36,060 nt of DNA from a virus. Below, piece by piece: positions 1 to 36,060 of the stretch. The DNA is taken from the IMG/VR virus record IMGVR_UViG_3300045999_010344, positions 1 through 36,060 of that record. One strand, 5' to 3'. The notes beneath the pieces are model-generated. The model was not told where the DNA came from and made no database searches. It saw only the letters and a list, made by a program, of their open reading frames with translations. The number at the start of each line of letters is the position of its first letter. Within the stretch, counting starts at the first letter, position 1. The translations under genes and the position numbers were made by a program.

Positions 1-1490
1 ACAAGATCTGGCGAAAATCCCAAGCCAGTAATTTGACGATTGTTGACGTTATTTCCTGTCCACAGTGCCACGTCCATCGCACTAGAACCCTTTGTGACTG
101 ATGGTGTGGGTAGATTTGCTGTGCAGAGTGCTTTGAAGCCGCTGGGGGCGGTGTAGGCGAAGGCGCGTTGGCCGAAGTTGGCAATAAATGCACCTAGGCC
201 GAAAGCAGTCGCGGCAAATGTATAGGCTCCACTTAAGCCGGAGAATGCTTGGCCCTGAGATACACCATTTTTGTAAAAAGTAATTGTTCCGTTGTCCAGA
301 TCCAGCGCTATGCCAATGGCATCTCCAATTCCATAAGTACTCCCGTAGCTTGATGTCGTGTTGTTATATGTCTTTTCGCCAGTAGAACTAGCATAAGAAT
401 AGCTTTGATTTTGGCCCAGATAAGTCCTTGGATAAGCGTCTTTTTGAACGCCAAAGGTTATGTAATTATAATTTCCGAAAGCGGTAGCTGTAAATTCCGC
501 ATACCATTTGCCGGTAGTCAAATACCAGTTGCAGGCAATAATGGCAGTTTGGCCAGTATTGGTAAATGACCCCTCAAGGTTTCCATTCAGGGTTTCCATG
601 CTTGAACCCCCAGATTTTTCCAAAGGGTTCAGCGTTGCATAATTCCCCCTCACTTCTCCACCCGCGCCGGTGTCCGTCTGCGCCCCGTTAGTGGGAACGT
701 CTACGAGGGAATCGTTGCCTGCACCAGCGGTGACGGAAAGGTTGTTCGGCGTCCAGTTATTGCCGTTGCCAGAAGTGTCCTTCCCTAATGTGGTCGCGGT
801 AGCTGCACTGTTGTCCGCGAACTCAAGGTGGAAGCCGTTGGTGCCGTAGCTGCCACTGTATGCCTTGGGGTTCCACACGCCGGTGGTGGCGTCGGTTTCG
901 CCAAAGCTGGTGGGGTCTAAGGCTTGGCCGTCGATGAAGTAGATGTCGGCAAGGTAGCCGTTGAAATAACCTGTTGACGGATTATCTGTTGCGATGCGAT
1001 GAGCTACCGTATTACTAACTGAAGATTCCAAATTAAGACTTGGATCTGTTGAAGCTGAAAAAGCAGTAATGCGTTCTCCGTTGACATACAGACGCATACG
1101 ATCGCCTGCAGTGGCATTTGAGGTATCCCAAACAAAAACTAAGTGATACCAAGCAGATGGATCCCTGAATAGCTGAGTGGTAACTTTTTGAGCAACAAAA
1201 GAACTACTAACTCTATAAAACCAATGAATTTGATCAGGACCAGCGGCGTTGAACTGAATGAGAACATCATCAGTGCCGGCGGTACCAGTTGCAAATAATG
1301 GGTTGTATGCACCAAGACCACTCCGTTTCACCCACCCCGCCCAAGTCCACGTTTTACGGTTACCAGCAGATGCAGGTGTGCGGCTTAAGTGAGCAGAATC
1401 ACCGGAAGAGAAGCGTAGTGATCTACTAATGCCAGTTTCGGCAGGGGCTGCGTCTGCACCAAGTAATAAACTATTTCCTAAGATGCTCAT
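1..1490 (-). CDS. LamG/SPRY-like fiber or receptor-binding protein, C-terminus cut by window edge
   Basis: An open frame runs from an ATG at 1490 to the window edge without a stop (496 codons visible), so the C-terminus is missing. Around residues 20-210 the protein reads like a concanavalin A/LamG-type lectin fold: WTWAGWVKR, then WYHLVFVWDTSNA, then RLYVNGERIT, followed by a DIYFIDGQALDP segment. Around residues 290-440 a SPRY-like stretch follows (GKWYAEF, IGIALDLDNGTITFYKNG). Such glycan-binding folds are common in phage tail fibers, so a virion protein that touches the host surface is inferred. Its ATG overlaps the stop of the preceding fiber gene by 4 bases (ATGA), which indicates translational coupling. 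GC content is uneven along the gene, suggesting domain shuffling. It could also be a decoration protein. Confidence 0.75.
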   Translation of the reverse strand, partial: MSILGNSLLLGADAAPAETGISRSLRFSSGDSAHLSRTPASAGNRKTWTWAGWVKRSGLGAYNPLFATGTAGTDDVLIQFNAAGPDQIHWFYRVSSSFVAQKVTTQLFRDPSAWYHLVFVWDTSNATAGDRMRLYVNGERITAFSASTDPSLNLESSVSNTVAHRIATDNPSTGYFNGYLADIYFIDGQALDPTSFGETDATTGVWNPKAYSGSYGTNGFHLEFADNSAATATTLGKDTSGNGNNWTPNNLSVTAGAGNDSLVDVPTNGAQTDTGAGGEVRGNYATLNPLEKSGGSSMETLNGNLEGSFTNTGQTAIIACNWYLTTGKWYAEFTATAFGNYNYITFGVQKDAYPRTYLGQNQSYSYASSTGEKTYNNTTSSYGSTYGIGDAIGIALDLDNGTITFYKNGVSQGQAFSGLSGAYTFAATAFGLGAFIANFGQRAFAYTAPSGFKALCTANLPTPSVTKGSSAMDVALWTGNNVNNRQITGLGFSPDL

Positions 1491-3880
1491 TTCACGTCGT
1501 TAATCATGCGTGCGCTAATCCTAGTCGCACTTTCTACATAATACGCAATAATGTCAGTGCCTGACGCCGTTGTTGTAGCCGTTGGCGCACTGCCCCCAGG
1601 AAACTTCCAGCCGCTATAAGAAACAAGCCGACTTCCCGTGCCATCTTGCGTCAAAGTAATGGAACCAGTCTGTCCGGCAACCATGCCACTCGGAGTGGCT
1701 AAAGTTACGTTTCCGCTCAATGTGGCAGCAAAATTGTTCCCCAATGCGAGATCAATGGTTACAGTGCCGCTTCCTGCAATTGTCACCACTGCGCCGCGCT
1801 GACCAGCAGTAAAGCTTTGTGCAGCAGCTAATTGTGCATAGCCACTAATAGTTTGCCCGCTCGCAAACGTAATGGCACCAGTCATTGTGCCGCCGCTAGC
1901 CGGCAGATAACCATTAATCGTCTGACCGCTGGCAAAAGTGATCGTGCCCGTCATCGTGCCGCCGCTGGCCGGCAATGCGGCAGCAGCTAAGTCATAGGCA
2001 GTCTTAACGCCACTAGGCGTTGCAGCAGTAGTGGTCGATGTGGAAGAAACGCTATTGGTTAAAACAACCACGCCGCTCTGAGTGGTCGTAGCTGCTTGAA
2101 TCTTGGTTCCTTCAATGGCAGCAGTGGGACTAATATTTGTATTGGTGATGGTGCCACTAGCGATCATTACGCCGCTAATTGTGGCCGTGTCTCCAGTGGT
2201 TATGACAGTTCCGCTTAAATTCGGGAAAAGAATGGTGCGATCTGCCGTAGGATCAACCACGTCAATGCGCGTTTCAAAGCCATTATCCGTGGAACCTTCA
2301 AAGAAAATGCCGCTTGATTGATAGCCCATTGTGATTGGGCCATTCATCGTGCCGCTTGCAACACTCAGCTTTTCATCGTCCAGTTCTTGAATGGCTGCCT
2401 GCACATTGGTGGCGCTTATCCTGCCATAAGGAGTGAAGCTGACATTGTTCGCCACCTGCGCGGTGATCGTATCGGAAACGTCAATAAGAGTCCAGTTGCT
2501 TCCGTTGGAAAGAATAATATCCGGAGGGTTAAGGCTTTCAGTGGGAGCCGGACTCGTTCCAGTGCCAGCTTCAGAAACAACCAAATAATATCTGTTATTA
2601 ACAGCAGAGGCTGCGGGCAATGCCCCGCCAGCAGTTAGGCCAATAGCAGTACCCTCGGAAGTAACTGATCCAACTAAATTGGCGCTTGCATCGTAGGTGC
2701 CAGCAAAAACAATTTCACCAACTGAAATACCAATGGGCTGGAAAACGTTGCCGTCCCAAAGGAATAAATCTCGGGACAATGGATTAAAGAAGAACTGTCC
2801 AATATGATCTGCAACTGGTTGTGTCTCGCCAAACTTGCTAACTGCATAGTTGGCAAGTTTTGTTCCAGTGATGGCATTAGTGCCAATACGAGCCACGTCT
2901 AAAGTGCCAGCCGTCAGCAATGCAGCACTATGGTTCGGCAGATCGCTATCGGCTAATACGTCGCCAGTTGTAATGTGGCCTTGGGCGTCAATAGTAACCT
3001 TCGTATAGGTGCCAGGCGTTGCTGTGTTGCTGTGATCTAAAGTGCCGCTTCCATCAACTTCCAAGCCGGTTCCAGGAAGGACTGCCCCTTTGGTTGAAAC
3101 GGTTGCAGCAGGAAGATCGCTGCTAATGATTGCCCTGCTTGCGTTGACAAGTCCTTTTGACGTGTGAGTGACTAAAACGTAAGAAGCACTTGCACTAACG
3201 TCATTGTCAATTTCTAATTGCGTGCCATCAACCCTAAGGCCCTCACCATTGATGCTTACGCCACCCTTGGCAGACGTTGTAGGCGAAGGAAGATCGTCAC
3301 CAGCAATGATGCGATACGAAGGGCTGCCAGAGTTGGCAGTGGGGCCGGCTAAAAACTGAGCAGCAGCAGACGTATTATCTAACGATGGAACAAGAGTGAC
3401 GGTATCTCCAGACGTGGTGGCCGTAATATTTAAAACGCCCGAAGAATCTCCAGAAATAGTATTAATGGATCCTGCTGCCTTGAAACTCACCCAGCTACTA
3501 CCATCCCAAATAGAGGCTTTGTTGTTGGTAGTTAGTAATGCAAATTGACCGGCGTATCCACCAGATCCAGGCAGCGAAGTGACTAAATCAACAATCGTTT
3601 CGTCTGCAATTTTTGCTGCAGTAATGGCATCATTGGCAATTGCAGCAGTGCCAACAGCTCCAGATGCCAATGCAACAGAAGTGACTTCGCCTCCGCTAAA
3701 TGTAATTTTTGAACCAGCGATGGTTCCACTAGGCAGCAGAGCAATGCCATATTGAGTGAAGCCACTTACTGCAATCTTCTTCGTTTCGCTTGCAGATACA
3801 TCTACCAGCGGAAGAAGGTCGCCACCTGCTAAATCGACCCCAGAAAGACTATTTAGTTCAGAAATCCTAAGGTCTGCCAT
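1487..3880 (-). CDS. tail fiber-like structural protein with repeats
   Basis: This 797-residue protein begins MADLRISELNSLSG, a start I associate with cyanophage fiber or baseplate-periphery proteins. It is rich in Gly, Ala, Ser and Thr with many short beta-type repeats, as in trimeric phage fibers. Two tandem 23-residue units, each containing SGGTMTG and TFASGQTI, lie about residues 635-681; this motif is widespread in phage tail fibers. Segments such as YAGQFALLTTNNKASIWDG and HIGQFFFNPLSRDLFLWDG look like duplicated small domains. No enzymatic motif is seen. It sits between two tube-like genes and the LamG-type protein, consistent with a distal tail fiber. No clear Shine-Dalgarno precedes the ATG at 3880, only an A/T-rich run. 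Exact role unknown. Confidence 0.75.
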   Translation of the reverse strand: MADLRISELNSLSGVDLAGGDLLPLVDVSASETKKIAVSGFTQYGIALLPSGTIAGSKITFSGGEVTSVALASGAVGTAAIANDAITAAKIADETIVDLVTSLPGSGGYAGQFALLTTNNKASIWDGSSWVSFKAAGSINTISGDSSGVLNITATTSGDTVTLVPSLDNTSAAAQFLAGPTANSGSPSYRIIAGDDLPSPTTSAKGGVSINGEGLRVDGTQLEIDNDVSASASYVLVTHTSKGLVNASRAIISSDLPAATVSTKGAVLPGTGLEVDGSGTLDHSNTATPGTYTKVTIDAQGHITTGDVLADSDLPNHSAALLTAGTLDVARIGTNAITGTKLANYAVSKFGETQPVADHIGQFFFNPLSRDLFLWDGNVFQPIGISVGEIVFAGTYDASANLVGSVTSEGTAIGLTAGGALPAASAVNNRYYLVVSEAGTGTSPAPTESLNPPDIILSNGSNWTLIDVSDTITAQVANNVSFTPYGRISATNVQAAIQELDDEKLSVASGTMNGPITMGYQSSGIFFEGSTDNGFETRIDVVDPTADRTILFPNLSGTVITTGDTATISGVMIASGTITNTNISPTAAIEGTKIQAATTTQSGVVVLTNSVSSTSTTTAATPSGVKTAYDLAAAALPASGGTMTGTITFASGQTINGYLPASGGTMTGAITFASGQTISGYAQLAAAQSFTAGQRGAVVTIAGSGTVTIDLALGNNFAATLSGNVTLATPSGMVAGQTGSITLTQDGTGSRLVSYSGWKFPGGSAPTATTTASGTDIIAYYVESATRISARMINDVK
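1838..1975 (-). repeat. two tandem 69-bp repeats inside the fiber gene
   Basis: Units 1838-1906 and 1907-1975 each encode a 23-residue repeat beginning LPASGGTMTG. The two DNA copies have diverged at several synonymous sites while the protein is almost identical, so the repeat is old and held by selection on the protein. Confidence 0.8.
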
Positions 3881-3895
3881 TTTAAAAAAACTTTG

Positions 3896-4789
3896 TTAAT
3901 CAACAGCTTCTTGCAACAGTCTAGCCGTCACGTCCTGTTCAAGCAGGATATCATCTGTATTCTCTTGAAGGATCTTATTAATTGGGATGGTTTTAGCCCT
4001 TAAGCGAATGGCTCCAGTGGTTACAAAATCAATCACAATTGTCACATAGTCCTCTGCTGCATAACTAACGCCCGCCTGAGTGACAATTCCATCAATTTCA
4101 TACCAAAGCTCATCATCTGCCGCTGTACCAATTGAATAATCTCCAGCAGTTTTGATGTAAAATTTGGCCGAAAAACCACTTCCAATTTCTGTTCGCAATG
4201 CAAGTTGCATCAAATAATGCACTGTCTCCGCAGGATTTCCATCTATTTCAGTGGGGAGGTATTCCCAAATGGCACGCAAGTTGCCACTTCCAGAGATCAA
4301 ACTGGACTGGCTATTCCTAAATTCCTCCCCCAATGCAGTGGTGTCAACAGTTTCTCTGTTGGTATTTAGCTCAAAAGACGTGCATTGCGCCAGTAAATGC
4401 GGCACGCTATTGACAATCCTTACTGAAATAGGAATATTGCTGGCAATACTGCTTAATGCAATGGCATTTGCCGAAAGCCCTTCCAATGCAGCATCAAATG
4501 TGGGAAACAAACGAATGCCGCCAAGCTCATCCACGTGAATGTACCAAGACCCGGCAGATTGCTGTTGGTTGTTTCCCCATCCAGCGGATGCCACGAAAGA
4601 CAAAATGCTGCCATCAGTTGAGCGAATTTCTAATTGATCTCCACTATGAAGAAGTCCAATGTCAAAATCAAAACTAAAACGCTTTTTAGCAGTATTAACG
4701 TCCGATGGATTGACAACAGAATATTTAAGCCCATCAAATGATTGGCGCTTAAGCTCTACTTCCCCGAACCTGCCTAAATAAACGCTCAT
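3896..4789 (-). CDS. tail protein with tube-like segment
   Basis: This 297-residue protein is not confidently assigned to a named family. Residues about 130-180 contain RETVDTTALGEEF followed by SGSGNLRAIWEYLP. The same arrangement (LETTTLGDD, then a Gly-rich strand and a Tyr pair) occurs in the gene immediately upstream, and TTLG-type motifs are typical of phage tail tube proteins. The N-terminal 120 residues look like a separate beta-rich domain (FSFDFDIGLLHSGDQLEI). I infer a tail component built from a tube-like domain plus an added domain. The ATG overlaps the preceding stop by one base (TAATG), so translation is probably coupled. It lies between the tail tip gene and the fibers. Confidence 0.6.
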   Translation of the reverse strand: MSVYLGRFGEVELKRQSFDGLKYSVVNPSDVNTAKKRFSFDFDIGLLHSGDQLEIRSTDGSILSFVASAGWGNNQQQSAGSWYIHVDELGGIRLFPTFDAALEGLSANAIALSSIASNIPISVRIVNSVPHLLAQCTSFELNTNRETVDTTALGEEFRNSQSSLISGSGNLRAIWEYLPTEIDGNPAETVHYLMQLALRTEIGSGFSAKFYIKTAGDYSIGTAADDELWYEIDGIVTQAGVSYAAEDYVTIVIDFVTTGAIRLRAKTIPINKILQENTDDILLEQDVTARLLQEAVD

Positions 4790-5214
4790 TAGATGGTTAC
4801 CGTCGTAGGAGCACCAGTCACCTGGAAATTAATATCGGCCTTGGTAATTTCGCCTACTGATGCGCCAATAGACACGCTTGTAATGTAAACAGTAAAAGTC
4901 ATATCCTTGTTTGTCGCTCCATCGCTAAGTCGCAGCGTAAGGCTTGCCGTGTCCGAAGCTGCCACGCCAGATGTTTTGACAACCTTGCGCAGCAACGTAC
5001 TTGCATCATTTCGTCCGGCATCGTCTGAATAGTACAGCAAATTTGCGCTGCCATTAAACCCTTGAATGCCAGGCGTATATGTTTTCTGATCGTCGCCTAG
5101 TGTTGTTGTTTCCAACACTTCCAATTCGCCTTGAAGCGACCATGAAGCCACTTTCACCAAGACTGTTCCATCTAGGAGCAAGCTGCCATCTCTACCAGTG
5201 TAAGTCTTAGCCAT
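4789..5214 (-). CDS. tail tube-like protein
   Basis: This 141-residue protein resembles phage tail tube or minor tail proteins: an N-terminal strand pair (GRDGSLLLDGTVLVKVASW), LEVLETTTLGDD at about residues 31-42, and a C-terminal EITKADINFQVTG. These are the hallmarks I associate with tail tube folds. It is unusual that the gene lies downstream of the tail tip gene rather than beside the chaperones, where another likely tube protein sits (16209-16787). It may therefore be a specialised tube-fold subunit at the distal end of the tail. A GAAGG-type ribosome site lies about six bases before the ATG. Fold assignment is moderately sure; position in the virion is inference. Confidence 0.6.
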   Translation of the reverse strand: MAKTYTGRDGSLLLDGTVLVKVASWSLQGELEVLETTTLGDDQKTYTPGIQGFNGSANLLYYSDDAGRNDASTLLRKVVKTSGVAASDTASLTLRLSDGATNKDMTFTVYITSVSIGASVGEITKADINFQVTGAPTTVTI

Positions 5215-5237
5215 GGTGCGCCTTCAATATTAATAGT

Positions 5238-5612
5238 CTACAAAACTCCAATCAATTGTACTTGTACTGAGCTAATTCCTGGCTTAATTGAAGTAATTTG
5301 TGGCGCTTCTGAATATCGCCATGCATTGCCATTGGTCACGTCAATTGTCGCAGTGGCTCCAGTCCATCCAGTTTTTACGATGGAGGGAAGAGTGAAAGTG
5401 CTAAAACTGCCGTTCATTTCATCGTAGTGATCAATAAATGCTTGGGCATCGCTGTCAGTAATATTGTCATAGCCAAGTTCTAAGGTCATCCCCGTTCTTT
5501 GGTTGCCATATAAAATTCTTATTTCAGCTCCAGATTGAGCCTTAAAAGTTTTAACGGGATAATCTCCAGCGTTAAAAGCTCTGTTACTTGGAACCAATGA
5601 AGGGAAAGCCAT
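5238..5612 (-). CDS. small tail protein, function unknown
   Basis: This 124-residue protein (MAFPSLVPSNRAFNAGDYPV start) contains SGAEIRILYGNQRTGMTLEL and a segment DSDAQAFIDHYDEMNGSF. I recognise this style from small conserved proteins in cyanophage tail modules, but know no defined function. It overlaps the stop of the large tail tip gene by one base and precedes the tube-like gene by 23 bases, so it is almost certainly translated as part of the tail operon. A tail tip accessory or tube-fold subunit is plausible. Confidence 0.55.
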   Translation of the reverse strand: MAFPSLVPSNRAFNAGDYPVKTFKAQSGAEIRILYGNQRTGMTLELGYDNITDSDAQAFIDHYDEMNGSFSTFTLPSIVKTGWTGATATIDVTNGNAWRYSEAPQITSIKPGISSVQVQLIGVL

Positions 5613-8600
5613 TAAATGTCCACTGCAAATGTGTCGGCATTAGTAACGTCTAATGCTATACGGCTTATTCCATTATTATCGCAAGGAAATTCCATTGCCG
5701 TCACTTCAACAGTATTATCTTCGCCAAGGCTAAGTTGTTCCACTTGGTAAATGTTTTGAGAAATAGTGGTATCCGTGATAGTAAACAAACTATCATGCAA
5801 CGTGGCATCAGGCACAATTCCGCCACTTACTGTCATTGTGCCGCTAAATACGTCGTCTGAGCCAGCTTTGTAATACAAAATATTGTATTGACCATCAATG
5901 ATATTAGACACGCTGACAATAGTGCCATCACTGTCAATGGTGCCGTTCTTAGCAGAGCTATAAGGATTGGACTCCGTAATCACACGAATATAATCACCAG
6001 GAGCCAGGCTAATTCCAAATGGCGTGGTCTTAAATTTGACCACGTGAGTGATACGCTTTCGCAAGCTTAAGAAATATCTTCCGACCAGCTCAGCATGATG
6101 ACGAGTGGTGCAAAATTGTGTGAGATCAAAGCTTTCAATGGGACTGTCAATTGCCCCTTCATCTTTCCATCGAACAATAATATTTCTTTCCTGAGGAAGC
6201 TGGTTTTTAACTTCTTCGCGATATCGGATGACGGCCTGAAAATCTTTGCGCTCCTCTGCTGATAAATATTGAAGCTCAAAGGTGTCCTCCAAAATATTGC
6301 CGGCAGTGAAAAGTTGCTTAATTACCACTGGTTGCGTAGAAATATCTCCTCCAGAAGTTGTTGGCAATGCAGGCTGAAGGCTAAACTTGCCATCAGCAAT
6401 AACAGAATTACACAACATATAAGGAGCTATTTCAGAAATATATTGGCGCACATTGGCTGCATTGGATATAGCGCCATTGAAATATATTTTGTTTTGCTTT
6501 AGGAACTTTGCCGTTTTAATAAAATCGTCAGTGTTAACTAAAGGAGCATTTGTTCTGCTCATGTTTAGCGCATTGCCAACGCCAGCAATATTATCAGTTA
6601 GCAAATAATAAACCAAATCGCAAAATAGATTGCTTGGCGCAACAGTTGCGCTTTCGTCAGGGTGGAAACGACGCACTGGGATGCCATTTGGCAGCCAAAT
6701 ACGCAATTGATCGATGGAGGAAAAATTGCGGCTAGCTTTCAACGCTAGTCCGCAAATTGTCATGTTGTCATATTCTGGCTTAAATGAATTACTGGTTAAT
6801 TCGTTTACATAGGAAATGACGTGTTCCGGGCCATTTTCGTTTGATTTTTCAACAAGATTGCCATAAAAACTAACGTCCGCGTATTGACTTTGGTGCTCAA
6901 AAATTCGATCAGCAGTGAAGAGGCCGGGATCAATTTGTATTTCGGCCATGCTGTTGACAATGAACTCGGCCCCGACAATTGAATTGGCCTGTCTAAACGG
7001 ATTGGAGCCGCTAACAGTATAATTTTCTGTAAATTTATCGCCAATATTCCAATTGGTAGTGGTGCCAGTGGCATCCTGAAACACTTTTATGGCACGTATT
7101 CCCCAGAATTTATTTAAACCTGTCCAATGGTTGGGAATGTCTTCAACCACTGCATCGATGAAGATGCGAATAGATTTGTCGCCAGACGTATAGTCAATAG
7201 TTGCGGTTTTGAGAAAGCCATAATCATTGTCCCGCGCCGGTCCAAAGATCTCCTCATACAAGGCTTGCGCTCGGCCTTGAGGAGAAGCGCCAGTGCTTGT
7301 AATTTGATGCTGCTCCCCAACGGCTGTGAGCGTACCTGTGCTGGTGTTTCTGAAAGGGTTGGAGCCGCTAATGCTGACAGTAGTATTGAACGTGCTATAC
7401 CCGCCCCAGTTGCTTGAAGAAGCGTGAATGGTGCGCTCTAAAATCGACCAATAATAAGTTTGACCACTAAAGTGACCAGCAGGTAGTGCAGCCTTTTGAT
7501 AACGATAATTAATTTCAATCCATCGATTGCCAATTACATGCCTGTAAATTTTGGTTGCAATTCCTCCTTCAGGCATGGGAGAATTATTGGCCGAGCCAAA
7601 AAGCTCATACGTAAAGCTTCCATTTCGGCCTTCCACATAATTACTTCCGGGCTCGGTGTAATAACCATTAACAGTAGTGGCTAAAACAATGGTGCCAGAC
7701 GTATCTTCCGATGGAAGCAGAGTATTGATGGCCACGTCCTGAGGGAAAGTGCGCTGAGTGCGGGCATTTCCTAAAACTGGTTTACTGGTAAATTCAACGT
7801 TTTGCTGTATTTGATCTTTCCTAACTTTTGTGCCTACTGCCGTAACTTTAAAATTGCCATATCCAGGGACAGTATAAGTTTCACTAAGAATGCTTCTTTC
7901 AGCACTATTACCAACTGAAGCGCCGGAATTTAGTTGCCAAAAAATAGCATCATTAGGAGAATGCCTGCCTACGTCAGCACCATTTTTAGGAATAAATTTA
8001 AATTCATACTGACGCTTTTCCGCATGCTGAATGCGAATGAAATTGTATTGGTCTACTGGCTGATTTCCAACAACAGCAAACTGTTCTCCTAATGGCTGCC
8101 ACGTATATGCCTGCCCACTAGCATCTAAGCCGGCAGGACGTAAGAAAATAGTGAACAATGATGCACGACGAATATAGGAATTAACAGTGCCAGATTGAAC
8201 AGTTACTTTTTGGCCATCAAGATCAATAAGCTCTCCAGGCGTTGGTATTGATTGAAAATTGCATAATCCATTTAAGCGTTGAAAAACTTTACTCTTGAGG
8301 CCAATTTCAGTAACTTCGCAAGGGCGCGTATTTCTAACAACACCAAAAGAAACTTTCATTAATGGGAAGAAAGCAGCCCCAAAACCATTGAAGCCAGCTT
8401 GAGGCGGAACGTCGTCCCAAAGATAATCTTTTGTCAGCATTTCTTCCGCAATAATGCCAATGCGATTGTCAGCCGGTGCATTAATATCAATGCACTTTAA
8501 AGTGATTTTTTGATCTTCCGTTGTACCAGCTTTCCATTGCGCCAAGCTTCGCCCCGTAACTTGCCAAGTGGTTCTGGCAATCATAAAAATCTCGCCAATT

Positions 8601-9898
8601 TGCAATGCATCATCGGCAGTAATACATTCTTCATCAATGGCACTATTAATGTCATTGATTTTTACATTGGGAATATAAAAGTCTTCGGGAATACGCTTGG
8701 AGGAAATTGTGAAAGTGATAATGTCATCAACCGCCACTGGCCGCTCTTCCGAGCCAACAGACGCCGATACTGTGTAATTATTATGCGCTGTAATTCCCAT
8801 GCGACGACTATAGTGTCGTCCGGTTCCTTTCATACCAAGCCTTCTTACGTCCGGGAATCTGCCACCATCATCCACACCACGCTCAATGCCGGTTCCATTG
8901 TCATCACCGGCAATTTTGATACGCTCATACGTGGAAACTTCACCAGGGTCGTCACGCTGGTTTAACAAAGATGGAATGGAAATTACACGCCAATTAACGC
9001 GATAAGGAGTGCCATTGGGAATGGCCGAATAGCAGCCAAACTCTTGATTATTGGTCAATGAATGTGCAGCAGAAAAACCATAATCGTTTAAAGTGCGTGC
9101 TGTCGGACATGAGAAAATGTCATTGTCAGTTTCCGGATCGCCAGAAGCTAAACTTCCCCGCGTGCCATATCCGGGCAATAAATTCGCAGCCTGAATACGC
9201 TTGAATCCGGAAATAGTTGTATTTCTTTTCCAATAAAAAGCAAATAGATTTTGATAAATGGCGTCTAATGCGCCATTGCCAACAAAGATGCCACTCAAAT
9301 CAGGATTGTCTAATCCTTGAGGAGTTTGGCCCGCGTCAACGCCTTGCTCTCCTACAACAAACATGAGTTTCACGCCTTGTTGAGTGCCATAACTAAACAT
9401 TCGACTCCAAACAAGACGAGGCGAAACCAAGATGCCTCCAGAATTATCTGTGTATTTACCAAAGATGACGGGAATAGGATCGCCATAATTGGCGAGCTCC
9501 ACCCGGGTATCAAAGCCATATGTTGGAACAAAACGAGTTCCGCCAGTAATGCTCTCAAGTTGAGTTTGTGTGACAGTTTCTGCCGCCGGCGCCGCCTTGG
9601 GCTTAGGCATCAGCAGAAAGCTTGCAACAGAAGAGGCGATTCCAATAACAAGACTAACAATTGCGATGGTTAAGCTTGCCTCTGCATTAATGTCAGGAAT
9701 ATTTGCATATTCAGCCGGCCTCATGGCAGCTTTCTGAGCTGCTTTAAAAACAAAATATCTATATTCTTCTTCGCTGCATTCAGCTAATTGAATTAAATGC
9801 TTCTCGAACGGTAACAGCGGACCTTTATATTGTTGGCAAGTGAAGTCCAGGCCACCTCTTGTAACAAATGGTTGATATACAGAATCCCTCCTTCCCAT
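5612..9898 (-). CDS. tail tip / host-specificity protein (gpJ-like)
   Basis: At 1428 residues this is the largest protein here, and its place after the NlpC-like gene matches gene J of lambda-type tails. Near the N-terminus (about residues 75-97) is a hydrophobic stretch (TIAIVSLVIGIASSVASF) followed by MPKPKAAPAAE. Then comes ELANYGDPIPVIFGK, typical of the start of tail tip proteins of this class. The remainder is beta-rich with a hub-like C-terminal third (FKTTPFGISLAPGDYIRVI). It would form the central tip structure contacting the host and anchoring the fibers. The ATG at 9898 lies 106 bases inside the preceding gene; GGAG four bases upstream supports it, but Met59 remains an alternative start. 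Confidence 0.75.
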   Translation of the reverse strand: MGRRDSVYQPFVTRGGLDFTCQQYKGPLLPFEKHLIQLAECSEEEYRYFVFKAAQKAAMRPAEYANIPDINAEASLTIAIVSLVIGIASSVASFLLMPKPKAAPAAETVTQTQLESITGGTRFVPTYGFDTRVELANYGDPIPVIFGKYTDNSGGILVSPRLVWSRMFSYGTQQGVKLMFVVGEQGVDAGQTPQGLDNPDLSGIFVGNGALDAIYQNLFAFYWKRNTTISGFKRIQAANLLPGYGTRGSLASGDPETDNDIFSCPTARTLNDYGFSAAHSLTNNQEFGCYSAIPNGTPYRVNWRVISIPSLLNQRDDPGEVSTYERIKIAGDDNGTGIERGVDDGGRFPDVRRLGMKGTGRHYSRRMGITAHNNYTVSASVGSEERPVAVDDIITFTISSKRIPEDFYIPNVKINDINSAIDEECITADDALQIGEIFMIARTTWQVTGRSLAQWKAGTTEDQKITLKCIDINAPADNRIGIIAEEMLTKDYLWDDVPPQAGFNGFGAAFFPLMKVSFGVVRNTRPCEVTEIGLKSKVFQRLNGLCNFQSIPTPGELIDLDGQKVTVQSGTVNSYIRRASLFTIFLRPAGLDASGQAYTWQPLGEQFAVVGNQPVDQYNFIRIQHAEKRQYEFKFIPKNGADVGRHSPNDAIFWQLNSGASVGNSAERSILSETYTVPGYGNFKVTAVGTKVRKDQIQQNVEFTSKPVLGNARTQRTFPQDVAINTLLPSEDTSGTIVLATTVNGYYTEPGSNYVEGRNGSFTYELFGSANNSPMPEGGIATKIYRHVIGNRWIEINYRYQKAALPAGHFSGQTYYWSILERTIHASSSNWGGYSTFNTTVSISGSNPFRNTSTGTLTAVGEQHQITSTGASPQGRAQALYEEIFGPARDNDYGFLKTATIDYTSGDKSIRIFIDAVVEDIPNHWTGLNKFWGIRAIKVFQDATGTTTNWNIGDKFTENYTVSGSNPFRQANSIVGAEFIVNSMAEIQIDPGLFTADRIFEHQSQYADVSFYGNLVEKSNENGPEHVISYVNELTSNSFKPEYDNMTICGLALKASRNFSSIDQLRIWLPNGIPVRRFHPDESATVAPSNLFCDLVYYLLTDNIAGVGNALNMSRTNAPLVNTDDFIKTAKFLKQNKIYFNGAISNAANVRQYISEIAPYMLCNSVIADGKFSLQPALPTTSGGDISTQPVVIKQLFTAGNILEDTFELQYLSAEERKDFQAVIRYREEVKNQLPQERNIIVRWKDEGAIDSPIESFDLTQFCTTRHHAELVGRYFLSLRKRITHVVKFKTTPFGISLAPGDYIRVITESNPYSSAKNGTIDSDGTIVSVSNIIDGQYNILYYKAGSDDVFSGTMTVSGGIVPDATLHDSLFTITDTTISQNIYQVEQLSLGEDNTVEVTAMEFPCDNNGISRIALDVTNADTFAVDI

Positions 9899-10155
9899 AC
9901 CACTCCAAAGGCCCAGTTAGGATTTTTGTCTAACGTAACATCTCCATCATACAAAGGAAATGGCACGCGACATCCCCATTGGCGCAAATCTTTGATAACT
10001 TGACGACTAGAGGCGCTATACCAATCTTGATTAAATGGAATGGTCGGGATGTTTAAATACTTTAAAACCGTGTAAACAAGATGAATGCAATCTATCTTGT
10101 CTCCACTTCCATCCGCTCCAAGCTCATAGGCTTTCCCAATAAGAGTATGAATCAT
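9793..10155 (-). CDS. NlpC/P60-like tail assembly protein (gpK-like)
   Basis: A 120-residue protein between an L-like and a J-like gene, the classic position of the lambda K gene product, an NlpC/P60 peptidase-fold tail protein. Cys23 in GDKIDCIHLV matches the catalytic Cys region (D-C-hydrophobic). Where active family members usually have H-hydrophobic-G, this protein has AFGVV; a later His (YINHLL, residue 96) is present. The enzyme may therefore be altered or inactive, which is inference. In the family the domain cleaves peptidoglycan or assists tail tip assembly. The ATG overlaps the preceding gene by 4 bases and the 3-prime end overlaps the J-like gene by 106 bases. Confidence 0.65.
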   Translation of the reverse strand: MIHTLIGKAYELGADGSGDKIDCIHLVYTVLKYLNIPTIPFNQDWYSASSRQVIKDLRQWGCRVPFPLYDGDVTLDKNPNWAFGVVWEGGILYINHLLQEVAWTSLANNIKVRCYRSRSI

Positions 10156-10616
10156 TGCAAATAGACATTGGCAGTTGTTGGAAGACTGCCAACAAGTTTT
10201 TGAGTGAGTTTGCGGCGTGGTATATCAGTTCCCACTGCATCCAAAATTGTATTTGTTGGCAATTGCACTGTTGTATCTCCCCAAGTGGCGCTGGCTATTT
10301 GCCCATAGTATTCATGCAAAACATTAAAACTAGTTGAGTCGTCTGGATTTAAAATTATCACGCGCACATGCGCTAACCATCTATCCTTTACTGCATCTGT
10401 CGTCCAGGCTCTGCTTAATGCATTATTAGGGAAGACTAGCGATGCTTCAGTGTTATCGCCAGTGCGATTGATTGTTACGCCTGAAAATCCAAATGGCAAA
10501 AAACCATAGGCATTGTTTTCAAAAGCAACGCTTTGATTAATGAAAAAGTTTTGAAAGCGATATTTAACAATATCGCTTGCGGATAAAGTGACAAAATTTC
10601 CAATGGCGAGTTCCAT
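10152..10616 (-). CDS. minor tail protein (gpL/DUF1833-like position)
   Basis: A 154-residue protein directly after the tape measure gene and before the NlpC-like gene, the position of the L-type minor tail protein. Visible features are a beta-rich body (GFLPFGFSGVTINRTGDNTE), a central WLAHVRVIILNPDD segment and a C-terminal half with IPRRKLTQKLVG. It resembles DUF1833-type or L-like tail tip proteins in organisation, but no diagnostic motif was found, so the name rests mainly on gene order. It overlaps the tape measure stop by one base and the next gene by four. Confidence 0.55.
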   Translation of the reverse strand: MELAIGNFVTLSASDIVKYRFQNFFINQSVAFENNAYGFLPFGFSGVTINRTGDNTEASLVFPNNALSRAWTTDAVKDRWLAHVRVIILNPDDSTSFNVLHEYYGQIASATWGDTTVQLPTNTILDAVGTDIPRRKLTQKLVGSLPTTANVYLQ

Positions 10617-13600
10617 TACAGCCCCACTCTCTTTCTAGTAGAAGTACTCATTTGCAACCGGCGTAAAGTGCGTTGCTCGCCTTGAACAGCACCTTGCAGG
10701 GCGGCTTGACGCATACCTGTTTGGAACTGATCATTTGTCACATAATCTACGCTATTAATTCTTTCCACTTGATACCTCACGTCAATTGGCCCCATCATTC
10801 CAGCTAATGCATCGCCACTAGCGTTGCCATCAGCCATGCTGGGAATCACAGAAGCGCCGCGAGCGCCACTGCTGTAGCGTTCCATTGCTCCACGCATTTT
10901 GCTTTGGGGAATCACATACTCTGGCTCGCCACCTTCACCAATGAGGCCAAGAGTAGGGCCGGTGACCATGCCGCCATCGGCAAATGCTTGGAAGCCACCA
11001 GTCCAATAAGCACCTTCTTTCGCAAATTCAAATGCACTGTACATAGTGGATGGATTTAACAGCCCAGCATCTGTTGCATTTGTCGCATTTGCATTAAAGC
11101 CTCCTCCGCTTCCCATGCCAGCAAATGCCTTCGCAATACCAATGGCAATGTAAGTGGCAATCATTTGAGCTGCAGCTTGCAATAATGCATCCCCAATTGC
11201 TTTCAAGAACCTACTAAATACTTCTTGAGCAGTGGCGGTGCCTTCAATCATCGCGACAACGCCTTCTGTCATCATTGAAGCAAAAGCATCTCCGACACCA
11301 CCAATGGCATTCTGGATGCCACCAAATACGCTTTCTAGTTTCATAGCTTGAGTTTCAAGCTCTGCCATTTGACGGGCGTATTCCTTGTTTCCTTTTGATT
11401 CAGTTAACGCTTGTTCGTAAGTTTGTGCCGCATTGCCATAGAAGCCAGCCATTAAACCACCACCGGCCACGGAAACACGCGAACGAGCAGCAGCAAGATT
11501 TGCTTCCAATCTGTTTCTTTCTTCTTTAACTCTATTTGCTCGTTTTTGTGCTTCTGTTAAAATATCTACTTTTTTAGCTTCTTCTAAAATTAAGTCAATC
11601 AAAGGCTTCATTCCGTCAATTTGCGTCTTGTCCAGCCCTAAAAGTGCCTGCTTTATTTGCATTTGGCGTCTTTCGACTTGAGTAAGCTCGTCTTTGCCAG
11701 ATGCCAAAGAAGCAATACTTGCTTGCAGTTCGATTTGAGCACTACGATCCTCGCCAAGCATATCACGCAAGGGCTTGGTAACAACACCTTCATACCTTGC
11801 TTGTATTTGCGCTTTTTCAAGATCGTAAAGACGCTTGCTCTCTTTTAAATATTCCGATAAATTGGCTATATTTTTTGTTTTTTCCGCACTTGTCTTTTCT
11901 GTATGTTCGGCCTCTGCAATTAAGTTTTCATATCTAAATGATTCTGCTGCTTTTTTAATTTCACGCTCCCTGTCTGACAAAGAAGCATCTTGGTCAATGT
12001 ACAAGAGTCTGTTTTGTAGTTCTTCTTGATAAATTTTTGCTAATTGACTTACATAATTCTTTCTTTTGCCTGCCGCGTCTTTACCCTGGCTATCAAGCCC
12101 TCCCGCAATCTTGCCAGTTCCCAAACCTTTACCAAATTGATCTGGTGTAAACTGCGGGAACAATACTTTTTCCATGTCAGCGACACGCTGATTTCGCGTT
12201 TTTCTCCGACCCGGAGCTCCTTTTTCGTATTGAAGTTCAACTTGTAATGCTTCTCTGTATGCCTGCGCACCATACAAGGCTCGATCTATTGGATTTGGAT
12301 AGAGTGTTTCAACTTGTTTTTGTGCCCTTTGCTCAGGACCGCCAGCAGCTCTTCGTGTTTCTTCAGCTAAAGTTGCCAAAGCATCTAAGCCTTTAGCAAA
12401 ATTGCTAAACATAAAAGTGAATAAGCTTTTAAATACAGGGAATAATGCTTGAACTAAACTTTCGAAAATACTATATAAATCTTTGGCAAAAACAACAAAC
12501 TCTGCAATTGTGGTAGCAATGGCGGATTTATTTTGGGTGACAAAATTAACTAAATCAGCGGCATAAGATTGGAATGCTGCCCCAACAACTTGGAACATGC
12601 CAAGATATTCATAAGTGGCAGCTTGCAGTGCCACTTCTAAGCGAGCACCGGCATTTTCTGGGGCTTTCGCTAAAATCTCTGCGGTGCTTCCGTATCGCTT
12701 AAATAATTCATTGGCAAACTTAACGAAATCGTTTAAATTAACTTTGCCTTTTTGTAAATCTTCGTCAAGCTGTTGAGTTGACCGGCCAGTTGCTTGTGCA
12801 AAAATAGTAAACGCACCAGGAAGACGTTCGCCAATTTGTCCGCGCAGTTCTTCTGCTGTCACCTTTCCTTTACTAAACACCTGCGCAGTAGCTCGCAGTG
12901 CTCCGTTAAGATCTTCCGTGTTGCCACCAGTTGCCACGATGGCAGCAGCGATTCCTTGGAATATTTGCCGTGTCGTTTCTGTTTGATAACCAGCACCAGC
13001 AACACTAGCTTGTAATTTTGTAAATTGCCCAATAGAGTCTTTAATTGGAATTAAGAAAAGTTGTCCGGCTTGTTGAGCAGCAGATAATGCATTTTGATAG
13101 TCTCCAATATCTTTTGTAACGCCAGCAAGTGCAATTTTGGATTTATTTATTTCGGCAATGAAAGTGGCAATTCCCGCTGCTTGCTGCGCCAAATTATCAA
13201 TTAATTGACCGGCTGCTGCTCCAGTAAATGCGCCGGGCACGCCTCCCAGCAGGCCCCCAGTAATACCGCCAAGGGCACTTCCAGCGCCTCCGCCAAGTCC
13301 ACCTCCATATAAAAATGCGCCTCCAGCAGCCCCAAAACGCTGCCCTCGAGTGAGCGGACGACGTGTTTGCTTCTCAAGAGCTTGTTCGCTCTTTGAAATT
13401 TCTTTATTTAATTCCTTCCATTCTGTTGTATCAGGGCTTATTTCTCTCGCCCTATTGCGCAAAATGACAAGTTTTGTTTCGAGGGCATTCAAACTCCCTG
13501 GAGCAAGTGCGCCAAGTTGAGCTTGTAATTGAATGCTTTCTGCAGCTTTGTCTACAGCTTTAATGTCTCCTTGGATCCTGCCAATTTGCCTTTGAAATTC

Positions 13601-14020
13601 AATCCATGTAGACGTATTGGGCGAGATTTGAGAAGCTTCAATTCGAGCAGCTTCCAGCACTCGCTGTAAACGCTCTGCGCTGCCAACGTCAAAAGCTTCT
13701 GCTTGTTTTTTTAATTGAATTGAAGCGGCCTGCATGCCGCCACGTTCACGAACACCTTGTAATGTTCCAATTTGTGCTGCTCGCGTTTGGAATGCAGGAC
13801 TTCCAATTTGACTTTTCGCTAACTTACGTTGCAGTAAAGATATTTGTTTATCTAATTGCCGAAATGTAGTATCAATAGCACTCCGCAGTGGAGTGGCATC
13901 AAGACTAATTTGAACACTTTTTCCAGTGCGAGCAACCTCTGCAACCTTGCCGCTAACTCTTTCTATATCGCGAATAATTTCATTCGCATTGGTACTGAAA
14001 TTAATTGTATATTGAGCCAT
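10616..14020 (-). CDS. tail tape measure protein
   Basis: A 1134-residue protein with the expected tape measure layout. Long charged helical segments fill residues 1-225. A Gly/Ala-rich hydrophobic zone lies at about 228-290 (GGGLGGGAGSALGGITGGLL). A domain at about 290-480 resembles the TMP_3-type N-terminal domain (ELRGQIGERLPGAFTIFAQATG). Coiled coil follows, and a C-terminal FADGGMVTGPTLGLIGEGGEPE segment of the kind seen at the end of many tape measures. It determines tail length and may help DNA passage through the envelope. At about 0.15 nm per residue the tail would be near 170 nm. A strong Shine-Dalgarno (AAGGAGAT) precedes the ATG. Confidence 0.92.
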   Translation of the reverse strand: MAQYTINFSTNANEIIRDIERVSGKVAEVARTGKSVQISLDATPLRSAIDTTFRQLDKQISLLQRKLAKSQIGSPAFQTRAAQIGTLQGVRERGGMQAASIQLKKQAEAFDVGSAERLQRVLEAARIEASQISPNTSTWIEFQRQIGRIQGDIKAVDKAAESIQLQAQLGALAPGSLNALETKLVILRNRAREISPDTTEWKELNKEISKSEQALEKQTRRPLTRGQRFGAAGGAFLYGGGLGGGAGSALGGITGGLLGGVPGAFTGAAAGQLIDNLAQQAAGIATFIAEINKSKIALAGVTKDIGDYQNALSAAQQAGQLFLIPIKDSIGQFTKLQASVAGAGYQTETTRQIFQGIAAAIVATGGNTEDLNGALRATAQVFSKGKVTAEELRGQIGERLPGAFTIFAQATGRSTQQLDEDLQKGKVNLNDFVKFANELFKRYGSTAEILAKAPENAGARLEVALQAATYEYLGMFQVVGAAFQSYAADLVNFVTQNKSAIATTIAEFVVFAKDLYSIFESLVQALFPVFKSLFTFMFSNFAKGLDALATLAEETRRAAGGPEQRAQKQVETLYPNPIDRALYGAQAYREALQVELQYEKGAPGRRKTRNQRVADMEKVLFPQFTPDQFGKGLGTGKIAGGLDSQGKDAAGKRKNYVSQLAKIYQEELQNRLLYIDQDASLSDREREIKKAAESFRYENLIAEAEHTEKTSAEKTKNIANLSEYLKESKRLYDLEKAQIQARYEGVVTKPLRDMLGEDRSAQIELQASIASLASGKDELTQVERRQMQIKQALLGLDKTQIDGMKPLIDLILEEAKKVDILTEAQKRANRVKEERNRLEANLAAARSRVSVAGGGLMAGFYGNAAQTYEQALTESKGNKEYARQMAELETQAMKLESVFGGIQNAIGGVGDAFASMMTEGVVAMIEGTATAQEVFSRFLKAIGDALLQAAAQMIATYIAIGIAKAFAGMGSGGGFNANATNATDAGLLNPSTMYSAFEFAKEGAYWTGGFQAFADGGMVTGPTLGLIGEGGEPEYVIPQSKMRGAMERYSSGARGASVIPSMADGNASGDALAGMMGPIDVRYQVERINSVDYVTNDQFQTGMRQAALQGAVQGEQRTLRRLQMSTSTRKRVGL

Positions 14021-14022
14021 GA

Positions 14023-14547
14023 CTATCTCCTTTCTTGATTAATAATTGCATCGACTACCGTATCAATTTCATCCAATGCATGATCAGTCCAGGGACGAGC
14101 TGGAATATCTCCTCCTTTTTTCGTTCTTCCCCCATCGTGAACAGCAGTTGCCACGTCAAAACCTTGCGATGTGTCGTCCCATATAAATTCAGTTATGTTA
14201 GCGCTAATTGCTTCCCTTCTTTTACTGTTGAGCAATGTTCCAGTGTCAACAATATCTCGAGGAGATGAAACTTTTTCGCCATTTTTTCTGGCAGTGGATC
14301 GAGGCCAGTCCCATTTAACATTTGTCATTTCTTGGTCAAAGTCTTTATCAGCCCAATCCATCGCCCGTTCAAAAGTTCGTTGGTTAATGCCACGTAAAGT
14401 TGTAAATCTATCCACCTCTTCGCTTCTTATTTTTACACCGCTAATTTTTTGGACGCCACGAGAGAATGCTGTCAGCGCATTTAGCATTTTGCCAATCATT
14501 GAGTCAGCTTCAAATGCATTGCTTTCAAAGCGAACTTGATAGGCCAT
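14023..14547 (-). CDS. tail completion / HK97 gp10-like protein
   Basis: A 174-residue basic protein. The C-terminal half reads like the HK97 gp10 family and related neck or tail completion proteins: DIVDTGTLLNSKRRE, then a Trp-containing strand, then TAVHDGG, and finally IPARPWTDHALDEI. In the family this is a head-tail joining or tail completion factor. Its location between the chaperone pair and the tape measure is unusual, since such genes usually lie before the tube gene. It ends two bases before the tape measure ATG, whose Shine-Dalgarno lies inside its last codons, so the two are probably translated together. Confidence 0.6.
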   Translation of the reverse strand: MAYQVRFESNAFEADSMIGKMLNALTAFSRGVQKISGVKIRSEEVDRFTTLRGINQRTFERAMDWADKDFDQEMTNVKWDWPRSTARKNGEKVSSPRDIVDTGTLLNSKRREAISANITEFIWDDTSQGFDVATAVHDGGRTKKGGDIPARPWTDHALDEIDTVVDAIINQERR

Positions 14548-14583
14548 TATTGGTCAAGCCATAATAGCTACAATCTAACATTT

Positions 14584-15521
14584 TCAACTCAATTCGGCGC
14601 CAATCATGCCAATAATTGCCGCAGGCATTTTTTTATGTTTTAAGGCCCATTCAAGAGCCTCTTTTGTTGAAGCCTTCATTGTGGACTGACTGTCTCTTAG
14701 CTCATATGGCAAAAATTGATTAAGCTTAACCTTATTCGACTTACTTCCAAGGGCAGACATCACAACAACACCAAGTTTTGCTGTTGAAATACTGGCAGCG
14801 TTTATTCTTGCCTGTAAGGTTTTATAACCATGCTCTAAAACATCTGATAAAAGCTTGATTGGCAGTTTATTGAAATTTGCTGCATGAAACAATGGATCAG
14901 AGAGTTCAAGCGAAGCCACTTGGCAATAGATCTCGGTCCAGTCAGTGGCATTGTCAATCGCATAATCGGCCTGCCGCGCAAGCCGATCAATTAGTTTTTT
15001 TCAGCATCCTCTTTCTGTTCTTCGGTTTTTTGGTCTACCTGTACAATTTGCCCTTGATCTTCCAATGCCATAAAGGCTTCAATCTCTTCAATCCATGCCT
15101 TGGGAAGCTTTTCAGTGTCTTCAACGCTCCAGTCTTCAGTTGGCACCCATTTTTTACCGCTTAAAATTTCGCCGCGATTACGGAAAAATATAGTAGCCAA
15201 TTCTCCAAATTGAGTTTTGGCGGATGGCATTGTCGACATCAATAAGACAATTTCTTCTAGATATTCAGAATAAATAGTTTGACTTTCGTCGCCGCTCTGT
15301 AAAAGCGCAAATGCTTCTTCTTGGTCAATTTCCTTTTCTGCGGCAATTTTTTTTGCTAATGCAATGACACGCAAAGTAAATTGAGCTCTTTTCTGTCCTT
15401 GTTCTTCACGCTTCCAAGCTTCTTCTGCTAACCAACTCCCATACTTTCTCAAGCGCAAAGAATTGCCAATGTTGACATATTCTGCATTGCCAAGCAGGAA
15501 AATACTGGAATACTTGCTCAT
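14584..15521 (-). CDS. tail assembly chaperone, -1 frameshift fusion (GT-like), 312 aa
   Basis: Joined product read from ATG 15521 to the slippery site at 15000-14994 and then in the -1 frame to the stop at 14584-14586: 176 residues plus 136 more. In lambda-like siphoviruses a -1 frameshift between G and T makes a chaperone that loads onto the tape measure protein and recruits tube subunits. Here the -1 frame continues without a stop from the heptamer through NATDWTEIYCQVASLELSD to the end. The extension itself has no convincing independent start: the only early candidate is GTG 14919, without a Shine-Dalgarno. Gene order (tube protein, this pair, tape measure) fits. The shorter unshifted product is listed separately. 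Confidence 0.8.
14965..15000 (-). promoter_or_regulatory. programmed -1 frameshift signal, A AAA AAC plus hairpin
   Basis: On the minus strand the zero-frame codons GAA AAA AAC TAA contain the heptamer A AAA AAC (15000-14994), in the X XXY YYZ form with the stop immediately after. After a six-base spacer, 14987-14978 pairs with 14974-14965 (ten pairs including one G-U, loop GCG). Slippery heptamer, short spacer and stable hairpin form the textbook arrangement. The -1 frame then stays open for 136 codons. Confidence 0.85.
14991..15521 (-). CDS. tail assembly chaperone, unshifted form (G-like), 176 aa
   Basis: Reading straight through the slippery site gives a 176-residue acidic, helical protein ending QKEDAEKN at TAA 14993-14991. 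The short form would be made in excess over the fused form, as for lambda gpG versus gpGT. No enzyme motif is seen. Helical segments (RVIALAKKIAAEKEIDQEEAFALL) and the acidic tail fit chaperone-like proteins of this class. The downstream frame lacks its own ribosome site, which is why I treat the two frames as one gene. Confidence 0.8.
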   Translation of the reverse strand: MSKYSSIFLLGNAEYVNIGNSLRLRKYGSWLAEEAWKREEQGQKRAQFTLRVIALAKKIAAEKEIDQEEAFALLQSGDESQTIYSEYLEEIVLLMSTMPSAKTQFGELATIFFRNRGEILSGKKWVPTEDWSVEDTEKLPKAWIEEIEAFMALEDQGQIVQVDQKTEEQKEDAEKN

Positions 15522-15529
15522 GATGGTCT

Positions 15530-15748
15530 CTATCGCAGAAAGAGTCTAGCATTCGTAATTCTGACAGGCACACCGCTGTTAATTGCTTTCAATGGTAATG
15601 AAGCTTCAATTTTTTTGCCACCATGTTCAAAAGAAGTCCAAGAAGAAGCTTGGGGCAGAAAGCATGCCAATCCAGCCTTAATGGAAGCTTCTTCAATAGA
15701 AACATCAAACAACCATACCTTTTGGCAAACGCTAGTTAATGTTTTCAT
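15530..15748 (-). CDS. small protein of unknown function in tail operon
   Basis: A 72-residue protein (MKTLTSVCQKVWLFDVSIEE start). I do not recognise a family. It overlaps the preceding gene by four bases (ATGA) and ends eight bases before the chaperone ATG, so it is translated within the tail operon. The sequence is mixed beta/alpha with a basic C-terminus (VRITNARLFLR). A tail completion role is possible from position alone. Confidence 0.5.
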   Translation of the reverse strand: MKTLTSVCQKVWLFDVSIEEASIKAGLACFLPQASSWTSFEHGGKKIEASLPLKAINSGVPVRITNARLFLR

Positions 15749-16155
15749 AGTGGTGGATAGACATTTAATAGTTCCGCGTCTGGAATCCTAATGCGATATT
15801 GACTGTAAGTTATATCTGTTTCATTTGCAAATGAAAACTGAGCATCAGGAAACCTTCTCGCAAGTCTTTCTGCCGCTGATTGAATAGCAGTAGAGTTTGT
15901 TGTGTAATCAACCAAAACTACTGTCCATTGTTTATTGTTTTTCACTTTACCAACCATCGCCCTTGGGCTTATAGACGGGAATTCCTCTATTGTCACCTCT
16001 AAGCCTTTTACTTTCCATTCGCTTGGCACGGACTGTCTTCCCACTACATAAATAGCCGGGATCACGCTTCCATTTGGCAATGTGTAATCGCCAGTCAAAT
16101 CAGGAGCTGAAGTGAGCAGTTCAGTGATGGTTTCTCTGAGCTGAGAAATATTCAC
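15745..16155 (-). CDS. tail terminator/completion-like protein
   Basis: A 136-residue protein starting at GTG 16155 (MNISQLRETITELL). The helical N-terminus, the central WTVVLVDYTTNSTAIQSAAERLARRFP segment and a short beta C-terminus resemble the layout of tail terminator or U/Z-type proteins, which cap the tube and join it to the head. No specific motif proves this. The start is odd because the only good ribosome-site candidate (GAGAGG, 16171-16166) lies inside the terminator hairpin just upstream, which could restrict its translation. It overlaps the next gene by four bases. Confidence 0.5.
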   Translation of the reverse strand: MNISQLRETITELLTSAPDLTGDYTLPNGSVIPAIYVVGRQSVPSEWKVKGLEVTIEEFPSISPRAMVGKVKNNKQWTVVLVDYTTNSTAIQSAAERLARRFPDAQFSFANETDITYSQYRIRIPDAELLNVYPPL

Positions 16156-16158
16156 AAT

Positions 16159-16184
16159 AAAAAAGCCTCTCGTAAAGAGAGGCT
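16159..16184 (-). terminator. Rho-independent terminator after the probable tube gene
   Basis: On the minus strand an 8-bp perfect stem (AGCCTCTC with GAGAGGCT, loop TTTAC) is followed by a run of T residues ending at 16159. It lies 25 bases after the stop of the 192-residue tail protein and only three bases before the next GTG start. Partial termination here would lower downstream tail gene expression relative to the abundant tube protein. Confidence 0.85.
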
Positions 16185-16208
16185 AGCAAACTTTCAATGG
16201 AAGATGAA

Positions 16209-16787
16209 TTAGCTATTGGGAGCAGTTGGGATGATCGAGCCAGTCTCAGAAGCATTCTGATGAATGCCAATGCGACCACGGCTGGACAGATCAAAGGTGA
16301 CTTCCACGAGATTGTCAGCCGGATAGCTCTCGTTATAGTTCATCACGCAAGCAGTGAAAGCCACGCGATCATAATAATAAGTGGTGCCACTAACGCCCAG
16401 TTGCTTGTTAATCTCCACATACACTTCATGGTTCTTGTCGTACCGTGAAGCGCTAATCACTTGGAAAGCTTCGTCAAAGCTATTGGGCAGGAAAGTGGTG
16501 CCGTCCACATCCTTCTGGAAATAGGACGTAACAGAAGCAGTGGCAGCCGACGTGGTGATCACGCTATCAGCAAAGCCGCCGCCACCCAGCAGGTAGAATT
16601 CTTGGTTGCCATCGTTAAAGGCAACAGAAGCCGTCGTAGCAGCTTGCAGGGTATAAAGCGTAGGAGCGCCGCTCACAGTAAAAGTGGCGCCGCTCTGAGT
16701 GATAACTGGACGACTGGTGCCGCCGATAGAGCCAACGCGCACAATCACGTCTTGGCTCTTTACCAGTTCTGTGGGATGGTAGAGCAT
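16209..16787 (-). CDS. probable major tail (tube) protein
   Basis: A 192-residue beta-rich protein placed between the connector genes and the chaperone pair, where the major tube protein is usually encoded. It has alternating strands (PTLYTLQAATTASVAF, EFYLLGGGGFADSVI) and a C-terminal VEVTFDLSSRGRIGIHQN segment. A terminator directly follows, which suits a highly expressed subunit needing more product than downstream genes. A GAGGA ribosome site lies about nine bases before the ATG. No named family was recognised with certainty; the call rests on gene order, size and the terminator. Confidence 0.6.
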   Translation of the reverse strand: MLYHPTELVKSQDVIVRVGSIGGTSRPVITQSGATFTVSGAPTLYTLQAATTASVAFNDGNQEFYLLGGGGFADSVITTSAATASVTSYFQKDVDGTTFLPNSFDEAFQVISASRYDKNHEVYVEINKQLGVSGTTYYYDRVAFTACVMNYNESYPADNLVEVTFDLSSRGRIGIHQNASETGSIIPTAPNS

Positions 16788-16821
16788 GAGAGGAAGTCCT
16801 CAGCGATGAAAGGGAAAGTGA

Positions 16822-17211
16822 TTAAGCGTTGTCCACGCTTCCTTTGCCAATTAGTCTAAAAATTCCCCTAATTGGCGTGCCGAGGAACTGCCAATAATGA
16901 ATAGCAATTTCCTCGTTAGGCAATAGTTCAAAACGACCTTCCCTTCCATTGATAGTGGCCCTAGCGGAATCACCAGGAGTCACTCCAGACAATGCAAGAG
17001 GAGACGTGAGCCTCCCTTCCATGTACACTGCTGTTTGATCAGCCCCAAGGAGATAATCAAACCTAGGATCGCGCTTTTGTCTTAACGATGCGTAATACGT
17101 GACGCCTGTTGCAGCCGCCACATAATTACCAGTTTCGCCGTCAAGCACATAGCCTGAAGCCACAGACCATACCAGAGTGGCATTGGCAAGTGGTTCCAGG
17201 AAGTTGCTCAT
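16822..17211 (-). CDS. head-tail connector / neck protein
   Basis: A 129-residue protein (MSNFLEPLANATLVWSVASG start) with short beta segments, for example TYYASLRQKRDPRFDYLLG and SARATINGREGRFELLP, and a C-terminal IRGIFRLIGKG. I do not know a specific family; size and beta content suit head completion or stopper proteins, which close the portal channel after DNA packaging. It overlaps the DUF4054-like gene by four bases and precedes the probable tube gene. Confidence 0.5.
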   Translation of the reverse strand: MSNFLEPLANATLVWSVASGYVLDGETGNYVAAATGVTYYASLRQKRDPRFDYLLGADQTAVYMEGRLTSPLALSGVTPGDSARATINGREGRFELLPNEEIAIHYWQFLGTPIRGIFRLIGKGSVDNA

Positions 17212-17519
17212 ATGACAAAGCCAACGGCAGTAGAAGGAAGAGAATTTAAAAGTCGCTTGAACTCTTGACCATACTGAGAAGCATCAAGCCCCTCACCATA
17301 CACCTTGCCATCAGTGGCACCAATTTGAATGCCCATTTGTGCAAGTTGTACGGCAATAATATGGGCCGCTAAAAACTTAACGGCCCTATCAGTTTGATCC
17401 CCAAAAACATCCGCTGATGCATCATATGCCGCTTCCGCAAGGGCTCCATTTACAATCCCCGATGGATGGGGAGAGAATTCAGGAAACCTTTCCAGAAAAT
17501 TGGCATAAGTGACGGCCAT
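17208..17519 (-). CDS. DUF4054-like head-tail connector (adaptor)
   Basis: A 103-residue protein with the pattern I associate with DUF4054/gp6-type adaptors: FLERFPEFSPHPSG at the start, an alanine-rich helix (LAEAAYDASADVFG), a second helix (AVKFLAAHIIAVQLAQMG), and YGQEFKRLLNSLP near the end. In this family the protein forms a ring on the portal that joins head to tail. It lies two bases after the preceding gene and overlaps the next by four, within the connector block between capsid and tube genes. Confidence 0.7.
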   Translation of the reverse strand: MAVTYANFLERFPEFSPHPSGIVNGALAEAAYDASADVFGDQTDRAVKFLAAHIIAVQLAQMGIQIGATDGKVYGEGLDASQYGQEFKRLLNSLPSTAVGFVI

Positions 17520-17521
17520 GA

Positions 17522-17908
17522 TTAAGCTTTTCCAACGCGAATGGCTTCAATGCGTTTAGCAATGGCATTTCTCACGCGAATACGGCCTTCAATCTTTTTC
17601 CAATCAGCTAAGCGATCAGCATCATGGATGAGTTCAATGGCACGAATGGCCTGAGTGAGAGGCAGTTCAGAAAGACTTTGAACAGTTTCAGGCAGATCTT
17701 CTACCAGCACTTGTTCTTTCATCTCCTCAATGGCACCAATGGCCATGAGTTTCTTCACTGCAATGTTCTCTTTCGCTTCGCTCCATTTCTCATCAGGAAT
17801 TTCCTGGTTAAGTCCTGGAACTAGCTGAATCAAGCCAGTTTTCGTAATAATGCCAAACCCTGCTTCACGCGGGGGATTTTCAAGTTCGGGACGATAAGCA
17901 ATCAGCAT
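17522..17908 (-). CDS. capsid-adjacent protein of unknown function
   Basis: A 128-residue protein (MLIAYRPELENPPREAGFGI) with an N-terminal beta part and a largely helical remainder (TQAIRAIELIHDADRLADWK, then an Arg-rich end). It is not recognised. It sits right after the major capsid gene and before the adaptor gene, a spot often used by small head completion or decoration proteins. The 56-base gap upstream contains no clear terminator. Confidence 0.5.
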   Translation of the reverse strand: MLIAYRPELENPPREAGFGIITKTGLIQLVPGLNQEIPDEKWSEAKENIAVKKLMAIGAIEEMKEQVLVEDLPETVQSLSELPLTQAIRAIELIHDADRLADWKKIEGRIRVRNAIAKRIEAIRVGKA

Positions 17909-17964
17909 TGTTCAAAAGAAAACAATTGCAAATAGCTTAACGTCCCTTTCTTGATTAACTATCC

Positions 17965-18867
17965 TCAAGCATTAGCTTGAACGTAAATCACGCTCTTCGG
18001 ATAGTACAGGGCCACGCCACCAACGCGAGCATGGGCGGGAACGATGAATTCCAGGCCGCGCTGCTGAGGGGGGAACAGCTCCAGGGGTTGAGGGATGTGC
18101 AGTTGCACTTTCTCGGGATCGCGCTTGTACACCACCATGCGGTTGGTATTCAGAGCGCTGTTATCGGCATCCAGTTGGTTGATGGGTTCAACGTTGCGGA
18201 TGAAGGGGTTGGTACGCAGGAAATACTCCAGTACGGTCACATCCGAAGAATCGGAGTTCCGGGTGGTGCTCACCTTGTTGTAATCTTCCCACGCCATCAG
18301 AATGGTGTCGGGTTGCTCCTTCATCTTGGAAGCGTTGATAATGGCAGTCACGCCATAGTTCAGCAGTTCCAGCATTTCCTGGGCAGTAGCAGTGCTGAAC
18401 CACTTGTCAGCAGCAACCACGTCCACGGTGGAGTTGTTGAAGAAACCAGACAGACCCACGGTGCTCTCACCGAAGAAAGCGAGATCTTCCACTTTCTCTT
18501 CGTAGGCACGACGCACGGCAGCAGCACGACGCTGCTCCAGAGCGATGTTGGCCATTTGAGCGGCACGCAGTTCCTGCACGGTGTAGCCGAAGCTGCCGCC
18601 GAAGGAACGGATGTTGATGCTCTTCTCGGTCTGGCTGATATCGGCGCGGGGCAGATCATCAGCAGCGTCAGCGATCAGCTTGAATTCACCAGTGGCATCC
18701 ATGATGCGGAAGGTGAAGGTCTGAGCGCCAGGACCGGCTTCAGAAGTTACGGGCAGCACAGTCGGATATTTGATATCCGCATACTGCACTTCAAACACTT
18801 GGGGGCGGATGAACTCAAGCTGACGCTCAAGAAACAGACCCGCTTCATCCATACGGAATTCAGACAT
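17965..18867 (-). CDS. major capsid protein (DUF2184-like)
   Basis: A 300-residue protein resembling the DUF2184 family of HK97-fold capsid proteins: FEVQYADIKYPTVLPV near the N-terminus, a GGSFGYTVQELRAAQMA helix start, an ERRAA-type basic helix, a FGESTVGLSGFFN loop, and a C-terminal LEFIVPAHARVGGVALY strand followed by YPKSVIYV. A strong AGGAGG lies eight bases before the ATG, and codons end in G or C much more often than in the tail genes, both fitting very high expression. It follows the protease, scaffold and cement genes in the usual order. Confidence 0.85.
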   Translation of the reverse strand: MSEFRMDEAGLFLERQLEFIRPQVFEVQYADIKYPTVLPVTSEAGPGAQTFTFRIMDATGEFKLIADAADDLPRADISQTEKSINIRSFGGSFGYTVQELRAAQMANIALEQRRAAAVRRAYEEKVEDLAFFGESTVGLSGFFNNSTVDVVAADKWFSTATAQEMLELLNYGVTAIINASKMKEQPDTILMAWEDYNKVSTTRNSDSSDVTVLEYFLRTNPFIRNVEPINQLDADNSALNTNRMVVYKRDPEKVQLHIPQPLELFPPQQRGLEFIVPAHARVGGVALYYPKSVIYVQANA

Positions 18868-18882
18868 TGGTAGGGCCTCCTA

Positions 18883-19443
18883 TCAAGAATCAGCAGAGAG
18901 GGTGAAGCTCGGACCATTCAGCTCCAGCAGGGCAATGCCGCTACTAGTAGTGGAGGTGAGGAAACGAGCGTTGGCCAGACGGACGGTTTTGCCGGAAGCA
19001 AAAGCGTGCGAGAACTGACCAGCTTTGCCGGTGCCGCTTGCCGAATACAGCACGCGAACCACGGACTTGGGGGTGACGGCGCCAGTCACGTAGACGGCCA
19101 CAGCACCTTCGTTCACCACATTCATGGCCTGCTGGTTCTTCACGCCAGGACGGCTGTTGGAATCCAGAGCGGTTTCGTCCACATAGGTGAGGGCATTGAT
19201 ACCCAGCACGGTGTCAGAAGCGCCAGAAATGGTGGTAGCGGAGTTGGCAACAGTGCCAGCGTTGTTATAGACCACCACGTTACCGAAAGGCAGCACAGCG
19301 CCAGTTTCGTTGATCGAGGTGGAGATGGTGTTGTCGCGAATGTCGGACAGACCGCCTTCCAGATAGGCAGTGTGAGTCAGAGCATAAGCCTGCTGCACAC
19401 CACCAGCGGAGGCAGTGCCCGAGGCGGAGAAAGAAACGGCCAT
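18883..19443 (-). CDS. capsid cement / decoration-like protein
   Basis: A 186-residue beta-rich protein between the protease-scaffold and capsid genes. This position and sequence style (AVLPFGNVVVYNNAG, DTVLGINALTYVDE, NQQAMNVVNEGAVAVYVTG) resemble the structural cement family (Gp24-like, DUF2190-type), trimers that stabilise the capsid at three-fold sites. The NVVNEGAVAVYV segment is characteristic of that group to my eye. An AAGGAGG ribosome site lies about ten bases before the ATG. GC-rich codon use matches the capsid gene, again indicating a very abundant protein. Confidence 0.7.
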   Translation of the reverse strand: MAVSFSASGTASAGGVQQAYALTHTAYLEGGLSDIRDNTISTSINETGAVLPFGNVVVYNNAGTVANSATTISGASDTVLGINALTYVDETALDSNSRPGVKNQQAMNVVNEGAVAVYVTGAVTPKSVVRVLYSASGTGKAGQFSHAFASGKTVRLANARFLTSTTSSGIALLELNGPSFTLSADS

Positions 19444-19445
19444 AA

Positions 19446-20066
19446 TTACTTAGCCTCCTTGGAGATGGAAAGGGGCTTCTTCCATGCGTTTTGCAGGGTC
19501 TCCATGTAGGAAGACGGTGCGCTCATGGGAGAAGCAATGGAAGCCACGGCTTTACGCAGCTCATCAGTGTTAGCAGAATCATCGCGGGACGATTCGGCCA
19601 GAGTGTCAAACATGGCCTGAACATAGTCATCAGACTTTTCAGACAGATCGACGCTATCGCCACGCACGGCCTTGATGGCGTCAACCATCACCTCGCGGGC
19701 TTCTTTGCCGCTGAATTCGTAAGCGGCATCCAGCACGGGCTTAGCCTTTTCAATGAGAGCGAGACGCTCTTCAACCATGGAATCAAGATTGATTTCCTTG
19801 GCGGCAGCCAGTTCGCCTTTCAGTTCTTCGACGTGCTCGGCCAGAGCATCAGCGCGACCCTCAGCGGAATCGCACTTGCCCTTCATTTCCTTGGCCATGG
19901 CATCCATTTCGGACTTCATGGCATCGGCGGCGGCCTGCAGCTCGTCGTATTTTTTCTTCATGTCCTCGTAGGACATTTTGGCGTCTTCACGTTCTTTAGT
20001 GATCGCAAGAGCAACGCTCTCCGTCACCTCAAACTCGGCGCCATCAAAAACGACTTTTGCAGTCAT
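19446..20066 (-). CDS. nested scaffold protein from an internal start (206 aa)
   Basis: Within the protease-scaffold gene an in-frame ATG at 20066 is preceded by AGGAGA (20079-20074) at seven bases, a much better ribosome site than that of the full-length ATG at 20642. Translation from here yields only the coiled-coil scaffold part beginning MTAKVVFDGAEFEV. Nested scaffold genes inside the protease gene are known in lambda (C/Nu3) and other viruses. The nested product is inferred from the ribosome site and the domain boundary; expression is not demonstrated. Confidence 0.6.
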   Translation of the reverse strand: MTAKVVFDGAEFEVTESVALAITKEREDAKMSYEDMKKKYDELQAAADAMKSEMDAMAKEMKGKCDSAEGRADALAEHVEELKGELAAAKEINLDSMVEERLALIEKAKPVLDAAYEFSGKEAREVMVDAIKAVRGDSVDLSEKSDDYVQAMFDTLAESSRDDSANTDELRKAVASIASPMSAPSSYMETLQNAWKKPLSISKEAK

Positions 20067-20642
20067 TAGATGGTCTCCTGTAGTAGAGAATAAAGATAGA
20101 TCGGCTGCATCTTGACGATCAAGATGGAGCTTCACTTGCGGGCCAGCGCGGCCCCGACGAACAATAGCGATGTGATTGCCGATGATTTCCTTTTGGATGC
20201 CATCGTAATTTTCGCCATTTTCTGTAACGCCAGGCGTGGGATCATAATTCACCCTGTAGCCAGCGCTTACCTCACGAGCATCTCCCCGCATAATCCGTTC
20301 AATGGCATCCTTGTCGGTGATTGTCATCACCGCTTTGACGAAGCCATTGTCATAGACGATCTCGGTGCCGCTAAAGCCCACTTGGTAGTCTTTAGTGTTG
20401 TCGGCATCAAGAAGAACAGGGGGATGTTCCGAAGTGATTGCCTTGCCCGCAAACGAAGCAAGACTCTCGGGAGACGCCACTTCTGTTTCTGGACGATACT
20501 CTCGCCGCACAGAGCCATCAGCATCTGTATAGAGCTGAATACCAGTGCGAGCAATCGAAGCCCACGCCCGAAGGTAACCCTCTGGCGTCATTTCGTATTT
20601 CTCAATTGGCGAGAAATCGTATCGACAAGAAATGGTGCTCAT
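19446..20642 (-). CDS. prohead protease (DUF2213-like) fused to scaffold
   Basis: A 398-residue protein with two parts. Residues about 1-180 look like DUF2213, the prohead protease class: candidate catalytic residues are His73 (ITSEHPP), Ser126 (REVSAGYR) and His157 (GNHIAIV..GRAG), consistent with the herpesvirus-like Ser/His/His arrangement. Residues about 205-300 form a long charged coiled coil (EDMKKKYDELQAAADAMKSE), typical of scaffolding domains, followed by a C-terminal tail. It would guide capsid shell assembly, then digest itself and other internal proteins before DNA packaging. An internal start at residue 193 can make the scaffold alone. The gene begins the late head block, divergent from the XRE gene. 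Confidence 0.8.
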   Translation of the reverse strand: MSTISCRYDFSPIEKYEMTPEGYLRAWASIARTGIQLYTDADGSVRREYRPETEVASPESLASFAGKAITSEHPPVLLDADNTKDYQVGFSGTEIVYDNGFVKAVMTITDKDAIERIMRGDAREVSAGYRVNYDPTPGVTENGENYDGIQKEIIGNHIAIVRRGRAGPQVKLHLDRQDAADLSLFSTTGDHLMTAKVVFDGAEFEVTESVALAITKEREDAKMSYEDMKKKYDELQAAADAMKSEMDAMAKEMKGKCDSAEGRADALAEHVEELKGELAAAKEINLDSMVEERLALIEKAKPVLDAAYEFSGKEAREVMVDAIKAVRGDSVDLSEKSDDYVQAMFDTLAESSRDDSANTDELRKAVASIASPMSAPSSYMETLQNAWKKPLSISKEAK

Positions 20643-20661
20643 GCTTATACTTTACCAAAAA

Positions 20662-20675
20662 ATTGTTATTACAAT
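20662..20675. promoter_or_regulatory. possible operator in the divergent region between protease and XRE genes
   Basis: The 63-base gap between the divergent starts is very A/T rich and contains an inverted repeat of ATTGT and ACAAT with a four-base centre. On the minus strand TTGTAA followed 17 bases later by AGTATA could serve as a weak promoter for the protease gene. A regulator commonly binds beside its own gene, so this may be an XRE operator, but that is inference. Confidence 0.3.
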
Positions 20676-20705
20676 AAAAAAGCCTATTCAATTTCGACTA
20701 GCCGC

Positions 20706-20987
20706 ATGATGTTTCTGGCAAAGAGCAACGCCGACGTTCTTAAAATGCCTCATCAGCAGGCTCGCTTGCTCATTGCTCAGCGCGTTAAAGAAGCCCGCCT
20801 TAACAGCGGGCTTTCTCAGAAGGATGTAGCAGAAGTGCTCCACATCAGTCAAAGTTCCTACTCACGCATTGAACGTGCCACTGTTCCGCCAGACTGCGTG
20901 CAAATTCGCACGCTCAGTGGTCTCTATGGAATAAGCGTGTTGTGGCTCATGGGCTATCCCTCATTCATTGCCCATTCCAGGCACTAA
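20706..20987 (+). CDS. XRE/Cro-like helix-turn-helix regulator
   Basis: A 93-residue protein, alone on the plus strand inside the head gene block. Residues about 18-75 form a clear HTH_3 domain: LLIAQRVKEARLNSGLSQ, KDVAEVLHISQSSYSRIERA, then LSGLYGISVLWLMGYP. The start is uncertain: ATGs at 20706 and 20709 or 20745 are possible and none has a Shine-Dalgarno. The frame stays open upstream, but that part is antisense to the protease gene and not protein-like. It likely represses or times transcription of neighbouring phage or host genes. Its 3-prime end overlaps the next minus-strand gene by four bases. Confidence 0.8.
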   Translation: MMFLAKSNADVLKMPHQQARLLIAQRVKEARLNSGLSQKDVAEVLHISQSSYSRIERATVPPDCVQIRTLSGLYGISVLWLMGYPSFIAHSRH

Positions 20988-21292
20988 TCTTCGTCGTCGT
21001 CGCCGCGTAAATCACTAAGCTGGCTTTCAATGCCTTCCATGATGTAAGCCTTGGCCATTGCCTCAATTTCAAACGTGAGAAATTTGGTGGGATCAAAATG
21101 AGGGTCGGGCTTTTCGTAGACGCTCATCACATAAATGTGAGTTTCGTCTAAGCGACCATTTTTAAAGCATTGCTTTTCAACCAATTCCCACTGCGAAGTA
21201 TTGCGATGTTCGTTGGCAGAAAGAATAGCAAGCGCCTTTAATAGACCAATGCCTTCGTCTTCTTCTTCGATGACGCGCACGTATTCGCTCAT
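20984..21292 (-). CDS. small acidic protein of unknown function
   Basis: A 102-residue protein (MSEYVRVIEEEDEGIGLLKA) with a predicted mixed alpha/beta middle (ETHIYVMSVYEKPDPHFDP) and a very acidic end (LSDLRGDDDED). I do not recognise it. Its ATG overlaps the stop of the frameshifted DUF6496-type gene (ATGA), which suggests coupled translation, and it converges with the XRE gene. An accessory head protein or small regulator is possible, but nothing in the sequence decides. Confidence 0.5.
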   Translation of the reverse strand: MSEYVRVIEEEDEGIGLLKALAILSANEHRNTSQWELVEKQCFKNGRLDETHIYVMSVYEKPDPHFDPTKFLTFEIEAMAKAYIMEGIESQLSDLRGDDDED

Positions 21293-21926
21293 TGGTCCTT
21301 TTGACGATTTTCTACCATCTTAATAATGCGATTTGCCCAAGACCTACCGGCATCGCCTCCCCATAGCAGCCAAGCGATATAACCAGCGTCATTTTCTCCG
21401 CCACTTTTATTCTTTTCATGACGAGAAAAGAATGCAGCCATACGTTTAATTGTGGCGAAGCTTACGGCTCCGCCACCGGCTAGATCGCTTGCACGAGCCA
21501 CGCCGCTGCCAATGCCTTGCTTGCCCGCCTCTTGCGTGGTCAGGCCACCCTTGCCATACTTCTTGCGAAGCTCAAGGCCACGACGGGCTGCGCTTCTAAC
21601 GCCAGTAGGAGGGGAGAAGCTTTCTGCGTCGCCCCTCAGCGCTTTTTTCCGCAGGAACTGTCCTCCATCTCCTCTTCTTCTTCCATGCCCTCCTCTTCTT
21701 CCTCTTCTCCAATGAGAGTCATGAAATAATTGTCCCAATATTCATCGCTCTTTCCCTGGCGGCTCATGCCGGCCTCGGAGAGGGCAATTGCAATGGCCTG
21801 CTTCCGATTCTTCACGGGCTTTTTGTCGCTGCCCTTAAGAGTGCCAGCTTTAAACTCGCGCATTACTTTGGCCACTTTGGTCTGCTTTTCTTTCTTGGTC
21901 ATGGCATTAATGCTTTTCTTAAGCAT
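21289..21926 (-). CDS. DUF6496-like protein fused by -1 frameshift to a second conserved domain (212 aa)
   Basis: Joined product: ATG 21926 in zero frame to the heptamer at 21648-21642, then the -1 frame to the stop at 21289-21291 (95 plus 117 residues). The first part is the DUF6496-like module; the second contains VRSAARRGLELRKKYGKGG and IKRMAAFFSRHEKNKSGG, then IAWLLWGGDAGRSWANRI, a domain I have seen in phage head-region proteins, function unknown. The second frame has an ATG at 21738, but its first 30 residues are just the acidic GAA/GAG repeats read out of frame and do not look like protein. I therefore infer that the second domain is reached by frameshifting. A sequencing error or true mutation is the main alternative. 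Confidence 0.65.
21609..21666 (-). promoter_or_regulatory. probable -1 frameshift signal, A AAA AAG with internal Shine-Dalgarno and hairpin
   Basis: Minus-strand zero-frame codons GGA AAA AAG CGC TGA contain A AAA AAG (21648-21642), the heptamer used in E. coli dnaX. An SD-like GGAGGA (21666-21661) lies 12 bases upstream, as in dnaX. Four bases downstream, 21637-21632 (GAGGGG) pairs with 21614-21609 (CCCCTC), and an inner AGAA/TTCT stem can extend the hairpin. The -1 frame then runs 117 codons into a conserved-looking domain. Confidence 0.7.
21636..21926 (-). CDS. DUF6496-like small basic/acidic protein (unshifted form, 96 aa)
   Basis: The zero-frame product is 96 residues. Residues about 15-55 match the DUF6496 pattern: KVAKVMREFKAGTLKGSDKK then NRKQAIAIALSEAG. 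It ends in a strongly acidic tail of Glu runs and DSSCGKKR. The family is common in phages and bacteria but its function is not established. The ATG at 21926 lies two bases after the glycosyltransferase stop; Met9 is an alternative and neither has a clear Shine-Dalgarno. The last codons carry the frameshift signal described separately. Confidence 0.7.
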   Translation of the reverse strand: MLKKSINAMTKKEKQTKVAKVMREFKAGTLKGSDKKPVKNRKQAIAIALSEAGMSRQGKSDEYWDNYFMTLIGEEEEEEGMEEEEEMEDSSCGKKR

Positions 21927-21928
21927 AC

Positions 21929-22645
21929 TTAATTAATAAATCCTATCGGCGCCGTTTCAATGGTCATGCCGGGAAAGAATTTGTCTCGATACAAAACCAA
22001 GCCAGTGATAAGGCGTTCAGCAATGAAGGCCAAGGCTCGTTTGTCATATCCTTCAATGGAAAGGAAATGTTCTTTATGCTCTTCCCAAATTGGGAAAAGA
22101 CCATTAAACAAAACAGTAAAAAAATGTTTGTAATGTTGCAGCGGTCCACGCGCCATGTTGCAGCCAATGAATAAATTTTGCGCCCATAATTTATCAATCT
22201 CCTCGCGAGTGAAAATCCATTTACCAGTATCAGCAAGCTTGCGGGTGATGGCAGGAGCATCAAAGTCAGAATGGCCACCATAAAACTGTTGTTCTAGCGT
22301 GCAGCTAAAAACAGCAGGCTCAGGCACGTACAGCGTATCCTCTGCATACCATCCGTCCTTTGGTTCCAGCCAATTGCGACGATATTGTGCATTGCCAATG
22401 TTCGCCTCTTTGGCGTTTAAAAGCATCCAATGCACGCAAGATAGTTCTCCCCAACGTCGATTCAATGAAGAAAGAAACGCTCCTTCATCATCAAAAACAT
22501 AGCCTTGCTCACGCAATACTCTGCGCTCCGCATCGACAATATTCCATGCCCCTCCCATGATTGGGACAATTCGCGATTGCGCTTCGTAGCGCACTTTCTC
22601 GTTTTGAATGCACACTGCATAAATGGCGCAATCAGACGGTTTCAT
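21929..22645 (-). CDS. DUF4422-like glycosyltransferase
   Basis: A 238-residue protein from ATG 22645, chosen because GAGGAAAG lies just upstream; the open frame extends 47 codons further but that part overlaps the neighbouring gene and looks like its shadow. The segment NIGNAQYRRNW followed by LEPKDGWY matches the IG-x-x-x-YRR core of DUF4422, a family of predicted GT-A glycosyltransferases in surface polysaccharide clusters. DEGAFLSSLNRRWGELSCVHW precedes it. It probably transfers a sugar in the cytoplasm. It is last in a three-gene minus-strand glycosyltransferase run and overlaps the preceding gene by 14 bases. Confidence 0.65.
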   Translation of the reverse strand: MKPSDCAIYAVCIQNEKVRYEAQSRIVPIMGGAWNIVDAERRVLREQGYVFDDEGAFLSSLNRRWGELSCVHWMLLNAKEANIGNAQYRRNWLEPKDGWYAEDTLYVPEPAVFSCTLEQQFYGGHSDFDAPAITRKLADTGKWIFTREEIDKLWAQNLFIGCNMARGPLQHYKHFFTVLFNGLFPIWEEHKEHFLSIEGYDKRALAFIAERLITGLVLYRDKFFPGMTIETAPIGFIN

Positions 22646-23357
22646 AAACTTTCCTCGCGGCCCACATTTCGTTGTAGTTGTTAACGCTCTTAGCGCCAAG
22701 CCCCGTAAGATCACCGCCGCCAGCAGGCTTGCTCCAGGCCATGATCGTGCCATCAGGGAGAACAAATGCCCGATTCTTCTGCTCATGCGTGGGCGTCAGT
22801 TCCAGATAGTCTCCATAGACAAAATCAGCCTGACTTCCATTGCATGCCAATGCTTTGCCAAGGAGAGTGGGACCAGTGGGGCACAGTGGAGTGATGCCGT
22901 AATACTGCTGTACGCAATTAGCCACAATCATTTCAATGGCAGTTTGCAAGGCTTCGTTATTGGGCTGTGAATACAAGACAGTAGTGGCACAAGCCCAGCT
23001 TGTATAACTAAATCGCTGGATGTCCCGGAAGGCTAAAAATTTAATGCGATCTCCAACGTCCACAGCATTAACAGCGCGGATAGCAATGTCGAAATACCAG
23101 CCACCAAAATGATTGAGGAGACAGAAGCGCCCAAGATCAGCTTTGTACGAAAAAGGACGCAGCGAATCATAAGCCCACAAAACATCGCCCCCATAAACAG
23201 AGCCAATGAAATCACGAAGCTGTTCATTGTTGTAAATGGTGTGGTTTGCCTTGGGAAACACTGCATCAATTGTGCCCGTGGCATATTGAAGAAAAGGCGA
23301 AAGCTTTTCTTCTGGGTCATTGGTTAGAAAAATTTGAGAGATTTCCATGATGGTCAA
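22632..23357 (-). CDS. GT32/Och1-like glycosyltransferase
   Basis: A 241-residue protein with the Gly_transf_sug pattern at residues 70-92: SYKADLGRFCLLNHFGGWYF then DIAI. In the family the last part is D-x-D within GG-x-Y-x-D-x-D and binds the metal and sugar nucleotide; here the second Asp is Ala, so activity may be altered. A later SWACATTVLYSQPNN and GPTLLGKAL fit the rest of the domain. It overlaps the GT4 gene by four bases (ATGA) and so is translationally coupled. It probably acts on the same glycan as its neighbours. Confidence 0.65.
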   Translation of the reverse strand: MTIMEISQIFLTNDPEEKLSPFLQYATGTIDAVFPKANHTIYNNEQLRDFIGSVYGGDVLWAYDSLRPFSYKADLGRFCLLNHFGGWYFDIAIRAVNAVDVGDRIKFLAFRDIQRFSYTSWACATTVLYSQPNNEALQTAIEMIVANCVQQYYGITPLCPTGPTLLGKALACNGSQADFVYGDYLELTPTHEQKNRAFVLPDGTIMAWSKPAGGGDLTGLGAKSVNNYNEMWAARKVYETV

Positions 23358-24571
23358 ACAATCTTTGCAGGAGTACCGAAGCCCTTAAACTCGGGCTCTT
23401 CTGGATCCGTGGCCAAAATTGTTTCCACATGAGCAATCATTAATTCTGTAATACTGGGCCAAGTGAATTCTTCAATGCGCTTTTTGCACCATTCACCATC
23501 AGCCTTCAGCTTGTCGCGATCTTCGTAGTACATCGTGAGCAGCTCGGCCAAGCTGTCTGGAGACGGCTGCCCGCGATCAAGGCCATAGTTTCGATCTACT
23601 TCCCAGCTTTCAATGGCAATCCTTGGGACGCCGCTAAAAATCTCCTTGCAGCTTGTATGGTCTGGCACCAATTGCGCCACGCCAACGGCAGCATGCTCAG
23701 TATTGACAAGCCCCCAGCCCTCGCCAATGCAAGTGTTGATGCCAACGTCCGATGCGTTGTAAACCATATTGAGCTGCTCCACGGGCAGGCAGTTCATGGT
23801 CGAGAAATGTGGACTGGTCAAAATCAATTTTCCAGTGGGGTCGTAGCCTTCGTCTCGCGCCACACGCTTGAACAGTGGAATCAAATCCCAACCCATGTCC
23901 TTGCTGCCCATATTCAGCCATAGTCGGGCATCAGGCTTGTCCTTTGCAAACTTAATAAAGCCCTTGATGGTCAAATCAATGCGTTTACGCGGCTGGTTCC
24001 TATTGCCGTTGAAAACAATAAATACATCCTCTGGAACGCCAAGTTTTTTCCGGCATTCAGCTTTGTCCATTGGGAAAAATTTGCTGAAATCAGTGCCGTG
24101 CCCCATAATGCCAATCGGCCTTTCATAGCCAATTTTGCGAAGCTCCTTGGCTCCAAATTCCGTATAAGTGGCCACGCCGTCCCATTCGTTAATCGGCTCC
24201 AGCAGTTCCGGGAACAGTCCGTAGCTGTCAATGGGCGTATAGACAAAGAACTTAAAGCCAAGGCTTTCCTTGAAGGCTTTGACGGCCTTCCACAAGCTGA
24301 TGCCAATCCAAATATCGTTTGTCACCCACACCAAGTCGGGCTTGATTTTTTGCACTAGCTCAGCAATGCGATGGGAGCCAAACGGATCGGAGCCGTGCAG
24401 CATTGCAGGATAGGTGTCGTATTTACGCGCTTCTTTGTCAGGGTCGCCGTGATAGTTGACGGCCAACACACTCACTTCATGGTGCTCAGCTAAGGCGGGA
24501 AGCAGGTTTTCGGCCACACGACCGAAGCCCGTCTCCACAAAAGCATCGCCGCAATACAGAATTTTTGCCAT
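23354..24571 (-). CDS. family 4-like glycosyltransferase (GT-B)
   Basis: A 405-residue protein with GT-B organisation. The N-terminal domain begins KILYCGDAFVETGFGRVAEN. The C-terminal domain has NGNRNQPRKRIDLTIKGF (residues 188-205) and GINTCIGEGWGLVNTEHAAV with the E-x7-E pair at Glu284 and Glu292, which binds the nucleotide sugar in GT4 enzymes. It is a retaining glycosyltransferase by family. It heads a three-gene minus-strand run (GT4, GT32-like, DUF4422-like) and is divergent from another glycosyltransferase-like gene across a 62-base gap. The acceptor is unknown; phage particle or host surface glycan are both possible. Confidence 0.85.
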   Translation of the reverse strand: MAKILYCGDAFVETGFGRVAENLLPALAEHHEVSVLAVNYHGDPDKEARKYDTYPAMLHGSDPFGSHRIAELVQKIKPDLVWVTNDIWIGISLWKAVKAFKESLGFKFFVYTPIDSYGLFPELLEPINEWDGVATYTEFGAKELRKIGYERPIGIMGHGTDFSKFFPMDKAECRKKLGVPEDVFIVFNGNRNQPRKRIDLTIKGFIKFAKDKPDARLWLNMGSKDMGWDLIPLFKRVARDEGYDPTGKLILTSPHFSTMNCLPVEQLNMVYNASDVGINTCIGEGWGLVNTEHAAVGVAQLVPDHTSCKEIFSGVPRIAIESWEVDRNYGLDRGQPSPDSLAELLTMYYEDRDKLKADGEWCKKRIEEFTWPSITELMIAHVETILATDPEEPEFKGFGTPAKIV

Positions 24572-24586
24572 GACAGAACAAGAATC

Positions 24587-24613
24587 TTCGACATCATAAG
24601 CCGCGTTTATACT
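24587..24613 (+). promoter_or_regulatory. candidate promoter for the plus-strand sugar genes
   Basis: TATACT at 24608-24613 is a good -10 match. TTCGAC at 24587-24592 is a poor -35 at 15 bases. Transcription would start near 24620, just ahead of an AGGAG ribosome site six bases or so before the ATG at 24634. The gap between divergent genes is the expected place for a promoter. Confidence 0.45.
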
Positions 24614-24633
24614 GTGGGCGCAGCAGGAGAATC

Positions 24634-25332
24634 ATGCGATTAGAGCCGGGCTCAGTGCATTTTTGTATCAGCACTTGCCAGAAATTTGCAGCCCATACTC
24701 TGCCCGTAATCGTTCCAGCTCTGCTGCGTCTTGGCATTGCCAAGGAGCATATTTTGATTGTCAATGGTGGTTGGCAAGATTCCCTGACTATTGCCGACTA
24801 CGAGGGCATCCCCATGCTCTTGACGCCGCAAAATTCCTTTGAATACACGCCCCTCATTGAAATTGTTGAGCACCATATTGAAGCTGACTATTGGTTCCTC
24901 CTGCACGACACCTGCATCCCTGGTCCTTCCTTTTACGAACTAGCTCTTTCCTTGCCAGCGGACCGGCCTGAAAAGGTGGCGCTCAAGGGAACGCCCTCTA
25001 TGAGCGTTGGTCTCTATCGCATGGACTACCTTCTGCGCCACAAGGATCGCCTGATGGCCATCAAAAACACAGACTGCTCGCCTGAAGCGTTGCAGAGATG
25101 GAAGCAATGGGGAGTGCCGAACGAGGACTACATGCTCTGGAAGCTGGATGATGTGCCCACCCACGTCTACCACCCCGAACTGCATGGCCCAGACGAATGG
25201 AACTACCAAGGTCATTCCGACGTTTATGGCACTGGCTTTGCCCGGCGCATTGAATATTTCCCTCAGCTCGATTTATACAAGGCAAAAAGTAATTGGCAGG
25301 GAGTTCAGCCGGTCCTTTGTATTGACATCTAA
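24634..25332 (+). CDS. GT-A-like glycosyltransferase, plus strand
   Basis: A 232-residue protein. The sequence around residues 82-98 (IEADYWFLLHDTCIPGPSF) resembles the sugar-nucleotide site of GT-A folds, with HDTC where D-x-D is usual. A later GVPNEDYMLWKL and HSDVYGTGFARRIEYFPQLD fit an acceptor-side region. I do not know the exact family. A clear AGGAG lies just before the ATG. It overlaps the FAD oxidoreductase gene by one base (TAATG), so the two form a small plus-strand operon within the sugar cassette. Confidence 0.6.
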   Translation: MRLEPGSVHFCISTCQKFAAHTLPVIVPALLRLGIAKEHILIVNGGWQDSLTIADYEGIPMLLTPQNSFEYTPLIEIVEHHIEADYWFLLHDTCIPGPSFYELALSLPADRPEKVALKGTPSMSVGLYRMDYLLRHKDRLMAIKNTDCSPEALQRWKQWGVPNEDYMLWKLDDVPTHVYHPELHGPDEWNYQGHSDVYGTGFARRIEYFPQLDLYKAKSNWQGVQPVLCIDI

Positions 25333-26306
25333 TGAAAAACATTGCAATCATCGGCGGCGGCTGGGTGGGCTGTCACCTGGCTAAAGAATTTAGCAAGGAA
25401 CATAACATTACGATTTACGAGCGCAATGACCAGCTCATTAGCGAAGCCTCGCTAATTAATCAAAATCGCCTGCATTATGGCTATCACTATGCACGCAATG
25501 GGAAAACGAGGCAATTGTGTCGCACTACTTTCCATGCCTTTCTCAAAGACTACGGCCATCTCGTTGAAGACGTGCCAAATAATCTTTACGCCGTTTCGCA
25601 AGATGAAAGCTTGTTAGACGATGCAACAATCCTGACGATTTTTGACGAATGGCCCCATCGCGTGGTTTATGCACCATGGCTAGACAACACTTCTTGCGCC
25701 ATTGCAACGCTAGAGAAATTCATCAATCCCTTATTGGCCAGTGAATTTTTTGATGCCCTCCTTTCTTCGTTTGTCGTCAACGAAGAAATTGTTCCCAACG
25801 AGCTGCCCTTCCTGCAGCAAGATTATGACTTAGTGCTTGATTGCACTAATAATTTTCTTTTAGAGCCAGAAGAAAATTGCTTCTTTGAGCGCGTCATGAT
25901 GATGCTCTACACCATCGAGCAGCCACTTCCCTTTGGCGCCCTCACTTACATTGACGGAGAACTGTTCTCACTCTATCCCTATGGAGACGGGCTCATGTCA
26001 TTAAGTCACGTCAAGCATGGTATTTTGTCTCAAAGCGCTTCTCCTGTTGATGGCTACATCGACTGCGATTACAATCTCCATCGCTCAAGAATGGAAAACC
26101 ATGCAAAACAATATTGGCCAGACTTTGATTTATATTTAAGGCCAGTGGCGCCAGTGTGTTCTACCAAGGCCAAAATTAAAGACAAGAGCGCCAATCGCAT
26201 GCCTGTTTACCGGCAACGAGACAATTTCATCTCTATCTTCACTGGCAAGATTCAAGGCATCTATGCCATCAAAAATCACATTCAAGCAATCATTGATCAA
26301 GCATAA
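25332..26306 (+). CDS. FAD-dependent oxidoreductase (DAO superfamily-like)
   Basis: A 324-residue protein with an N-terminal Rossmann signature: IAIIGGGWVGCHLAKEF (G8-x-G10-x-x-G13) and an acidic residue ending the second strand (IYERND, Glu30), as in FAD-binding enzymes. QNRLHYGYHYARNGKTR follows, a motif I associate with DAO-like oxidoreductases encoded in polysaccharide clusters. The C-terminal part contains MPVYRQRDNFISIFTGKI. It may oxidise a sugar or sugar-linked amine, but the substrate cannot be read from sequence. Coupled to the preceding glycosyltransferase and convergent, with a ten-base overlap, to the TIM-barrel gene. Confidence 0.7.
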   Translation: MKNIAIIGGGWVGCHLAKEFSKEHNITIYERNDQLISEASLINQNRLHYGYHYARNGKTRQLCRTTFHAFLKDYGHLVEDVPNNLYAVSQDESLLDDATILTIFDEWPHRVVYAPWLDNTSCAIATLEKFINPLLASEFFDALLSSFVVNEEIVPNELPFLQQDYDLVLDCTNNFLLEPEENCFFERVMMMLYTIEQPLPFGALTYIDGELFSLYPYGDGLMSLSHVKHGILSQSASPVDGYIDCDYNLHRSRMENHAKQYWPDFDLYLRPVAPVCSTKAKIKDKSANRMPVYRQRDNFISIFTGKIQGIYAIKNHIQAIIDQA

Positions 26307-27040
26307 ATTTGCCTGAACAGCGGATATTCGCGCATGTGGTTTTTCGCCTTGAACAATTCACGCACAATGCCTAGCTGGTAATCATGAAGGCCGAGCATCT
26401 TCCTGATTTGCTCGTGTTCATATTTGTTTAACAATGGTCCGTTGTCCGTATCACTAATGTGTACGTGAGCAATGTAAGGAAGATAATGATTCAAGATTTT
26501 TCTTGGGCTATCGCCCTCCAGCCATGCATTGTTTGTATCAAGCATGGTCTTTACGTTTTTCAAATTGTAATAGTCAATTAAATTGACAATCTCGCTTACA
26601 GTGTGAAAATACTTGCCGCCAAATGCCCTGGCCACGGGCTCGATGCAGAGAACGGCGTCATTGGCTTCCAGAATCTTATCCATGCGCCGAAGCACGTTCA
26701 TCAGGAACGATGGACTCCCTCTGCGTAAGCCAGGGCTGCCAAGCACAAAACGCTTGATTCCCATAAAGGAGCCAAGACGAATGACGCGTAGTAAATGTTC
26801 TTGAGTGGCTTCAGTGTCTTCAAAACTTTGTACATTACTGCCAAAAAATAAAGCCTGCGCGGAATATGTCCATAGGCCATATTCCTCTCTATACTTTTTG
26901 GCCAATTCCATGTAGTCCAAGCGCTGCTGAAAGATGCGATGAGGAACAATTTCAAGCAAATTAAAAGCGCCAGCATTAGCGCTCAAAATTTGCTCTTCCT
27001 CTTCTTCGTTCCAGCCAATGGCACTAATTCCAATAAGCAT
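26297..27040 (-). CDS. sugar isomerase/epimerase-like TIM-barrel protein
   Basis: A 247-residue protein of the AP endonuclease 2/xylose isomerase-like class. Candidate metal ligands lie on successive barrel strands: Glu134 (VLCIEPVARAFGGKY), Asp168 (KTMLDTNNAWLEGD) and His194 (AHVHISDTDNGP). In this family such residues bind a divalent metal for sugar isomerisation or epimerisation, or phosphodiester cleavage in the endonuclease branch; the sugar-cluster context favours the former. A GGAGG site lies nine bases before the ATG, inside the end of the SDR gene, which it overlaps by 17 bases. Confidence 0.7.
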   Translation of the reverse strand: MLIGISAIGWNEEEEEQILSANAGAFNLLEIVPHRIFQQRLDYMELAKKYREEYGLWTYSAQALFFGSNVQSFEDTEATQEHLLRVIRLGSFMGIKRFVLGSPGLRRGSPSFLMNVLRRMDKILEANDAVLCIEPVARAFGGKYFHTVSEIVNLIDYYNLKNVKTMLDTNNAWLEGDSPRKILNHYLPYIAHVHISDTDNGPLLNKYEHEQIRKMLGLHDYQLGIVRELFKAKNHMREYPLFRQIYA

Positions 27041-27719
27041 TAATAAATGCCTCCATTTTTGTCATCATTTCTTCCTTGCGATACTTATAGCTCCCACAAT
27101 GGTAGTCAATGCGGGAGCCATAACTCACTTTAGCCTCGGGGAAGAAACGATCAAGAATTTCTTGGGTTTCAATGGGTTCGGAAAATAAATCGTAAATACC
27201 AGCCTCTTGGATTGCCAAAGTATCTTGCCATAAATCGTTCAGATCGTACCATTGATAGGCGGAATTGCCATTGATTTGCTCAACATTGTTATTGTTTAGC
27301 AGATCAAACAAAACGTTTTTCTTGATGCGCTTATGGAACAATGCGGGAAGACGAATAATTTTTACAACGCTATTGGGAAACATCGCCTTCACCAGCAGCT
27401 CAAAAATGCGCCTTACGCGCCCATAGTCCAAAGTGCCAAAGGAATGTTTATAAATGTCAATGGTGGAATAGAGAATAACTTCCCTCACTTCCCAGGGGCG
27501 AATAGTGGCGGCAATTTCTTGCATATTGAAGAAATCTTTCGCCGGATCTTGATTGGCCTTCCACTTCTCCGCCGGCAAGCATGCCAAGTAAAGCTTGTCA
27601 ATCGTGCCGTTTAATAGCGTGGCACGATGCAGATTGCTGGAATTGTACGAATGGTTGAATTGCTGGTGTTCCTGGAGAATGCCGCCAATCAGGCCGGTGC
27701 TTCCAATCAACACATCCAT
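27024..27719 (-). CDS. NAD-dependent epimerase/dehydratase-like SDR, short
   Basis: A 231-residue protein with an N-terminal nucleotide-binding turn (LIGSTGLIGG, residues 4-13) and YSTIDIY where extended SDR enzymes carry their catalytic Ser/Thr strand. The usual Y-x-x-x-K appears as YGRVR (Tyr99, Arg103), so the Lys is replaced by Arg. At 231 residues it is shorter than typical epimerases (about 300 or more). It probably modifies a nucleotide sugar or a related compound, or has become specialised. It overlaps the TIM-barrel gene, so the pair is likely coupled. Confidence 0.6.
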   Translation of the reverse strand: MDVLIGSTGLIGGILQEHQQFNHSYNSSNLHRATLLNGTIDKLYLACLPAEKWKANQDPAKDFFNMQEIAATIRPWEVREVILYSTIDIYKHSFGTLDYGRVRRIFELLVKAMFPNSVVKIIRLPALFHKRIKKNVLFDLLNNNNVEQINGNSAYQWYDLNDLWQDTLAIQEAGIYDLFSEPIETQEILDRFFPEAKVSYGSRIDYHCGSYKYRKEEMMTKMEAFINAYWN

Positions 27720-27721
27720 AA

Positions 27722-28399
27722 CTAAACCGCCACGACAGGCGCTTGCTGACGCAGATACTTTACCCTACATTTACAATTGGAGCGACACGCACAGCGCTGC
27801 CCAGGCAGCGGCAAGCTACCAATTGGCACAACGCCTCGCGCTGCATAGTCCAGGCAGTCCTGGCAATGCTTCGCCTGACTGTCAAGGATGCGCCGCATCA
27901 GGCTATATCCTTGCCGCTCTTGCCGCATGGACGTGCCTTCCCAGTAAGCACCTCGCACACTTTCAGCATACATCCCAATACGAGCAAGAGCCATGGGAGT
28001 AGATACGCTACCGGCCAACAAATCGCGAGCAAAAACTTCCAAATAACGGTATTCAGCACGAAGCCTCTGGCCGATACGACCCCATTCCACTGGCGTCATG
28101 CTATTACGCCCGCCGCTACCAATCATTGCAGCTTGCACATGGGCAAGCTTCAGCGCCTGCCGAACACTTTCTTGCCACTGATCCAGCGTGATATCGCCAC
28201 GATCAAGCATATTTGTATAGCGGCGTAGGAGCCGACCAAGATTAGAAATGCGACCATCGACTAAAGCCTCCACGGCAGATTGAGAAAGAAAGCGTCCATT
28301 TGCTCCGCGATAACGTCCGCTAATTGGGTCGTAGTTCCATTCCGCATCAAAGCGAACAATGGAAGCGGAAAATTCTGAAAGAGGATTAAGGCTGGACAT
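27722..28399 (-). CDS. minor head protein with C-terminal zinc-binding motif
   Basis: A 225-residue protein following the portal, the position of MuF/SPP1 gp7-type minor head proteins. The N-terminal two thirds is helical (NLGRLLRRYTNMLDRGDITL, RYLEVFARDLLAG). The C-terminus has a Cys cluster: HCQDCLDYAARG, then LPLPGQRCACRSNCKCRVKY, a likely zinc ribbon also seen at the end of other phage minor head proteins. Such proteins are packaged in the head near the portal. Its ATG lies inside the end of the portal gene (14-base overlap), with GAGG sites upstream. Confidence 0.7.
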   Translation of the reverse strand: MSSLNPLSEFSASIVRFDAEWNYDPISGRYRGANGRFLSQSAVEALVDGRISNLGRLLRRYTNMLDRGDITLDQWQESVRQALKLAHVQAAMIGSGGRNSMTPVEWGRIGQRLRAEYRYLEVFARDLLAGSVSTPMALARIGMYAESVRGAYWEGTSMRQERQGYSLMRRILDSQAKHCQDCLDYAARGVVPIGSLPLPGQRCACRSNCKCRVKYLRQQAPVVAV

Positions 28400-30659
28400 C
28401 CTCGGCCTCCAGAATGTCCTTAAATCGTTCCGGCGCTTCTTGCTTCCATTGATTCAATGCGGCGTCAATGTCCTCGTCGGAAATCAACGAAGCCTCATCC
28501 ACGTCTCCCAACACTAAGCCACTGGTTTTTAGCGGTTCAATTGCATCTTGCTTTTGAGCAAGAAATTCTTCGTGCTTCTTCTCAAAAATGGAATGAGTGG
28601 AGCATGGCATGTAGATGGGGCCATCCTCTGTTTGCTCCACATGGAAACCTTCGCAGCCAATCCTGGCGGCAGTGGCCTCGGCTTCTTCTTGCGTTTTGTA
28701 AACGTGGGCATTGGGATTTTGAGCATCCACTTTGCTGCTAACCATCTTCGCCGGACCACGGCGCTCTGGATCAGGATCTGCCTTGCGCTTGCGAGCAACA
28801 ATTGTTTGCCGTTCTTCTTTGCTCATAGCCTGAGCCTTGGCCTTAGGCAAACACTTTGGCTTGCCCTCTTTTTCTTCACGTCCGCCGCATGGCCCCATGA
28901 TTTCGCCATTGGCGCCAATCCTCACCCACTCTTCTTTAAACCATTGCTCAAGATCATCGGCATGGATTTCACCTTCGTCTCCTTTAAAAGCGCCGCTCAA
29001 TGAACCGTGCTTCTTCTTGAACATTTGCTTATATTGCTGCACCACATAGCCGCTGGCGTAAGCCGAAGGCCACACTTTGAACTTCGCTTTGGCTGCGCTA
29101 ACAGCACGAGAATGCAGCTCCTTGTCTGTGAATTTCACGTCGCCACGCACTTTCTCAAGATCGCGGGGCAGAAACAAACCAGCCGAATCTTCCACTTCAC
29201 GACTTCCATCCATCGGTAACGTGCCATTCTCCTCATTCATTGGATCGCGACCACCAGGCGGCACAGCAAAACCACCCCGCCCTTGAGTGGAACCACCCCC
29301 ACCTTGAGCGGGAAGTTCGCGAATGACAGTTGGATCGAGGGTAAGCTCCATGCTCCACTCAGAACCGCCGTAACGGGCGTCCGCCACTTCCTTCGGACTC
29401 AGCACGCCAAGCTGGATGTAACGGCCATCTACAGCCGCCACACGCGCCCGCACGTCCGCCATTTCCCGCTCATTTAGTTCAAACAATGGGTTGAAGGAGA
29501 TGCGCCACGACTCAGGCAGCTTTCCATTCGTCGGACCCTCTTTGCTCAGCATGATGTATTCCATCAGCTTCTTAATAGGCCGCTTGAAATGGACGCTTTG
29601 ATAGTCAGCAAGCGTTTTTGCGAAATCACGCTCTTCACTACGGCCAGTAGAGCCCAGTCCGCTCGGGCTTTCGCCAAATAGTACGGTATGAGGAATTTTG
29701 CTGGCGCCAATAATGTCAACGCGCAGCTTTTCCAACACTTCTCCAATGCCGCCAAAATTACGACTAATAAATTCAAGCTCCTCCTTCTCCGCGTCAATCG
29801 CATAGCCGCGATAAACGCTCTTGCTCATATCATTAACTTGCAGCCTGTCCCTGACAGCACCTTCCTTTCCGGCTGCCAGCATCGCCGCAAGCCCCTTCAC
29901 TTTATGCACAAAAATATCAAACTCAGTGAGCAACGTGGCCGCTGAATTTAAGCCAGTCCAATAGTGGCGGAAGCTGTCATAAACAGTTTGAAGGCTGCTC
30001 ATGCCCCAGCCATAATTCCGCTGCCTAATGCGATAAGGCAGCCAATCCCCATCAAACCGCAAAATCCTATCCTTATGGATGTAGGACAACGTGGGTTCGT
30101 TAATTAAATCGCCGGAAATAATTTGATAGTAATTGGCCTTTGAATAGTCGTAGAGGTTTTCCTCAGAGATGACTGGGGCAATTTGCCACCTGTCCAAACA
30201 TTCAATTTCCTCCACGCGACGAATGTTCCTTCTATCGACAGGCATATAAGCGGGACGACCATCATCAATAAACAGAAGTAGGCAAGCGCCTCCGTATAGA
30301 CGAGAGTTCTTTGCTGCGAGGTTGAGGAATTCAAGGATGTAGAGGTCTTCAATTACTTGCTCAATGCCTTGCACTTCTTCGGCTCTAACGCCGTCTCCGC
30401 CAAACAATACTTTGAAGCCTTTCCGAGTGGCTTGGTCAGCATAAATGTCAACAATGCGACGAGGCAGCCATTCACCATATAAATTCTCCAGCTCCTCTTG
30501 CGCTAGGAAAATTGTAGCCGTGGTCTTGGTGTACTGGCCCTTGTCGCGACTAGTGCCCATGCCAATGAGCACGTTTTGCAGCCCGTCAGCACGCAGTCCG
30601 CCCTCAGAAGCATGCCCCAAATCGACCATTTCGTTATCCATTGACTTTCTTAAGGCCAT
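28386..30659 (-). CDS. portal protein (DUF1073-like) with long C-terminal extension
   Basis: A 757-residue protein. Residues about 1-450 match the DUF1073-type portal: LPRRIVDIYADQATRKGFKV, a central RLYGGACLLLFIDDG, and SGLGSTGRSEERDFAKTLAD near residue 345. The portal is the dodecameric DNA gate at one capsid vertex. Residues about 500-690 carry added modules seen in other phage head proteins: KFKVWPSAYASGYVVQQYK, then LEQWFKEEW through PCGGREEKEGKPKCLPKA (DUF5872-like to my eye), then GCEGFHVEQTEDGPIYMPC. These are not part of a standard portal, whose usual length is about 450-500. It lies divergently from the packaging genes. No Shine-Dalgarno is visible. Confidence 0.8.
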   Translation of the reverse strand: MALRKSMDNEMVDLGHASEGGLRADGLQNVLIGMGTSRDKGQYTKTTATIFLAQEELENLYGEWLPRRIVDIYADQATRKGFKVLFGGDGVRAEEVQGIEQVIEDLYILEFLNLAAKNSRLYGGACLLLFIDDGRPAYMPVDRRNIRRVEEIECLDRWQIAPVISEENLYDYSKANYYQIISGDLINEPTLSYIHKDRILRFDGDWLPYRIRQRNYGWGMSSLQTVYDSFRHYWTGLNSAATLLTEFDIFVHKVKGLAAMLAAGKEGAVRDRLQVNDMSKSVYRGYAIDAEKEELEFISRNFGGIGEVLEKLRVDIIGASKIPHTVLFGESPSGLGSTGRSEERDFAKTLADYQSVHFKRPIKKLMEYIMLSKEGPTNGKLPESWRISFNPLFELNEREMADVRARVAAVDGRYIQLGVLSPKEVADARYGGSEWSMELTLDPTVIRELPAQGGGGSTQGRGGFAVPPGGRDPMNEENGTLPMDGSREVEDSAGLFLPRDLEKVRGDVKFTDKELHSRAVSAAKAKFKVWPSAYASGYVVQQYKQMFKKKHGSLSGAFKGDEGEIHADDLEQWFKEEWVRIGANGEIMGPCGGREEKEGKPKCLPKAKAQAMSKEERQTIVARKRKADPDPERRGPAKMVSSKVDAQNPNAHVYKTQEEAEATAARIGCEGFHVEQTEDGPIYMPCSTHSIFEKKHEEFLAQKQDAIEPLKTSGLVLGDVDEASLISDEDIDAALNQWKQEAPERFKDILEAEDVQP

Positions 30660-30665
30660 TATGTA

Positions 30666-30694
30666 TTGCTTTCATTCTAAAAGCTGGCTACATT
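30666..30694 (+). promoter_or_regulatory. candidate promoter for the terminase transcript
   Basis: In the 47-base gap between the divergent portal and packaging genes, TTGCTT (30666-30671) and TACATT (30689-30694) are spaced by 17 bases. Both hexamers are only partial matches to the sigma-70 consensus. Transcription would start only a few bases before the ATGs at 30707 and 30716, leaving almost no leader. Weak evidence. Confidence 0.3.
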
Positions 30695-30706
30695 GGCCTG
30701 GTTGTT

Positions 30707-31204
30707 ATGGCCAGTATGGCTAGCCCTCTGCAATTTGCTTTCAGCGACGAGCAGCGCAAGGCTGTCTACGCCGAAGCCCACCGCCGTCAAGCCGTCAATT
30801 CCGCACTAGGTCTTAAGGGCCGGAACAATGGCCCAGCCTCAGGCAGCGAAGCCCTTCGTCTCCATCTCATTGGAGCGGCGGGAGAGATGGCCGTCGCCGC
30901 CCTGCTCGACATGGAGCACTTCCTCTACCAGGAAACCACGGCCAAACGAGGCTCCGCAGACCTCCCTCCCAATATTGATGTTAAAACTCGTGCTCGCCAC
31001 TACTATGATTTAGTGGTGCAATTGGATGAAAAGCCAGGGAAAATATTTGTTCTCGTGACCATTGAAAATCGAAAAACTCTTGTGCATGGCTGGATAAAAA
31101 GTGAAGATGCCATGAAAGATCAATGGAAAAAAGAGCACGTTAAAGGCCGCCCAGCCTTCTTTGTCCCCAAGCACTATTTACAGCCTCTCTCGTCATTACT
31201 GTAA
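30707..31204 (+). CDS. PD-(D/E)XK-like protein upstream of terminase
   Basis: A 165-residue protein from ATG 30707 (30716 is an alternative; neither has a Shine-Dalgarno). HLIGAAGEMAVAALLDME gives a conserved Glu on a helix, and RGSADLPPNIDVKTRARHYY gives an Asp followed by D-x-K, the core pattern of the PD-(D/E)XK nuclease fold. VLVTIENRKTLVHGWI and a final GRPAFFVPKHYLQPL complete the domain. It overlaps the large terminase gene by one base (TAATG), so a role in genome packaging or end processing is plausible; a fold-only or inactive role is also possible. It lacks the helix-turn-helix usual for a small terminase. Confidence 0.6.
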   Translation: MASMASPLQFAFSDEQRKAVYAEAHRRQAVNSALGLKGRNNGPASGSEALRLHLIGAAGEMAVAALLDMEHFLYQETTAKRGSADLPPNIDVKTRARHYYDLVVQLDEKPGKIFVLVTIENRKTLVHGWIKSEDAMKDQWKKEHVKGRPAFFVPKHYLQPLSSLL

Positions 31205-32571
31205 TGCTTCGCTGTTCAGACTTTGCTAAACATGCTCTTCATTTAGAGCTGTTTCCTAAACAGGCCGTCATTCTTGACGAATTCTTCCAGCCCGGCAAGT
31301 CGCATGCAGTGTGGGCTCTCGGGCGACGCTCAGGCAAGACGCTCATGGCAGCCATTGCCTGCATCTATATGTGTTTCGTCCTAGAAGAACAATATCGTCG
31401 TAAAGTAAGAAAAGGAGAACGCTGGTACGTTGTAACTGTTGCGAACAGCCAAGATCAAGCTCGCATTGCTCTAAACAACATCCGGCAGCTCATCATCGAA
31501 AGTCCCTTCGCTCAGGAGATTGTTCGTGAAACTGCCGACATCATTGAAATTAGTAACCACTGCGTTTTTAAAGCTATACCAACTTCCGGGCGTGCTGCTC
31601 GTGGTCTCGCTTGCGCCGGTGCTGTTTTTGATGAACTTGCATTCGCCACAGAAGGCGATGCTAACTCCGGCGGACGTGGCATTTATGACGCTCTTTCTCC
31701 TTCTATCGCTCAGTTTGGCGGTCATGGGCGCATCCTAGAACTCTCCTCTCCATGGCTTACTGACGGCATCTTCTATCAGCATTTCAAAGAGGCAGCGTCT
31801 GGTCGCTTCCCTTTCATGCAGGCCATCAATCTCCCAACGTGGGAGATGAACCCTCGCATTTCGCAAGAGTTTCTTGACACAGAGAGGCAACGCGACCCCG
31901 AGAAATTTAAAGTGGAATATGGCGCTCAGTTCGCCAGTAATCTTTCCGCTCTTGTTGCTAGTGATGTTGTTGACGCCTGCATTGATGACCGTCGAGCGGC
32001 TTTACCACCCAGAGCCCAATTCCAAGGTGCTTATGTCTTGGCCTTGGACCCTGCCCGAGGTGGGGTTGGCCGTGATGATTACACTGCTTGTATTGTTCAT
32101 TTTGAAAACGGCACGTTAGTCGTTGATAAATTCCATTCCTTTGCCGCTGATTTTGAAATCAATGGGCGCATGGAAGTGAATATCAATGCAGTGGAAGATT
32201 GGATAAAAGAGCAGCATCGCCTATACGTCTTTGACACGATTGTGATGGACCAGTTCAACAGTGCTGGCACCATTCAAACCCTTGCTGGCGACCTACCCAT
32301 CACTGAACTCACTTGGACTGTTAGCTCCAAAATGAAAGCTTTCAGCAAAATGCGAGAACTGTTTAATGCAGGGCAAATCAATTTATACCGCCATGAAAAA
32401 GCCATCATGCAAATCAAAAACCTTACTGTCACTTACAAGCCCAGTGGGCAATGGACTGTTACTGGTGGCAAGGCTACGGGGATTGACGACTTAGCATTTG
32501 CTATGGCTGGTGCAATTTTGGCTGCTAGTAAAGACGATGATATTGGGTGGATCGAAAGCTTAATCTCCTAG
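31204..32571 (+). CDS. terL: terminase large subunit
   Basis: A 455-residue protein with the two-domain architecture of large terminases. ATPase: Walker A GRRSGKT at residues 40-46 and Walker B VFDELAF at 141-147 (Asp143, Glu144). Nuclease: Asp282 (VLALDPARGG), Asp349 (TIVMDQFNS) and Asp428/Asp429 (GIDDLAFA), which form the RNase H-like metal site. It cuts concatemeric phage DNA and pumps it into the prohead through the portal. It is on the plus strand, divergent from the portal and other head genes, and coupled to the PD-(D/E)XK-like gene. Length is normal for the family. Confidence 0.95.
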   Translation: MLRCSDFAKHALHLELFPKQAVILDEFFQPGKSHAVWALGRRSGKTLMAAIACIYMCFVLEEQYRRKVRKGERWYVVTVANSQDQARIALNNIRQLIIESPFAQEIVRETADIIEISNHCVFKAIPTSGRAARGLACAGAVFDELAFATEGDANSGGRGIYDALSPSIAQFGGHGRILELSSPWLTDGIFYQHFKEAASGRFPFMQAINLPTWEMNPRISQEFLDTERQRDPEKFKVEYGAQFASNLSALVASDVVDACIDDRRAALPPRAQFQGAYVLALDPARGGVGRDDYTACIVHFENGTLVVDKFHSFAADFEINGRMEVNINAVEDWIKEQHRLYVFDTIVMDQFNSAGTIQTLAGDLPITELTWTVSSKMKAFSKMRELFNAGQINLYRHEKAIMQIKNLTVTYKPSGQWTVTGGKATGIDDLAFAMAGAILAASKDDDIGWIESLIS

Positions 32572-32624
32572 TATGATTTTCAAACAATAGTTTTTTTATT
32601 GGCGTGGCTTATTGCAAATTAACT

Positions 32625-32867
32625 ATGCAGGAAACGCAGTTTTTAATTGCGCTTCTTGAAAATGGCACCACTAGTAAGCAAACCTCCCTGCAGCTTCTAG
32701 CAGCCGAACACCTTTATATTCCCGTGTTATTGCCAAAACTCCGGGACTATGCCAAGCGCTTGGGGCAAATTGAAGCGCTGGAGCAATGCCTCGACGAGGA
32801 AGGCACGTTTGACGACTATTGCCGGGCCCACCCCGACAGCCAAGAATGCAAGGAATATGACGTGTAG
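32625..32867 (+). CDS. small protein of unknown function downstream of terminase
   Basis: An 80-residue protein from ATG 32625; the frame extends to a GTG at 32604, but the ATG start gives a more natural N-terminus (MQETQFLIALLENGTTS). It is helical with an acidic C-terminus (EECLDEEGTFDDY-like region, then HPDSQECKEYDV). I do not recognise a family. No good ribosome site is seen. It is followed by the hairpin-rich region and the tRNA on the same strand, so it may share a transcript with them. Confidence 0.5.
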   Translation: MQETQFLIALLENGTTSKQTSLQLLAAEHLYIPVLLPKLRDYAKRLGQIEALEQCLDEEGTFDDYCRAHPDSQECKEYDV

Positions 32868-32874
32868 GCAACAT

Positions 32875-33029
32875 GCGTGCTATGCTTTTGGGGCTTTCGC
32901 GAAGCACGCTGGCCAGCGTTACAACTAGACAGTGGCAGGCACTGTCTTGCAGACCAATCGAGGCTATGGGCCTACCCATAGTTAAATGTCGTACACAGGC
33001 GGATTGAAGCCCCGCCTCGACGCCTCGAT
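32875..33029 (+). ncRNA. hairpin-rich candidate structured RNA just upstream of tRNA-Leu
   Basis: No protein-like frame is seen here. Perfect stems follow one another: 32875-32881 with 32903-32909 (7 pairs); 32927-32934 with 32940-32947 (8 pairs, 5-base loop); then a three-way junction in which 32957-32963 pairs with 33023-33029 and encloses a hairpin at 32964-32981 (7 pairs, 4-base loop) and another at 32997-33017 (6 pairs), itself extended by 32988-32991 with 33018-33021. A second copy of GCCTCGA at 33014-33020 could compete for the outer stem, allowing a switch. No known RNA family was recognised. Strand is assumed from the tRNA; it could act as a tRNA leader. Confidence 0.4.
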
Positions 33030-33034
33030 ATCTA

Positions 33035-33116
33035 GCCCCTATGGTGAAATTGGTAAACACAGCGGATTTAAGCTCCGCTGCCGTGAGGCTTACAGGTTCA
33101 AGTCCTGTTGGGGGTA
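33035..33116 (+). tRNA. tRNA-Leu (anticodon UAA)
   Basis: An 82-base class II tRNA without encoded CCA. Acceptor stem GCCCCTA pairs with TGGGGGT (two G-U pairs), discriminator A at 33116. D-stem GTG/CAC; anticodon stem GCGGA/TCCGC with loop TTTAAGC, anticodon TAA; long variable arm TGCCGTGAGGCT; T-arm ACAGG, loop TTCAAGT, CCTGT. It reads UUA codons, useful to an A/T-leaning phage. The 3-prime part is overlapped antisense by a small gene. Confidence 0.95.
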
Positions 33117-33266
33117 TTCAACGACTTTGTTTTGGCAGGGACGATACTTCTGTCCGCGATAAACCAGCCACAACACTGGACGATGGATGAAGGCCCACCA
33201 TTGAGAAAAAGCTTTGTGCTCTTGTTCCATTGAATAAGGCACGCCACGATAAACAAGCGTGGTCAT
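33090..33266 (-). CDS. DUF4278-like small protein (58 aa)
   Basis: An open frame of 58 codons from ATG 33266 to TAA 33092-33090. The protein starts MTTLVYRGVPYSMEQEHKAF and repeats the motif at LVYRGQKYRP. The paired YRG-x-x-Y strands match DUF4278, a short domain I associate mainly with cyanobacteria, which supports a cyanobacterial host. Function is unknown. The last nine codons overlap the tRNA-Leu gene antisense, so the C-terminus after about residue 48 may be dispensable. No strong Shine-Dalgarno. Confidence 0.55.
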   Translation of the reverse strand: MTTLVYRGVPYSMEQEHKAFSQWWAFIHRPVLWLVYRGQKYRPCQNKVVEYPQQDLNL

Positions 33267-33306
33267 AGGACTATTGCTATTTCTTTAAAGCTACGCCTAT
33301 TTTTCT

Positions 33307-33320
33307 GTAACAATTGTTAC
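33307..33320. promoter_or_regulatory. perfect 14-bp palindrome, possible operator
   Basis: GTAACAATTGTTAC is a perfect palindrome in the 88-base gap upstream of the DUF4278-like gene. It contains the TTGTTA half-site that also occurs in the inverted repeat beside the XRE gene (20662-20675), though the halves are arranged the other way round. No T-run follows on either strand, so it is not a terminator. Confidence 0.35.
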
Positions 33321-33354
33321 CGCTAGATACATGACAATGGAAAAGAAAGTTAAA

Positions 33355-33564
33355 TTATTTTCCTTCTTTCTTGTGGATGTAAGCCTTAAGCTCTCTTAAA
33401 TAGTTCCTCAGCATTGCTGCTTGTTGTAAATGCCAAGGATCGCGATATTTCAAATACAAAGCCATATGATTATCAATGGCCTTCAAAATATTATGAATGG
33501 GCGCGTTCCATGGCTCCCTGATCGGCGTGTTGAACGTCCGACGCTCGTCCATGGCCCAGGCCAA
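33355..33564 (-). CDS. small helical protein of unknown function
   Basis: A 69-residue protein. The part from about residue 24 looks protein-like and helical: NILKAIDNHMALYLKYRDPW, then QQAAMLRNYLRELKAYIHKK. The first 23 residues overlap the phosphoesterase gene, so a later start is possible (Met5, or Met34). Small proteins of this kind, ending in LR-x-YL-x-ELK, occur in other cyanophage genomes to my recollection; function unknown. Likely cotranscribed with the phosphoesterase. Confidence 0.5.
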   Translation of the reverse strand: MAWAMDERRTFNTPIREPWNAPIHNILKAIDNHMALYLKYRDPWHLQQAAMLRNYLRELKAYIHKKEGK

Positions 33565-34072
33565 AATAGTTTTGTATACAATCTAACGCTACTGGCGTAA
33601 AATTATTAACTTCCAAACAAGCATTGAAATATCTTTTGTCCACGCTTCCGTCATCATGTCTAATTAAATGACAATGCAAATGGCCATGCACATTACCAAT
33701 GTATCGTCCAGTTAAATTAGCGGGATGCACTGGAATGTGCGTATAAATTAAGCCATCACGAAAGAATGCCCCTCGGATGTCATGGAAATATTTTGCATAA
33801 TCCTGAAACTTAAAAATATCATGATTCCCGCGAACCAACACTTTACTGCCATTAAGACGGTCTAAAACATGCAAACCAGACCGTGGAATAGCTACGTCTC
33901 CCAGCACGTAAATTCTGTCTTTGGCATGGACTGTTTTGTTCCAACGCTCTATGAGCGTTTCATGCATTTCTTCCAATGAGGAAAACGGGCGCAAAAATTC
34001 TCCGTCTGGACGCATAAATTCCAGAATCTTGGCATGGCCAAAGTGCGTGTCGCTTGTGACGAAGGCGCTCAT
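33491..34072 (-). CDS. calcineurin-like metallophosphoesterase
   Basis: A 193-residue protein with all classic motifs of the family: TSDTHFGH (Asp8, His10), VLGDVA (Asp59), VRGNHD (residues 80-85), YTHIPV (His112) and VHGHLH (residues 128-133). These ligate two metal ions that hydrolyse phosphate esters. Many phages encode such small enzymes; the substrate (nucleotide, cyclic nucleotide or nucleic acid end) cannot be read from sequence. It follows the ribonucleotide reductase genes on the same strand, after a structured leader of about 130 bases, and overlaps a small helical protein gene at its 3-prime end. Confidence 0.85.
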   Translation of the reverse strand: MSAFVTSDTHFGHAKILEFMRPDGEFLRPFSSLEEMHETLIERWNKTVHAKDRIYVLGDVAIPRSGLHVLDRLNGSKVLVRGNHDIFKFQDYAKYFHDIRGAFFRDGLIYTHIPVHPANLTGRYIGNVHGHLHCHLIRHDDGSVDKRYFNACLEVNNFTPVALDCIQNYFGLGHGRASDVQHADQGAMERAHS

Positions 34073-34095
34073 TAGGAAATGTTCACAATGGAAAG

Positions 34096-34186
34096 GCCGG
34101 GAATTGCACCCGGCTCTTCTGTGCTATGTGCCCAGCGCTGTCTTAGCTTCCCAGGCCAGGAAAGGCGCTCCACTACCAACGGTGGA
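34096..34186 (-). other. structured 5-prime leader with tRNA-like arms
   Basis: Between the R2 gene and the phosphoesterase, the minus strand folds into three hairpins. The first (34186-34169) has a tRNA D-arm look (CCACCGTTGGTAGTGG). The second (34164-34147, with flanking AGCGC/GCGCT) includes CTGGGAA, like an anticodon loop reading GGG. The third (34114-34096) resembles a T-arm (CCGGGTGCAATTCCCGG). Spacing is wrong for a tRNA and no matching 5-prime acceptor stem was found. The G-U pair in the second hairpin favours the minus strand. It may be a decayed tRNA or a regulatory leader. Confidence 0.35.
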
Positions 34187-34221
34187 CCTCAGAACTGACA
34201 TGGCTCAATATTAACAGTGTT

Positions 34222-34959
34222 TCACCGCCCGTAAGAAGGCAGATCATTGTTTGCTGCCTCAAAGAACGCCGGCATCCGACTGCGAGCCGTGTCGTTCAGT
34301 TCCTCAGCCCTGCCCTTCTCAAACAAATTGTCACTTTGACGCAACCAAAAGTCTTTGTCCAACCATTTGTTGCTATGGGCACCAAGCTGATCAAAGGCCC
34401 ACAATGCAGTGGCCCGGCGCAGTTTGTTCAGGCTCTGCCCAGCAGTTTCGCCAAGCTCCCGAGCAATCAGACTATGCACGCCAACGTGCGTAATCTCATC
34501 CCGACTAATATCAGCAGCCACAGTACGAATGCCAATATCGCCGTTGAAACGGAAAAATGGCAAAACGACAAAGAAAATGCTGCGCTCCAAAATGGCAGCT
34601 TTCAAAATGGGATGGGCAGGATGCTCTTGCCATGCTTTCAGGATGTTCAGGGCTTCTTTCTCAGCCTTTTCATTCGTGCCATGGGCAGCCGTCACATAGT
34701 TCAGCGCCTCATCATGACGCTGCTCATCCTGCTGGTTATGACGCAGCGCCTCAAAAATGCCAGGCGTAGAAGGAAGCTCTTTCTGCAGCCCCTGCTCCAG
34801 AAAGTCCTTCACAGGCAGTTCCAAATGGCGCAACGCAAGAAGCGAGAAAATCGTATCCTCGCCCCCTTCTTGCAACTTGCCTTTACTCACAGGCACGGCC
34901 TGCCAAGGCCGTTTCTTGGCAATCATGGAAAGATAGGGGCTCTTGGTCTCGGCGGTCAT
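34222..34959 (-). CDS. nrdB: class I ribonucleotide reductase beta subunit (R2), short
   Basis: A 245-residue ferritin-like protein from ATG 34959; the frame extends to an ATG at 35001, but that start sits in a strong hairpin. Metal ligand motifs typical of R2 are visible: DEQRH (E79-x-x-H82), AAILERS (E125) and SRDEITH (E155-x-x-H158). R2 makes the radical needed by the alpha subunit to reduce ribonucleotides. Two features are unusual: it is shorter than common R2 proteins (about 320-390), and the position four residues after the first His, where the radical Tyr normally lies, is Leu. It follows nrdA on the same strand. Confidence 0.8.
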   Translation of the reverse strand: MTAETKSPYLSMIAKKRPWQAVPVSKGKLQEGGEDTIFSLLALRHLELPVKDFLEQGLQKELPSTPGIFEALRHNQQDEQRHDEALNYVTAAHGTNEKAEKEALNILKAWQEHPAHPILKAAILERSIFFVVLPFFRFNGDIGIRTVAADISRDEITHVGVHSLIARELGETAGQSLNKLRRATALWAFDQLGAHSNKWLDKDFWLRQSDNLFEKGRAEELNDTARSRMPAFFEAANNDLPSYGR

Positions 34960-34990
34960 TGTCGTACTATTATGCGATGGTGTGAGGAGA

Positions 34991-35011
34991 AAGGGGGCCA
35001 TTGGCCCCCTT
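34991..35011 (-). terminator. strong GC hairpin between nrdA and nrdB
   Basis: A 9-bp stem (AAGGGGGCC with GGCCCCCTT, three-base loop) lies seven bases after the alpha subunit stop. On the minus strand it is followed by TTTCTCC rather than a full T-run, so it may only attenuate or stabilise the upstream message. On the plus strand the following CTTTTGTTATT looks better, but no plus-strand gene leads into it. Confidence 0.5.
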
Positions 35012-35017
35012 CTTTTG

Positions 35018-36060
35018 TTATTCAGCGCATGCAGCGCAGAATCCAGCCTCTAAAGAACAAGATGCAGAAGGGCCTTCAGCTTCAGACTCATCGTCTAAGC
35101 CAAACATGCTCTTAAAATCGTCGTCCAATGCAGCATATGCATCATCCTTCCGTTGAGTGTCCGGAAGAATTTGCAGGCTGTAATAGAGGCTCGTCTGAGG
35201 AGATTCTAGCCAATCCTTGAGGAAGGCTTCGTCATAAACAACCACATCACTCCACGAATTGAACGAATAGCCATGGAGCAATCCGCTCGCTTGATACATG
35301 CGAATAAGCTCGTCTGTAACAAGCTTGTAAGCGTCCCAGCCCACCTCTGCTGCAGTCTCCACGGGACCATAATCAAAGCTTTCCACGCCAAACGTGCCAC
35401 TATCACGGTCCACTTCCCGAGCAATGGGAGGGGCAATCTCGGGCGTGGTTGTAAAGCCACGAAGATCCTGGTAGCGATAGGAGCACGATGCAGTGGGAGC
35501 AATGGCAAAGGCACGGTCCATTCCAGCCTCACGCGCAATGTCAGCCGCAGCATGAATGCCTTGGTGAATGGCAAACACAGCATTTCCCACTGGTTTGTCC
35601 ATCACTTCATACCAATCTTCTGGATCTTCCTGATTAAACGCCTTTAGCGCTTTGCCAAATTCGGCATAGCTAATTTCATGAATGCTCAAGAAATTAGCCA
35701 GACCTAACAGGCCAAGCCCCACTTGCTTGTCAACAATGGGAGGAAGATATTCACCAGTGTCGCCAACGCCTGTTTGAGCATGAAGCTCGCACAGTTGCGT
35801 CATGCCTTCAATAAAAGCCCCTTTAATTTCATCAATGCTGCATGCGCCAAGATTAATGTGCTGCAATAAGCAAGTGCCACGATGCGGAAGATAAACTTCC
35901 AGGCAGACATTCGCTCTGATGCGCTCGCCTTTGTCGTTGTAGCGAATTTTATTGAGCCAGAGGTCGCCAGCAGAGATGGCACGAAGAGCGGCATTAATCA
36001 GCTCAGGCGAAGCCTTGTCCAGAAACTGCTCGTCCACATTAAGGCAACGCTTCGTCCAGG
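35018..36060 (-). CDS. nrdA: class I ribonucleotide reductase alpha subunit, C-terminal part
   Basis: The open frame continues past the window edge; about 346 residues of the C-terminal part are visible. RANVCLEVYLP and the following TCLLQHINLG correspond to the class I active-site Cys/Glu segment and the second redox Cys. APTASCSYRYQ matches the phosphate-binding region. TSLYYSLQI contains the tandem Tyr pair used for radical transfer in class I enzymes, and the end (GFCAACAE) carries the redox Cys pair of the swinging tail. The enzyme makes deoxynucleotides for phage replication with the R2 protein encoded next. The first ATG/GTG in the window is internal, not the true start. Confidence 0.85.
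   Translation of the reverse strand, partial: WTKRCLNVDEQFLDKASPELINAALRAISAGDLWLNKIRYNDKGERIRANVCLEVYLPHRGTCLLQHINLGACSIDEIKGAFIEGMTQLCELHAQTGVGDTGEYLPPIVDKQVGLGLLGLANFLSIHEISYAEFGKALKAFNQEDPEDWYEVMDKPVGNAVFAIHQGIHAAADIAREAGMDRAFAIAPTASCSYRYQDLRGFTTTPEIAPPIAREVDRDSGTFGVESFDYGPVETAAEVGWDAYKLVTDELIRMYQASGLLHGYSFNSWSDVVVYDEAFLKDWLESPQTSLYYSLQILPDTQRKDDAYAALDDDFKSMFGLDDESEAEGPSASCSLEAGFCAACAE

Follow-up and report, generated by a model that had tools for sequence, protein, structure and literature searches.

Do a DUF6496-type gene and the out-of-frame domain that follows it encode two separate proteins, or are they one gene joined by a ribosomal frameshift? The question is raised by a locus on the minus strand of an IMG/VR virus record, whose whole 36,060-base stretch was analysed (hereafter the window). 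A programmed −1 frameshift had been proposed here by the original prediction. The DUF6496 open reading frame (ORF; 21636–21926, −) encodes 96 amino acids from ATG 21926 or 88 from ATG 21902, with an acidic tail and then CGKKR at the C-terminus. Its assignment to the DUF6496 type corresponds to a real Pfam match, the profile PF20106 scoring 38.4 bits against a curated cut-off of 24 (E = 1.6e-9). The 3′ end of the ORF reads GAC AGT TCC TGC GGA AAA AAG CGC TGA, so that the predicted heptamer A_AAA_AAG (21648–21642, −) indeed lies in the 0 frame near the stop, as GGA AAA AAG CGC TGA. The TGA (21636–21638, −) follows one sense codon past the heptamer, and this spacing is equal in most relatives. 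In-frame heptamers of the A/G/C_AAAG kind are rare, with only two in the ~10,500 codons of the window's genes.

Translation of the −1 frame gave the extension of 117 residues that had been described (21289–21642, −). It consists of an ALRGDAE linker and a domain starting at SFSPPTGV (hereafter domain 2), for which a phrog_2859 match was found; relatives conserve this extension. The start listed for domain 2, TTG 21738, proved to be the Glu-rich stretch read out of frame, as had been supposed. The product sizes of 96 and 212 residues first given are arithmetically correct, but 88 and 204 residues are more likely, because relatives start at residue 9, ATG 21902 (MTKKEKQ...), and share sequence 5′ of that ATG. 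The first eight residues of the listed ORF, MLKKSINA (start 21926 versus 21902, −), are probably upstream sequence. Domain 2 is followed on its 3′ side by a 102-residue ORF, a DUF2213 head maturation protease, a cement protein and the major capsid protein. The gene sits in the head module, two genes ahead of the DUF2213 protease.

To collect relatives, we used domain 2 and the DUF6496 protein as queries against viral contigs, scanned genome contigs once and added Synechococcus phage S-CBS4. More than 150 distinct loci were obtained and classified by script; one domain 2 query was a hand-made variant rather than a natural sequence and served only to reach further relatives. Both arrangements that homologues might show were found: the two parts are out of frame with a heptamer in 129 loci and continuous in 25. 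Wherever they are out of frame, the offset is always −1 and X_XXA_AAG is present (129/129); no locus with separate frames has lost the heptamer. All 129 carry the bacterial-type −1 frameshift arrangement, X_XXY_YYZ in the 0 frame before the 0-frame stop, although these loci are related and their counts not independent. The heptamer lies exactly 27 nt ahead of the first codon of domain 2 in 128 of the 129 loci and 30 nt ahead in the remaining one. In two loci (L133 and L167) the heptamer is in place, but farther upstream the DUF6496 part runs in a different frame; these loci may be decaying copies or contain sequencing errors. The C-terminus of the short form exists in two versions (seen in the DUF6496 ORFs of L182, L187, L203, L218 and L254), an acidic Glu-rich tail ending in SCGKKR or an added module ending in GEKRCKAYLxTVRKNKxKK, both of which end at the same slippery site.

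Three heptamers are exchanged at this position: AAAAAAG (91 loci), GGGAAAG (28) and CCCAAAG (10). The encoded pair thereby varies between KK, GK and PK while the slippery heptamer stays constant; because the three encode Lys-Lys, Gly-Lys and Pro-Lys, the protein sequence cannot explain them. From codon use in the window, such heptamers would be expected in 5%, 2% and 3% of KK, GK and PK pairs, respectively. As a control within the DUF6496 gene itself, a conserved Gly-Lys pair located 36 codons upstream varies without constraint at its synonymous sites and retains a heptamer in 1 of 57 relatives. The site is thus conserved beyond coding needs, pointing to selection for slippage. The same heptamers have been described as "the three best V_VV.A_AA.G heptamers" in E. 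coli (PMC4066793; PMC5009743), a ranking measured in that species and not in cyanobacteria. Their natural exchange at one position amounts to an evolutionary confirmation of the E. coli efficiency ranking. The second in-frame heptamer of the DUF6496 ORF, G_GGA_AAG at codon 57, was also considered as a shift site and rejected, being kept in 1/57 relatives and leading into a −1 frame that stops after two codons.

The same collection bears on two explanations in which ribosomes need not slip. The site is an A run in a metagenomic contig, and an error of sequencing or assembly in this homopolymer might have split a single gene. However, the arrangement is repeated in 129 distinct loci from many samples and independent contigs and in an isolate genome, also with heptamers that are not homopolymers; we rejected such an error on these grounds and regard it as practically excluded. 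Alternatively, transcriptional slippage on the A6 run could vary the number of As in the mRNA and yield the fusion directly. An A6 run can in principle slip in this way, and one relative (L061) is in frame because its run has seven As, while the similar L175 has six and is shifted. Six As are short for slippage by RNA polymerase. Moreover, 38 of the 129 loci have GGGAAAG or CCCAAAG, with no run beyond a few bases, at the same position and with the same hairpin, which makes transcriptional slippage very improbable.

The predicted hairpin (21609–21637, −) comprises an outer stem GAGGGG/CCCCUC and an inner helix, and begins 4 nt 3′ of the heptamer, where the original prediction had placed it (−15.6 kcal/mol, z = −2.45). 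Among 81 distinct sequences, the outer stem pairs are kept in 87–100% at most positions. One stem pair alternates between AU, CG and UG, with 29 two-sided changes in the 81 rows, and further compensatory changes were seen in L092 and L243. The covariation score exceeded those of 500/500 shuffles and of every slid register control. A fold of −8 kcal/mol or lower was obtained in 122 of 127 loci, the other five having no stable hairpin. The hairpin decays in the in-frame fused relatives, with a median energy of −8.1 kcal/mol compared with −17.1 kcal/mol in the shifted loci. Likewise, the Arg codon in the 5′ arm is AGG in 96/101 shifted versus 10/25 fused loci (Fisher P = 3e-9, indicative only, since the loci are related). 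A downstream stimulatory structure is present.

The SD-like GGAGGA (21666–21661, −), a possible upstream stimulator, is found 12 nt 5′ of the heptamer as originally reported. Matches of at least 5 nt, located 6–14 nt upstream, occurred in 39 of 90 distinct loci versus 24.2 ± 2.7 in synonymous shuffles; 41 of the 90 had none. An SD-like element as part of the design is therefore only partly supported by the comparison. Of the three-part, dnaX-like design that had been put forward, the heptamer and the hairpin hold up, whereas the SD-like element is found in only about half of the loci.

We then considered whether domain 2 could be made as a separate protein, through its own start codon or through ribosomes re-initiating at the overlapping stop. 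The isolate Synechococcus phage S-CBS4 carries the arrangement (L160, 12873–13525) and is annotated in just this way, as two genes, gp018 and gp019, the latter with a GTG start; a start codon also lies between the heptamer and the domain in 8 of 127 loci. Yet the other 119 have no ATG, GTG or TTG there, and the window, like many relatives, has GTA or GTT at the annotated GTG position, which lies within the domain. Separate proteins would also leave the conservation of the heptamer and the covariation of the hairpin unexplained, and 25 relatives encode both parts in a single continuous ORF. Independent expression of domain 2 is thus exceedingly improbable, and gp018 and gp019 should probably be annotated as one frameshifted gene with the junction RKK/GLRGDAE.

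Because the site is conserved, three slippery heptamers are exchanged, the hairpin covaries, domain 2 mostly lacks a start of its own and in-frame fusions exist, this head-module gene of cyanophage-like siphoviruses almost certainly undergoes −1 programmed ribosomal frameshifting. This confidence applies to the frameshift itself; its role is rated separately and much lower. The tests set beforehand (an independent start of the second frame, loss of the heptamer in relatives and an altered A run) all favoured frameshifting. Most ribosomes on the DUF6496 gene would stop at the TGA one codon past A_AAA_AAG and release the short protein. A fraction would slip back by one base, both tRNAs re-pairing on AAA AAA, aided by the hairpin ~4–5 nt downstream and, in some lineages, perhaps also by the upstream SD-like sequence. 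The slipped ribosomes would read 117 more codons through domain 2 and produce a DUF6496–domain 2 fusion. We infer that it is the ribosome that slips in the native host.

In the 25 fused relatives, the two parts form one continuous ORF with no working heptamer. When the four states (A, G, C and fused) were placed on the domain 2 tree, at least 25 changes were needed and the split between shifted and fused took 9, although many branches of this tree are weakly supported and recombination may inflate such counts. When only branches with good support are counted, the G state still requires at least 7 changes and fusion at least 3. A search for a separate DUF6496 gene in 25 contigs, fused and shifted, gave one match in each and no second gene, although the contigs may be incomplete. 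The fused lineages seem to manage without a separate short form. A tentative reading, which we consider possible but less probable than not, is that the frameshift site works as an evolutionary switch for a head-module protein: lineages would repeatedly alternate between making short plus long products and making a single in-frame fusion. In this way the head-assembly ratio of the short form to the protease- or portal-associated long form would be adjusted and at times given up. The in-frame fused relatives provide a natural test of the purpose of the short form and of the frameshift ratio.

The partners of domain 2 in other phages indicate where it may act. Domain 2 precedes an S78_2/XkdF protease in Limnohabitans phage DC31, an S78 protease–capsid fusion in Roseobacter phage CRP-811, a DUF2213 protease in L319 and a capsid domain in L164. 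It lies within an annotated prohead protease in HGTV-1 and within the portal protein in HRTV-4, and is a standalone protein in PaBG. An AlphaFold model of the fused relative L037 (pLDDT 84.5) was confident for most of domain 2. Searching the PDB by sequence and by the fold of this model retrieved nothing significant, the best hit being a weak helix-turn-helix resemblance (E = 1.8). A search of a viral fold library with the same model retrieved phage proteins, many of them bearing the names prohead protease or XkdF and others the name portal or a different one. Since the partners of domain 2 in other phages include prohead proteases, portals and capsid proteins, a role in head assembly is the likeliest. 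Its neighbours and domain partners suggest, at about even chances, that the frameshift fixes the proportion of short to long form during head assembly, close to the DUF2213 prohead protease. In an Actinomycetota MAG contig (L323), domain 2 occurs with a poly(A) polymerase head domain (PolyA_pol) and a HAD domain, an RNA repair-like combination. Domain 2 therefore also occurs outside head proteins.

Most of the conserved −1 frameshifts known in tailed phages belong to tail chaperones, and the present comparison strongly supports a phage −1 frameshift outside the tail-chaperone gene. Among open-licence PMC papers, we found no mention of DUF6496 and, in the phage frameshift literature, no title on the DUF6496–domain 2 gene. 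The mechanism is already known; new, as far as could be checked, would be the gene that uses it, the head-module location and the natural swapping among heptamers. This head-module frameshift appears to be widespread in aquatic viruses, in a large group of cyanophage-like viruses. Current gene calling reports two hypothetical proteins in place of one gene and misplaces the start of the second.

Several known systems resemble parts of this design. E. coli dnaX (tau/gamma) shares with the site in the window the heptamer A_AAA_AAG, a downstream hairpin and an upstream SD-like element. In contrast, the dnaX shift shortens its product whereas the DUF6496 shift lengthens it, the SD-like element occurs in only about half of the DUF6496 loci, and the proteins are unrelated. 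A −1 frameshift in the major head protein of Lactobacillus phage A2 was reportedly described by Garcia in 2004. It likewise affects a head-module gene and gives a minor extended form, but in A2 the capsid protein itself is extended. The lambda G/GT tail assembly chaperone frameshift and its relatives are said to have been treated by Xu, Hendrix and Duda in 2004. As in G/GT, a gene of a phage structural module undergoes a −1 shift near the end of the short ORF, yielding a minor form with a C-terminal extension, and G_GGA_AAG is among the heptamers used. Unlike G/GT, our locus joins DUF6496 to a phrog_2859-like domain in the head module, two genes ahead of the DUF2213 protease. The DUF6496 gene precedes this protease and does not lie between the major tail protein and the tape measure, the position of G/GT.

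A second −1 site was noted in the window, A_AAA_AAC at 15000–14994 (−), associated with ORFs at 14991–15521 and 14584–14919 (−). The ORF two places ahead of the tape measure gene ends in GAA AAA AAC TAA, and the −1 frame (KKLIDRLARQADYAIDN...) runs through the next ORF. By its sequence and position, this site is probably the canonical tail assembly chaperone arrangement.
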